Of a stretch of 64,000 nt of DNA, positions 1-64,000 are shown one piece after another; position 1 is the stretch's first letter; each line of letters begins with the position of its first letter. The position numbers and the translations under genes are program-made. Origin of the DNA: Spiroplasma endosymbiont of Polydrusus cervinus (GTDB taxonomy: Bacteria; Bacillota_I; Bacilli_A; Mycoplasmatales; Mycoplasmataceae). The stretch is taken from contig NZ_OZ026469.1 of the NCBI RefSeq assembly GCF_964019755.1, positions 744,001-808,000 of the forward strand. Direction: 5' to 3'. Below the pieces are notes generated by a model. The model did not search any database. It had not been told where the DNA came from and worked only from the letters and a program-made list of their open reading frames with translations.

Positions 1-1
1 T

Positions 2-436
2 TTAATGAATGAATTAATTTTACAAGAATTAAATTCGGTTAAAATTGTTTCTTTTAAGGGGGATGATTTAACAAAAGTTGGATATGTAACATTAACCGCG
101 GATGAGATTATTGCAAAGTTAAAAACAATTTTTAACATTGAAACCGTCCAGCATAATTTAACAATACTAACGCAACCGATTACAACTGTTGCGTTAGCCG
201 CTGGGGCAGCCGGGAATGTTATTACGAAAATTACGAAAGATGTTGATCTTTTTATTACGGGAGAAGTAAAATGAGATCAATGAATCTTAGCGAACGAGCA
301 GCAATTAGCTGTTATTTGTTTTAACCATTATATGGAAGATTTTTTTACTACGGCATTTATGGGCTATCTAACTCGTAAGTTTCCAACTTTAACAATTATT
401 CCTTATCATATAAAAAATATTATTAACTATCGTTAA
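2..436 (+). CDS. NIF3-family dinuclear metal-centre protein, 3' part
   Basis: The window opens inside this gene. About 144 C-terminal residues are visible; the family is usually around 260, so the N-terminal part lies upstream. An ATG at position 5 is in frame but is probably internal. The C-terminal signature is the family's: a VDLFITGEVKWDQW stretch, then a hydrophobic strand and NHYMEDFF, matching the usual GHYxxE segment whose His and Glu bind metal. The Gly before His is replaced by Asn, while His and Glu are kept. Two TGA codons at 272 and 281 encode Trp. In relatives this gene usually follows trmK. The biochemical role of the family is not firmly established. It ends just before a strong hairpin. 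Confidence 0.75.
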
Positions 437-449
437 TAATATTTTTTAT
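410..449 (+). terminator. Rho-independent-type terminator after the NIF3-family gene
   Basis: A perfect 16-18 bp AT-rich stem with a 4-nt loop overlaps the last codons of the upstream gene and ends in a T run. The symmetry would also allow it to work on the minus strand. Confidence 0.7.
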
Positions 450-826
450 ATTTGTTCTGTAAATTGTAAATACCAAATCATAAAAAGTTAATTATTAATT
501 TAGTTAACTTTTTTAAGTTAATTTTTAAGTTAATTATAGGAGGTTGAAATTATGCAAATAAAGCAATATTTAATTTTGCGGTCTTAGTGAAAAAGTATGA
601 TAAAGATATTGTTATTAATACTGTCAATAAAATTGCAAATGATATTTAAATTAAAAAGTAAAGAATAAATTATCCCGCGTAATTTACAATCTTCAATTAA
701 CTTTCAATTACTTCCAACTGGTCGTTGTTGTAGTTTGGGTTCTGGTTTATTACTCGCCGTTTTCACTATTATTTGGTTTTTCACAACTAATTAATGATGT
801 TGTAGTTGTTGCTTTTAATCCGATTG

Positions 827-892
827 CTCCTAAAATATTTAAAATGTTATAATTATTGTACAATAATTATAACATTTTAAATATTTTAGGAG
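827..892. repeat. Perfect 66-bp palindrome upstream of the transposase
   Basis: The two 33-bp arms are exact reverse complements and meet at GTAC. Each arm carries a TATAAT and an AGGAG, so each side could act as a -10 box plus Shine-Dalgarno for divergent expression. On the left the arm continues into a lipoprotein signal-peptide fragment, on the right into the transposase. Near-identical hairpins with a short asymmetric centre occur at about 26095-26160, 45102-45162 and 58024-58092. Confidence 0.75.
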
Positions 893-899
893 GTAAAGT

Positions 900-1322
900 G
901 TGAAAAAGTATGAAAGATTAGATTTTAATGAAAGAGTAAATTTGGAAAAATTAAAAGATAATGAATTATTTAAAAAGAAAAATGAAACAATTAATATTCG
1001 AAAAATTGCTAAGCAAATGAATAGAGATTATAGAACTATTCGGCAAGAGTTAAATATGTTTGATAATATTAATGATTATAATGCTGCAAAAGCACAAAAA
1101 ATACATGATAAAAATAAAAAACAATGTCGTAAATATTCAATGTTAAATTCACAATAATTAAGTCATTTTTCTAATGAATATAATAATTTTGATCGTTCGC
1201 CACAAAATATTATTACTTCGTATGAATTACAATATAATATAAAATTTGGTGTATGTTTTAAAACAATGTATAAATATATTAAATTAGGTTATTTTAATTT
1301 AAAAAAAGAAATGTTATATTTT
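900..1322 (+). pseudogene. IS30-family transposase fragment, copy A
   Basis: GTG start after AGGAGG. The N-terminus has the IS30 helix-turn-helix region (INIRKIAKQMNRDYRTIRQEL). Codon 86 (1155-1157) is TAA where sister copies have GAA, and the frame is cut at about 1322, so the DDE catalytic domain is absent. It cannot encode a functional transposase. Confidence 0.8.
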
Positions 1323-1325
1323 AAT

Positions 1326-2261
1326 TTACATTTCATAATATTTTTTCTTAATTTCCCGAAATAAATGGTTAACCCCTGACTTTGAAATCTCTAAACCAAT
1401 TTCATTTTCTAATAGTGTTGATAAATCTTGTAATGAAGCATCCGGATTAGTGATTCGTAATAAAGCAACCTTTTTGGTATTTTCATTTAATTCATCAAAC
1501 AAATTATGATCAATTAAATAATTGATCATAATGACTTGTTCTTCCCCCGCTTTTAGTGCTTTTTGTTGATTTGAAATTTCAATATTATTTAAACGATTAA
1601 TGCTGTTAACCATATCCCGAGAAATACGCGTATTTTCAAATGTTAAAACACTATTAATTGCATCAATTAATTTTAAGAAATCCGAAACTAAAATTGAACA
1701 TTTTAAATAACAAACATAACGGTCATGTCGAATAATAATCTTAAAAGGAAAATGAAATTTATGCAATAATTTTCGAAAATACTGTGCCGAAGCTTCAGCA
1801 TTAAATTGAACCTCCAAATGATAATTACTTGTTTCGGGTGAATTAACACTCCCACAAGCAACAAAAATTCCCGCAATATATGCGCGTTGTTGGCGTTCAT
1901 TTCATTCCGGAGGGATGGCAATGATTTTCTGATTAAGGTCAGCATCAAAAATATGCAAGTCTTTTAAAATTTCGGTTACTCGTTCCTTAATTCGTAAAAT
2001 AAATGTTTTGTTCTTTTTTAACTTTGTATTTTGCACAATAATAATCTCAATGTTAACTTGATATAAATTTTTTAAAAAATTATAAATAGTACGAATAATA
2101 ACATTACTAATTGAAGAAACTTCAAAATTAAAAAAATGATTACTAATTCTTAATATCATATTATATTTAACAAACCCCGTTAAAAAAGCTTTCTGATACA
2201 TTTGGTCAAATTCTTTTTTAACGATTTCTTCTTTTACTTCCATGGCAAAACTCATCTTCAT
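1326..2261 (-). CDS. whiA: WhiA-family DNA-binding protein
   Basis: The 311-aa product starts MKMSFAMEVKEEI, like the WhiA N-terminus, after an AGGAGAAAGGGG ribosome-binding site. An alternative ATG lies two codons in. The N-terminal two thirds form the LAGLIDADG-like region (NERQQRAYIAGIFVACGS, with a TGA-coded Trp just before it). The C-terminus is the WhiA helix-turn-helix ending SGVNHLFREI. In Firmicutes WhiA affects cell division and chromosome segregation. Its role in Mollicutes is not known to me. The gene is intact, although the broken IS copy A touches its stop codon. Confidence 0.85.
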
Positions 2262-2286
2262 TCCCCTTTCTCCTTTAATAATACAG

Positions 2287-2314
2287 AAAAACCACTATTT
2301 TGGCATAGTGGTTT
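2287..2314 (-). terminator. Terminator of secA
   Basis: A 9-bp stem, AAACCACTA/TAGTGGTTT, with a short loop lies just past the secA stop and is followed on the minus strand by a T run. Confidence 0.75.
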
Positions 2315-2319
2315 AATAA

Positions 2320-4710
2320 TTAACCTTTTTGTTTAAACTCACGAACTTCTTGTTCGGTATCATGCATCGGATCAACTTTCACATCCCCATCAACTTTTCG
2401 AATAACAACATTTGCTAACTTAATAACAATTTCGTGTGCAATTGATAATTGCATATCTTCAAATAATTTGGCTGCTTCTTCAACATAAGCATGTAATGGA
2501 TTTGTTTGGGCATAACTTCGTAAATAAATCCCACTTCGTAACTTACTTGCTTGATCAATGTGTTTTGTTCAATATTCATCAAACGAACTAATAATGGCAT
2601 TTCGTTCAATTTGGTTCATCACATTCGGTGGCACATCTTCTGTTCGAGCTAAATAAAAATCATTCATTTTTGTTGAAACATACTTCGCCACTTTGTCGCG
2701 GGTCATTTTTTCCATTACGGCTTTATCTAATACATTTTCCGCCACAACTTTATCACTAACCCCTTTGATTAATTCATCATAATGAATAAATCATTCGCCA
2801 TGTGATTGGTTTCCAAATATTTTTGTTAAATCATAAGCAGCTGAATATTGCATTTTTCTAATGATTGGTTTTAAATTATTCGCTGCTAAAATTTGATCAC
2901 GGCACGTATACATCGCTTCCCGGTGTTGCGCTAAAACATTATCATAATCTAAAATATTTTTTCGTTGGTCAAAGTTCATTCCTTCCACTTTTTTCTGAGC
3001 ATTAGAAATTGCTCTTGTCAACATTCGTGATTGAATAAAATCTGACCCTAAGCAACCAAACATACGACGTAAACGATCACCACCAAAACGCATCATTAGT
3101 TCATCATCTATTGCGACATAAAAACGCGAAAAGCCAGGATCACCTTGGCGTCCTGCCCGTCCGCGCAACTGATTATCAATCCGACGAGCTTCATTTCGTT
3201 CAACACCAAAAACTGCTAAACCACCAATTTCTTGGACACCCTCACCTAATTTAATATCGGTTCCCCGTCCAGCCATATTTGTTGCTAAAGTAATAGCTCC
3301 CTGTTCACCAGCCTTCACAATAATATCCGCTTCACGTTCATGGTTTTTGGCATTTAACATTTCAAATTTTAAATTAGCCTTTTGTAAATAATGCGAAACA
3401 ATTTCTGATGAATCAACTGAAGTTGTCCCAATTAAGATTGGTTGACCTTTTTCATGCAAAGTAATAATTTCCTTCATCATTGCCTGCATTTTTGCATCAC
3501 GATTGGCAAACATATAGTCTACTTCGTCTCGGCGAATTAACGGACGATTAGTTGGAACTTGAATTACCCGCATATTATAAATTTTAATAAATTCCTCTTC
3601 TTCTGTTTTTGCCGTTCCGGTCATCCCACTTAATTTATTATATAATCTAAAAAAATTTTGGTAAGTAATTGTCGCCATTGTCACTGTTTCTTGTTCAATA
3701 TCAGCATGTTCTTTAGCTTGTAATGATTGTTGCAAACCATCACTATAAGCACGCCCTGGCATTAAACGACCCGTAAACTGGTCAACTAAAACAATTTCAT
3801 GGTTTTGAACAACATATTCAACACCATTTTTAAAAACAAAATTAGCTTTTAAAGCATTCAAGATTAAATGATATAATTCTGTATTTTTAATATCAAATAA
3901 AGAATTAATTGAAAAAATATTTTCTGCCTTGGCAATTCCTTCTGGTGTTAAATAAACTTGTTTTGTCTCTAAATCAATTTTTAAGTCAGTATCACATGAT
4001 AATGATTTTGCAAAATGATCAGTTGCTTGATATTGCGGTGTCCGATTTTGTTGTCCTCCCGAAATAATTAAGGGGGTTCTTGATTCATCAATTAAAATTG
4101 AGTCGGCCTCATCAATAATTGCATAGTTTAATCCTCGTTGGACTTTCTCACTATAAATTTTTACCATATTATCACGTAAATAATCAAATCCTAATTCAGC
4201 ATTAGTGGTATAAATAATATCACAACTATAAGCTGCTCTTTTGGCATCTTTTGTAATATCACGGGCATTTAAACCAACAGTTAAACCTAAAAAATTAAAA
4301 ACTTGCCCATTAATTTCTGAGTCCCGTCTTGATAAATATTCGTTAACTGTAACAATATGAACCCCATTGCCAGTTAAAGCATTCAAATATGTTGGCATTA
4401 AAGCAGTTAAAGTTTTTCCTTCTCCGGTTTTCATTTCCGCAACATCACCTTGATGAAGCACAATTCCCCCAATTAGTTGGACACGATAAGCATGTAAACC
4501 AAGAATCCGGCGCGCTGCTTCACGAACCACTGCAAATGCTTCAATTAAAATATCATCCAATGTTGCCCCATCGGCTAATTTAGCTTTAAATTCGTCCGTC
4601 TTTGCTTGTAATACATCATCTGACAATGCTTGCATTGTTACATCTAAGACCATGATTTTATCTGCTATTTTTCCATGTTTTTTTACAATTTTACGATCAC
4701 TAACTGCCAT
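2320..4710 (-). CDS. secA: Preprotein translocase ATPase SecA
   Basis: The 796-aa SecA drives protein export through SecYEG (secY is at 30 kb). Walker A GEGKT is at residues 96-100, TTNAELGFDYLRDNM at about 170, the DEAD-type box IDEAD near 200, and the helicase motif NMAGRGTD at about 490. TGA codons near the 3' end encode Trp, and the reading continues about 150 residues past the first of them. The C-terminal zinc-binding SEC-C tail is missing; the protein ends in a charged stretch, QEVREFKQKG. The start ATG is preceded by GAGGAG. Confidence 0.95.
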
Positions 4711-4853
4711 TAAACTTTCTCCTCTATTCTACATAATAATTATTATCAGCATTCACACTTATTTTATCATAAAAAGGAATAGTTAGTATAGTTATTATAA
4801 TATGGGAACACATATTATTTGAAGAATTAATTGGTCGCATAAAAAAGATTGGT

Positions 4854-4929
4854 GTATACTGTAATACTAAATCATAAAAAGTTAACTAAATTAATAGTTA
4901 ACTTTTTATGATTTAGTATTACAGTATAC
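4854..4929. repeat. Solo type A palindrome between map and secA
   Basis: A 76-bp perfect palindrome: 35-bp arms (starting GTATACTGTAATACTAAATC) around AATTAA. It starts 17 bp after the map stop and could act as a terminator in either direction. The same core, ATCATAAAAAGTTAACTA, recurs at the ends of the IS30-type elements and in other intergenic copies. Confidence 0.85.
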
Positions 4930-4945
4930 AGGTTTTAAAATCCGC

Positions 4946-5689
4946 TTAAGTTAGAACTTCCGAGCCAGTTGGGGTAATTAAAATCGTGTGTTCAAAATGC
5001 GCACTACATAATCCAATCGCTGAAACTGGGGTTCAATTATCAGCTAACATTTTAATATCTTTTCTCCCAATTTGGACCATTGGTTCAATACAAATTGTCA
5101 TTCCCACTTGTAAACGCATACCCGTTCCCTCTGTTCCCACATTGGGAATCATTGGTTCTTCATGTAAGGCCAGACCAATCCCATGACCGGTAAATTCGGT
5201 TGGTAAGAAAAAATCCTCTCCTTCAACATAGGTTTGAATTGTCGCCCCAATATCCCCGATCCGAACCCCTGGTTTTAAAATTGCAATCGCTTTTGTCAAG
5301 GCTGTTTCAGTTACGGTTAATAACTTCTGATGTTCAGCACTACGCGGTTCACCAACAATGACGGTAAAAGCACCATCGCAATGATACCCTTGATACGAAC
5401 AACCTGCATCAACGGAAACAAGATCCCCTGCCACAAATGGCTTATTATTCGGAATGCCATGCACTAACACTTCGTTTAAAGACACACAAATCGCCGCCGG
5501 AAAACCATACAGCCCCTTAAAATTAGGTTGACAATCATTTGCTAAAATAATTTCTTCCGCGCGTTGGGTTAGCATTGCCCCCGTCATCCCCGGTTTAATT
5601 ATCGCTCTTAATTCCTGATGAATTTTTTTCAATGTTGCAGATGCTTTACGCATATAACTTATTTCCTGGTCAGTTTTAATTGTAATCAT
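4946..5689 (-). CDS. map: Methionine aminopeptidase, type I
   Basis: The 247-aa product removes initiator Met from nascent proteins. The five metal ligands of the pita-bread fold are visible: two Asp in DAGCSYQGYHCDGAF, His in GHGIG, Glu in CIEPM and the final Glu in HFEHTILIT. One TGA-coded Trp (DNWTPVS) lies near the end. The start is supported by GAAAGGAAG upstream. In most relatives map sits in the ribosomal cluster between adk and infA; here it is next to secA. Confidence 0.93.
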
Positions 5690-5719
5690 CGTTAACTTCC
5701 TTTCAATTTTTATTTTATT

Positions 5720-5843
5720 GTATACTGTAAAACTAAATCATAAAAAGTTAATAAAATTATAACAAATTAAAAATAAAAAAACAATAATCACAAAAAATAT
5801 TAAATTAAAAATATTGTTTTTAATATTTATTTTTAAAATTGTA
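5720..5843. repeat. Type B palindrome arm, truncated
   Basis: It begins GTATACTGTAAAACTAAATC and follows the left end of element D (56874 on) almost base for base to about 5840, then diverges. No second arm is present, so this is a remnant of an element end in the map promoter region. Confidence 0.7.
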
Positions 5844-5867
5844 TCATGTACGATGAAGCGGAAAAAA

Positions 5868-5902
5868 ACAACTCTTGTTAAATAAAAGGGTTGTTTTTTT
5901 AT
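5868..5902 (+). terminator. Hairpin terminator without an obvious upstream gene
   Basis: Stem ACAACTCTT/AAGGGTTGT (one G-T pair), 9-nt loop, then seven T. No intact plus-strand gene precedes it, so it may be left over from a lost gene. Confidence 0.6.
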
Positions 5903-5937
5903 TTATAAAACAATAATTGCTAATTAATTTATTGATT

Positions 5938-6093
5938 CAGAGAAAGGACAGCATCTTAAATTCTTAAAATAGAAATTTTTTTACAACTTTTTGATACCCT
6001 CTTTAAGTTGTATTACACATTTATTAAATATCTTATAAATCTTTACAAAGTGTACCTTTTTTTCTCCAATTTTAAGATGCTGTCCTTTCTCTG
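5938..6093. mobile_element. 156-bp MITE-like element with terminal inverted repeats
   Basis: The ends are CAGAGAAAGGACAGCATCTT and its exact complement, with at least 23 bp of perfect inverted repeat. There is no ORF inside. A related single end lies at 60281-60313 (33 bp, four mismatches). This suggests a non-autonomous element of an IS whose transposase is not in the window. Confidence 0.6.
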
Positions 6094-6152
6094 CTTTAGT
6101 TAATTAATTTGCTAATAAATAAAAAACTTAATATTAAAGGAAGGAGTAAGTA

Positions 6153-6392
6153 ATGGAAAATAATACGCAACAAACAATATGTGATGTTGATAATTGCTAT
6201 AAATCAATATCATTCATTACCGAAGAATTTGTATCAAATAGAGTTTTATGAACTTGTGAAAAACATAAAGATTTATTAAATCGAACAAAAGATAAAAAAC
6301 AAAAGCGATTTTATCAAAAACTAGAAAATTCAAAAATTATCTTTGATGATAAAACTGGTTCTTTTAAACTTTGATTTTATAAAACAACTTAA
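6153..6392 (+). CDS. Small Cys/His prophage protein
   Basis: The 79-aa product starts behind AAAGGAAGGAG. It has a C-x4-C pair (CDVDNC) and later CEKH, which could form a small zinc knuckle, followed by a basic helix-like stretch. Two Trp are coded by TGA. It is the first plus-strand gene of the prophage left arm. No family recognised. Confidence 0.6.
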
Positions 6393-6397
6393 TACAT

Positions 6398-6930
6398 AGT
6401 GGGACGGTTATTTTAAATAACTAAGTGCTTCCATAAGAACATGAGTTTAAGCTCATTCCCACAGCCAGCCGAAGCAAGTACTGAAATAGTGTATGAGGAA
6501 ACATGTAAATCGGCGCTGGTTATATTTAAACTACGCGATAGTCGTGATAAGTGCAAGGTCAACATCAAACGACAATAAATATAGAGATGGTCACTTTATA
6601 AATAAATTTGCGATAGATATTGTGTCCCATCGAGGATGACAGCGGTTTAAAAACCACAAAGTCAGCACTAGGCTCTTCAAGGTGCTAGTGAATTTATTTT
6701 AAAAACTGAACGTTTTGACCTGAAATGGTGCGGATGAAGAGAGAATTCTCTGGCGTAAACAATAAAAAACAACTGTCTATTATCTAATAATAAATAAATA
6801 TTAAATATATTATCGCCACCGCTCAACCGCTCACCCTCAGTGAAGCGGATGGCGTAGTAAATAAATAGATAAATACTTATATAACTAATTCTCGCTTTGG
6901 TACTTTCACTTGGGAGTGGGTGCCAGCGAA
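6398..6930 (+). ncRNA. Candidate large structured phage non-coding RNA
   Basis: This gap has no plausible ORF and is much richer in G+C than its neighbours: about 38% by hand count over 6421-6780, against about 17% in 6961-7020. Many helices can be drawn: 6399-6405 with 6624-6630; ATGAG/CTCAT near 6425-6440; CCAGC-CGA (6465-6472) with TCG-GCTGG (6510-6519); GGTTT/AAACC near 6644-6656; CACTAG/CTAGTG near 6666-6690; AGAGAATTCTCT near 6740-6751; nested CGCCA and CCGCTCAC stems at 6814-6854; and a two-tier hairpin at 6892-6929. The next gene's Shine-Dalgarno follows directly. Size and phage context resemble the large ornate phage RNAs ROOL and GOLLD, but I cannot test homology. Confidence 0.55.
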
Positions 6931-6951
6931 TTAAAAATAGGAGGAAAAACA

Positions 6952-7233
6952 ATGGAATATAAAAGTTTGTATATTAATAAAACTTGAAATGAAATAACAA
7001 TATTATTTGATTGAGTGAATTGTCAACCTGTTAATTGTCGTATTTCTCATCATAAAAATCATTATGATTTACAGTGTTTAGAATGAGCAAAAATGTACTT
7101 AAATTTATTTGAAGATAAATGAGATGTTATTGCTTCTTATATGCAACATTACAAAATTAACGATATTTTAGATTTAGCATCAGATGGTTGAAAAATATTA
7201 CAAATTGAGAAAAAAATAAAACAAATAAATTAA
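6952..7233 (+). CDS. Hypothetical prophage protein
   Basis: The 93-aa product has a strong AGGAGGAAAAAC ribosome-binding site. It contains CQPVNC and several His followed by another Cys (about residues 24-41), a possible metal site. Five or more Trp are coded by TGA, so it is invisible under the standard code. It lies directly downstream of the candidate RNA. No family recognised. Confidence 0.6.
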
Positions 7234-7364
7234 TGGAGGTAATTATAAAAAAGTTAAATAAAAAAATAACAACAAAATTAAATGAATTAATTTTAAGATT
7301 ATATCCAGTTTCAACGGATGATATTACTGATGAATATTGAGCATTAAACAATAAAAAGAATTAG
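7233..7364 (+). CDS. Very small hypothetical prophage protein
   Basis: A 43-aa ORF whose ATG overlaps the previous stop (TAATG). A GGAGG lies just inside the ORF, so translation might instead begin at an ATT or ATA about 8-10 nt downstream. The sequence is basic (KKLNKKITTKLNELI). Function unknown. Confidence 0.4.
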
Positions 7365-7377
7365 GAGGAATAAGAAA

Positions 7378-7668
7378 ATGTCATATTGTATTAGTGATTA
7401 CTTAAATGAAAAATGAATTAATAATAAAGCATTAAAAATTAGTAATAAAGATATTATTTATGCACAAATTGATAGTGATTATGATATGAGTTGAGAATTA
7501 AATTTATATCTTAAATTTGGTAATGAAGAAAGGCATGTAGGTAATGTTTTATTGTCAACGGATTTTGACTTAAATTTAAAATGATATGAAATTGATGAAG
7601 TTAAAGGTTTAATAACTGATTATTTAGAAGATGAAGAAGCAGATTACGAGGTGATAAATTATGAATAA
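7378..7668 (+). CDS. Acidic hypothetical prophage protein
   Basis: The 96-aa product starts after TAGGAGG. It is acidic towards the C-terminus (DYLEDEEADYEV). Its 3' end overlaps the next start by 8 nt, as in a compact phage operon. No family recognised. Confidence 0.6.
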
Positions 7669-7807
7669 TATGTGAAAATATAAAGATGGCAAAGCTTATA
7701 CCGAAGAAGATTTATTTAATATAGCATTAGAAGAATGTTATTCAGAAGAAAGTGCTTATGAATATATTGATAATTTAATTATGGATATGAATTTGGAGGA
7801 AATTTAA
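7661..7807 (+). CDS. Small acidic hypothetical prophage protein
   Basis: A 48-aa ORF beginning inside the previous gene behind GAGGTGAT. It is rich in Glu and Tyr. It is translationally coupled to its neighbours. No family recognised. Confidence 0.5.
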
Positions 7808-7809
7808 TA

Positions 7810-8601
7810 ATGGCAGATTTAACATTAAATAATCAAATTAAAAATATTACTTATCCATTTTATTTAAAAGGAAATGATTTTAAAGAATTAAGTTTAAAAG
7901 CATTACCAATTAAAGAATGATTTGATAATAACGGTCAAGATTTAGCAGAATTTATTCTTCGCCATCGAAATCATTGAGTAGCCACGAATTATGAAGATGT
8001 ACGCTTAAAAGATATACCAAGTGTTATTAGTAAAATTGATTTTGTTTTTAGAGAACCATTGGAATTAATAAAAGCTTTCAAAGATGATTTAAATCGAATT
8101 CGTACTAATATTATTAATTTTGAAAAATCAATTGAAAATCATAAAATTGAAATTAAAAATAACATTAATCAAGTGCGAATACAAAAACAAAATGAATTAT
8201 TTAAAGAACAAGAACTAAAAAAACAAGAACTAATAGAACAAGCAAATAATTTAAGTGAAGATATGGGTCTGGATATTGATCAAATTGAAGATGAGCAAGT
8301 TCGTGTAATGAAAGAAATTGAACAAATTGATAAATCACTTGACCCAAAACAATTAAAAAAAGTTGGAATTAATTTTATTAAAGAAAAATTATTAATTAAA
8401 GATATTGAAATATTAGGTATTAATGATGATTTTTTACAAAATTCCGATAAATTAGAACTTATTAATCTTATTAAAAAATATTTAATTGTTGATGAACAAG
8501 TTGTTAAAAATGAAATCAAAGAACAATGAGATAGCAATAAAGATATTAATACTATTGGTGTTAATGGAATTAAATTCAAAATAAATAAAGGAGAGAAATA
8601 A
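7810..8601 (+). CDS. Coiled-coil prophage protein upstream of recT
   Basis: The 263-aa product has an N-terminal segment with several TGA-coded Trp (EWFDNN, RNHWVATN). Residues about 90-180 are strongly charged heptad-like sequence rich in Gln, Glu and Lys, predicting a long coiled coil. It stands directly before recT, where many phages encode the partner of the annealing protein, but I see no nuclease motif. Function is unknown; a recombination accessory role is inferred only from position. Confidence 0.6.
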
Positions 8602-8603
8602 TT

Positions 8604-9467
8604 ATGAATAATCAAATGGGAATAAAAGAATTAGTAGCGACAGCAATTAAAGCATATGAATTAAATATTAATGCTAAATATTTACAAGATAATTTAATTG
8701 CTTTACAAGAACTAAAATTAAAAAATAATCAAAGTTATATTAATTTGATTGGTACTGCTGATAATGGAAAAATTACAGCCTTAGGAATTATTAATTTAAG
8801 TAATAAAGGTTTAATTTTTGGAAAAGATTTTAATATTATTCCATTCAAAAATAAATTAACAACCATTATTGATAGTAGTGTGTTTCAAAAAAGAATGGAA
8901 CAAGAAAATTGAATGTTAAAAAGAGGAATTATTTATAAAAGTGAAAAATTTGTATGAGATACCGATTTACAAAAACCAAAATTACACGAAATAGATTTTA
9001 TGACAAATACAAGTCAATATGAAAATATTATTGGCGCTTATGCTTTTGGAATTAATCGTTTAACTGGCGAAACAAAAGGTATTTTATTAAGAAAAGCAGA
9101 CATTGACCGTTTAAAAAATAGTAGTCCAAGTGGAAATAGTGAATATTCGCCTTGAAATAAATGACCAAAAGAAATGGTTGAAGCAAAATTATATCGTAAA
9201 TTAGCACAAGAATTAGGTATAGATATTACTGACATTGATTTAGATGAAAAAGAAATTAAAGAAGATGGTAATTTTGATTATATACCCTTTAATGATATTA
9301 CTGTCGCCAAAAATCAGGGTCAGATAAGTGACGAACCCTTATCAAATAATATAAATACCCCATTTTATAGAGAAATAGCAGACACAAACAATAATATAGT
9401 TAAAGAAGATGATATTTCTAATGTAGTACCAGTAGTTAACAATGATGAGCAATGAACCACTTGATAA
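8604..9467 (+). CDS. recT: RecT-family single-strand annealing protein
   Basis: The 287-aa product promotes annealing of complementary single strands in phage recombination. Family features: an N-terminal helical region, a central stretch around GAYAFGINRLTGE, and NSEYSPWNKWPKEM followed by a KLYRKLAQEL helix, matching the RecT core where Trp-Pro precedes the conserved MAxK-type helix. The C-terminal 70 residues are acidic and low in complexity, as in other SSAPs. The start follows AAAGGAGAG. It overlaps the next gene by 16 nt. Confidence 0.75.
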
Positions 9468-9925
9468 AAATAGGTATTGACCCATCAGGAACCGGTACCA
9501 GTGCTATTATTGTTTATGAAGACAATAAATTAATAGATAAAATGGAATATATACATTATGATTGAATTAAACAAACTGATAATATTTTATATAAATTAAT
9601 ACAAGATGCAATTATTAATATTGAGGATTGTTTATATACATCTGCTAATCCAAGTAAAGATAGGGATGATTTATTAAAAGTAATTGGAACAGTTAAATAC
9701 AATACAGAAAAAGTACGCAACATTATTAATTGAGCATCACCAAAACATACTAAATCAATTGTTAAAAATATGGAAAATTTAAGTAAATATAATGACAGTT
9801 GTATATGAAAATTTGATAAAGATAATAATTTAACTTATCAATATGGTAAAGGTTGATTTTATAATAATGAGAAAATATCTCATCATTTAAGAGATGCAAT
9901 TATTATTGCTAATTATAAAGGTTAA
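9452..9925 (+). CDS. RuvC-like phage Holliday-junction nuclease
   Basis: The 157-aa product has an RNase H-fold N-terminus, KIGIDPSGTGTSAIIVYED, with the first catalytic Asp in GIDPS. The C-terminus HHLRDAIIIANY supplies a late Asp, as in RuvC-type enzymes. It is about the usual length for phage resolvases. It is coupled to recT, so the pair probably forms a recombination module. The middle acidic residues cannot be assigned with certainty by eye. Confidence 0.65.
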
Positions 9926-9929
9926 TATT

Positions 9930-10109
9930 ATGAAAGAATCATATAATCAAAAAACAGGAAAATATTATTCTTGTAAAATTCGAAATGTTAATATTTACTT
10001 AAATAAAAATGAAGAAAAAGTTTGAAATCAATTATCTAACTTTGATACCTATTCTCAACGAATAGAATATCTTATTAATTTTTATATAAGTCACAACAAA
10101 GAAAAATAA
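9930..10109 (+). CDS. Small hypothetical protein, last gene of the early arm
   Basis: The 59-aa product begins 4 nt after the RuvC-like gene. It is basic and Tyr/Asn-rich. The C-terminal half (FDTYSQRIEYLINFYI) looks like a short helical, perhaps ribbon-helix-helix-like, segment. No firm family. A terminator follows immediately. Confidence 0.5.
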
Positions 10110-10110
10110 A

Positions 10111-10137
10111 AAATAACCTTAATTGGTTATTTTTTTT
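10111..10137. terminator. Bidirectional terminator between the prophage arms
   Basis: Stem AATAACC/GGTTATT, 6-nt loop, followed by eight T on the plus strand and by A/T-rich sequence on the other. It separates convergent early (plus) and late (minus) operons. Confidence 0.75.
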
Positions 10138-10429
10138 AAATACTATCTGTTAATTTTCTAATAGAATCTTTTTGTGCTTGTTTTTTGTCGTTTACTTTAA
10201 CTTGTTTTTTAACGTTTTTAATTTGACCTGTTTTAAGGGCTAATTCTGTTGCATAATCGGGCCCTCGTAAATGTTTTTCGTGGGCAATAACAGCAGTTCT
10301 TAATTCTCTAATTTCTGCTTTATATTTTTTAACTTTTTTAGCAGATAAGCCTAGAATCCCAAGACTACCCATTCCACCAGCACCAGCTAATACAAGTAAA
10401 GTAATTACTAATTCATTACTAATTTCCAT
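10136..10429 (-). CDS. Holin-like single-TM prophage protein
   Basis: The 97-aa product has one membrane segment (about residues 5-27, ending AGGMGSLGILGLSA), then a basic helical tail with Lys-rich C-terminus. ATG follows AAAGGAAA. It is the last gene of the late operon, where holins are common. Mollicutes lack a cell wall, so a lysin would be unnecessary; none is seen. The holin assignment is inference from topology and position. Confidence 0.45.
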   Translation of the reverse strand: MEISNELVITLLVLAGAGGMGSLGILGLSAKKVKKYKAEIRELRTAVIAHEKHLRGPDYATELALKTGQIKNVKKQVKVNDKKQAQKDSIRKLTDSI

Positions 10430-10564
10430 TTTTATATTTCCTTTCTTATTCTTACTCAAACAGTGGCCATCTATTCTTTCGGAACAAAATAATTTATAAA
10501 TTAAGCTATATATAACCACCCAAAAATATCTACCACCCCTATATATAGTCTATTTTAATAAAAT

Positions 10565-11215
10565 TTAATTATTGGTTTCATAATTATTATTTATATTTAA
10601 TTTTTTATTATTTTCTTGCTTTTGTTTTTTAATATTTTCATCTTGTATATTTTTAAATATTTCTTCTGTTATACCATCTAAATTATTTCACTGTTTTGCT
10701 ATTCGTGGTTGAATAACACGCGGATTAATCCGACAATCTAAACAATATCTTAAATGGTCTTTTTTTCATTTTGATTTATCAATTCAAATAATAATTAAAG
10801 AAATTATTAAAGTAATTAAAGGTAAAATTGTAAATACTAATCCCATTTTAGATATTTTTAATCGTGGAATATCAATTTTCATATCTACTTTTGGTTTACT
10901 ACTAGCAACAAATATTCCTTGAATTCCATGGGTAAATAAAGGTGTTAATAAAATAGCGATTCCATTACCTCAATATTGACCATAATTATATCAATAAATT
11001 TTACCTTTAATTGCATCAATCATTCCATATTCTAATCAACAATTTAATGCTAAAAATATTAAAGTATAAAAACTAACTACTCAGCTACGAATTTTATATT
11101 TTCTTTCTCATTCTCTAATATCTTTATGAGTTCAATTATAAGTTGGAATAGGGTCTTTTTTAAATCAATTTCAAGGTAATGCACCCTTTAATCAAGTTGT
11201 TTTATCTTGTTTCAT
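10565..11215 (-). CDS. Multi-pass membrane protein of the prophage
   Basis: The 216-aa product starts with a Trp-rich cytoplasmic head (TGA-coded) and has about three or four hydrophobic segments (FYTLIFLALNCWLEY, GNGIAILLTPLF, GLVFTILPLITLIISLIII). Its tail is charged and Asn/Lys-rich. It sits among late genes, so it may be a virion membrane component or act in release. No family recognised. Confidence 0.55.
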
Positions 11216-11230
11216 TAATTAAAATCCTTT

Positions 11231-12406
11231 CTAATTTATTTTTTTTCTTTTAATTGTTAAATCTTTAATAACAATATTATTTGTGTCATTTGAAATTGAA
11301 CCATTTTGGTTAATTGTTATTCTTTTATAAGAATTATCTGCTAAAAATGTAAATATTGATTTTTGTGATATTGTTTCAAAATAATATGTTACAAATTTAT
11401 TAGCAGATGCATAATCTGTTATTGAAATTGATATTTTATAATAATATTTTGTTAAATAATAATCTGGAATTTTAAATGTTAATTTTTCGTTTGCTTTTGT
11501 ATAATTAATTAATTCTCAATCATTACCATTAATAGAAATATCACCACTATCTAGTAGTGAATTACCATTAATAGTTTTAATATTTGCTCCGCTTATTAAT
11601 TTATCTTGTTTAAAATCTGAAACTACAATTTCATCATTATCATTTTTAATGATAGTTTTATTATCAATCTTAATATCAGAACTTTTTTGGGATTTTCAAA
11701 CCCCGTTATCATAATAAATAGTATCTTTATCAAACGGAACAATAAGATTAATATATTCGTTATAATCAATTTTGCTATAATCAATAATTTCTGGATGAGT
11801 AATATTAATAGTATTATCGGTTTGTACTCGTTCTTTTAAATAAAATAATAAAGTTTCATAAAATGTTTTTTTCGTAATATATTTATATTCTTCTTCTCAA
11901 GGATGAGCATAATTCCCTAAATGATAATTATATGGTCTATCAACCGTTTTACTAGATATAATATCAATTATTTCACCAGCTAATTTTAAAGCATTTTTAA
12001 CATCTCTAGTAATATTTTCATTTGCTTCGGGGTCATTATTTTGTGAATAAGCAACTCCACCTTGCGAAAATGAAGCACTACCCGTTAAATCATTAACTCC
12101 TTTTGGTAAATATCAATTCATAACTGCTAATAAACAAGCAGATTGAATATAGCTTAATCATTTATCATATTCAATTAAACCAGTATTATCTTTTTTCACT
12201 CAGGGAAATAAATCTTTTTTATTAATCTTATCTGAAATTGTGCCACCTGATAATCTATCCATTCATAAACTAGTTTTTAAAATAGCATTATAAATTAAAT
12301 TATCATTATAAGCAGATTGCTTACGATCATTAATAGGTTGTCAAAGTTTACTTGCTTTAACACCTTCAACTGTTATAAATAACAAATTACTTAAATTATT
12401 TTCCAT
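11231..12406 (-). CDS. Phage fibre-like structural protein
   Basis: The 391-aa product has a globular N-terminal 190 residues. The C-terminal half contains INGNSLLDSGDISING, the INGxxLLxSGDI pattern common at the shaft-to-head junction of phage tail fibres and baseplate upper proteins, followed by a beta-rich 100-residue domain starting NDWELI. The start ATG overlaps the upstream gene by 11 nt. Receptor binding is inferred. Confidence 0.55.
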
Positions 12407-13313
12407 ATAAAACACCCCTTAATTGATTTCGATATTTATTTCTTAAATTAGATAGTTTATAACTATTAACTTTTCTTTGTACTTTTTTAATTTTTTTAAT
12501 AGTTTGATTAGTTTTATAAAACATACTTTTAACTGGTGTTTTATATAAATTCTTAATATTTTTAACATCGCTTTTTCGCTCTCGATACCATTTTTTATTA
12601 TTAATTTCACCAGCAAAATTGAAATTAAAGTGTCCAATCTTTAAATTATTAATAAACCTTTTAATTTGTTGTAATTTTTGAATATGTGGTAATGTTAATT
12701 TGATATTTTCTTTTGGATATTTTTCTTTTAATTCTTGTGGTAATCGTTTTTTAATATAATCTCTTAAATGACTAGGTAATCATTTTCTTAATCAATAACG
12801 CCAAAATAAAGTTCCAGCATTAGATGCTGCATTACTTAATAATTTTCAAATTTCAACTGGAACACTAGGATAAACATATGGACCATAAAAATTCGGGTAT
12901 TTTGCTGTTTTTGTATATATTAAAATAGTTAAATTGCCTGTTAAAGTTAACTTATTTGTTATATTAAACATACCACTATTAAGCCAACTACTATTTAAAG
13001 GTTGTCAATTAGTGTTTAGATAATTTTCTTTTTTAAATTGTTCTCTATTTTTAATATTGTTATCTTTTTCTAATTTACTTAATATTTGTTGAATTTCTTT
13101 TTTATGACCTTTTTTAATTAAATTTAAATAAGTAAACGGATTTAATCATTGATAAATATCTTCAACTTTATTTGTAATCTTTTGAAAAGAATTAGCATAA
13201 TATGAAGCAAACTTATTAACCTTATTAATTAAATTAACAAACTTATTTATTAAATATTTATTTCCTAAATTTTCTGCTAATAAAGTTAAAACTCGTAATA
13301 TTAATAAATTCAT
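12396..13313 (-). CDS. Late prophage protein of unknown function
   Basis: The 305-aa product has an N-terminal helical segment (LLILRVLTLLAENLG), many Lys/Asn, a central Tyr/Pro-rich patch (KYPNFYGPYVYPSVP) and a very basic C-terminus. It lies directly after the capsid gene, so a connector, tail or DNA-binding internal virion protein is possible. The last 11 nt overlap the fibre gene. No family recognised. Confidence 0.5.
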
Positions 13314-13326
13314 AATTACATATTAC

Positions 13327-14592
13327 TTATTTTGAATAAGTTAAATTAACGGTTTCACTATATTTATTAGGGTTAGCGGTTGCTAATGCACCAGTAGCTG
13401 TTATATTAGTAAATGTTGCATCACCATTTTGATAATTAGTGTTTTTTGCTTTAATTGCTGTTTCTAATTCAGAAACATTAGGAGTTTCTCCTGACATTAT
13501 AATTTTTCCTAAATTAGGTTGTGTAATTATTGTTCTAATATAATCAATAGGAACACGATAAGTTTTATTTAAGTTATTAATTGCTTGATTAATTTCTTCT
13601 TGTGTAGGTGTTTTTTCTAAAATAATTTTACATGTTTTTGGATATAAAATAGTTGGTGTTGCATATTGTACTTTACCAATTCATTTAGGGTTAGCAGTAT
13701 CATTATCTAAAACTTGTTGAATAGTATCCATATTAATTGGATATGCTCATACTTGTTTATTAATAAGTAAACCATTTATATTAGTAAAATTATAACCTTT
13801 ATCTCGGTTAACTTGTCCTTTTGTATATTTTTTTTCTAAATGAAAATTTTTTGATACCGGAATACCCATTGCGGTATTTTCATATAATTCACCATTAACC
13901 ATTGCTTTTAATTGAGCTTGTGAACCAATTACTTTTAAATAAGCCGGTGTTAATCCTAAATAGGCTCTTCGTCCTAAAACCATAAACATTTTATCGGTTG
14001 GCAAACCAAAATATAGATTACTAATTTGATTAGTTAATTCAATTAAAGTTTCATTTAATGTAAAGAATGCTTTATTTGCGTCATCTGCTTTTTCTGCTGT
14101 ATAACTACGAAATGGAATTACTTCATATTGATCATCTGCTAAACAATAATCATAAATAGCCTGAATTAATTCATATTCTAAATTAACAAATTTATTCTGG
14201 ACAACACTAGAAATAGCGTTAGCAATAACACCATTTTTAATATTTTGTTCTATTAATGCTAAATCAAAAGCCTCATTCATTAATTTTAAATTAAATCTTT
14301 TATCAATCGGAACTGGAATTCTTGTTAATCCCATAGTTTGAGTTGCTCCACCATTTGGTAATGCATAATCATCTTGTCATACCACACGATGAGTTAAATT
14401 ATATAATGCTTGTCCTGCATTAGGCAGTCAAGCAACTTGTTCGGCTGTTGCTGTTGCATATTGCATAATGCTTGCATATTCATTATATAAAGGTCCGCGC
14501 AATAAAGCATTAACCATATCAACATACGCTTTTTGGCCTGTTGTATTACCTTGTAATGTAAAAGGTACTTGTGGCAAATTAATTGTTGCCAT
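13327..14592 (-). CDS. Major capsid protein (probable)
   Basis: The 421-aa product has ATG after AAGGAGTG. It follows the scaffold-like gene by 15 nt, the usual scaffold-then-capsid order. A compact alpha/beta domain fills residues about 80-300 (IPVPIDKRFNLKL, LIELTNQISNLYFG, MFMVLGRRAYLG). The last 55 residues (from about SGETPNVSELETA to VNLTYSK) look like a separate small beta domain similar in style to Spiroplasma lipoprotein/spiralin repeats. The assignment rests on order, size and composition. Confidence 0.6.
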
Positions 14593-14607
14593 AATATTCA
14601 CTCCTTA

Positions 14608-15069
14608 TTATCTAAGGTTTTTAAGTGTATAATCAGTTAATTTTTTAATTTCTTCCGGAGTATATGCTCCTTTTTCTTTAATAGTTTCAATTTCATCATT
14701 CTTATTTTCAACCGAATTTTCAATCATTTCTTTAATAAAATTAGTTGGTGAAACTGATGGTTGTTCTTGCACAAACAAATCAGGTTTTAATTCTTTTAAA
14801 GTTTGCATTTTTTCAGATAAAGAATTACCACTAACTTTATCTAAATTAGTTTTAATATCTTCAATTTTAGTAGATGGAACATCTTTAAAAGCCTTTAATT
14901 CATCTAATTCATTAGATAATTTAATAAAGTCTTCTTTTGAAATAACATCTTCGCGTTTTTGCACACTTTCTCTAATTTGCTTTGCTTCATTATTAAACTG
15001 ATTTAAGATATTTTCTGCAATCTCTTCACTTAAACCTTGTTCGATTAATTGTTCTTTTGTAAGTGCCAT
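14608..15069 (-). CDS. Scaffold-like prophage protein
   Basis: The 153-aa product is acidic, Gln/Glu/Lys-rich and almost entirely helical, starting MALTKEQLIEQGLS after GAGGAG. It has the composition of phage scaffolding proteins, including an N-terminal LTKEQLxEQG helix and a charged coiled coil. It precedes the capsid gene. The promoter of this part of the late arm is probably within 15070-15330. Confidence 0.6.
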   Translation of the reverse strand: MALTKEQLIEQGLSEEIAENILNQFNNEAKQIRESVQKREDVISKEDFIKLSNELDELKAFKDVPSTKIEDIKTNLDKVSGNSLSEKMQTLKELKPDLFVQEQPSVSPTNFIKEMIENSVENKNDEIETIKEKGAYTPEEIKKLTDYTLKNLR

Positions 15070-15295
15070 TTTTATAAACTCCTCTTTTTTTATCCTTGTC
15101 AGATTAACAATTCAGCGTAACTCTTTTTTACGGAAAAAGATTAAACCTATAAATTAATTATATATCAATAGTTTATAAATACAATACTTTTTATAAACTA
15201 ATACTAAACTTAATATATTTTATTATTAATTTAGCGGTTAAAAAACGTAATAGGAATTATTTGGAAAGATAAATTTATTAAAATAAGTGATAATT

Positions 15296-15324
15296 TTGCT
15301 TGTATATATATATATATATATAAT
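15296..15324 (+). promoter_or_regulatory. Promoter with (TA)n spacer
   Basis: TTGCTT (-35) and TATAAT (-10, 15319-15324) are exactly 17 bp apart. The spacer is almost wholly a TA dinucleotide tract (15303-15322). Gain or loss of one TA unit would shift the spacer to 19 or 15 bp. The downstream gene encodes a secreted protein and starts 54 nt later. Confidence 0.6.
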
Positions 15325-15377
15325 GAAATTAAATCTTGATAAAAAGTTTAGAGATTAAGAAACGGAGAAAAACAAGT

Positions 15378-16631
15378 ATGAAAAAATTACTTAGTTTATT
15401 AAGTGTATTAACTATTAGTGGACCTGCTGTACCAACAATAATTGCTGCTAGTCCTTATCAAAAAGAAGAAAAAATTAATCTAGAAAATAGTAAAATTAAT
15501 TCTTTACAAAAAAATAATTTAGGAAATTTAAAAAGAAGCAAAAAAAGTATTGACGATGATTTTTATATTGAAAAAATAGAAAAATTATTGGGTTATAATA
15601 TTTATTTTGTATGTTTTAATGAAAAAAATTATGATGAACTTTATTTAGGAACTGTAAATGCCGGGGCATTTGTTTATAATTTAAAAGAAAATAATATAAC
15701 AAAAATTGATGGAATACCAAATACAAATGTTTGGTCAATTACTTTTAATAAAATTAATAATGATATGTATTTTGCTACAGATAAAGGATTTTATTTATTA
15801 AAATCAAATGAACAAAATGCAACAAAAATTGATGGAACAGAAGGAAGTGTTCGTTGAATTGTTACAGATATCAACAACGTTTGTTATTTTTCTATTTATT
15901 CAAGAGGGTTATTTAAATGGGAAAATAATGTATTAACAAGATATAATAATGTTAATATTGATATTGTTGCCCTAGCAATTGATAGAGATGATAATTTGTA
16001 TTTAGGTTTTTTAAGTGCTAATAAAGTGTTTATTATTAAAAAGGGTGAAACAATTGCTCTGTCGCTTGATATTCCTGCGCAAGGTGTATGATTTATATGA
16101 TTTAATAATAAAGATAATTCTGTTTATATCGGTGGAACCAATAATATTTATATATTAAAAGATTTAAAAATTATTAAACATATTAGTTGTAATGGAAGTG
16201 TTATTTCAATTTCAGTTAATTCAAATAATAAAATTTATTTTTCAGTTTGAGGAGAAAATAACGATAATAAAGCAGGTGGTTTTATATTTAATCAAGAAAA
16301 AAATAATATAACAAAAATAACTAAAATACCTGTGTCAAGATCAATAACTGTAGATGATAATGATAATGTGTATTTTGGAACAAGTCTTGTAAGTTCAGGA
16401 GTTTATATATATAAAGATTTAAGATCTATAATAAATAAAAATAAAATTCAAATTAATAAACTTAAGACAGCACTAGAGATTTGTAGAAAGGAATTTAAAA
16501 AAATTCCTGTTAAATATGTTTCATTAGACCAAGATCAATTTTTAAAAAGTATAAATAAAACAATAGAAAATACTGAAAAAAAACAAAATTCATATGAAAC
16601 ACAAATTAATATTGATATTAGAAATAATTAA
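15378..16631 (+). CDS. Secreted beta-propeller-like surface protein (moron)
   Basis: The 417-aa product starts at MKKLLSLLSVLTISG after CGGAGAAAAA, with a typical Spiroplasma signal peptide ending around TIIAASPYQKEE. It has no lipobox Cys, so it is secreted or membrane-anchored only by the signal. Residues about 70-360 contain repeated blades, each with an xYxGT/xYFAT strand (LYLGTVNAGAFVYNL, MYFATDKGFYLL, VYIGGTNNIYIL, VYFGTSL), as in seven-bladed propeller proteins. A basic coiled coil closes the protein. It is on the opposite strand to the late genes and has its own promoter and terminator, as morons do. Ligand unknown. Confidence 0.65.
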
Positions 16632-16673
16632 TTTAATAGTAATAAGTAAATTAAAACAATTATTAAACATAAA

Positions 16674-16708
16674 TAAATGAAAATAAGCAAATTTTATTTT
16701 CATTTTTA
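16674..16708 (+). terminator. Terminator after the propeller gene
   Basis: Stem ATGAAAATAA/TTATTTTCAT with a short loop, followed by a T run. Confidence 0.7.
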
Positions 16709-16751
16709 ATTAAATTATCAAACACAACTATATAAAAAAGAAAGGATAAAT

Positions 16752-17210
16752 ATGAAAAAAATATTAAGTATTTTAGCAGCAATCACTTTAATTGGAACAA
16801 GCACAACAAGTTTAGTTTCTTGTGATAAAGTTACTAACGGAGAAAATAAAAAAGATAGCAAAAAAGAACCTAATTTTAAACCAGAACTACCACCAGAGAA
16901 TGGTAATTGAAAATTAATTGATAAAAATAATTCAATTAATAATGATAAATTTGATAATGAATTTAGTGAAGAAAATGATAAATGATATCTATTTAATAAT
17001 AAAAATGATTTATATCTTAATTATTTAGTAAAAAATAACGGTAATATAAAAAGGTTCAAAAATAATATTTGAACTCTTAATACATATAATAATGATTATG
17101 CATATTTTAACACAGCAAATATAAAATCAATTTATCGATGAGATAGTAACGGTAAGCCTGAAAAACCAACAATAAACAAAGATACTGGTGAAGTTATTGA
17201 TTGAAAATAA
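16752..17210 (+). CDS. Prophage lipoprotein sharing its C-terminus with the tail protein
   Basis: The 152-aa product has a lipoprotein signal MKKILSILAAITLIG with lipobox LVSC (Cys24). A charged Pro-rich linker follows, then a 100-residue domain beginning NWKLIDKNN. That domain is encoded by a 314-bp segment repeated in reverse at 17551-17864, the 3' end of the minus-strand tail gene, with a single base difference that I could see. The lipoprotein would display on the cell surface the domain carried by the virion tail protein. A role in superinfection exclusion or adhesion is inference. Confidence 0.75.
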
Positions 17211-17216
17211 ACAAAA
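16903..17216 (+). repeat. 314-bp inverted repeat, left copy
   Basis: Equal in length and all but identical to the reverse complement of 17551-17864. The one mismatch seen is ACT against GCT, near the 3' end. It encodes the C-terminal domain of the lipoprotein. Confidence 0.9.
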
Positions 17217-17485
17217 AAAATAATTTTCTTATTACTAAAATTTATAATATAATTCAATAAAATCAATTAATAATTTTTTTATATTCTATTTTTGTATTAT
17301 ACAAGAATATTTTTAATTTTTAAATTATTAATTAATAATTATACTATTTTAAATTAGAAAATTAATTTATATAAGATTATTTTAATTTTGTATAAAATAT
17401 TTGCTGACATTAAAAATCTAATAAAATCAATTTTTTTATAAAAATTATAAATAAAAATAAATAAATAAATTAAAAAAAATTATTA

Positions 17486-17512
17486 AAAAACCTAATTAAT
17501 TAGATTTTTTTT
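17486..17512 (+). terminator. Terminator between convergent prophage genes
   Basis: Palindrome CTAATTAATTAG followed by eight T on the plus strand, about 275 nt after the lipoprotein stop. The intervening 17211-17485 is extremely AT-rich and I see no gene in it. Confidence 0.55.
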
Positions 17513-17530
17513 GCGTTATTAAGTAAAGTA

Positions 17531-17556
17531 AAAGAAACCAAATTGGTTTCTTTTGT
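17531..17556 (-). terminator. Terminator of the tail gene
   Basis: Stem AAAGAAACC/GGTTTCTTT with AAATT loop directly after the tail gene stop. Confidence 0.7.
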
Positions 17557-17864
17557 TTATTTTCAATCAATAACTTCACCAGCATCTTTGTTTATTGTTG
17601 GTTTTTCAGGCTTACCGTTACTATCTCATCGATAAATTGATTTTATATTTGCTGTGTTAAAATATGCATAATCATTATTATATGTATTAAGAGTTCAAAT
17701 ATTATTTTTGAACCTTTTTATATTACCGTTATTTTTTACTAAATAATTAAGATATAAATCATTTTTATTATTAAATAGATATCATTTATCATTTTCTTCA
17801 CTAAATTCATTATCAAATTTATCATTATTAATTGAATTATTTTTATCAATTAATTTTCAATTAC
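17551..17864 (-). repeat. 314-bp inverted repeat, right copy
   Basis: Reverse-complement partner of 16903-17216. It encodes the last 100 residues of the tail-protein gene. Confidence 0.9.
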
Positions 17865-20074
17865 TTTGATTTGATGGTTTTGGTGGCAAAACATATTGTG
17901 GATAATTAAAGGTTGGTATTTCATAATCATGTGGTAATAAGAAACTAGTTTTATAATTAGTTGTCATATCGCGTAAATAATTATTTAAGGTACTTTTTGT
18001 TTTACCTCTGAAACTCCATACTGATAATCGTAAATAATCTTCTTCATTATTTGTATATGGGTTATCAGCATAAAAGATAATTTCAAAATTTCCTTTATAT
18101 AATGCTTGTATTGAAAACATATCAATAATATAACTACAATTTGTTCCATCAGGTGTTTGTAAGAATTCACAATCATTATCTTCTTCACTACCACTAACTG
18201 GTGTTTGAGCATCTACTGCTCTTGTACATTCATTAATTAAATAAACTCGATTAGTTTTTTGATTTAATTGTTTTAAATTATATGTTGAATATACTAATTA
18301 ACTTGTTGGTGAACCATCTTTAGTTAAAATAGTACCTTGTATTTTATCTGTTAATAAAGTATTAAAACCAAAACTAGTAGCATTTGCACCAAAAATAGCA
18401 CCAGCTTTATCATTCCCTTGTTCTCTAAATATTTTAAATGGTAAATAACCATTACCTTTTGCCTCACCACTTCAAAAAGCATCATTATAAAAACTATAAA
18501 CATTAGCACTCATAAAACCATTAAGTCATTGAAAATTAGGTCATGATTTTTCATTTTGATTAATTACTCAACCCCAGGGAATACCAAAAGAAATAAAGTT
18601 TAAAAATTTACCAATCCCACCAAGTATCGTAAAAGGATTAAAAACTAATTTTTGTGTATAGTTTAAAGGTAATATTGTAAATTTGACGATTAATAAAATT
18701 ATTCATATTTAAAATATCTCAAACATTACATGCACCCATTTTATTATATTCAATTTGAACACTACCAACAGTATTACCAAATTCATCTTTTCTTCTAAAA
18801 TATGATGATGCTTGGGTACTAATTATATTATCAACTGTACCACCGTTTGTTTTTATTTTGTTTGGTGGTGTTATTTTTCAATATTTAGACCAGTAAAATT
18901 CAGAATTATTATATTCTTCATTAACATATCTACCAACAGTAGGATTAGTTACTGATGTAGTAGCGGGGTCTGTTATAACAATACCCTCACTATTTTTTTG
19001 TTTTCAAAAGTCATACCTACTTTCCATATCTTTTTTTCAACTTTCATAACCAGTTATCATTGTTGGTTGAATACTTTGAATGTTATATCAACTTACTTCT
19101 GGTGAAGCATAAGTGTTTATTTTATCGGGTGGACAAGGATACATGTTATACATTAATAAATCGCGTGAATTCATTACTTTTTGATTAAATTGACTAACAG
19201 ATAAACCACTATTACTAATTTTGTCATTAATACTTGAAAATGTAATTTCTTGTCATAAAAAACTACCATCATAAGGCGAATAATAATTAATAACATTTGA
19301 GGGATATAATCACTGTCTATCTTGAGGTGCAGAATTAATATTACCACCACCAATATTTAATCCACGGTCATTAAATACAGTATAAAAATTATAATAATCA
19401 TTAATATTTAATTTATTTACATCTTCATCTAAAATTAATAAAGTATATTGTCTTTCAGTTGATTGTTGAGTAAATACTTGTTCAAACTTTGCTTCACCAA
19501 ATTGAATTGAACTTCTATCATCAATCATATAAGCATCTCAATATTTACCAACTTTAACCTCTTTTGTATAAAAGTTATCGGCTTTATTATCATTATTAAT
19601 AAAATAACTTAATTTATATTGCTTTAAGTATTCTAACATTCTATTAATATCATAAATGTTTTCACCATCAATTAATTTTCAATAAACATTGCTATTTTCA
19701 TCTTTTAATTTTATTGCAAAAGGTGTTTCGTTATTGGCTCATATTGTTGAATTAATTGGTTGTTTACTAAAATCATCAATCGTTAAGATATTAATTTCTT
19801 CACCTTTATCTTTTTGAACTATTTTTAAACTATCTTGTCATTGAGCAATAGTGCTTTCCATATTATCAAATATTCTTGAATAACTACCATAATCACTTGG
19901 CTTTTCATTATTAGGTTTTCAACCTGTTTCAGTATCAGGTATATATGAACTATAAACATTAAATGGAAATACCATTCAATGTCTGTTATCTTTTATGTTT
20001 TCTCTGATATCTATTAAAGTATCGTGGGCTTGTCTTCTTAATTCTTCTATAATCCCTGGGTTAATTCTACTCAT
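17557..20074 (-). pseudogene. Large tail/virion protein gene, broken
   Basis: ATG after AAAGGAG, 3 nt from the portal stop. About 839 codons would be expected. The N-terminal part reads MSRINPGIIEELRRQ and continues cleanly for 450 codons with many TGA-coded Trp. Near 18660-18690 the frame shifts by one base: the upstream part ends around NMNNFINRQIYN and the downstream part resumes at LPLNYTQKLVFN. A TAA at 18298-18300 also interrupts the frame. The C-terminal domain (NWKLIDKNN on) is the one shared with the moron lipoprotein, so it may be exchangeable and receptor-facing. Position after the portal gene suggests a tail or connector protein. Sequencing error cannot be excluded for either lesion. 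Confidence 0.65.
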
Positions 20075-20077
20075 TTG

Positions 20078-21469
20078 TTAATTCTCCTTTATTTCTGTTC
20101 TACCTTGTAAGGCATTTTGATTATTACCAGTTTCATCATATTCCATTAATTTATTATTATGTTCGATTTCTTTTGTGTCTATTTTTTCTCAGTATTTTTC
20201 AATTTTTTCATAATATTTAGTTGCTTCTAATTCATCAACATTATCATATTCAGTTATTGCTCTTATTGGCTCCATTGTGCGATTATCTAATCTAGTAGTA
20301 ATTAATTCATTTTGTCGCATTTGGTCTACTAAACTAGCACTAACAAAATCAAACCCATAAGGGCGTTCACCATTCCCATCTCATAAACCGTAATATTTTA
20401 AAACAACATCAAACATTTTTGTATAATATTGTTTACGATATGCCTGTAAATATGCTTGTTTTTCTAAATCTTTTGTTTTAGTTAATAATGATTGTGTTTT
20501 ATTTTGGTCATTATCTGATTTATCCCCAAATGGACTAGAAAAATGACAGGCTAAATATACTTGTTCAATAATTGATTTTTGGTCTTCTGTATATGTTTCT
20601 AAGGTTGGTGTCCCTTGTACTACTTGTAAAGATTGTGATAATTGACCATCTACTGTTGATGAACTTGATTGAACAAAAATATCATCAAATACATCTTGTA
20701 ATGCTTTTTTATTACCGTTGTTATAGGCATTCATTAAACTTTCATCTAATTGACCATATCAATGGGTACGATTTGCTCATCTTTCTTTTGATTTAATATT
20801 AAAACTATCTTCTAAATAAAATTGTAATTTATAACAATTTGTCATAGTAGGTCAAGGATTTAAAGTAGTTGATGTTGATAAGAATAATGGATTGGGCTCA
20901 TTAATCATTTCTCAAAAAGGTACAATACCTAATTTGTTTTTAAATTCTTGTATTAATACAGGTCTAACATTATCTTCAATTTGTGTTTTGCTTTGTCCAA
21001 CAACTATTTCGTTATTTTTTGGCCAACCTTTAATAACTATTTTATCTTTGGTACAAATTAAATTTAAAATAAATTCACTGTCTGATTGGTGATAATTTAA
21101 TCAAATATCAGCACCTTGTTCAATTTCGTTTATTTTACTTACACGAGATGTAAAGTTAAAAGGGTTAATTCATAAATCAATATTTCCATCACTAGTTTCT
21201 AATAAACCAAAAATAGTTTTACCCATTAAACTTGCTGTTAATTCATTTTTATCTAATTTTTCTTTTATTTTATAAGTTTCATATCATCAGTTTAATTTTT
21301 CTAAAATGTCTTTACGATGCGATTTAAATAAAATATCTTTACCATTTATTAATCGCATTTGATGGCGAGCAATAATATTTGCTAAATTAATTGTTCAATC
21401 ATAGTTATAAAATTTTAAAACACTATTAATATCATTTAAGTTTGGTAAACTGGGGAAAGTATTATTCAT
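20078..21469 (-). CDS. Phage portal protein (probable)
   Basis: The 463-aa product lies directly downstream of terL and the small gene below. The N-terminus has the alpha-rich pattern of portals (RHQMRLINGKDILF, LNWWYETY, ELTASLMGKTIFGLL), with a beta-rich wing in the middle and a C-terminal helical, Gln/Asn-rich crown region. The frame is intact with several TGA-coded Trp. Portal identity is inferred from order, length and secondary-structure pattern. Confidence 0.6.
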
Positions 21470-21740
21470 GATTATTTTGCTCCTTTAATTTTAAGATAAG
21501 TGCATAATTAATAATATTTACTGTTAATAAATTTGGCTCATTTGCTAAAACTTGTACACATACTTTAATTTTTTGATATTTTTTAATATATTCGTTATAT
21601 AAACTTAATTTACATATTGCGATATTATCTTTTTTTAATTCTTGACAAAGTCTTTTTTTAACTTGTCCACAAACAGACATATAAGGTCTTTTTGCATTTA
21701 ATACACGCTCATCATGTATTACATAAATATCTTTTTTCAT
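21462..21740 (-). CDS. Small basic protein between terL and portal
   Basis: The 92-aa product uses the ATG at 21740 behind GGGAGTGA. An upstream in-frame ATG lies inside terL. It is Lys-rich with four Cys. It overlaps the terL stop and the portal start by a few bases, as in packed phage operons. No family recognised. Confidence 0.5.
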   Translation of the reverse strand: MKKDIYVIHDERVLNAKRPYMSVCGQVKKRLCQELKKDNIAICKLSLYNEYIKKYQKIKVCVQVLANEPNLLTVNIINYALILKLKEQNNHE

Positions 21741-23196
21741 TAAGTCATTCACTCCCTTTGTTGTCATAATTTATAATCTGCTGAACTATTATGTTTAACC
21801 ATTGGTATTAATTCAAAGTGTAAAGCATAAAAATCACTATCAAATGTATCATCATATAAATCTAACATTCTTTCTTCTCTGGCATCTGACTTATCTTCTC
21901 ATTGAATTAATTCATATTGTGTTTTACTTACAGGACATTTTTCTCATAATCATTTTAATTGGTTTGTATTTATTAACATTGTAAATGCCTCAATACGATG
22001 TCGTATTTTAAATTTTTTTGTGCTGCTTTAAATGTCATATATTGACCAAAAGAATAATTATATTTTTCTCGATTTAAACTTTATAATGTTGAATAAGCAC
22101 TATCATCAACATTTATTGATATACCTTGTTGTATTAAATTAAAATATTGATTTAATTGATTATTATAAAACTCTAAAATATCTTTTACCTGTTCTAATTC
22201 AGTTTTAAATTGCTGTGTAGCATTTGAATGAGTATATTCTGTGACTTTATATGCTTTTTTATCAAATGAATTATATAGTCAAAAAATAGCGGCAGTAGTG
22301 TGTCCTTTTAGACTAGTAGCATTAGCAATATCAACACCACCTAATAATTTCGTTGGTTGAATAATATCTGTTGCTTGCATAATATCAATATATCTTGCAA
22401 AAATTGAACCACTAGTATTACCGGGCAATCCTCAACTCCATACTCTTGCTCTTTCAATATCTAATTGTTCTAATCTTAATTGTTCATTAACTTTATCTTG
22501 TGGTAATTTATAATTAAGTCTTCAACTAGAATAATGAATAATAATTTTCATACTTCATTTTTCAATATATTTAATTTGTTCATATTTACTACGCATTATT
22601 TCTTCATTAAAAGCTAATAATTCATTACAATAGCCAACAATATATCTTTTTAAACTTTCAGGATTACACGTATTAATTGTTATTTTATTTTTATAACCAC
22701 GAATAGCAAATTCTAAATCACTTAAATCTTTTTGTTGAAATTGGTCACATTCTTCTCTTCAATCAATTACTAATTTATACTTATCCAAATCAGCAAATGC
22801 TTTTAATTTTTCTTTCCGGCTTGGCGAATGTAAACCTTTGCAATATATTTTGCTACCATTTGATAAAGTAAAAGTAAAATTTGATAAATTAATAGTATAA
22901 GGTATATTATTTTTATCTAACATATTTCATATATTTTGAAAGACACTATCTTTTAAATCTTTACTCCAATACATACTAGCAATTATACAAATTGGTTCTC
23001 TAATTAATAAACTAATTTTTAATAATTCACCAAACATTTTAATATTTGATATAGTCTTACCACTATATCGTGTCCCAATTTGATTAATTTCATTTACTAA
23101 TTCAAACTTTTTAGCAAAGGGATATTTATTACCAATACTACTATTTTGTAATAATCAATAAGACGTTTCTAATAAATAAGTAAAATGATTAAGCAT
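21740..23196 (-). pseudogene. Terminase large subunit, broken
   Basis: The N-terminal ATPase has GTRYSGKT (Walker A) at about residues 43-50 and LVIDWREECDQF (Walker B region). The nuclease domain has GGVDIANATS and NVDDSAYS. Codon 372 is TAA (22081-22083). About 65 nt later a run of seven T (22013-22019; A on the coding strand) is one base short, so the frame shifts; adding one A joins it to the C-terminal 90 residues ending QQREWMT. The pattern identifies phage DNA packaging, but this copy cannot make a full protein. Confidence 0.75.
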
Positions 23197-23587
23197 TATT
23201 ATCACTTTCTTTTTTAATATCTCTAATATCCGTTTGTAAATTAACAATTATTGGTTGTTGATTATTTAAGTTTAATTCTTTTTCAAGTTCTTTTTCTTGT
23301 AAGGAATATTTATAATTAAATGCTCGTTGTCAATATGTTTTTACCCCATCAGGCGTTTTAACCATTTGTTTAATAAGTTCACTTTCAATTTTATCAACTT
23401 GTCGTTCAATCAAAGGAACTATCTTGTTGCTCGCATAAGTATCATATCTTCACTTGCGAGAAAGGTTGAATTCATTGAATAAATCATTTAAAGTATATGG
23501 TTTATTAGGTTATTTATTTTCTCAAAATTGCTCTATTTTACGATAAAAAGTTGCCAAACTTGCTGTTTTTGGATTAAATTCTTTCAT
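23189..23587 (-). pseudogene. Terminase small subunit, broken by a stop
   Basis: 133 codons after AGGAGT. Codon 26 (23510-23512) is TAA; otherwise the frame runs to the terL start, with an 8-nt overlap. The N-terminal half has helix-turn-helix character (TLNDLFNEFNLSRKWRYDTY), the C-terminal half is a charged coiled coil. Position before terL supports TerS. Reinitiation downstream of the stop is conceivable but no good start is visible. Confidence 0.55.
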
Positions 23588-23664
23588 TTTTTACTCCTTT
23601 TTGCATATTAAAATTGCTATTATTTAATGAATATGATTAAATAAAAGAGTAAATAGAAATGTAT

Positions 23665-23690
23665 AAAAGAACCGAGTTGGTTCTTTTTTA
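23665..23690. terminator. Hairpin terminator at the right edge of the prophage
   Basis: Stem AAAGAACC/GGTTCTTT, loop GAGTT or similar, followed by T on the plus strand. The rest of 23588-23757 is AT-rich and I see no gene in it. Confidence 0.6.
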
Positions 23691-23757
23691 TTATTTATAT
23701 TTTATATCAAAATAAAAAAAAGTAAACTTAATTACTTTATTTTTTATAAACAGCTTT

Positions 23758-25012
23758 AAGAGACAGAATTTACTTACTGTTTATTGTTTAGATTATATAC
23801 CTATAAAAATATTTGTCAATATAATAATTTCATTTTTTTAATTTAATGTTATAAATAAATTAAAAGATTGGAGACAGAAAAATGCAATACTATACACATG
23901 TAAAATTTGATGAGCAATATTTGTTTAAAGATTTATTTTTATCTGATACTTGTAAAAAGAAAAATGGAACACTTAATTTATCTGAAATATCAAGACAAGC
24001 GGGTCGTGCAGTTAATACTGTTAAAAGAGAAATTAATAGATTTAAAAATATAGAAGATTATAATCCATATGAAGCGCAAAAAGATTATAAACAAAAGCGT
24101 AAAAAATCTATTAAAAAACTACCTACATTTACAGAAAAACAACAAGAATTTTTAAATTTACGATTTAATATTTTTTGTGATTCACCAGCAGAAATTATTC
24201 AGCGATTTTTAATAAAGTTTAGTGTCAAATTTCCTTCCTGCCTTAAAACATTTTATAAATGAATTTATTTAGGTCTTTTGGGTTTGTTAAAGAAAAATTT
24301 ATTAAATGGTGGCAGAAGAAATAGAACAAAGAAAAGACCTGATAATCGTGGTAAATTAAATGAAAGATTTAGGTCAATATGAGATATTGAAAATAAAGAG
24401 ACTGATGTTGGTTGATTTGAAATGGATACGGTAGTTGGTAAAGACCATCAATCTAGTTGTTTAGTATTAGTTGAACAAAATAGTAAAAATTATTTTGCAA
24501 TGAAATTAGAAGAAAATACTGCTAATGAAGTTTTAGAAAAACTTGAAGAATTAGTTAGAATTAATGGTTTAGTTGGAAAAATTAAAGGAATTATAACTGA
24601 TAGAGGAAAAGAATTTAATAAGTTTGAAGAAATGGAAAAGATTACTGGTTCTAATGTTTATTATTGTGACCCAGGTTCACCAAAACAAAAACCCTTAATT
24701 GAAAGAATGAACCGTGAATTTAGGAAACGATACCTTAAGGGAACGGATTTTAATAATGTTACTCAACAAGAAATAGATTGAGTAATTAATGTTATAAATG
24801 AAAAATTAAGGCCTTGTTTAAATTGAAGAACATCTAAAGAAGTATTTTTAAATAATTTTAGATAATTTTATTTTAAAAATTTAATAAATTATTTTTCAGT
24901 GTGCTTAAATATGCTTAAAATAGACTAAATTTACAAATATTTTAATTTTTTTAAAAAATAGTTGCATTTATTTTAAATGATGTTATTATCATACTAACAA
25001 GAGACAGAATTT
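23758..25012 (+). mobile_element. IS30-family insertion sequence, intact transposase
   Basis: About 1.24 kb bounded by two direct copies of AAGAGACAGAATTT (23758-23771 and 24999-25012). I could not find clear terminal inverted repeats by eye, so the exact ends are uncertain and the direct repeats may be target-derived. It separates the prophage from broken element B. Confidence 0.55.
23882..24865 (+). CDS. IS30-family transposase
   Basis: The 327-aa product has an N-terminal HTH (LNLSEISRQAGRAVNTVKREI), a basic linker and the IS30 DDE domain: Asp in WFEMDTVVG (about residue 182), Asp in GIITDRGKEF (about 240), Glu in PLIERMNREFRKRY (about 276). Four TGA codons are Trp. It is clearly different from the broken IS30-type copies A to E. 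All catalytic residues are present, so it could be active. Confidence 0.88.
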
Positions 25013-25092
25013 GCTGCTTGAATTTACATAATACAAATTATAAAATTAAACACAACAAAAAATAAATTTTACTATTCTTAACAAACACTAAT

Positions 25093-26085
25093 TTAATTTA
25101 AAAAAATTTTTTTAAAATATTTTCTTGATGTAAAATTTTCCAAGCAAGGTCTAATTGTGGTATTTAATATATCTAAAATAGATTTTAATCTACTACGAAT
25201 ATTAATTAATGGCTCATTTTAACCCAAATAATCAACGCCTTATATCTCTATTTATTCTTTCTACTAATGCTTTCTGACGAGATTTACCAGAATCACAAAA
25301 ATAAACTCTTATTTTAAAGTGTTTTTCTATTGTTTTTCATCTATAAAATTCTTTTCCTCTATCGGTTAAAATACAACTAAATTTACTAATACCAATTTGT
25401 TTAATCATTTTCATTAAAATTGTTAATACAATACTTGCCTTTTTACTAAATAAAATATGATAAAAAAGTATTTTTGATTTACGATTTACTAAAACTAACA
25501 AATAAAAATTACCACAATCAAGAGTATCCATTTCTCAAATTCCACTAAAAATTAAATTATTTCCATAATCATTTAAAAATTGCTTATAATCTCTAATATT
25601 AAGTAATTTTCCACGATTATCATTTTGTTCCCCATTTTTTGTTTTTCTTTTTTTATTTTTAAAATATAGCATTTCTTTTTTTAAATTAAAATAACCTAAT
25701 TTAATATATTTATACATTTTTTTAAAATATACACCAAATTTTACATTATATTGTAATTCATACGAAGTAATAATATTTTGTGGCGAACGACCAAAATTAT
25801 TATATTCATTAGAAAAATGGCTTAATTCTTGTGAATTTAACATTGAATATTTACGACATTATTTTTTATTTTTATCATTTATTTTTTGTGCTTTTGCAGC
25901 ATTATAATCATTAATATTATCAAACATATTTAACTCTCTTGCCAAATAGTTCTATAATCTCTATTCATTTGCTTAGCAATTTTTCGAATATTAATTGTTC
26001 CATTTTTCTTTTTAAATAATTCATTATCTTTCAATTTTTCCAAATTTACTCTTTCATTAAAATCTAATCTTTCATATTTTTTCAC
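25093..26085 (-). pseudogene. IS30-type transposase, copy B, frameshifted
   Basis: GTG start behind AGGAGG. A 2-bp insertion near 25935 (CTCT where copies C and D have CT) shifts the frame after about 50 codons. Later parts are still readable: WEMDTLDCGNFY and CILTDRGKEF hold two Asp of the DDE triad, and the region near 25220 is also altered compared with copy C. Confidence 0.8.
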
Positions 26086-26159
26086 ACTTTACCTCCTAAA
26101 ATATTTAAAATGTTATAATTTATGTGCAATAATTATAACATTTTAAATATTTTAGGAGG

Positions 26160-26310
26160 TATCGGATTAACAGCAACAAATACAACATCATTAATTAGTT
26201 GCGAAAAACCAAATAATAGTGAAAACGGCGAGTAATAAACCAGAACCCAAACCAGAAAAACCACCAGAAAATAGTAATTGAAAGTTAATTGAAGATTGTA
26301 AATTACGCGG
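26160..26310 (+). pseudogene. Lipoprotein 5' remnant inside element B
   Basis: Frame LGxIGLTATNTTSLISC continues from the hairpin arm, a Spiroplasma lipoprotein signal with lipobox LISC but no start codon. It is followed by NNSENGE, a stop and then, in another frame, a PENSNWKLIE motif like that of the prophage lipoprotein. Similar remnants lie in copies A, C and D. Confidence 0.5.
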
Positions 26311-26576
26311 GATAATTTATTCTTTACTTTTTAATTTCAATATCATTTGTAATCTTATTGACAGTATTAATAACAATATCTTTACCATACTTTTTCACTA
26401 AGACCGCAAAATTAAATATTGCTTTATTTGCATAATTTCAACCTTCTATAATTAACTTAAAAATTAACTTAAAAAAGTTAACTAAATTAATAGTTAACTT
26501 TTTATGATTTGGTATTTACAATTTACATATCAAATAAAAAAATAAAAACTGCCGGTTGTTACCATTAGTTTTTGGG

Positions 26577-26936
26577 TTAGACTAATTCAATAATCACCAT
26601 TGGAGCATTATCTCCTTTGCGATTATCTAATTTTAAAATGCGGGTATAACCACCATTCCGTGTTTTATATTTTTTGGCAATGCCATTAAATAATTTTTGT
26701 AAAGCAGTTTCTTTTTCATTCGCATCAATATCACGTAAAAAACTAGCAGCACGACGACGAGCATGTAAATCTTGTCGTTTCCCTAAGGTTACTAATTTAT
26801 CAACATGTCGACGTAACTCTTTAGCTCGTGTTTCTGTTACTTCTAAGCGTTCATTAATAATTAGCTCGGTTACTAAATTACGCATTAAGCCATTTCTTCA
26901 CGCCGTATTTTTTCCTCTTTTTTGTTGGTATGACAT
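26577..26936 (-). CDS. rplQ: Ribosomal protein L17
   Basis: The 119-aa large-subunit protein is the last gene of the cluster. The start is ATG at 26936 behind GAGGTGAAAGAGG. The N-terminus [21 protein letters not shown] includes a TGA-coded Trp at residue 14. RRAASFLRD and GGYTRILKL are typical. A weak hairpin (about 26545-26576) may terminate the operon. Confidence 0.95.
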
Positions 26937-26951
26937 CCTCTTTCACCTCTC

Positions 26952-27905
26952 TTAATCACGTCGAAAGTGTAACCCTAATTGAGCCACTTTTTCTTTAATT
27001 TCTGTTAATGATTTTTTCCCTAAATTTTTAATATCTTGAATTTCATCTTCTGATTTGGAAACTAAATCCCGTAAGGTGTCAATTTTTTCTCTTTTTAAGC
27101 AATTTTGTGAACGTTGCGTAAACTCTAACTCATCAATACTACGATCTAATTCATCTTCTTCCACCTCTGCTTCAGATGAAATAATTTGTGTTACTTTAAT
27201 TGCTTCGTTTAAGTTAACAAAGAATTCTAAATGCTCAGTAATAACTTTTGCGGCCATTGCCACGGCATTAACCGGCGTAATTGAACTATCTGTTTGAATT
27301 TCTAATTCTAATTTTTCTAAATCAGCGTTTTTTCCAACTTTAGTTGGTTCAACATTATATGCAGCACGTTGAATTGGACAATAATTTGAATCAATCACAA
27401 TTAAGTCCGCATATTTTTTCTCTTTTTTATTATCCGTAAATGATTTATAACCGCGGGAATTACGTGCATGCAGTTCTAATTCTAATTCCCCACCCTTAGC
27501 AATAGTTGCTAATAATAAATCACCGTTAATAACTTCTACCCCTGTTGGCACAACTAAATCTTTAGCGTAAATTTCGCCTTCTTTAGTCGAAACAACTTTT
27601 AAAATTACTGATTCACCATCAGGAATAATATCTTGATTAATTTTTAATACTAAGTTTTTAATATTTAAAATTATTTTTGTAACATGCTCAATAACACCGG
27701 GAATAGCAGTAAATTCATGCGAGGCACCTTTAATTCGAATAGCAAAAACAGCGGCTCCTGGTGTTGCTGATAACAATGTGCGTCGTAACGCATTTCCTAA
27801 CGTCACACCAAATCCTCGTTCTAACGGTTCAACTAAAAATTTTCCGTAATTATTTGCTTTATCTTCTGCCTGTAATTTAAATTCTGGTCTAATAAATTGT
27901 TTCAT
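26952..27905 (-). CDS. rpoA: RNA polymerase alpha subunit
   Basis: The 317-aa product has the alpha N-terminal assembly domain ([19 protein letters not shown] at about 29-47) and the C-terminal helix-hairpin-helix DNA/activator-binding domain ([12 protein letters not shown] to [13 protein letters not shown], last 55 residues). It is 15 nt upstream of rplQ, with an AGGAGAAAG ribosome-binding site. Confidence 0.97.
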
Positions 27906-27920
27906 CGCCTAATCTTTCTC

Positions 27921-28310
27921 CTATCCTCTTGGTCTTTTTGGCGAACGCGCCCCATTATGAGGAATTGGTGTTACATCTTTAATTGAAGTTATTTCTAATC
28001 CAATTGCTTGAATACTACGCACGGCAGCATCACGGCCTGGTCCTGGTCCTTTTACTTCAACTTGAACACTACTCATGCCATGTTCTTGACTTGCTTTACC
28101 GGCTGCTTCAGCAACCATTTGGGCAGCATAAGGAGTTGATTTCTTGCTCCCTTTAAAGCCCATTGCCCCAGCTGATGATCAAGAAATAACATTTCCTGCT
28201 TCATCAGATAAGGTAACAATGGTATTATTAAAAGTTGAATGAATATGTGCAATCCCTTTTAGGACATTCTTTTTAACTTTTTTCTTATTCGTTTTTTTTC
28301 TAACAACCAT
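27921..28310 (-). CDS. rpsK: Ribosomal protein S11
   Basis: The 129-aa platform protein of the 30S subunit. It starts [15 protein letters not shown] and includes [12 protein letters not shown] and [14 protein letters not shown]; one Trp (VISWSSAG) is TGA. Same direction as rpsM and rpoA, with 15-18 nt gaps. Confidence 0.96.
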
Positions 28311-28328
28311 AATTCTTCTCCTTATCTA

Positions 28329-28694
28329 CTATTTTTTCTTATTAGCAACTGTTTTTCGTGGTCCCTTAACTGTTCGCGCATTTTGCTTTGACGATTGTCC
28401 GCGTGCTGGTAAACTTTTACGATGACGTATCCCACGATAACTACCAATTTCCATTAATCGTTTAATATTTAAGGCAACTTCACGTCGTAAGTCTCCTTCG
28501 GTTTTTAATTTGGCAATTTCATTCCTAATAGTTGTTAATTCATCTTCTGATAAATCTTTAACACGAATATCTTCTGATATTTTTGCTTCTTTTAAAATTC
28601 GTTGTGATTGTGGCTTTCCAATTCCATAAATATATGTCAACGCAATTACCACGCGCTTATCATTTGGAATATCTACTCCGCCAATACGTGCCAT
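28329..28694 (-). CDS. rpsM: Ribosomal protein S13
   Basis: The 121-aa 30S head protein: [15 protein letters not shown] at the start, [17 protein letters not shown] and a basic C-terminal tail that reaches the tRNA sites. AAAGGGAGAAA precedes the ATG. Confidence 0.97.
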
Positions 28695-28712
28695 GTTCTG
28701 TTTCTCCCTTTC

Positions 28713-28826
28713 TTAACCTTGTCGTTGTTTATGTTTTGGCTGTAGACAAATTATCAATACACGCCCTTTTCTTCTAATTACACGACATTTGTCGCAGTTT
28801 TTTTTAACTGATGATCTTACTTTCAT
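28713..28826 (-). CDS. rpmJ: Ribosomal protein L36
   Basis: The 37-aa zinc-ribbon protein: [20 protein letters not shown] with CDKC, then Cys and His in ICLQPKH, completing a C-C-C-H site (zinc-binding form). AGGAGAATA precedes the start. Confidence 0.95.
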
Positions 28827-28885
28827 CGTGTATTCTCCTTTACCAACATTTTTTGTTATTTTATTTCTTAATTAATAGATTGTTT

Positions 28886-29104
28886 TTATTTATGTCTAAA
28901 AATAATCCGCCCACGTTCTAAATCATAAGGTGACATTTCAACAACTATTGTGTCTCCGGGTAAAATGCGAATGTAATTCATCCGGATTTTACCCGAAACG
29001 TGCGCTAAAATAGTTACACCATTTTCTAATTGCACCTTAAACTTCGTATTTGGTAATACTTCTAAAATTACTCCTTGTACTTCAATTAAATCAGTTTTGG
29101 CCAT
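28886..29104 (-). CDS. infA: Translation initiation factor IF-1
   Basis: The 72-aa product is the standard length, with start at [11 protein letters not shown] (a longer reading adds six codons without support). One OB fold with [15 protein letters not shown] and [13 protein letters not shown]. It binds the 30S A site during initiation. GGAGGTAATAG precedes the ATG. Confidence 0.97.
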
Positions 29105-29128
29105 TTTATCTATTACCTCCAATCTCCG

Positions 29129-29767
29129 TTATTTTAAAACTTCCATAATCTGGTCTCAAACAGCAGGTCCCTCCATATCAGCATCAATAACAGTTAATAC
29201 TTGTTGATGTAAATAGTATTCAATTAACGGTGCTGTATCAGCATGATAGGCCGCTAATCGAATTTTAATTTTCTCTTCGCTATCATCTTTGCGTTGAACT
29301 AATGGGGTTTGATCATCATCACAAACGCCAGCTACTTTTGGTGGCACCGCCGTTTTATGATATGTTTGTCCACAAGTCGGACAAGTTAAACGGCCCGTAA
29401 TTCGCGCCACTAATTTTGTCTCATCAATTTCAAAATATAAAGTATGATCAACCTTACTATTTAACTTGTGTAATAATTGATCTAATTTTTCCGCCTGGAC
29501 AATTGTCCGCGGAAAACCATCTCAAATTAAATCCCCAGTTACTGTTTGTAAATGATTTTTAACCATTTGAATCATAATGTCATCAGGAACTAATTTCCCT
29601 TGTTCCGAATATTGCTGACACAAAATTCCCAAGGGGGTTTTCTGCAGAATATTATCCCGAATAATATCTCCTGTTGAAATGTGGGTAAAACCAAACGCTT
29701 TAACCAAATGATCTGATTGGGTTCCTTTCCCACTCCCAGGAGCTCCTAACAAAATAAAATTTCGCAT
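29129..29767 (-). CDS. adk: Adenylate kinase
   Basis: The 212-aa product converts AMP and ATP to two ADP. P-loop GAPGSGKGTQ at residues 8-17, NMP-binding HISTGDIIRDN, DGFPRT at about 85, and a long LID with CPTCGQTYH and a later GVCDDD, a zinc-type LID (three Cys and an Asp). Two TGA-coded Trp. ATG at 29767 is preceded by GAGGAAAATTG; the adjacent in-frame TTG is less likely. Confidence 0.95.
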
Positions 29768-29785
29768 CAATTTTCCTCTGGCTTT

Positions 29786-31213
29786 CTATCATAAATATGA
29801 ATTATTCGTATCATCTGATAATTGTTGCAATTTTTTATCAATAAATGCTTGTTGCGTAATTCGTCCTTTAACTTGACACATTGTCTCTAAAGCTACTGAC
29901 ACCATAATAATTAACCCTGTTCCGCCAATTGCTAGCGCACTTGGTAAGGCCGTTAATTTACTAATAACATATGGTAAAATCGCGATTGCTGCTAAGAAGA
30001 TTGACCCTAAAATACTTAAACGGTTAATTGTCCCCTTAATGTATTTTTCGGTTTCTTTCCCGGGTCGAACCCTTGGAATAAAGGTTCCAGATTTTTGGAA
30101 ATTCTCAGCAATTTTTTCTGGATTCATTTGAACTTGTGAATACAAGAATGTAAATAAAATTGTTAAAATAGCATAAATAATAATTCCTGGTCATGTCCCA
30201 AATGATAAATAATTATTTGTAAACTGGACAAAACCATTGTTTGGATTACTTACTCCAATAATCTGCGCCACTGTAATTGGCGCTGAAATTAACGCCGAGG
30301 CAAAAATTACCGGAATAACTCCAGCGGAATTAATTTTTAATGGTAAGAACGGACGACTCTCTTCATCCCCAGATGCTAAACCACTTCCTGTTTGCTGAAT
30401 TGGTAATTTACGTTCTGATTCATTTAACATTACTACAAATAAGACAACTAATAAGAACATAACCACATAAACTAAGAATTTTAAAATTCCATCAAATAAT
30501 AAGTTAATATCTTCTTGTCCTGAAATTCAGAATTTAAAAGTTGTTTGTAAATTATTTGGTAATTGCGCTACGATTCCAGCAAAAATAATTAATGAAACCC
30601 CATTGCCAATTCCTCTAATTGTCATTTGATCAGCTAATCAAAGCATTAACATTGTTCCAGCAATTAATGCTGTTGGAATTAAAATGTAATAAAAAATGGA
30701 GCTTCCTGTTCCAAAGTCCAATGAATCTCATTTTGGTGAAATAATTCCTTGGTTTGCCATTGTAAAAATTGTGGCAATACCTTGCATAATTGCAAACGGA
30801 ATTGTTAATCATTTTGTTAAACGATCTAATTTTTTGCGCCCACGTTCACCACTTTTGGTTCAACGTGATAAGGGCGGAAGTACATCGGTTGATAATAACT
30901 GTACAATAATTGAAGCAGTAATATAAGGTGATACTCCTAAAGCTAAAATTGAAAACTTCCCAAGGGTTCCTCCCCCTAACATCGAAATCAAACTAAAGAA
31001 TTGATCATTGTTTGATAAATCTTGAAAATCAGGTGAAATTCTGATCCCTGGCACTGTTAAATAACTTCCTAAACGAATTAAGACTAAAATCAATAAAGTA
31101 AAAAAAATTCGTTTAATCAAATCTTTATTTTTAACAAAGAAATTTGATGATTTAACAATATTAACCTCGCTATTATGGCAAGATGCTTTTCTCTTTTTTG
31201 CTTTAGTTTTCAC
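29786..31213 (-). CDS. secY: Preprotein translocase subunit SecY
   Basis: The 475-aa, ten-helix channel protein works with SecA. The start is GTG at 31213, 7 nt after GGAGG and overlapping the rplO stop by one base. The N-terminus has 40 charged residues before the first helix ([21 protein letters not shown]). [19 protein letters not shown] and [11 protein letters not shown] are typical. The final codon before the stop is TGA (Trp). Confidence 0.95.
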
Positions 31214-31650
31214 TATATTACCTCCACTTTTCCTCCAGCTTTTTCAATTGCTGTTTTTGCAGTTTGTGAAACTTTGTTAACTTTAATATTAACACTCTTA
31301 GATATTATACCATTACCTAAGATTTTAATTAATTGTTTTTCGTTTTTTAGCACTTTTTTGGCAACTAATGTTTGATGGTTAATTTCATTTAAGCCTAATT
31401 TTTCTAAATTACTTAAGTTTAACAAGACATATGTTTTAGTTATTAAGTTAGTAAAACCAACTTTTGGTAAACGACGGAAGATAGGGGTTTGTCCCCCTTC
31501 AAAACCGGGGCGAACACCGCCACCAGTACGAGCATTTTGTCCTTTATGTCCTTTTCCCGATGTTTTTCCTAACCCTGATGAAGTTCCTCGTCCTAAGCGT
31601 TTTTTGCTATGACGCGCTCCATCGCTATACTGTAACTCGTTTAATTTCAT
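31213..31650 (-). CDS. rplO: Ribosomal protein L15
   Basis: The 145-aa product has the Gly/Lys-rich N-terminus [20 protein letters not shown] and [12 protein letters not shown]. Its stop overlaps the secY GTG, suggesting translational coupling. Confidence 0.96.
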
Positions 31651-31662
31651 TGTTTTGTCCTC

Positions 31663-32280
31663 TTATCCTTGTAACTCTTCTAGTGACTTACCACGTAATT
31701 TTGCAATTTGGTTAATTGTTCGTAAATTACGTAAACCATCTAACGTTGCACGAATCATATTAATTGGGGTATTTGATCCTAAAGATTTTGTATAAACATC
31801 TGCTAATCCCGCTAATTCAATTACAGCTCGTGCTGGACCACCAGCAATAACTCCTGTCCCTTTGCGTGCTGGTTTAATTAGCACTTTGCCAGCGCCAAAA
31901 TGACCAATAACTTCATGGGGAACAGTTGTTCCAACTAGGGGCACTTTAACTAACTGTTTCTTTGCCTCTTTAATTGCCTTTTTAATTGCATCAGGAACTT
32001 CGTTTGCTTTCCCAGTTCCAAAACCAACACGACCTTTTTTATCACCAATTACCACAACTGCCGCAAAACGGAAGTGACGTCCTCCCTTTGTTACTTTAGT
32101 AACACGACGAATTGTGACAACTTTCTCTTCAAACATATTATTATCACCACGACGATCATTATTACGTTCAAAGCGTTGATTTCCTTGGCGAGGATTATTG
32201 CCTGCAAAATTTCCTTTTACCGGTGGTTTATCGGCTGGACTTCCTGACTTTTGTTTTAAATCTGTTTTATTTTCTGCCAT
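31663..32280 (-). CDS. rpsE: Ribosomal protein S5 with N-terminal extension
   Basis: The 205-aa product has the conserved core from about residue 50 ([19 protein letters not shown], then [13 protein letters not shown]). The first 49 residues are an Arg/Asn/Gly-rich low-complexity extension that most bacterial S5 proteins lack. Residues around [10 protein letters not shown] form the mRNA-helicase/fidelity region. Confidence 0.95.
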
Positions 32281-32298
32281 ATTTCCTTATTGCTCCTT

Positions 32299-32664
32299 TT
32301 AAAATTTCAATCCCGCTTCACGGGCAGCTTCTGCAAATGCTTTTACTTTTCCATGGTATAAATATCCACCACGATCAAATACTACGGTTGTAACTTTTTT
32401 TTCAAGTGCTTTTTTCGCAATTTCAGCTCCAACTTTTTCCGCTGCAGCGATATTGCTTGTTGATTTTAAACCGGCCATTTTTAATGTTGAAGCCGCAACA
32501 ATTGTTTTTTGCTTCACATCATCAATTAATTGGGCGTAGAAATGCCCATTCGATTTAAACACATTTAAACGAGGAATTGCGGTTGTACCATTAATTTTGG
32601 CACGAACACGAAAATGTCTTCTTTTTCGTTTCGCACTACGACTTTGACTTTCTAAATTTGCCAT
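32299..32664 (-). CDS. rplR: Ribosomal protein L18
   Basis: The 121-aa 5S rRNA-binding protein: [15 protein letters not shown] at the start, [25 protein letters not shown] at the end. Normal length. Confidence 0.96.
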
Positions 32665-32685
32665 TATTGTGATTCCTTTCTTCTG

Positions 32686-33225
32686 CTATTTACCAGCAGA
32701 TTTTCCTTCTTTACGGATAATGTATTCGTTTTTGTATTTAACTCCTTTACCTTTATAAGGCTCTGGTTTACGATAATTTCTGATGTTTGCTGCTACTTGC
32801 CCAACTAATTGTTTTGAAATTCCTTCAACAATAATTAGTATTGGTTTTGGAAGAGTAATGGTAATTCCAGCTGGAATTTTATATTTAATTGGATGTGAAT
32901 ATCCTAAACTTAACGTTAGCTTATCGCCAACCAATGCTGCCCGATATCCAACTCCGTTAATTTCTAATTCTTTTTTGAAACCTTTGTTGACACCTTCTAA
33001 CATTCCTTGAATTAAAGAATTGATTGTGCCATGTAATTGCTTACTATGTTTCACATCATTTGCTCTGGTTGTTGTCACAACGCCTTCTTCTGCTTTAACT
33101 GTAATAACGCTTGGAATTGTTTGCTCTAATTGTCCTTTTGTGCCTTTGACAATAACATTATTTGGTTGAATTGTTACTTCAACACCACCTGGAATTTTTA
33201 ACTCTCTATTACCAATTCGAGACAT
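32686..33225 (-). CDS. rplF: Ribosomal protein L6
   Basis: The 179-aa product starts at [12 protein letters not shown] (33225) after GGAGAGCAAG; a longer in-frame reading adds ten unsupported residues. Two repeated L6 domains; the C-terminus has [16 protein letters not shown]. Confidence 0.96.
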
Positions 33226-33251
33226 TTTCTTGCTCTCCTTTAAATATTCTA

Positions 33252-33638
33252 TCAAACATAAGCAATAACTTCCCCACCTAAGTGAGCTTGTTTTGCTGCT
33301 TTGTCTGTCATAATTCCTTGGTTGGTTGAAATAATTGCAATTCCCATCCCATTTAAAACTTGAGGTACTTTTTCAACGGTTACATAAACTCTTAATCCTG
33401 GTTTTGAGATTCGTTTTAATCCTGAAATAACTTTTGTTTTTCCTTTATATTTTAAAGTTAACGTTAAGTCTTTTTTAATATCCCCTGATACTTTAAAGTC
33501 TTCGACATAGCCTTCTTCTTTCAAAATCTCAGCAATTCTTACTTTCATTTTACTTGACGGCATTTTTACACTTTTGTGTAAACGTTGATTGGCATTGCGA
33601 ATTCTTGTTAACATATCAGCGATTGTATCAATCATCAT
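33252..33638 (-). CDS. rpsH: Ribosomal protein S8
   Basis: The 128-aa 16S-binding protein with [15 protein letters not shown] and the C-terminal [20 protein letters not shown]. Two adjacent ATG codons; I use the first. Ribosome-binding site AGAAAGAGAG. Confidence 0.96.
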
Positions 33639-33657
33639 AATTAATTAGTCTCTCTTT

Positions 33658-33843
33658 CTATCATGAAGCTTTTCTAACCCCAGGAATTTGTCCATTATAT
33701 GCTAATTCTTTAAAGCATACACGACATAAATCGAATTTACGTATCACAGCATGAGAACGTCCACATCTTCCACAACGAGTATAACCTCTTACCTTGAATT
33801 TTGGATGGCATTGTTGTTTAACTTTTAATGATTTTTTGGCCAT
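33658..33843 (-). CDS. rpsN: Ribosomal protein S14, zinc type
   Basis: 61 aa, the standard length only if the TGA at 33661-33663 is read as Trp, giving the conserved C-terminus RKASW. The zinc ribbon is CGRCGRSH with a later CRVC. This is one of the clearest code-4 markers in the window. Confidence 0.97.
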
Positions 33844-33853
33844 ATCTTTCCTC

Positions 33854-34396
33854 CTATTTTTTAAATGGCATTCCCATTTTACCTAATAATGCGCGAGCAT
33901 CGGCATCATTAGTGGCACTTGTGACAATTGTAATATCCATTCCCCGTACTCTTTTAACTTTATCATAGTCAATTTCAGGGAAAATAATTTGTTCTTTAAT
34001 TCCTAAGGTATAATTCCCACGCCCATCAAAAGCGTTATTATTAAGTCCTCGGAAATCTCTTACCCGTGGCAAAGCAATGTTAATTAGTTTATCTAAAAAA
34101 TGATACATTTTTTTCCCACGTAAGGTAACTTTTGCGCCAATTGGCATTCCTTCACGTAATTTGAAAGAAGCAATTGAACCTTTTGCTTTTGTAATAACTG
34201 GATGTAATCCAGTTATTAATGCTAATTCATTAGTAATATCTTCGATTACTTTACTATTTTGTGTTGCATCACCAGCTCCCATGTTCACAACAATTTTTTG
34301 AACGACAGGAACTTGCATAATTGATTGAAAACCTTGCTCTTTGAATAATTCTTTAATAATGGTATTTTTATATTTTTTTTCTAAATTAACAGTCAT
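33854..34396 (-). CDS. rplE: Ribosomal protein L5
   Basis: The 180-aa 5S rRNA-binding protein: [52 protein letters not shown]. Intact and normal in size. Confidence 0.97.
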
Positions 34397-34418
34397 TATT
34401 TAAACATTATTCCTTTCT

Positions 34419-34739
34419 TTACGCTAAATGCGCTTTTGATTTCCGAGCAATTCGAACTTTTTTTCCGTTATCAGCAATTTGATAACTGATTTTTGTAATT
34501 TCTTTTTTGTTTTTTGGATCAATTAATGCAACATTTGAAATATGAACTGAGGCCAGAACTTGTTGAATTCCTCCTTCAATATTATCTTGAGAAGGTTTTA
34601 CATGTTTAACATTTGTAATTCCTTCAATTACCACACGACTTTTTTCGCGTAAGACACGAATGATTGGACCTTCTGTCCCCTTATGTTTTCCAGCTACGAC
34701 TTTTACTAAGTCACCTTTTTTAAATTTAACTTTATTCAT
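34419..34739 (-). CDS. rplX: Ribosomal protein L24
   Basis: The 106-aa KOW-domain protein: KFKKGDLVKVVAGKHKGTEG, an assembly initiator of the 50S subunit. AGGAGGCTACGAG precedes the ATG. Confidence 0.96.
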   Translation of the reverse strand: MNKVKFKKGDLVKVVAGKHKGTEGPIIRVLREKSRVVIEGITNVKHVKPSQDNIEGGIQQVLASVHISNVALIDPKNKKEITKISYQIADNGKKVRIARKSKAHLA

Positions 34740-34750
34740 CTCGTAGCCTC

Positions 34751-35119
34751 CTATAATACTTCTGGTGCTAGGGAAGCAATTTTTGCAAAACCAGTATCCT
34801 TAATTTCACGGGCAATTGGCCCAAAAATTCGTGTTCCTCGTGGGTTTTTATCATCTTTAATTAATACTACAGCATTTTCTGAAAATTTAATTTGTGTTCC
34901 ATCGTTTCGTTTTAATCCGCGTTTAGTGCGAACAATAACCGCTTTAACAACTTGTCCTTTTTTGACAATTCCACCAGGAATTGCTTTTTTAATTGTACAT
35001 ACAACAATATCCCCAATATTAGTAAACTTTCGTCATGAACCACCCAAATTTTTAATTACTAACACTTCTTTTGCACCAGAGTTATCAGCAACTTTTAATC
35101 TTGATTCTTGTTGAATCAT
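34751..35119 (-). CDS. rplN: Ribosomal protein L14
   Basis: The 122-aa product: [19 protein letters not shown] at the start, [14 protein letters not shown] near the end. One TGA-coded Trp (GGSWRKF) splits it under the standard code. Confidence 0.96.
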
Positions 35120-35136
35120 TTTTTATTATCTTCTTC

Positions 35137-35394
35137 TTAACCAATTGCTTTTTCGATAATTTCGATTAAACGAAAGTGTTTAGTTTTTGATAAAGGGCGC
35201 GTTTCCATAATGCTTACTTTATCTCCAATATGTGCTTGGTTTTGTTCATCATGGGCTAAATATTTTTTTGAATATTTAACACGTTTTTTATATAACGGGT
35301 GATTTTTGTATGTCTCAACTAAAACAGTAATTGTTTTTTCAGTTTTGTCTGAAATAACACGTCCTTGTAGGACTTTACGACTATTTCTTTCCAT
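35137..35394 (-). CDS. rpsQ: Ribosomal protein S17
   Basis: The 85-aa OB-fold protein: [45 protein letters not shown]. Its ATG overlaps the rpmC stop (TAATG). Confidence 0.96.
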
Positions 35395-36383
35395 TATTTT
35401 TTTCCTATACCTTTCTTAGATGTTTTGTCAGCGGTTTTTTTTGTTGCTTTATCAGCGGTTAAAATCTTATCACGATTTTCTTTTCAATTTGCTCCGTATG
35501 TATATTCTTTGACGTTTGGATCTTTTGTTTTTAAATCTAAATCAATTTTAACATTTGACCCACGCCCTTTGGCAGTGTCACCCATTCGAACAACTGAACT
35601 TTTGATTGCTGCTAATTTTTCTTTTGCATTAAGTTCGGTTGCTTTTTTAACAGTCTTTGTTGACCCTGCTTTTTTTTCACCATGGAGTACTTCAATTTCT
35701 GCTTTAGCAAAAGTAACTGACTTAACTGTTACAGTTGCTTTCCCACTTGTTGGTGTTTTTTTACTTTTAGCAGCTGATTTTTCAGCAGGATCACTTTCTT
35801 TAATTAAAGTTTTTAATGCGGCATCTTTATCAGCGGCTTTTTTAAATTCTATAATTTTTTTTGGCGCTGATGGCGTTGCTTTTGCTGTTTCTGGTTTTTT
35901 CTCCACAACAACTTTTTTCTCAGGAGCAGTTTTAACTGCTGCTGGTTTCTTGTCCACCACAGGAGCTGGTTGCTCTGTCGTTAAACTTGGTTCGTCGACT
36001 GCCACTGACGCTGTTATATCCATTGCGTCAGTTAATGATAAGTCTATTAAATTTGGCATTTGTCCGTCAGCGGCTTGTTGTTCAACCATCATTTGTTCAA
36101 TTTTTTCTTTGCGTTGTTTTGCAAAAGCTTGTGATTCTTTTTCAATTTTCGCATATGTTTCACTTAAATTAATTTTGACATTAATTTCAGTATTTTCACC
36201 AGCATTTTTACGAGTAGATAAGATTGTTAAAATTCAAGCAATTTGTTTCTTTAATTCTCCAATGCGATGGGGTTTTTCTAAATTCCCCATTGCTGATTGA
36301 AATCTTAATGCAAATAATTCAGCTCGTGACTCTTCTTCAAGTTTTTTCAACTCTTCAACTGATTTTTTATTTAAATCATTCAT
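35394..36383 (-). CDS. rpmC: Ribosomal protein L29 with very long C-terminal extension
   Basis: 329 aa, where bacterial L29 is usually 60-75. Residues 1-70 are normal L29 ([35 protein letters not shown] is one run in the gene; key parts are EELKKLEEE and RFQSAMGNL). The remaining 260 residues are low-complexity Ala/Lys/Pro/Val/Thr-rich sequence with [12 protein letters not shown]-like segments. The last 50 residues are more ordered ([20 protein letters not shown], then TYGANW with TGA). It is coupled to rpsQ by a one-base overlap and follows rplP by one base. The extension is in frame with no stop, so it is translated if L29 is. Confidence 0.9.
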
Positions 36384-36384
36384 C

Positions 36385-36798
36385 TTAGTCTTCTCCTTTT
36401 GTAACAATCTTACATTTCACTGGTAATTTATGCATTGCTAATCGTAATGCTTCACGGGCAATTTCTTCCGAGACTCCTGCTACTTCAAACATTACTGTTC
36501 CCATTTTAACTACTGCTACTCATTCTTCAGGTGAACCTTTTCCTGAGCCCATCCGTACTTCTAATGGTTTTTTTGTTTTTGCCATATGGGGGAAAATTCT
36601 AATTCATACGTTCCCTCAGCGTTTCATATAACGAGTCATAGCAATCCGTGCCGCTTCAATTTGGCGGTTGGTAATTCAAAATCCCTCTAGTGATTTTAAT
36701 CCAAATTCTCCAAAATCTACTTTCGTATTTCCTTTTGCTTTTCCTTCGTACTTAATACGATGCGGACGACGATACTTTGTTCTTTTTGGTAATAACAT
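36385..36798 (-). CDS. rplP: Ribosomal protein L16
   Basis: The 137-aa product: [19 protein letters not shown] and [17 protein letters not shown]. Several Trp are coded by TGA, so the frame is broken under the standard code. The start overlaps the rpsC stop by one base. Confidence 0.96.
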
Positions 36799-37556
36799 TA
36801 TTTTGCCTCCTTAACAGCACGATGTGATTTTGGTCCTTGATCACGACGATTATTGTTTGAACGATTAAAATCTCTTCTTTCAAACTTTGGTTTTTCATCA
36901 CTAGTGGATACTAATTCTTTGCTCAAGATTTCTCCTTTACAAATTCAAACTTTAACTCCGATTTGACCATAGGTTGTTAAAGCTTCTACTAATGCATAAT
37001 CAATATCACTACGTAAAGTTGCCAATGGCACTGTTCCTTCGGTATATCCCTCCGTTCGCGCCATATCGACCCCTCCTAAACGTCCTGATACTGAAGTTTT
37101 AATTCCTTGTGCTCCAGCTTTCATTGCCTTTTTAATGGCTAGCTTTTGCACACTTCTAAATGATGCACGATTAACAATTTGTTCCGCAATTATATTTGCG
37201 ACTAATTGGGCATCAGTATCTGGGTTTTTAATTTCAACAACATTAATTTTTACTTCCATTTTACGATCGCCAATTGTAACATGTGCTAATTTTACTAATT
37301 TAGCGATTTTTTTTCCTTCTTGTCCTAAGACAATACCAACAGAAGCAGTTCTGATAAAGATAACAATTTCTTTTTTTGTGCGCTCAATTTCAATTTTAGA
37401 AACACTTGCTCCTTTTAATTCTTTCATTAGAGCTTTTCTAATATTGATATCTTGATGCAATCATTTAACATATTCTTGCTTTTCGGCGTATCATCTTGAA
37501 TCTCATGTTTTAATAACTCCAACTCGTAATCCTGTTGGACTAACTTTTTGACCCAT
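36798..37556 (-). CDS. rpsC: Ribosomal protein S3
   Basis: The 252-aa product has the N-terminal [20 protein letters not shown], a KH domain ([14 protein letters not shown]) and the S3 C-domain ([13 protein letters not shown]). The last 35 residues are an Arg/Asn/Lys-rich tail. Several TGA-coded Trp. Confidence 0.96.
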
Positions 37557-37578
37557 CTCTTGTTATCTTCCTTTCTTA

Positions 37579-37914
37579 TTATTGTCCATCACTAACCGTA
37601 ACGGTGATGTGACTTGTTCTCTTCAATATTTCATATGCTCGTCCATGTGCGCGCGGACGGAAACGTTTTAATGTTGGTCCTTCGTTAACGAAGATTTCTT
37701 TAATAAATAAGCGATCAGCATCTAGACCATTATTATTAACAGCATTAGCTATTGCTGATTTAACTAATTTCTGTACTGGTACTGATGATTTTTTGTTTGT
37801 GTTCTTAAGAATAACTATTGCATCTCCCACTTTTTTATTCCGAATTAAATCGGTTATTAATCTTACTTTTCGTGGCGATATTCGAATACTTCTTAAGTTT
37901 GCTCTTACATCCAT
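37579..37914 (-). CDS. rplV: Ribosomal protein L22
   Basis: The 111-aa tunnel-wall protein: [20 protein letters not shown] and [23 protein letters not shown] 12-bp duplication, ATGGATGTAAGA, places a second ATG 14 nt upstream, out of frame, so two candidate starts compete; the chosen one gives the normal N-terminus. Confidence 0.95.
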
Positions 37915-37956
37915 TTTCTTACATCCATTTATATAATACTCACTTTCTGAATTTGA

Positions 37957-38232
37957 TTATTTTTTCTTTTTCTTATCATCGCCATGCCCACCAAATTTTC
38001 TTGTTGGTGAGAATTCTCCCAGTTTATGACCAACCATATCTTCGGTAACATAAACTGGAATATGTTCTTTCCCATTGTGGACAGCAAAAGTATGACCAAT
38101 AAAATCAGGATAGATAACGCTTCTTCTTGATCAGGTTTTAACAACTTCTTTTTTATTCGTAGCATTTAATACTTCAACTTTTTTCTGTAAATGTTTATTA
38201 ACAAATGGCCCTTTTTTAAGACTTCGTGACAT
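37957..38232 (-). CDS. rpsS: Ribosomal protein S19
   Basis: The 91-aa product: [38 protein letters not shown], and a poly-Lys end. One Trp (KTWSRRS) is TGA. Confidence 0.96.
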
Positions 38233-38315
38233 TTTTTACCTCCTATATATAATCTCTCTAATTTTAATTTTTACTTTCAACTATTATTTGTCTGATTTGA
38301 CCCTAATTAGCAAGA

Positions 38316-39152
38316 TTATTTAGTACGTCTTCTAACGATTAGTTTAGTTGAAGCTTTTTTCTTATTACGAGTTTTCAATCCTAATGCTTTTTTCCCTCAT
38401 GGAGTCATTGGCGCTTTTCGTCCAACTGGAGTTTTACCTTCTCCCCCTCCATGTGGGTGATCATTCGGGTTCATAACTGATCCCCGAACAGTTGGACGAA
38501 TTCCGCGTCAACGATTTCGTCCAGCTTTTCCTCAATTTACTAAGGCATAATCTTCGTTTCCAACTTCACCAATTGTGGCACGACATTCAGCTAAGATCTT
38601 ACGAACTTCACCAGATGTTAAACGAATTGTGACATATTTGCCATCTTCATCTTTCCCTAGTAATTGCACTGATGACCCCGCTGAACGCGCTAATTGGCCA
38701 CCTTTACATGGGCGTAATTCTAAATTATGTAGAACTGTCCCTTCTGGAATGTTTTTTAATTTCATACAGTTTCCAACTTTAATATCAGCTTTATCACTGC
38801 TAATAATTTGCATTCCAACTTTAATTGTTTTTGGTGCTAAAATATATCTTTTTTCACCATCAACATAATTAACTAAACTAATAAAGGCGTTACGATTTGG
38901 ATCATATTCAATGGTTGCAATTTTTCCAATAATATCATCCTTATTACGTTTAAAGTCAATAATACGATATTTAACTTTATGGCCGCCACCTTTATGTCTT
39001 ATTGTAATAACCCCTTGGTTATTACGACCAGCATGTTTTTTCCGAGTTTCAATTAATGATTTTTCCGGGCGGTCAGTTGTTAGCACGGAAAAATCTAATG
39101 TCGTCATATTACGACGACTCGGTGTAACTGGTTTAAAACTCTTAATTGGCAT
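38316..39152 (-). CDS. rplB: Ribosomal protein L2
   Basis: The 278-aa peptidyl-transferase-centre protein. [29 protein letters not shown] and the catalytic-region [13 protein letters not shown] near the C-terminus. TGA-coded Trp in NWGKAGRNRWRG. Confidence 0.97.
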
Positions 39153-39207
39153 TTTTATTTATCCTCCTGTTGCGCCAATAAACAGTCCCAGATAGTGTAT
39201 CCTGGAA

Positions 39208-39495
39208 TTATTTATCTTCTCCTAATAAATCTAATTTCTCTCCTGGTTTTAATTTAATAACTGCACGTTTTGTATATGTTGTCTTTCCAACAAATTTTCC
39301 CATTTTCTTTTCTTTTGGGTCATAATTAATAACATTAACTTTTTTAACTTTTACTTCAAATATTTTTTCAAAAGATTTTTTAATTTGAACTTTGTTCGCT
39401 GTTTGCGCAACTTCAAAAGTATATACACCATTAGCCATATTACGATATGTTTTTTCTGACAAAATTGGTTTTTTAATAATATTTGTAATATGCAT
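39208..39495 (-). CDS. rplW: Ribosomal protein L23
   Basis: The 95-aa protein at the tunnel exit: [15 protein letters not shown] and [18 protein letters not shown]. Its ATG overlaps the rplD stop. Confidence 0.95.
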
Positions 39496-40121
39496 TATGC
39501 GTACACCTCCTCAATTGCTTTTATTGCTTCTTCTGTTACTAATAATTTGTTTGCATTTAATAAATCATAAATATTAATTCCAGTTGATGTAATTATATTT
39601 ACTTTCTCAATATTACGTGATGATTTAAAGTTAATTTCATCACCTTCAATCGTAATAATTAATAATTTTTCATTATTAACTTTTAAATTATTTAAGACTT
39701 CAACCATTGCTTTTGTTGAAGGCTTGTTAATTCCAAATTGGTTAATTACCATCATATTTTTATCTTGAACTTTCAATGATAATGCTGATTTAATTGCCAA
39801 TTTTCTTACTTTTTTATTAACATGTTTTAAGTATTTTTTTTCCGGAGTTGGACCAAAAACAATCCCTCCGCCTTTTCATTGCGGTGCTCTAATTGAACCT
39901 TGGCGAGCACGACCAGTTCCTTTTTGTCTTCAAGGTTTTCTTCCCCCACCAGATACTTCTGTTCTTGTCTTAGTTTTGTGTGTGCCTTGACGCATTGCGG
40001 CTTGTTGCGCAACCACAGCATCAAACATTGCTTGTTGATGTGGAGCAATCCCTCAAATGGCATCATTTACACTAATTTCTTTAACGCTAGTTCCCTTCGC
40101 ATCAAGTACTTGTAATTTCAT
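39495..40121 (-). CDS. rplD: Ribosomal protein L4
   Basis: The 208-aa product: the basic loop [19 protein letters not shown] is typical, followed by [15 protein letters not shown]-coded Trp residues split it under the standard code. ATG at 40121 after GGAATTTT. Confidence 0.96.
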
Positions 40122-40147
40122 TTTATTTAAAATTCCTTTCTACAAAA

Positions 40148-40924
40148 CTATTCTATCTTTGATACTGGTGCATCAGTGACTGCTGCTGGTGTTGTTTCAA
40201 CGCTTGAATCAACAACTCCTTCAACTGGTTTTTCTTCTTTTATTGTGGGTTCTGATTTTTTTGCGTCAACAGTTCTTTTAATTAGTTCTATTGGTGCATT
40301 AGGTGTTAAACCTTTAATTGTTTCTTTAATAACTACAAATTGTTTTTTCGGACCTGGAATTGAGCCTTTTACTAATAAAGCATTTTTTTCAGTATCAATT
40401 GCAATAACTTCTAAATTTTGAATTGTTACTTTTTCGGTTCCCATATGTCCAGGCATTTTTTTAGATTTTAAAATTCGATTTGGTGCAATTGGCCCCATTG
40501 ATCCAACCCCACGGTGGTAACCTGACCCATGGCCCATGGGTCCCCGTGAATAGTTATGTCTTTTAATCGAACCGGTAAATCCTTTCCCTTTTGAAGTTCC
40601 TGTAACATCAACGAATTCCCCAGCAGTAAAGATATCAACTTTAATAATATCGCCAGAATTATAACCATCCATATTTCTGATTTCTTTAACGAAGCGCTTA
40701 GGTGTTGTGTTCGCTTTTTTAAATTGCCCTTGGTCTGGTTTTGAAACCAAGTTAACTCTTTTATCTTCGACAGCTAATTGAAGTGCTTGGTAACCATTTT
40801 TTTCTTTTGTTAACATTTGCAAAACAACATTAGGTTGTACTTCAACTACTGTAACTGGTATTAATCTACCGTCGGTAGCAAAAATTTGTGTCATACCAAT
40901 TTTGCGTCCTAAGATTCCTTTCAT
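40148..40924 (-). CDS. rplC: Ribosomal protein L3 with C-terminal tail
   Basis: The 258-aa product: [50 protein letters not shown]. The core ends at about residue 215; the last 40 residues are an acidic Val/Thr/Pro-rich tail (from [11 protein letters not shown]). This parallels the low-complexity extensions on S5 and L29. Confidence 0.96.
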
Positions 40925-40988
40925 TTCTTTCCTCCTTGAAAATACGTCATATATATTTTGTCTCTAAATTAAATTTAAGAATGGTTAT

Positions 40989-41297
40989 TTATTTCATTTC
41001 AATTTCCACACCACTTGGTAGTTGAACCCTTTTTAGAGTATCAATTACCTTTGGACCATCAGGATTAATAATATCAATAATTCTTTTATGCGTTCTCATT
41101 TCAAATTGTTCTCTTGAATCTTTGTATTTATGAGTTGCTCGTAAAATAGTGATAATATTACGTTCAGTTGGTAAAGGGATTGGTCCCTTTACCTGTATTC
41201 CTGCGGCTTGAGCTGCTTCAATGATTTTTTTAATTGATTGATCAACCACACGGTGATCAAAACCTTTTAATTTAATTCTCATTTTAGTTTGAGCCAT
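40989..41297 (-). CDS. rpsJ: Ribosomal protein S10
   Basis: The 102-aa product starts at [15 protein letters not shown] (41297) after TAGGAGGAAAAG; a longer upstream reading is unsupported. The loop [16 protein letters not shown] is typical. It is the first gene of the 28-gene cluster. Confidence 0.96.
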
Positions 41298-41407
41298 TAC
41301 TTTTCCTCCTAATTTGTTCATATTTTTTGTGTAAACATTTACAACCCTTATCAGTGTATCAAAGATAAACCAAAAAAGATGTTCCCACAAAATATACATG
41401 CTCATTT

Positions 41408-41436
41408 ATTTTATTGGATAATAGTTAATAATGCAA
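41408..41436 (-). promoter_or_regulatory. Promoter of the ribosomal protein cluster
   Basis: Minus strand TTGCAT (41436-41431), 17-bp spacer, TAAAAT (41413-41408). It lies about 110 nt before the rpsJ start. The leader has a short GTAAATGTTTAC hairpin. Confidence 0.6.
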
Positions 41437-41447
41437 GTCTTTTTTTG

Positions 41448-41527
41448 TGTAAATTGTAAATACCAAATCACAAAAAGCTAACTAAATTAATAGTTAGCTT
41501 TTTGTGATTTGGTATTTACAATTTACA
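41448..41527. repeat. Solo type A palindrome before the ribosomal cluster
   Basis: An 80-bp perfect palindrome. Compared with other type A copies, both arms carry matching changes: CAC...GCT on the left and AGC...GTG on the right replace CAT...GTT and AAC...ATG. It begins 3 bp after the lipoprotein gene stop (minus strand) and can serve as its terminator. Confidence 0.88.
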
Positions 41528-41530
41528 GTC

Positions 41531-42757
41531 TTATTTATATTGATTAGTAATCGAATCAACATTAATTTTTCATTTTAAAGCTGGGAAAGTATAATCTGAT
41601 GTTTGCGTTAGAAATTGGCCATTTTTACCAACCTCTTTATCTTCATCTGCTGTTAAGGTTCCTTTTTCATCCCCTTTTTTAACAAATCCTAAGGCTACTT
41701 GAATATCGGGATTAATTTTAACATCATTTGGAATATCACTTAAATTATAACGGTGATAATAATCATCCTTTAAATCATCAAAGTCATAGAAATCATAACT
41801 AAGGAAGAATCATTGATGACCATAAGTTGCTTCATCATTCTTACTATTTGGATTAAGATAAACTAAGTAATTAGCATAAACGACTAATTTATCAATCGTT
41901 GCAGTAAAGGTAAACCGATGATGTTCCCCTTGGAATTCTAAACGAATTGCAACATTTGGAATAACAATTGCAACATAACGGGTTGATTGATAACCACGAT
42001 TTTGTTCAATTTTGTCATAACCTTCATTATATCCATTTTTAGGATTATTTAATCATTTAATAATTGATGCTACTGGTGAAAATGTTTTTAATGATGGTGG
42101 AGTAAAAAAACCTTTTTTACTAATAGTAGGTCAAGTATGCTCTTTAACTCAATCTTTTTCATTTGTTTTTTCTGGATTTCCAGTTGTTGTCACTAAATTT
42201 TTATTTGTTGAATCCTGAATTGCTTGATTTTCATTGGCAAGTAAGGCTACTTGCACATAAGTTGAATCATAACTAGTTGAATAATCATTATAAAAAGCTT
42301 CTCATATTTTTTTTTGATTAATTTTCTTACTACTATCAAGAGGATCTGCCGTATCACTTTTCGCCTTGGCAATTAAGTTATCTTTTTGCCCTTGTAACCC
42401 AGTGGCAACTTGTTCATCACTTCATTTTGTCCCTTTCCCAGTTGTTACACTATTATCTTTTGTTAAATTTATTCCATGTAAAAAAGGATTAAGGACATTA
42501 TTAACTAAGCCCATTCGGCCTCCTTGTAAACTATACTCAAAAGGAGCATCAGTTTCATCTTTTCCTGACTTAGTGGCATCGTCTATTCCATTTGTTGATT
42601 TATTAGTTGCTGTTGGAGCATGACTAAATTTTTGATTCCCATTATATATAAAAACAGAAACTGGACTCCCTTCTGGGGTTTTACTACATGCAACAAGCGA
42701 TGAAACTGATGTTAAACATAACACTGATGCTGTAAAAATTGATAGTAACTTACGCAT
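41531..42757 (-). CDS. Lipoprotein, function unknown
   Basis: The 408-aa product has signal MRKLLSIFTASVLCL and lipobox LVAC (Cys24). A Ser/Lys/Asn-rich stretch follows, then a larger folded region rich in Trp and Tyr (TGA-coded Trp). Sections such as RYVAIVIPNVAIRLEF and KLVVYANYLVYLN look like beta strands. Surface-exposed lipoprotein anchored in the membrane. No family recognised. It is not part of the prophage. Confidence 0.75.
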
Positions 42758-42826
42758 TATAAAACTCTTTTCTAAAACACTAATTTAATAATTATTCTTT
42801 TCACTGAATAATATATTATCTTAAAT

Positions 42827-44212
42827 TTATGTATTTTTCAAACCAAAATCAGCAAACGATCCATGTTTTTTTACAAATAATAATTCAACCTTACCAGTTG
42901 GTCCATTTCGATGCTTTGATAAAATTAATTGTGCTTTTTCAGTTTCTGGCCCTGCTAATTCTAACTTATCTGAATCATGGACAGTATAATATTCTTCTCG
43001 AAATAAAAACATAATAATATCGGCATCTTGTTCAATTGCCCCTGAATCACGTAAATCAGACATAATTGGTCTTTTATCTTCTCGTTTTTCAACTAACCGT
43101 GATAATTGTGATAAACAAATAATTGGTACTTCTAACTCACGTGCTAAAGCTTTAAGTTGCCGTGAAATTGTGGAAACTTCTTGTTGCCGTGAATCACCAA
43201 AATGCGTTCCGGTACTTAATAATTGTAAGTAATCAATCACAACTAAGCCAACTTCATTTTCCCGGCATAATTTTCGTAATTTTGATTGCAACTCAATAAC
43301 TTTTAAACCAGGTGTATCATCAATAAATAACTTTGTCTGTTTTAAAAAATCTGCCGCCTTGGTAATATTTTCCCAATCCCGACTTTGTAAACCTTTTCCT
43401 GTTCGAACTTTAACCGAATCTACCGTTGAATAACTCCCTAACATTCTTTGAATTAATTGTTCCGCTGGCATTTCAACAGAAAAAATTGTAACAGCTTTCT
43501 TTGATTCAGCAGCTGATTTAACAGCAAAATTTAATGCTAAAGCAGTTTTCCCCATTGATGGTCGCGCTGCTAAAATAATAAAATCCCCTTTTTGAAATCC
43601 CGAAGTCATCCGGTCTAAATCACGAAAACCACTTGGACTTCCTGTTAACATTTCCCCAGAATTTTCCAATAATTCAATTTTGTGTAATACTTTGTCCACT
43701 TCATCATAAGATGTTTTAAATAAATTACCTTTTCGTTCTTTTTTAACATCTAAAATTTCTTTTTCGGCCTGACTAACAACTTCATCAATTGGTTGATGAG
43801 CATCAATGTACCGGTTAATCTTATTAACAACTGCTTTTAAACGCCGTGATGTTGTATTTTTAATAATAATATCTAAATACTCTGATAAATTAGCATCCGT
43901 TGTATATGACTGAAATAAATCCGTTAAAAATTCAATTCCGCCAATTTTATTTAAAATATTATTTTTTAACATATAATTACTCAATGTTGCAACATTAATC
44001 GCATCCTTTGCTAAAAATTGTTCTTGTAAAGTTTTAAAAATCACTTTATAATTCATCACAGTAAAATCATCTTCGTTTAAAATCGAAAAGACTTCTTCAG
44101 CAGCATTAATTGAATGGGCAATAATTGCTAAAACATTTTTTTCGGCATCATTAATAACATTAATTTTATTTATCTCAGTTTTACTTATTTCTATTTTATT
44201 TAAAGTTTCCAT
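42827..44212 (-). CDS. dnaB: Replicative DNA helicase DnaB
   Basis: The 461-aa hexameric helicase of the replication fork. The N-terminal domain has DAEKNVLAIIAHSI. RecA-like core: Walker A ARPSMGKTAL at about 213, TIFSVEMPAEQL, VVIDYLQLL, RDSGAIEQDADIIMFLFRE. ATG at 44212 (an adjacent TTG is possible); AAGGAG is 9 nt upstream, inside the rplI stop region. The order rplI-dnaB is common in Mollicutes and Firmicutes. Confidence 0.95.
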   Translation of the reverse strand: METLNKIEISKTEINKINVINDAEKNVLAIIAHSINAAEEVFSILNEDDFTVMNYKVIFKTLQEQFLAKDAINVATLSNYMLKNNILNKIGGIEFLTDLFQSYTTDANLSEYLDIIIKNTTSRRLKAVVNKINRYIDAHQPIDEVVSQAEKEILDVKKERKGNLFKTSYDEVDKVLHKIELLENSGEMLTGSPSGFRDLDRMTSGFQKGDFIILAARPSMGKTALALNFAVKSAAESKKAVTIFSVEMPAEQLIQRMLGSYSTVDSVKVRTGKGLQSRDWENITKAADFLKQTKLFIDDTPGLKVIELQSKLRKLCRENEVGLVVIDYLQLLSTGTHFGDSRQQEVSTISRQLKALARELEVPIICLSQLSRLVEKREDKRPIMSDLRDSGAIEQDADIIMFLFREEYYTVHDSDKLELAGPETEKAQLILSKHRNGPTGKVELLFVKKHGSFADFGLKNT

Positions 44213-44215
44213 CAA

Positions 44216-44665
44216 TTAAGTCTCCTTTTTTTCAATCATTACTTTTAATTTTGCGATAATATTTGGAGCTAATTTAATTTTTAAATAATGCAGACCAAAA
44301 CTTCTCAAATTATTATTATCAATAAATTTCTTTTTATCAACTTTTAAATTAAATTCTTTTGCTAAACGATCTTCAATTACTGTTAAAGAAACGCTTCCAA
44401 ATATTTTGTTATCATGTACTTTTAATTTAAAATTTAATGTTAATTGTTCTAAGGCAGTTTTTAATTCCTCTAAAGTTGCTTTTGTCGCTGCTGCTTGAGC
44501 TGCTTGTTGCGATAACACGACATTTAACTTCGCCAAATTAGCCGGAGTTGTTGGAATGGCAAATCCCTCTTTAATTAAGTAATTTTTAGCATAGCCATCA
44601 GAAACTTCAATCATGTCATTGACTTTGCCTTTACCTTTAACATCTTTCACTAAAATAACTTTCAT
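44216..44665 (-). CDS. rplI: Ribosomal protein L9
   Basis: The 149-aa product starts at [14 protein letters not shown] after AGTAGGTGATT. N-terminal rRNA-binding domain ([15 protein letters not shown]), long connecting helix (Ala/Gln-rich) and C-terminal domain ([12 protein letters not shown]). It is 3 nt before dnaB. Confidence 0.94.
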
Positions 44666-44735
44666 CCTAATCACCTACTACAAATTATAACGGAAAAAGT
44701 TCGCAAAATATTTACAATTTACATATTTTATTTAG

Positions 44736-46326
44736 TGTAAATTGTAAATACCAAATCATAAAAAGTTAACTAAATTAATAGTTAACTTTTTTTAAGTTAC
44801 TTATATGAGGTTGAAATTATGCAAATAAAGCAATATTTAATTTTGCGGTCGTTAGTAAAAAGTATGGTAAAGATATTGTTATTAATATTGTCAATAAAAT
44901 TGCAAATGATATTAAAATTAAAAAGTAAAGAATAAATTATCCCGCGTAATTTACAATCTTCAATTAACTTTCAATTACTTCCAACTGGTGGTTGTTGTGG
45001 TTTGGGTTCTGGTTTATTACTCCCCGTTTTCACTATTATTTGGTTTTTCGCAACTAATTAATGATGTTGTACTTGTTGCTGTTAATCCGATTACCTCCTA
45101 AAATATTTAAAATGTTATAATTATTGCACATAAATTATAACATTTTAAATATTTTAGGAGGTAAAGTATGAAAATATGAAAGATTAGATTTTAATGAAAG
45201 AGTAAATTTGGAAAAATTAAAAGATAATGAATTATTTAAAAAGAAAAATGGAACAATTAATATTCGAAAAATTGCTAAGCAAATGAATAGAGATTATAGA
45301 ACTATTTGACAAGAGTTAAATATGTTTGATAATATTAATGATTATAATGCTGCAAAAGCACAAAAAATACATGATAAAAATAAAAAACAATGTCGTAAAT
45401 ATTCAATGTTAAATTCACAAGAATTAAGTCATTTTTCTAATGAATATAATAATTTTGGTCGTTCGCCACAAAATATTATTACTTCGTATGAATTACAATA
45501 TAATGTAAAATTTGGTGTATGTTTTAAAACAATGTATAAATATATTAAATTAGGTTATTTTAATTTAAAAAAAGAAATGTTATATTTTAAAAATAAAAAA
45601 AGAAAAACAAAAAATGGGGAACAAAATGATAATCGTGGAAAATTAATTAATATTAGAGATTATAAGCAATTTTTAAATGATTATGGAAATGATTTAAGTT
45701 TTAGTGTAATTTGAGAAATGGATACTCTTGATTGTGGTAATTTTTATTTGTTAGTTTTAGTAAATCGTAAATCAAAAATACTTTTTTTATCATATTTTAT
45801 TTAGTAAAAAGGCAAGTATTATATTAACAATTTTAATGAAAATGATTAAACAAATTGGTATTAGTAAATTTAGTTGTATTTTAACCGATAGAGGAAAAGA
45901 ATTTTATAGATGAAAATCAATAGAAAAACATTTTAAAATAAGAGTTTATTTTTGTGATCCTGGTAAACCTCGCCAGAAAGCATTAGTAGAAAGAATAAAT
46001 AGAGATATAAGGCGTTTATTGGCTCAAAATGAGCCATTAATTAATATTCGTAGTAGATTAAAATCTATTTTAGATATATTAAATACCACAATTATACCTT
46101 GCTTGGAAAATTTTACATCAAGACAATAATTTAAAAAAATTTTTTTAAATTAAATTAGTGTTTGTTAAGATTAGTAAAATTTATTTTTTGTTGTGTTTAA
46201 TTTTATAATTTTAAAAATAAATATTAAAAACAATATTTTTAATTTACTATTCTTTGTGATTATTGTTTTTTATTTTTAATTTGCTATAATTTTATTAACT
46301 TTTTATGATTTAGTTTTACAATATAC
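44736..46326 (+). mobile_element. IS30-type composite element, copy C (both ends present)
   Basis: The most complete copy: type A palindrome at the left end (44736-44800), phage-like ORF remnant, reversed lipoprotein remnant, fold-back hairpin (about 45102-45162), transposase pseudogene and type B end (about 46190-46326, finishing GTTTTACAATATAC). The left flank 44709-44735 holds an inverted scrap of the transposase (CATATTTTATTTAGT) joined to a type A end, as seen at the deletion junction of copy E, so insertions are nested here. Confidence 0.75.
45169..46129 (+). pseudogene. IS30-type transposase, copy C
   Basis: The best preserved coding region: HTH INIRKIAKQMNRDYR, DDE motifs WEMDTLDCGN, CILTDRGKEF and KALVERINRD. 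Defects: the start region (AGTATGAAAATATG) puts the ATG out of frame, TTTTTTT at about 45783 is one T longer than in copy B and shifts the frame, so it is not translatable as one protein. It ends SRQ-TAA at 46127. Confidence 0.8.
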
Positions 46327-46345
46327 AAAGATTTTAAATTTATGG

Positions 46346-46375
46346 TTGTTTTTTGAACAAATTTAATGTTATAAT
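46346..46375 (+). promoter_or_regulatory. Promoter of the tRNA pair
   Basis: TTGTTT, 18-bp spacer, TATAAT (46370-46375), 13 nt before the tRNA-Ile start. Confidence 0.5.
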
Positions 46376-46387
46376 TATTTAGGTTTT

Positions 46388-46464
<77 letters not shown>

Positions 46465-46481
46465 TTTTTTATACTATTTTT

Positions 46482-46557
46482 GGGCCCGTAGCTCAGCTGG
46501 GAGAGCACCTGCCTTGCACGCAGGGGGTCGACGGTTCGATCCCGTTCGGGTCCACCA
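46482..46557 (+). tRNA. tRNA-Ala (TGC)
   Basis: A 76-nt cloverleaf with acceptor GGGCCCG/CGGGTCC, anticodon loop TTGCACG, T-arm GGTTCGATCCC and encoded CCA end. It follows tRNA-Ile by 17 nt, so the two are probably co-transcribed. Confidence 0.95.
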
Positions 46558-46568
46558 TCTATAAAAGA

Positions 46569-46741
46569 AATATGTATATTGTAAAACTAAATCATAAAAA
46601 GTTAATAAAATTATAGCAAATTAAAAATAAAAAACAATAATCACAAAAAATAGTAAATTAAAAATATTGTTTTTAATATTTATTTTTAATTTGCTATAAT
46701 TTTATTAACTTTTTATGATTTAGTTTTACAATATACATATT
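46569..46741. repeat. Solo type B palindrome
   Basis: A 173-bp unit with outer arms of about 60 bp that are near-perfect complements (starting AAATATGTATATTGTAAAAC) around a 45-bp centre. It lies 12 bp after tRNA-Ala and ends at the stop of the next minus-strand gene, so it may terminate both. The arms equal the type B end of copy C. Confidence 0.88.
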
Positions 46742-47848
46742 TTATTCCACAATTGGGTCTAAATCCTCAATATCAAGAGCTCCTCTGAGTTTTTCTTTTT
46801 TAATATTTTTTTTCTCTAATTTTGCTTGCATTTTTGCTGCTTTTAATTCTTCTTTCATTAACCGCTTGGTTTCTTTTTTCGAAGTTTTAGCATTACGGTT
46901 AAAATCATTATCATTAACAAAATTAAAGAATTCATCATCATCAGCTACATTAATTGAGTTTGCCGCTTGTTGTGGTTGCTCCGTTTGTTGTTTTTGCTGA
47001 TTAAGAAAAACGGGATCTGTAACAAAAACTTGTTCATAATATGATTGATTATTTGGTGGTTGTTCCTGATTTCCTTGTTCATAACTTGAATAACTTGATC
47101 TTATCGGTTCCTCTGAACTCACCACTGAATTATTATTATATTGTTGTTCAACCATTGGTTCATCAAAAGGTACATTCCCTTGATTTTGGTTCATACCTGA
47201 CCCATAATTATATTCTTCCGTTGGGAACTGATTTATTTGTTCTTCATCCCTACGTTCTAAAAACCCATTATTTGCTTCTGGTGAAATGCTTGGTTCTTTT
47301 CTTAAGTCATTATTTTTTTTGGTATGCAAATCACTATTTGATTGAAAATTGTTATTAAAATGATCATGATAATTTGAATTATTATGGCCACAAGGACAAG
47401 CGCCACCACAATTATTATTTTGTGGTTCGTAGTAATTTGGATACATCCCTGGATACATCCCGCCTTGGCACATTCCATTTCCCATTGATGGATATGGTGG
47501 CATCATTGAATAAAATGGATATGGTGGCATCATTGGATAAAATGGATACGGTTTTGGCACTACTTGCTGAGCTGGAGCTGGTTGTTGAATAAAAAAGACT
47601 TGTGGTGAAGCACCATTAGTTGTCGGATGCGGGGTAATAATCTGTTGCGGATTGGTTGCATATTGAGGTGCCGAAGCCCCTGTTAAATAACTATTTGGAT
47701 AAGACGGAATCGGCGATAATGTTAAAGTGCTGATGAATACTTCTGCATCACGACGACTTCTAAAAAGTGCAACTTCACTATTAGTATCATGTGACTTTAC
47801 TAAATATCCTTCTTCATTTGGTAAGATATAAAAGCCATTATTATTCAT
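46742..47848 (-). CDS. Pro/Gln/Asn-rich hypothetical protein
   Basis: The 368-aa product has no signal peptide or TM segment. The N-terminal 45 residues form a small domain (GFYILPNEEGYLVKSHDT, RRDAEVFISTL). A Pro/Met/Tyr-rich repeat follows (PYPFYPMMPPYPFYSMM, residues about 100-125), a CGGACPCGHNN cluster, then Gln/Asn-rich linkers and a strongly charged C-terminal helix (KKETKRLMKEELKAAKM). The composition recalls cytoskeletal or adhesion-related proteins of Mollicutes, but no family is recognised. The 47849-48007 gap is AT-rich promoter-type sequence. Confidence 0.7.
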   Translation of the reverse strand: MNNNGFYILPNEEGYLVKSHDTNSEVALFRSRRDAEVFISTLTLSPIPSYPNSYLTGASAPQYATNPQQIITPHPTTNGASPQVFFIQQPAPAQQVVPKPYPFYPMMPPYPFYSMMPPYPSMGNGMCQGGMYPGMYPNYYEPQNNNCGGACPCGHNNSNYHDHFNNNFQSNSDLHTKKNNDLRKEPSISPEANNGFLERRDEEQINQFPTEEYNYGSGMNQNQGNVPFDEPMVEQQYNNNSVVSSEEPIRSSYSSYEQGNQEQPPNNQSYYEQVFVTDPVFLNQQKQQTEQPQQAANSINVADDDEFFNFVNDNDFNRNAKTSKKETKRLMKEELKAAKMQAKLEKKNIKKEKLRGALDIEDLDPIVE

Positions 47849-48007
47849 TTTTGCACCTCATTTGCCCGATTCTCTATCTAATTCTACTTGATACTATATA
47901 TTTTATCATAAAAAAAACAAAAAATATATAATATCATATTTATTTTTTAAAGGGAAGAAGTACACTTTAAAATTAATATTTAATTTAAATTACTGTTTAA
48001 TTTTTAA

Positions 48008-48346
48008 TTAAATTGAATCTAACGTTTCTAATCGTTCTAAAAATCTATTGATAGCTTTATTTTGATCCTGTTTTCATCATTGCAACGACGATATTCATTC
48101 AAATTTTCAACCATTACTTTCTAAAATTGATTGTCGTCAAATATCACAAGTCCGGTCTGCTGGTTTTGAATGATAAGTAGGACCATCACATTCAATTGCT
48201 AAAATAAAATTATTGGTTGTTTTATCTTTAATTCATAAGTCAATTGAAAAATCGGATTGCTTTACTTGTGGAATAATATCATATTTTTTATCATTTAAAT
48301 GTAATTTTAATTTATCATAAATTTCTCGTTCTAAAATACTATCCAT
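48008..48346 (-). pseudogene. C-terminal endonuclease-like domain of a lost helicase
   Basis: 112 codons from an ATG that has no Shine-Dalgarno and an in-frame stop just upstream. The sequence resembles the VSR/DUF559-like nuclease domain at the end of large superfamily-1 helicases: SDFSIDLWI, LAIECDGPTYHS (acidic pair E, D) and a final SLQWWKQDQ. The body of the gene is missing and a type A palindrome lies at the break. It could in principle be translated alone, but I regard it as a remnant. Confidence 0.6.
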
Positions 48347-48360
48347 TTGTTGATAATGAT

Positions 48361-48453
48361 TATTATCTGTAAATTGTAAATACTAAATCATAAAAAGTTA
48401 ACTAAACTAATAGTTAACTTTTTATGATTTAGTATTTACAATTTACAGATAAT
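48361..48453. repeat. Solo type A palindrome at the 3' end of truA
   Basis: A 93-bp palindrome (core 48366-48448). The truA reading frame runs into its right arm and stops at a TAA inside it (48429-48431), giving a C-terminus SVNCKY from palindrome sequence. The other side joins the helicase remnant. Confidence 0.88.
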
Positions 48454-49199
48454 CTTTTTTTAATATTTAATTTTTTTAAACATAAACCATATGGTTTTGC
48501 ACAGTATTTTGTTGTTCCCCCCGCTGGTGGATGTTTTAAAACCATTTTTAATTCCATTAAACTAACTTGTCCTCAATAACATGCCAAAATATTTTGTGTT
48601 AACATCCTAATTTGATAACGAATAAAACTTGGTCCCACAAAATGAATTTCTATTTTTTTGGCTCTATTTCGTTTAACTCAAATTTTTTTAATTGTTCGTT
48701 GCGTTGCAATATTTTCGTCCGCTTTAACACTGGTAAAAAAAGAAAAATTATGAGTCCCAACAAAAACTTGACTAATTTTATGCAATTTTTTCACATCTAG
48801 CAAACGATCAACTTTTAATTCATAACGATGATTAAAAAGATCATATGTTCGATCATTAATCGTATAAACATATTCTTTGACTTTGGCTGTCCGAACACTA
48901 AAATTCTCGGAAACAACTTGGTATTTTTTAATATTAATATTTGGTGGTAAACTTTTACCAACTATCTTAATAAAAAAACCTAAATGACGTGGTTGAAACG
49001 GTAGCTTCACTAATACCTTTTGATCACAAGCATGAACCCCTGCGTCGGTTTTACTAGCTCCTAAGGTTCAAATTTTTTGCTGACAAATGCCAAAAAATGC
49101 TTTCTCTAATTCAAATTGAATTGTTCGAGCATTTTTTTGTTTAACTCAACCGCTATAATCATAACCATCATATTCAATACTTAATAATAAATATAACAT
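48429..49199 (-). CDS. truA: tRNA pseudouridine(38-40) synthase TruA
   Basis: 256 aa. Catalytic Asp in SKTDAGVHA (about residue 52), substrate region VGTHNFSFFTS, and FVGPSFIRYQIRMLT near the C-terminus. ATG at 49199 after AGGATGATA, overlapping the ecfT stop. The last six residues come from a type A palindrome, so the native C-terminus has been replaced, but the catalytic body is intact. Confidence 0.92.
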
Positions 49200-50164
49200 T
49201 ATCATCCTAAAACAAATTCATCAATATGAAGAATCCGAATACGTAAAAATCCTGTTGAAATTTTGCCAAATGTTCAACCACTTGGTCCTCAATGTCAAAC
49301 TTCATAAAAGGTTTCATATTGACCCATTGTTACTGATTGCGCAATAATAACACTGGCAATCCCAACCCCAAAAATAAATAATAAGATATCCGTAAAATGA
49401 ATGCGATAATGACGATACCGTGTTCGTTTCGCCTGGGGGTCATATCCTCGAGCATCCATTGCATAAGCTAAATCTTCTGCTTTTTGAAAGGCTGATACTA
49501 ATAATGGAATAATCAAAGCTGTTGTTGATTTAATTTTGTCTTTAAAGTGTCCATTCTTAAAATCAACTCCTCGTGAAGCTTGGGCCTTCATAATTCGTCC
49601 TGCTTCTTCAATTAATGTTGGGATCATACGTAAAGCAATTGAAATAATTGTTGATAAAATATGAACTGGGAAGCGCACTAATTTTAACGGACTTAATAAA
49701 TCTTCTAAGGCTAATGTTAAATCCAATGGGCGGGTTGTAGCAGTTAAAATTGTCGTAATTAAAATCATTAAATAAATCCGACACGCCATATAAAGGGCAT
49801 TAAAAAAGGCTTTTTCGGAAAAAGCAAATCAACTTTTCCCCCCAGCGGCAACTGGGCCAGTTGCCGCTGCTTTGCCCCCTCAATGTCAACCAATAAAACC
49901 ATCCGTGACTAAAAAACAATTAATTAATAATAAAATAATAAACATAAATAAAATTGGTTTTAACAATGCTCGTAATAATCTTGGTCGTAATTTCGCTAAA
50001 AAGAACAAAATAAAAATCGTTACCCCTAAAATAGCATAACCAGTAAAACCAGTTGAAAAAAAGATTGATACCATTAATGATAACAACATAAATAATTTTA
50101 CCCGTGGATCCATTCTATGAATTGGGGAATTATAAGCAATATAACGTCCAAATGATAAGCGCAT
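49199..50164 (-). CDS. ecfT: ECF transporter T component
   Basis: The 321-aa membrane scaffold of the energy-coupling-factor transporter. About six hydrophobic segments; two coupling motifs, AQASRG and AMDARG, in the cytoplasmic region between helices. It starts 4 nt after ecfA2 and is coupled to truA. It works with S components for vitamins, which are not in the window. Several Trp are TGA. Confidence 0.92.
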
Positions 50165-50168
50165 CTTT

Positions 50169-51086
50169 TTATCCCTTTCTTTTTTGTTTTTTATGGTGAA
50201 TAATTTCTTTTGCTAATTGATCAATATTTCGAATATTAACATCCGTTAAATCAAGCCCTTTTTCTTGTAATTGATAAATTAAATTATAAATCTTCGGTGG
50301 TTCAATTAAAAGGGTTTGTAATAAATCTTTATCTTTGAAAATTTCAAAAGACGTTCCGACTTTTAAAACACGGCCTTCTTTTAAGGCAATAACCTCATCA
50401 GCAATTTCTAAGACATGATCCATATTATGCGTTACTAAAATAATTCGTTTATTTTGTTCTTTATTAATTTGGGAAAACAAATTAATAAAGTCTTCTTCCC
50501 CCTCGGGATCTAGCCCCGCTGTTGGTTCATCTAAAATTAAAGTATTACCCTCCATTGCTAAAATCCCAGCAATAGCAACGCGGCGCTTTTGTCCTCCCGA
50601 TAAGTCAAACGGTGAGCGTTCTAAATAACTTAATGGTAAGCCAACCATTGTTATATATTTTTTGGCGTTTTCTCGAGCCACTTCTTTACTTTCACCCAAA
50701 TGAACTGGACCAAACATAATATCTTTTTCAATTGTTTCTTCAAATAATTGATATTCCGGAAACTGAAACACTAGTCCAATTGATTTTCGTAATTGTTTAA
50801 TATTCTTAATCCGTTTTTGCTTTGCGGTAATAATAAAACCATTCGCATCAACAACGCCTGTTGTGGGAATTAATAATCCATTAATATGTTGAATTAATGT
50901 TGATTTACCACTTCCCGTTGACCCAATGATAGCGGTAATTTTCCCTGGTTTAATAACCACATTAATGTCTTGTAACGAGACATATTCGTATGGCGTTTTG
51001 GGCGCATAAACATAAGAGACATCAGTGAAAGTAATATCAACATTTTGTAACGCTTCAATTTTAGGTTTATTTTTTACTTTTGACAT
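50169..51086 (-). CDS. ecfA2: ECF transporter ATPase A2
   Basis: 305 aa. Walker [10 protein letters not shown] at about 56, Q-loop [10 protein letters not shown], signature LSGGQKRR, Walker [17 protein letters not shown]-loop VTHN. The FQFPEYQLF segment fits ecfA2. It overlaps ecfA1 by 13 nt. Confidence 0.92.
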
Positions 51087-51931
51087 ATTTCATCCACCAA
51101 TTCTCTAAGATCTAGTGTATTTTTTACTTCTAATCCATTTGTTCGTAAACTATCAACGACACGTGAGACAAAGGGAACATCTAAATGAATTGATTTTAAA
51201 AACTCTTCATCATATAAAATTTCATGTGGTTTACCACATTTGACGATTTGTCCTTTGTTCATCACAATGACCTTATCAGCATTTAAAATTTCATCCATAT
51301 CATGGGTAATTGAAATAATTGTTTTTTCCCGCGATTCTTTTAAATCAACCATAATTTGTTTAATTTCTTTGCGTCCCTTTGGATCTAACATACTTGTTGC
51401 TTCATCAAAAATAATAATATCTGGGGCTAAAGCTAATGCCGAAGCAATTGCTACCCGTTGTTTTTGTCCTCCCGACAGCATTAAGGGTTCATGGTCAAGA
51501 AAATTACTCATATCAACTTTGGCGGCCGCTTTATCAATAATTGCTTGCATATCTTTTTGGGGAATTTGACGATTTTCCAAACCAAAAGCAATATCATCCC
51601 GAACTGTTGACCCAATAAACTGATTATCCGGATTTTGAAAGACAATTCCTAAAAATTTACGAATTCCAGTAATTGTTGATGAATGAACTTCATTACCAAA
51701 AACTTCAATCTTCCCTTTTTGTGGTCGTAAAACCCCAATAATAATTTTACTAATCGTTGATTTTCCACTCCCATTATGACCAATGATTGTAACATACTCC
51801 CCACATTTAATTTCAAAACTAACTCCGTCAACCGCATTAGGGTGATTTTCACGGTAGCGAAATTCAACATCAGTTAATTTTAATGAAATATCATTTAGTT
51901 TTTTTAACTTTACAGTAGTTTTCTTTGCCAT
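51074..51931 (-). CDS. ecfA1: ECF transporter ATPase A1
   Basis: 285 aa. Walker [10 protein letters not shown] at about 52, [11 protein letters not shown] (the ecfA1-type Q-loop), [32 protein letters not shown]. It is the first gene of the ecfA1-ecfA2-ecfT-truA operon, the usual Firmicutes order. Confidence 0.93.
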
Positions 51932-52089
51932 CTTTTCTCATCCTTAATGTTTTTACATAATAGTTTAATTATATACTTAATATTTAAAAAATATTAATTG
52001 AAATTTTATCTTTCCAATCTATCTTTAATTATATATAAAAATTATAAATACACAAATAATTAATTGGTTTTTTCCAAATTATCTGAGCT

Positions 52090-55050
52090 TTATCAATAGC
52101 CCCCATCACTATACGGATTATCATCTAAATCAATATTTTGAACATAAACATCCCGTAGTTTTGCACCATTTTGGGGACCAATAATCCCGTTTTCTTCTAA
52201 CGCATCAATTAAACGACTAGCTCGATTATAACCAATTGAAAATTTTCTTTGAATCAACGATGTTGAAGCCTTCTGATTTAAAATAACAAATCGTTTCACT
52301 TCTGGATACAAACTGTCAATATTATCGCTTTCATTGTTGCTACCACCATCACTATTGATTTCAATATTTAAAAACTCTTCATCATAATCAGGTTCTTGTT
52401 GCTCCCGTCAGAAATTAACTAACCGTTGAATTTCATCAGCGGAAATAAATGCCCCTTGTGCCCGAGTTGGAATATTTTGTCCCGCTAGTGCATATAACAT
52501 ATCACCATAACCAATTAGTTTTTCAGCGCCCCCTTGGTCTAAAATTGTCCGTGAATCAATCGCTGAAGTAACCAAAAAGGAAATTCGCGAAGGAATATTT
52601 GTTTTAATTACCCCAGTAATAACATCCGTTGATGGTCGTTGCGTTGCAATCACCATGTGAATTCCAGCTGCACGCGCTGCTAATTGGGTAATTCGCATAA
52701 TTGAGTCTTCAATATCTTTCCCCGCTGTCATCATTAAATCAGCTAATTCATAAATCACTACCACAACATATGGTAACCGATCTTTCTCTGAAACTTTTTT
52801 ATTAAATGTTTCAATATTTCGAACACCGTGTTCAGATAGCATACTATAACGACGTTCCATTTCCGCAATGATTCTTTTTAAAGCTGAATTTGCTAAATTG
52901 GTATCAGTAATAACAGAAGCTAATAAATGCGGTAAATTATTATAAACTGCTAACTCAACTTGTTTTGGGTCAATTAATAATAATTTCACTTCTGATGGTT
53001 TTGTTCTTAAGATTAATGACGATAAAATGGTATTAATGCAAACTGACTTTCCACTTCCAGTTGAACCAGCAACTAATAAATGGGGCATTTTATCTAATTC
53101 AACAAAAATAATTTCACCATTGACACTGCTACCAATTCCAACTAATAATTTACATTCTTGTTTTTCTAATGGTAAGCATTCCATAATTTCGCGTAAAGTT
53201 ACCTTATTACTAATTTCATTAGCGATTTCAATTCCAACGGCTGATTTCCCTTGAATTGGAGCTTCAATCCGCACATTTTGTGTGGCTAAAGCATATTTTA
53301 GATCATTCTCTAAATTCATAATTTTATTAACTTTTACCCCTGGTTGCATTTGTACTTCAAACTTGGTAATTGTTGGACCAATATTAATTCCTTGCACACT
53401 AGCAGCAATATTAAATTTTTGAAAAACTTGATTAAGTTTAACGGCTTTCTTTTGCGCAGCAAGTTTATTTCGTTCATTATTTCGCCGATTATCTTCCTTC
53501 GGATTTAATAAACCTAAATTAGGTAATTTATAATGTGGATTATTAAAAGAACTACGGCGTGGCCCGGGCTGACTAAATTTCTTATTAACTTCAATTGATT
53601 TTGGCTTCGCAACACGGTGCGGTGGTTGATACGGCATTTCAAAATGTTGTTGATTCATTACTAGTGGTTCATAACTAGGGTAATACTCCTCTTGATTACT
53701 CTGGCGATGATAAATTCCCGCATTAGGTTCAATTGGTTCATATTGTTCTAATGGCGGTGAATCATATTCTTCGGTGGGAAAATGTTCATCATAAAATGAT
53801 ATTTGTTTTAAAGGACCTGGATTATCATTACGGTTAATTTTCCCAAAAGGTGTAATATCAGTTGCCGAATTTAACTTATTACGAGCAGCATAAATATTAA
53901 CATTTTTGCCATACGGCGACCCATAAACTGGTAAATCATCAATATTTTTATTAAGATAAGCATTATTATTGCTCCGACGATTACGTGGCTGAATGTATTG
54001 ATCTGGTATTAATTGCATTTTTACGCAATGCGGCGGTTGAGAAGGCTGCGGTGCTTGTGGAGGAAGGGGTGGATAATCATTAAAAGGTTCTTTGTGCCCT
54101 ATTGGTCCTGGATCAGGGGGGGTTTTATTATCAAAACGAACATAATTTTGTTTTGTTTTTTTCTTCCCAACGAAATCATCCGCGATTAAATCATCAATTA
54201 AATGTTGATCATGTAACGCGGTATATGATGGCATTTGAATTGTAATATCAGAGGATTCTGTTGTATGCATTACTTGGCGCACGAAAAACAATTCTTCATC
54301 GGGAATATTATAAGCTTGGTAGATATTTTGTTTTTGACGACGATTCGCTGACAAATGTAACACACAAATCCCTTGTTGTTGTCGTTCATTTTTTGCTAAA
54401 AACATCCCAATCGCTGTTCCTGTTATTACTCAACTTCCTCATAATAGAAAAACTGATAAACACAAAATTAACGATCCAAAAATAGTTGTATAACTAGCAA
54501 TTCCGGCTAAAAAGTTTCCAATCATTCCGCCACCAGCGTATAAAGTAATTCAAGCGCCATTAAAGCCAACAAAAATAATCAGATGGGTTGGATTAGAAGT
54601 AAAAATGGAAGCATCTTGTCAACGTTCAAGATAGTTATTCATAACATTTAAAAAAACACCGAGATGAAAATACGCCATTTGGCCAATAGCATATTGATAA
54701 ATCAGTAACACACTGCTAACTAATCAGCACGATAAAATAATAAAAGTTATGACCATACAAATGACACGGGCTTTTAAGCAAATACGAACGCCAATAAAAA
54801 TCGTAATTCCTAAGATTAAGCATACTAAATACATCAAATACTTAAATCAACCAAAAGCAAAAGTAAATAAAACATCGTCAATAAATTGCCCAATTAAAGT
54901 AATGCGCCCTACTGCAAGAATAGTAAAAAACATCACTAATAATGCCCCAATTACTGACCCGATGGAATCATTACGACGCTGCTTTTTTTTGACTTTTAAG
55001 ATTGCAGTTTTCTCATTCTGATCATTTATCAACTGATCATTCTTTTCCAT
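52090..55050 (-). CDS. ftsK: DNA translocase FtsK/SpoIIIE
   Basis: 986 aa. Four or five TM segments in the first 200 residues, a long Pro/Asn-rich linker (to about 530), then the motor: [14 protein letters not shown] (Walker A), [24 protein letters not shown] (Walker B), [17 protein letters not shown]. The C-terminal winged-helix gamma domain ([17 protein letters not shown]) reads polar chromosome motifs. ATG after AGGAGGGCTGC; it ends in a TGA-coded Trp. It moves the terminus region into daughter cells at division. Confidence 0.93.
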
Positions 55051-55155
55051 AGTGCATGCAGCCCTCCTAAAATTCTAAATATTTAGAAATTACTTTAAAT
55101 ATTACCATACATTTAAAAGTTTCAAATATTTATCTACTATAAATATATCATAAAA

Positions 55156-56826
55156 TTAAATTTCATTCACAATTGCTAAAATAATTGGTGTTTTCCCAGT
55201 TTCCGTTTTAACAAATGAACTAATTGTTGATCTAATTTCATTTTTAGCTTCATTAACATCATACATTTCCCCAACAACGGCAACTTTTTTATAGTGTTTT
55301 TCAATAATATCAATGATAACTTTTTGCATTTTACGGAAAATATCATTATTTTCTTGAATATAGATTACTCCTCGCATTTGCGTATCAATCAAGGAAACTA
55401 ACTCTTTTGTTTTGCTATCAATTGAAACACCAATAATAACAACACCATCAGTTGCTAATTGTTTACGTTCATTTAAAACAACGGCCCCAATATCACCAAC
55501 ACCAATTCCATCAACATATAAATCAGCAGTTTTAACCTTATTAGATGTTTTCTTATATTCACCATCAATAAATTCAAGTCCTTCTCCATTATCAACAATA
55601 AAAATATGTTCTGGATTAATCCCAGCTTCAATTGCAGACATTTTTGCTTGCACAAAGTCTTTATATAACCCTTTTACTGGAACAAAATATTTTGGTTTAA
55701 TAATTGAACTCATTAATTTAACATCTTCATAACTTGCTGTCATTGTCCAAACTTTTTTGTCTGATAAAGCAATGGTTTTAGCAACAGTTCGTGCTAATTC
55801 ATCTAAAACATTAGCATGGTTTAATTCACTGCCTGGATTTGGTGGTGTTGCTAAAATAATTGTGTCACTTTCTTTAATATCTAAAATATCATCATTTCCT
55901 GACGCAATTTTAATTAAACGACTATATAATCGCTCACCACTTCCAGTTACAATAATTAATGATTTCTCTTCTTTAACGGCTTCTTGTAATCCTTTTAAAT
56001 TAATCCCATTAAAGTTTAGTTTTTTACTATCCGATAATACTTTCAATGATTCTAATAATGTTTGACCATAAATTCCAACGGAAATATTATTTTCCCGTAC
56101 TAAATCAAATAATTCACTAATTTTGTGCAAATCTTGATCAAAACAAGCTAAAATAATCCGTCCCTCTGTTTCTTTCACGGCACGTTCAATATAATTTTTA
56201 ATTTTATGGTTTGGAGCTGTATAATCCCGACGTGAAACTGATGAAGCCTCTGATAAAAATAATAACACGTTATTTTTGGCAATAATTTGGTTTAAATGTT
56301 GCAAATCAGTTGCAAAGTTAGGATCAGCTTTTGCATCAAAAATATAATCACCAGTATAAATAATTGTCCCATCTGGCGTATGTAAGGCAAACCCAAAACT
56401 ATTTGGCATATTTGTTGTTGTTGAAAAAATTTCAACTTTACATGACCCAAAATCAAGGATATCCTTTGCATTAATAAGATGAAAACACTCTTCTTTTCCT
56501 CGCACTTTAAAGCGTTGCAAATGGAATTTTAAAATATTACACGCTAAATCACTTCCATAAACTGGCAATGCTAATTCTTTTAAAATATAAGTAATTGCTT
56601 CAGAACATTCATCCGAAGGTTTTGTAATAAAAACTCCCTTAATGCGAACACGGTTCTCCTTTAAATAATCAAAATTTGGAATTACTACATCAATTCCTAA
56701 AATTCCTCGTTCCGGGTTTTTTGTTCCTGCATCAAAAATAAAAATATCTTGTTCTACTTCAATACAATATAAATTTTTACCTCGCTCATCTAATCCACCA
56801 AGAGCGAAAAAATTAATTTTTGCCAT
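55156..56826 (-). CDS. RNase J-like protein lacking catalytic residues
   Basis: The 556-aa product has full RNase J architecture: beta-lactamase and beta-CASP domains and a C-terminal domain (DLYVDGIGVGDIGAVVLNERKQL). The metal-binding HxHxDH is replaced by FITKPSDECSEA. The usual SGHA and HGE motifs read TASYED and VKGLYKDF, and the TGSQGE motif reads TGSGERL. Partner motifs without metal ligands suggest a non-catalytic paralogue, like the RNase J2 partner of J1 in B. subtilis, taken further. Start MAKINFFALGGLDERGKN is typical. A catalytic J1 would have to lie elsewhere in the genome. Confidence 0.85.
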   Translation of the reverse strand: MAKINFFALGGLDERGKNLYCIEVEQDIFIFDAGTKNPERGILGIDVVIPNFDYLKENRVRIKGVFITKPSDECSEAITYILKELALPVYGSDLACNILKFHLQRFKVRGKEECFHLINAKDILDFGSCKVEIFSTTTNMPNSFGFALHTPDGTIIYTGDYIFDAKADPNFATDLQHLNQIIAKNNVLLFLSEASSVSRRDYTAPNHKIKNYIERAVKETEGRIILACFDQDLHKISELFDLVRENNISVGIYGQTLLESLKVLSDSKKLNFNGINLKGLQEAVKEEKSLIIVTGSGERLYSRLIKIASGNDDILDIKESDTIILATPPNPGSELNHANVLDELARTVAKTIALSDKKVWTMTASYEDVKLMSSIIKPKYFVPVKGLYKDFVQAKMSAIEAGINPEHIFIVDNGEGLEFIDGEYKKTSNKVKTADLYVDGIGVGDIGAVVLNERKQLATDGVVIIGVSIDSKTKELVSLIDTQMRGVIYIQENNDIFRKMQKVIIDIIEKHYKKVAVVGEMYDVNEAKNEIRSTISSFVKTETGKTPIILAIVNEI

Positions 56827-56873
56827 AATTAAAATCGTCTACTTTCTATTCCTTTTTTATTAATTAATACTTT

Positions 56874-58446
56874 GTATACTGTAAAACTAAATCATAAAAA
56901 GTTAATGAAATTATAACAAATTAAAAATAAAAAACAATAATCACAAAAAATATTAAATTAAAAATATTGTTTTTAATATTTATTTTTAAAATTATAAAAT
57001 TAAACACAACAAAAAATAAATTTTACTAATCTTAACAAACACTAATTTAATTTAAAAAAATTTTTTTAAAATATTGTCTTGATGTAAAATTTTCCAAGCA
57101 AGGTCTAATTGTGGTATTTAATATATCTAAAATAGATTTTAATCTACTACGAATATTAATTAATGGCTCATTTTAACCCAAATCAACGCCTTATATCTCT
57201 ATTTATTCTTTCTACTAATGCTTTCTGGCAAAGTTTACCAAGATCACAAAAATAAACTCTTATTTTAAAGTGTTTTTCTATTGTTTTTCATCTATAAAAT
57301 TCTTTTCCTCTATCGGTTAAAATACAACTAAATTTATTAATACTTACTAAACAGGGTGCAGTCTATATAACACTTGCCTTTTTACTAAATAAAATATGAT
57401 AAAAAAGTATTTTTGATTTACGATTTACTAAAACTAACAAATAAAAATTACCACAATCAAGAGTATCCATTTCTCAAATTCCACTAAAACTTAAATCATT
57501 TCCATAATCATTTAAAAATTGCTTATAATCTCTAATATTAAGTAATTTTCCACGATTATCATTTTGTTCCCCATTTTTTGTTTTTCTTTTTTTATTTTTA
57601 AAATATAACATTTCTTTTTTTAAATTAAAATAACCTAATTTAATATACTTATACATTGTTTTAAAACATACACCAAATTTTACATTATATTGTAATTCAT
57701 ATGAAGTAATAATATTTTGTGGCGAACGACCAAAATTATTATATTCATTAGAAAACTGACTTAATTCTTGTGAATTTAACATTAAATATTTACGACATTT
57801 TTTTATTTTTATCATGTATTTTTTGTGCTTTTGCAGCATTATAATCATTAATATTATCAAACATATTTAACTCTTGCCAAATAGTTCTATAATCTCTATT
57901 CATTTGCTTAGCAATTTTTCGAATATTAATTGTTCCATTTTTCTTTTTAAATAATTCATTATCTTTTAATTTTTCCAAATTTACTCTTTCATTAAAATCT
58001 AATCTTTCATATTTTCATACTTTACCTCCTAAAATATTTAAAATGTTATAATTTATGTGCAATAATTATAACATTTTAAATATTTTAGGAGCAATCGGAT
58101 TAAAAGCAACAAGTACAACATCATTAATTAGTTGCGAAGAACCAAATAATAGTAAAAACGGCGAGTAATAAACCAGAACCCAAACCACAACAACCACCAG
58201 TTGGAAGTAATTGAAAGTTAATTGAAAATTGTAAATTACGCGGGATAATTTATTCTTTACTTTTTAATTTCAATATCATTTGCAATCTTATTGACAGTAT
58301 TAATAATAATATCTTTACCATACTTTTTCACTAAGACCGCAAAATTAAATATTGCTTTATTTGCATAATTTCAACCTCCTATAATTAACTTAAAAAGTTA
58401 ACTAAATTAATAGTTAACTTTTTATGATTTAGTATTTACAATTTAC
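56874..58446 (-). mobile_element. IS30-type composite element, copy D
   Basis: Type B end at 56874 (GTATACTG), transposase pseudogene, fold-back hairpin (about 58024-58092), lipoprotein remnant (58093-58230), phage-like ORF remnant and type A palindrome (about 58390-58446). Both ends are present, reversed compared with copy C. Confidence 0.75.
57047..58018 (-). pseudogene. IS30-type transposase, copy D
   Basis: Same family as copies A-C. The start ATG is out of frame, as in copy C. Around 57350-57375 a stretch of the DDE domain is replaced by unrelated sequence (CAGGGTGCAGTCTATA), and the region near 57180 is shifted. Not translatable as one protein. Confidence 0.8.
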
Positions 58447-58644
58447 ACTTATTTACATTTTATTTCTTAAATGAATTTATACATTTTTTCCTTAATAAAT
58501 CTAATCTCTCTAAAAAATGTAATCTTAATTATTATACATTACTATTAAAAAAATATCCAAATAATCGGAAAAATATCATATTACTATTATAGTAATACAC
58601 TTTTTAAGTTAAAATAATAATATTTAAAAGGATGTGAAAAAAGA

Positions 58645-59067
58645 TTGAAAGCAATTTTTCCCGGTAGTTTTGACCCAATCCATGAAGGTCATCTTAACAG
58701 TATTAAAAAAGCAGGGGCTTTATTTTCTAAGTTATATGTTGTTATTACTAATAACTTAGAAAAGCAACAACAAACAGATATTAATATTCGTGCTAAGCAA
58801 GTTGCTCTTGCTTGCCAAAATCTTAACTTAAATGTGGAAATTTTAATTAATGATCAAATGTTAACTAGTGATTTTGCCAAACAATTAGGCGCTAAATACA
58901 TTATTCGGGGGTTACGGAATAATAATGATTTAAAATATGAAATGGAACTAGCTTTTGCAAATAAACAATTAAATCAAAATCTTGAGACAATTTTTTTTAT
59001 TGCTGACTATGGCCTAAATGAAATTTCCTCAACCTTTTTAAATCAAATTAAGCGGTTAAAAAAATAA
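58645..59067 (+). CDS. coaD: Phosphopantetheine adenylyltransferase
   Basis: The 140-aa product transfers AMP to 4-phosphopantetheine in CoA synthesis. Nucleotidyltransferase motif GSFDPIHEGH at residues 7-16, IIRGLRNNNDLKYE and the final ISSTFL. TTG start, with AAGGATG about 11 nt upstream. Slightly shorter than the usual 155-165 aa. It stands alone between two mobile elements, on the opposite strand to its neighbours. The upstream 58447-58644 holds no gene. Confidence 0.9.
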   Translation: MKAIFPGSFDPIHEGHLNSIKKAGALFSKLYVVITNNLEKQQQTDINIRAKQVALACQNLNLNVEILINDQMLTSDFAKQLGAKYIIRGLRNNNDLKYEMELAFANKQLNQNLETIFFIADYGLNEISSTFLNQIKRLKK

Positions 59068-59100
59068 AAAGAAATATTGAGCTTCAATATTTCTTTTTAT
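59066..59100 (+). terminator. Terminator of coaD
   Basis: A strong stem AAAGAAATATTGA/TCAATATTTCTTT followed by T. Confidence 0.85.
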
Positions 59101-59203
59101 TTTATATTTTATTTTTGTATACTGTAAAACTAAATCATAAAAAGTTAATAAAATTATAACAAATTAAAAATAAAAAAACAATAATCACAAAAAATAGTAA
59201 ATT

Positions 59204-59556
59204 AAAAAAATTTTTTTAAAATATTGTCTTGATGTAAAATTTTCCAAGCAAGGTCTAATTGTGGTATTTAATATATCTAAAATAGATTTTAATCTACTAC
59301 GAATATTAATTAATGGCTCATTTTAACCCAAATCAACGCCTTATATCTCTATTTATTCTTTCTACTAATGCTTTCTGGCAAAGTTTACCAAGATCACAAA
59401 AATAAACTATTATTTTAAAGTGTTTTTCTATTGTTTTTCATCTATAAAATTCTTTTCCTCTATCGGTTAAAATACAACTAAATTTATTAATACCAATTTG
59501 TTTAATCATTTTCATTAAAATTGTTAATACATTTCTTCCCTTTTTACTAAATAAAA
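59204..59556 (-). pseudogene. IS30-type transposase C-terminal fragment, copy E
   Basis: It reads the Asp of ILTDRGKEF and the final helices (INIRSRLKSILDIL) and lacks everything upstream. The gene is broken by the deletion that created copy E. Confidence 0.7.
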
Positions 59557-59558
59557 TA

Positions 59559-59638
59559 TGTAAATTGTAAATACCAAATCATAAAAAGTTAACTATTAAT
59601 TTAGTTAACTTTTTATGATTTGGTATTTACAATTTACA
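59559..59638. repeat. Type A palindrome inside copy E
   Basis: An 80-bp perfect palindrome. Its right arm supplies an ATG (59615) in frame with the topA remnant that follows. Confidence 0.85.
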
Positions 59639-60160
59639 TTTAATGAATTATTTGGGATTCAACATTTCATTAAACCCCCAAGTCGTTATTCGGAAGCTAA
59701 ATTAATTAAAACGTTAGAAGAAATAGGGGTTGGACGACCATCAACTTATACGCCAATTATGCGAACATTAAAAGATCGTGGTTATATTATTGTAGAAAAT
59801 AAAGCAATTAAAGCAGCAATGGAATTAATGGAAGAAATTCCCGTTGAAAAAGGTGGGATTGAATGTCTTGAATATGGAAATGATTTAGTTTATCGTTATG
59901 GAAAATATGGGAAATTTATTGCTTGCTCAGGATTTCCAAAATGTCGTTATATTCATCAAACTGGACCTAAGTTTGGACCTTGTCCTGAATGTGGGGTTGG
60001 GGAGATTATTTTAAAATTTAATAAAAGACGTCAGTGCTTTAAATCTTGTACTAACTATCCAAATTGTCATTATACCGATTCATATAAAGAAGAGAAAACA
60101 GAACAAGAAGAAAATAACAGTGAAAATAACGGATTGTATCGAATTAATTTGGCCGTATAA
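59615..60160 (+). pseudogene. topA: DNA topoisomerase I 3' remnant
   Basis: 181 codons: 10 from the palindrome, then TopA sequence PPSRYSEAKLIKTLEEIG-VGRPSTYTPI, a jump of about 100 residues relative to full TopA, then the C-terminal zinc fingers with CSGFPKC, CPECG and CTNYPNC. The catalytic Tyr and TOPRIM domains are missing. It is a remnant; a functional topA would have to be elsewhere. Confidence 0.75.
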
Positions 60161-60280
60161 AAAAGATTGGATTATAAAAATATTGATATAAATTAATATA
60201 ATAATAATTTAACTATTTTATCAAATATTATGTGATATTAATTAAAACCCCAAAATAATTTATCCAACCAAAAAGTTTCT

Positions 60281-60313
60281 ATTTTAAGAATTTAAGGAGT
60301 TGTCCTTTCTCTG
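60281..60313. repeat. Single IS end related to the 5938-6093 element
   Basis: 33 bp matching the left terminal repeat of the 156-bp element (reverse orientation), with four clustered mismatches. No partner end is nearby. The rest of 60161-60430 is AT-rich without genes. Confidence 0.55.
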
Positions 60314-60347
60314 AATCAATTAATAATTTTGGTTTTACAAATAAAAA

Positions 60348-60369
60348 AAACCATTTACTAAAATGGTTT
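60348..60369. terminator. Hairpin terminator
   Basis: Stem AAACCATTT/AAATGGTTT with a short loop and flanking A and T runs, between the topA remnant and thrS. Confidence 0.6.
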
Positions 60370-60429
60370 AATTATTATTTTTATTCAATTTCCGATTTTT
60401 TCCAAAACCCCAATATTTTTTATGCGACC

Positions 60430-60462
60430 TAACTTTTTATGATTTGGTATTTACAATTTACA
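60430..60462. repeat. Half type A palindrome at the thrS 3' end
   Basis: Only the right arm (AACTTTTTATGATTTGGTAT and the end) remains. The thrS stop codon TAA (60458-60460) lies in its outer bases. Confidence 0.75.
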
Positions 60463-62377
60463 CTTTATTCACAATTTGGTCATTAATTAAAATAATAAAT
60501 TGATCAAAACTAGTTGTAATTTGTTCTTCTTGACCATAAACTCGGTAAGTAATCATTTTTTTATCATTTTCTTGATCACCAATAACAATTTGATATGGGA
60601 TTTTGGCAACTTGTGCTTCGCGAATTTTATAACTTAAACGCTCATCACGATCATCAATCATTGTTCGTAGTTTTAACTTTTTAAATTGTTGCTGCAATTT
60701 ATTAACATAAGCTAAATGACGCTCATTATTAACTGGCATTAAGACAATTTGTTTTGGGGCTAATCAAAATGGTAAAACCCCTTTTGTTTGCTCTAATAAA
60801 ATGGCAATAAATCGTTCATAAGTTCCAATTAAGCCACGGTGAAGCATCACTGGTCTTGCTTTGACCCCTGTTACTTCAATATAACTTAAATTAAATTTTT
60901 TTGGTAAGAGAAAATCAAATTGTAATGTTGATACCGTAATTTCATGGTTTAATACTGTTTTAATTTGAATATCTAACTTTGGACCATAGAAAGCAGCTTC
61001 CCCAATCATTGGCACATATTTAATTTTTAAATCATCTAACGCTTCTTGTAACATTTGTTCAGCATGATTTCACATTTCATTATCATCATAATAATATTTT
61101 TCCTTATTTGCCGAATCACGAAGTGATAATGAATAGTAATCCACCGTAATTTTTAAATCAGTTAAAACTTCATTAATTAACTTAAAACAACGTTTAAATT
61201 CTTCTTTTAACTGATCATGGCGTAAAAAGATATGCGAATCAGTTAATTGCATCATTCGTACTCGTTCTAAACCAGTTAAACTACCTGATGTTTCATAGCG
61301 ATGTAAAATTGCATGCTCAGCAATCCGCAAGGGTAACTCACGATAACTTCGTTGTTTATAATTGTAAACAGCAATATGATGCGGACAAGCCATTGGGCGT
61401 AAAACGCTAATTTCATTATCTTGGGCCATTGGGGTAAACATATTTTCTTGATAATGATCTCAATGCCCTGAAATTTTATACATTTCACTAGTTCCAATTA
61501 CGGGTGTATCAACTTCAATAAAATCATATTCTCATTCTTTATCGCGAATATATTCTTGCAAGACTTTTTTTAAGGCCATTCCATTTGGTAATCAAATTGG
61601 TAACCCTGGCCCAACAAGTTTATCAAAGGTAAAGATTTCTAAATCTTTACCAATTTTACGATGATCACGGTCTTTGCGTTCTTCATAAGCTAATAATACT
61701 TGTTCAAATAATTCTTGTGAAAAATAAGAACTACCAGTTAACCGTTGCAACATTTTATTTTTCACATTGTCTTGTCAGTATGCGCCAGCTAAACTTCACA
61801 GTTTTAAGACTTTAATTTGTTTTAAAGGGGCAACTGGATAAGTATTTGGTAAATATAAGGTATTATTAAGGCAATATCCCGCTTGTTCGGGGCCTTGTTC
61901 CGCACTAATGGCTAATAAATATGGATTATCCTTATATCATTTTTTTACTATCGCTAAGGGCCCTAAAACAGGTTTAATAGCAAGATTACTATTAATTAAT
62001 TTTATAATTTCTTGTTCGACAACGGCAAGGTCGGTTTCTTTCAAATGTGGCTCAACATCAAAATCCACAAAAAAGGCATCATCTTGCACCGCAATTTTAG
62101 CAATTTTGGCGGATAGATATAAATTAGTAATTGCTTTCGCCGCGACTAAAGCTGTTGTATAATGAATGATTGATAAGGCTAATGGTGATTTGTTAGTAAT
62201 AATTTCTAATGTCCCGTCTGTTGTGACTAAATAATCTAACCCTTGCACTTGCCCGGCAAAAACACCACCAAGGGCAACCTTCCCTAAGCTTGGGGCAATG
62301 CTAGTTACAATCGCCTGAATTGTTTGGGCAGTTTTAAATTCACGAACTTGACCATTAGATAATGTAATTTTAATCAT
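60458..62377 (-). CDS. thrS: Threonyl-tRNA synthetase
   Basis: 639 aa. N-terminal TGS and editing-type domains, class II core with ACPHHIAVY (zinc Cys), the motif 2 region [12 protein letters not shown], motif 3 [11 protein letters not shown], and a C-terminal anticodon-binding domain ending DQIVNKV. Many TGA-coded Trp split the frame under the standard code. The final stop is supplied by a palindrome arm. A T-box leader precedes it. Confidence 0.95.
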
Positions 62378-62403
62378 TTGTGATCTTCCTTTCTTAAAAG
62401 TAA

Positions 62404-62630
62404 AAACTCGTTCCCAATATTATCAAAATAATAATAGGAACGAGTTCTACGCGGTACCATCCTAATTAAATTAGGTTTTAACCTAATTTATCTTTCACAC
62501 TTAATAATGAAAAATGCTTAAGCGTAAACTTAGTTGTTACTAGTAATCTAATCGCTCTTTTATTAAGCTTTCATCATTCTTAACTTGCTGCGAAAAGAGA
62601 AGAGATTAAACCTTGGGTAACTAGTTTAAT
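62404..62630 (-). promoter_or_regulatory. T-box leader of thrS
   Basis: Minus strand: the T-box core AGGATGGTACCGCG (62464-62451) is followed at once by a strong terminator stem, AACTCGTTCC/GGAACGAGTT (62446-62404), and T. Upstream helices form the stem I region. Uncharged tRNA-Thr binding would favour the antiterminator and switch on thrS. I could not place the specifier codon with certainty. Confidence 0.85.
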
Positions 62631-62636
62631 TATTTA

Positions 62637-64000
62637 TTATTTAATTGTAATTTCTTTAATTTCTTCGTTGCGAGCAAATAAGATTGTTGAACCAATTTTT
62701 GCTCCTCATTTTTTAGCAATTTCACAAATTTCTTTTTCGTCAGTTTTAAATTCCTCATAATTTTCAACTTTATTCATAAAAATTGAATGTCATGATCCAA
62801 ATGCCGTATATAATTCTGGCAACAGACTAACTCCTAAAATAATTACATTTGGTCGGAATTTTGAAATTGTTTTTAATAATTCCCCAGTGTTTGAAACAAC
62901 CACGGCATATTCATATTTCCCATCTTTACATTTATTTGCTAATTTTTTGGCAATATCAGCACGGGGTCCCGTTGTTGAATTCATAGCATCTTCTAATTGT
63001 TTTTCGTAGTATAATTTTGAATAAAATTCATGTTCAGCTCGTTTATTAATCATTGCCATCGTTTGCACCGTAATAAACGGATAGTCTCCATTAGCTGATT
63101 CTCCCGATAACATTGTTGCATCAGAACCTAATTCTGATGCAAAGTAAACATCAGTTACTTCTGCTCTTGTTGGTGATGGATTTTCAGTCATTGTTTCTAA
63201 CATTTGCGTTGCGACAATAACAATTTTCCCTGCTTCGCGACATTTACGAATAATAATTTTTTCTCAATATGGGACATCATAATATGGGATTTCTAATCCT
63301 AAATCACCACGCGCAACCATAATTCCATCTGCTGCGGCAATAATTTCATCAATATTATTAATTCCAATTTGTGATTCAATTTTAGCAATAATTTGAACAT
63401 GTTCCGCTTTACATTCTTTTAATAATTTGCGAATTTGTTTAATATTATCCACAGTATTAACAAATGATGCAGCAATATAATCGATCCCTTGTTCAACCCC
63501 AAATTTAATATCCTCAACATCTTTTTCCGCTAAAAATGGTAATGTAAAATCAACTCCTGGTAAATTAATCCGTTTATTTGTTTTAACAATGTGATGGTTA
63601 AAAGCTTTTGTTTCAATAATGCCAGGTTTAATTACCGTAACATTTAATTGTAACTTCCCATCATCAACTAACACAACATCACCCGCTTTTAAATCTTGTG
63701 ACATATCATATGAAACAGTCATTTCTGTTCCTGTTCCTTGACGGTTTTGATATTCTGCTGGTAATGAATAAATTGTAACTGTTGCCCCAGCGATAATTTC
63801 TTGTTTCCCATCTTTCATTTTCCCAACACGAATTTCTGGTCCCTTCGTATCTAATAAAACTGAAATTGGTTTTCCAATTTTAGCACTAACTTCGCGGGCT
63901 CATACAATTCGTGCTCCTTGCTCAGCATGATCTCCATGCGAAAAATTTAATCGAATTGTTGTCATTCCCGCTTTAAACAATTCTTCAATGGCCCCCGCTG
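62637..64000 (-). CDS. pyk: Pyruvate kinase, partial
   Basis: The C-terminal 450 or so residues are visible; the start lies beyond the window. LNFSHGDH, DTKGPEIR, MVARGDLGLEIPYYDVPY, VIVATQMLETM, PSPTRAEVTDV and MLSGESANGDYP are the pyruvate kinase motifs. It makes ATP from PEP, the main ATP-yielding step in these glycolytic bacteria. It ends 7 nt before the thrS leader with no terminator of its own, so read-through into the T-box leader is possible. Confidence 0.95.

Follow-up and report, generated by a model that had tools for sequence, protein, structure and literature searches.

The truA locus of this Spiroplasma endosymbiont of Polydrusus cervinus raises the question of how a perfect palindrome came to lie between two gene ends that differ from those of relatives, and whether the palindrome changed them. 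In the 64,000-nt stretch of DNA analysed here (the window), it separates truA from a short helicase-like reading frame; the earlier note had proposed that it provides the truA stop codon and truncates the neighbouring gene, that insertion and deletion at the repeat rebuilt both gene ends, and that relatives without it should share neither the TruA C-terminus nor the short helicase fragment. The palindrome itself was recognized correctly, except that its start coordinate was one base off (48362, not 48361): two arms of 43 nt each (48362-48404 and 48411-48453), 100% complementary, enclose the 6-nt loop AACTAA, giving a feature of 48362..48453 that, like the other palindromes below, has no strand. 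At its center is a hairpin core, AAAAAGTTAACTA-N6-TAGTTAACTTTTT (48392..48423); the terminal repeat TGTAAATTGTAAATACTAAATCAT, the core and the inverted terminal repeat together form a candidate folded-back provirus left end (48368..48447), and the outermost 6 nt on each side (GATAAT/ATTATC) are additional symmetric bases beyond the provirus end repeat. The predicted RNA fold of the 141 nt around the palindrome has an energy of -56.9 kcal/mol, whereas shuffled sequences average -14.1 (z -16.3); none of 200 shuffles reached the observed value.

On the helicase side, a 112-aa ORF on the minus strand (48008..48346) matches PF18741 REase_MTES_1575 (1.6e-24) and can be aligned at 72% to the terminal part of a longer frame in the related genome G011, which we take to be a helicase from its motifs; the ORF would be its C-terminal, endonuclease-like tail, with the body deleted. 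The gene order in G011 is truA, the helicase in two frames, and then the next gene; the 3,255 bp between truA and the helicase tail of G011 have no counterpart in the window, where the palindrome replaces them. Homology to G011 ends at 48449 on the truA side and restarts at 48361, the palindrome edge, on the helicase side. The proposed truncation of the helicase is thus borne out, most of the gene being absent, with the size of the loss measured against G011 alone. In G009 the same position is occupied by a phage-like ORF block, a plectrovirus by our own reading, and by a frame that contains the helicase tail. Since both close homologues of the tail lie in longer frames, as the earlier note's comparison with relatives had anticipated (595 aa in G011, 180 aa in G009), the 112-aa ORF was rejected as an independent small gene.

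The truA end has a different history. Translated with code 4 (TGA=Trp), truA (48429..49205, minus strand, 258 aa) has a frame-shifted 3' end that enters the right arm of the palindrome; its product ends ...KKRLSVNCKY at a TAA (48429-48431) within that arm, just as the earlier note had read it. TruA terminates in IKY, IIY or ITY plus stop in 12 of the 13 other genus genomes compared and in SVNCKY in none of them, as had been foreseen; the closest of these TruA proteins is only ~81% identical, and therefore no true sister strain is among the compared genomes. The conserved I-K-Y-stop codons are still intact in the window at 48460-48471 (stop at 48460..48462, minus strand), 6 nt short of the palindrome, and have fallen out of frame, since the A-run directly upstream of them has one base fewer than its counterpart in the aligned relatives; translation therefore continues into the palindrome, the source of the next stop. 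The view that the palindrome took the truA stop is thereby contradicted, and of the two gene ends said to be altered at the repeat, the helicase cut stands in comparison with G011 whereas the truA change does not. The new TruA tail goes back to a change in length by one nucleotide ahead of the conserved stop, with the palindrome merely providing the next stop; a sequencing error is a possible alternative source of the shorter A-run. Because the one-base change sits outside the palindrome, two separate events are indicated. An independent case at the same gene was seen in another species, G004 (locus L115, 2345-3360), where TruA is 14 residues longer because a provirus right end occupies its stop; this provirus has a 3-nt repeat, ATT, as read by eye. 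In the window's genome, genes that we presume to be frr, tkt and pgm have open ends within ~2 nt of palindrome starts (L043 ~1000; L068 ~1000; L085 ~970), and the provirus repeat may be the stop codon source for these genes as well.

The truA palindrome is one of a family. Its core occurs at 81 sites in the 1,120,781-bp genome (<=3 mismatches), compared to none for a reversed control pattern in the same genome. When all 81 sites were read, 30 proved to be palindromes, carrying TGTAAATTGTAAATAC.AAATCAT or a variant of this terminal repeat on both flanks of the core, and 51 were of a different type; nearly all of the 50 non-palindromic sites listed have the repeat on one side only, and the opposite side typically runs into an AGGAGG-like sequence and an ATG. 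These 51 sites are mostly left ends of SpV1-type plectrovirus proviruses; in an ordinary left end, the terminal repeat (TGTA...) precedes a hairpin whose stem measures 13 nt. The DNA adjoining the left end is 86-87% identical to the SpV1-type plectroviruses SkV1 and C74 over ~175 nt, and the first small ORF aligns with them as well; the IS30-like transposase ORF aligns with R8A2B (70.7%, in three pieces over the transposase region); all three phages are Vespertiliovirus. In the SkV1 record, the two phage ends abut as ACA/TGT. The provirus copies are short, 263 to 1,592 nt among the nine whose two ends were read and whose left end is ordinary, in contrast to 7.8-8.3 kb for the phages. In the window they include a degraded plectrovirus provirus with an ordinary left-end hairpin and an IS30-like transposase remnant (44736..46327, plus strand) and the degraded provirus E4 (56873..58447, minus strand), a near-clean insertion with the 3-nt direct repeat AAG whose flanks are separated by only 2 and 3 nt in G010 and G011. 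Because the one-sided sites align with plectroviruses and E4 is a provirus insertion, the palindrome appears to be the left end of an SpV1-type provirus joined to its own inverse, with the provirus body gone.

This palindromic form of the left end, present at 30 sites, was found in the window's genome only. The core itself occurs in five of the 13 other genus genomes, and nine core sites read in relatives (L016-L024) each turned out to be an ordinary left end, the stem measuring 13-14 nt; the core extended by seven bases per side (<=3 mismatches), a pattern that would overlook palindromes built on different terminal repeats, matched in none of the 13, and the earlier note's premise that relatives lack the repeat agrees with this. 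Palindrome patterns were not found in the genome-contig and viral-contig collections, from which the window's own genome is evidently absent, and the palindrome with its near surroundings (141 nt) had no match in the phage collection at E 1e-5. In the plasmid collection, five of six matching records align solely with the neighboring ecfT gene; in the sixth, Spiroplasma kunkelii pSKU205, 60% of the palindrome is matched at 87.5%, and the pSKU205 site is an ordinary left end.

The best explanation for the conversion of a left end into a palindrome is probably fold-back template switching, independent of RecA, at the hairpin of the provirus end, accompanied by deletion. During replication, the new strand would fold at the left-end hairpin, copy the terminal repeat and a few bases of flanking DNA back outward, and then land elsewhere downstream; the outcome would be a perfect palindrome and the loss of the provirus body together with the DNA up to the landing point. 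At the truA locus, such an event would have removed most of the helicase gene; later arm-to-arm copying may maintain the symmetry, and the TruA tail would have changed separately, by the one-nucleotide shift in the A-run. Of the insertion and deletion proposed in the earlier note, the deletion thus survives; insertion is too simple, since the palindrome appears to have formed in place from a provirus end. We infer the replication steps, their order and the former provirus at the truA site from these patterns; as a counterpoint to fold-back deletion at truA, the helicase of G011 is itself split in two frames.

The symmetry of the arms is the first line of evidence. Over 29 palindromes, a single arm-versus-arm mismatch was counted, compared to 65 expected on random re-pairing (minimum 35 in 5,000 permutations); among 25 palindromes whose arms measure 37 nt, 22 positions deviate from the consensus, 21 of them in both arms, whereas all nine deviations in the stems at 50 further core sites are one-sided. 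Most of the two-sided changes are located in the terminal repeat, and copying at birth therefore explains much of the two-sidedness; these changes could have been copied when the palindrome formed instead of being corrected later. Within the 13-nt stem alone, the 29 palindromes have two two-sided departures and one one-sided departure, and mismatches number 1 in 377 compared to 9 in 650 at the other sites (p 0.10); later arm-to-arm correction is thinly indicated by these few changes. A further palindrome, at L149, was read and stands outside the counts of 25, 28 and 29. Two left ends with stems lengthened to 20 nt (L052 and L094), one of them with a mismatch, are read as half-way states.

The symmetry also extends past the terminal repeat into the flanking DNA, by a total of 45 nt over 28 palindromes compared to 15 expected, a sum that none of 20,000 permutations reached; palindrome 12 (L061), whose repeat boundary is uncertain, was excluded from the second of the flank tests, and with it included the sum is 61 against 16. 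At the ends of nine provirus copies whose left end is ordinary, including one copy with a doubtful end pairing, the corresponding symmetry is 0 nt (Mann-Whitney p 0.0025). MITEs and solo IS ends are short, gene-free and made of two inverted terminal repeats, a description that the palindromes share. As an alternative to fold-back copying, the palindromes could thus be tiny, MITE-like mobile elements that consist of a pair of provirus terminal repeats, are mobilized by the provirus transposase and delete adjacent DNA; the TGTA terminal repeat at both palindrome ends is consistent with this explanation, which we nevertheless consider unlikely. Transposition does not lead one to expect symmetry beyond the terminal repeat, and in crossing the repeat boundary and changing their two arms together, the palindromes differ from MITEs and solo IS ends.

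The palindrome margins bear on the same alternative. No 3-nt direct repeat flanks any of 28 palindromes (chance alone would give 0.9), again unlike MITEs and solo IS ends with their target duplication; adjacent deletions made by a transposase leave no target repeat, however, a point that counts for a MITE-like element. Among 17 end pairs, some of which are not true elements, a 3-nt direct repeat was found in two, E4 (AAG) and the element at 59583 (AAA), the latter with a palindromic left end that fits mobility. Provirus interior lies at or near the palindrome edge in 11 of 58 flanks, two of the 11 being the same stretch, which argues against a freestanding element. Some junctions are internal to the provirus (E3 positions 1058, 1174/1175 and 1546) and others lie in host DNA. 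In two palindrome pairs, both members have an identical or almost identical junction within the provirus (E3 1058; 1174/1175), and some copies may therefore have moved after forming; the sharing of one internal junction by two unrelated loci, 59583 and L099, likewise speaks for mobility. These two copies with the common 1058 junction differ by one change that is present in both arms, suggesting continuing arm-to-arm correction if both descend from one event.

Eight of the 30 palindromes were compared with relatives, and none of them is a clean insertion, contrary to what a MITE-like element would lead one to expect. Three replace DNA: two sites, including truA, lack 1.1-3.3 kb, and at a third (palindrome 21) the replaced DNA is ~50 nt long and includes the beginning of the next gene. 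At the palindrome 41448..41527, four relatives carry ~1.1-1.4 kb (1,150 bp in G010, 1,378 bp in G012, 1,168 bp in G011 and 1,095 bp in G005) where the window has only the palindrome; this region includes a 154-155-aa ORF, rlmH by position and family, at full length in three of the four and as a fragment in G012. RlmH (PF02590) was matched neither in the window's genome nor in G008, and its matches in G009 and G012 are broken. At the other five sites (palindromes 0, 17, 22, 23 and 24), homology stops at or near the palindrome (43-64 nt before it for palindrome 0) and the other flank is not adjacent in four stretches each, with one distant G012 piece for palindrome 24; these sites show a broken gene order that fits an older rearrangement as well as deletion. 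The palindrome 4853..4930, between what we presume to be secA and map, has flanks that are non-adjacent in the stretches of four relatives. The palindrome 59558..59639, the left end of a shortened provirus, abuts and is fused to a C-terminal tail (59615-60160) that we take to be topA-like; around it, homology with the compared relatives' stretches ends near 59115. At another locus (L079, 1618-1633), ~1.1 kb of G005, G010 and G011 are absent and the junction has no palindrome, and other deletion routes therefore exist.

A role in transcription would offer a different reason for these palindromes: they could be kept as putative two-way terminators at gene ends, their origin being secondary. The core layout of A-tract, stem and T-tract suits this function, and 17 of 29 palindromes have a frame of >=95 aa with its 3' end within 40 nt (two of the 17 being the provirus transposase), while a 5' side lies equally close at five of 29, three of these five being cut genes as we read them; these counts take the longest frame on each palindrome side. 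Yet the stem is AT-rich, gene ends are also where damage is tolerated, and a gap of 0 may represent a cut gene, so that retention as terminators is quite improbable as the main explanation. Least of all, recombination between two opposite proviruses, which share the core in both directions because this 32-nt sequence is nearly its own inverse, and whose ends are abundant, might have deleted the intervening DNA and left two facing left ends, but this is highly improbable, as at least 28 of 29 identical arms have a probability of 3.5e-19 if the copies were independent (a random pair of left ends is identical in 240 of 1,225 cases), symmetry into the flanking DNA is unexplained, and RecA was not detected.

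The fold-back explanation does not require RecA, and RecA (PF00154) had no match in the window's genome in a search whose control was found in 14 of 14 genomes. The absence of RecA alone is insufficient, because G004 and G008 are also without a RecA match and yet have no match to the palindrome pattern. As a broader and tentative possibility, to which we give slightly less than even weight, provirus ends in a genome without detectable RecA could act as fold-back switches, repeatedly becoming self-correcting palindromes and deleting the provirus together with its neighbors, with viral clearance and gene loss across the genome as the result.

Among known systems, quasipalindrome mutation by template switching, as described in PMC8794818 and also the subject of PMC7202029, resembles these palindromes in that an imperfect inverted repeat becomes perfect and changes appear in both arms; compared to that account, the symmetry here grows from 13 to ~37 or more nt at ~30 provirus ends, and neighboring DNA is lost at some sites. 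The fold-back inverted duplications of human genomes described in PMC3907307 share the short inverted homology, the fold-back copying, the loss adjacent to the junction and the loop as a spacer; the median length of their sequenced spacers is 3,428 bp, on linear chromosomes (PMC3907307), whereas the loop here has 6 nt and the genome is bacterial. Within Spiroplasma, inverted-repeat regions of S. citri plasmids are described in PMC2386487, and citri-clade genomes, according to PMC3563533 and PMC5091035, have abundant plectrovirus DNA and strong rearrangement. Palindromes of the present kind are not described in the titles and abstract beginnings of the listed open-licence papers on Spiroplasma, plectrovirus, quasipalindromes and RecA-independent junctions. 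The paradox noted in PMC3563533, that rearrangement occurred in S. citri and S. melliferum despite a truncated recA, would become testable if fold-back at provirus ends deletes DNA without RecA. Each palindrome would then be a scar whose parent hairpin can be predicted, and the set of palindromes may chart the DNA that the genome has lost; the paired-arm changes would provide a natural measure of the rate of template switching that keeps hairpins symmetric in a bacterium.

Two further kinds of palindrome were observed. One consists of two inverted provirus right ends, with 73-nt arms (95%) at 46568..46742 of the window; at locus L059 (2440-2812) a right-end palindrome has arms of at least 186 nt (183 matching) and flanks that, by eye, are apparently symmetric for ~13 nt past the repeat. 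The other is a second family, CTCCTAAAATATTTAAAATGTTATAATT, 86-100% complementary, at 827-892, 26090-26161, 45091-45164 and 58012-58105 of the window; its copy at 45091 sits just upstream of the provirus transposase ORF.
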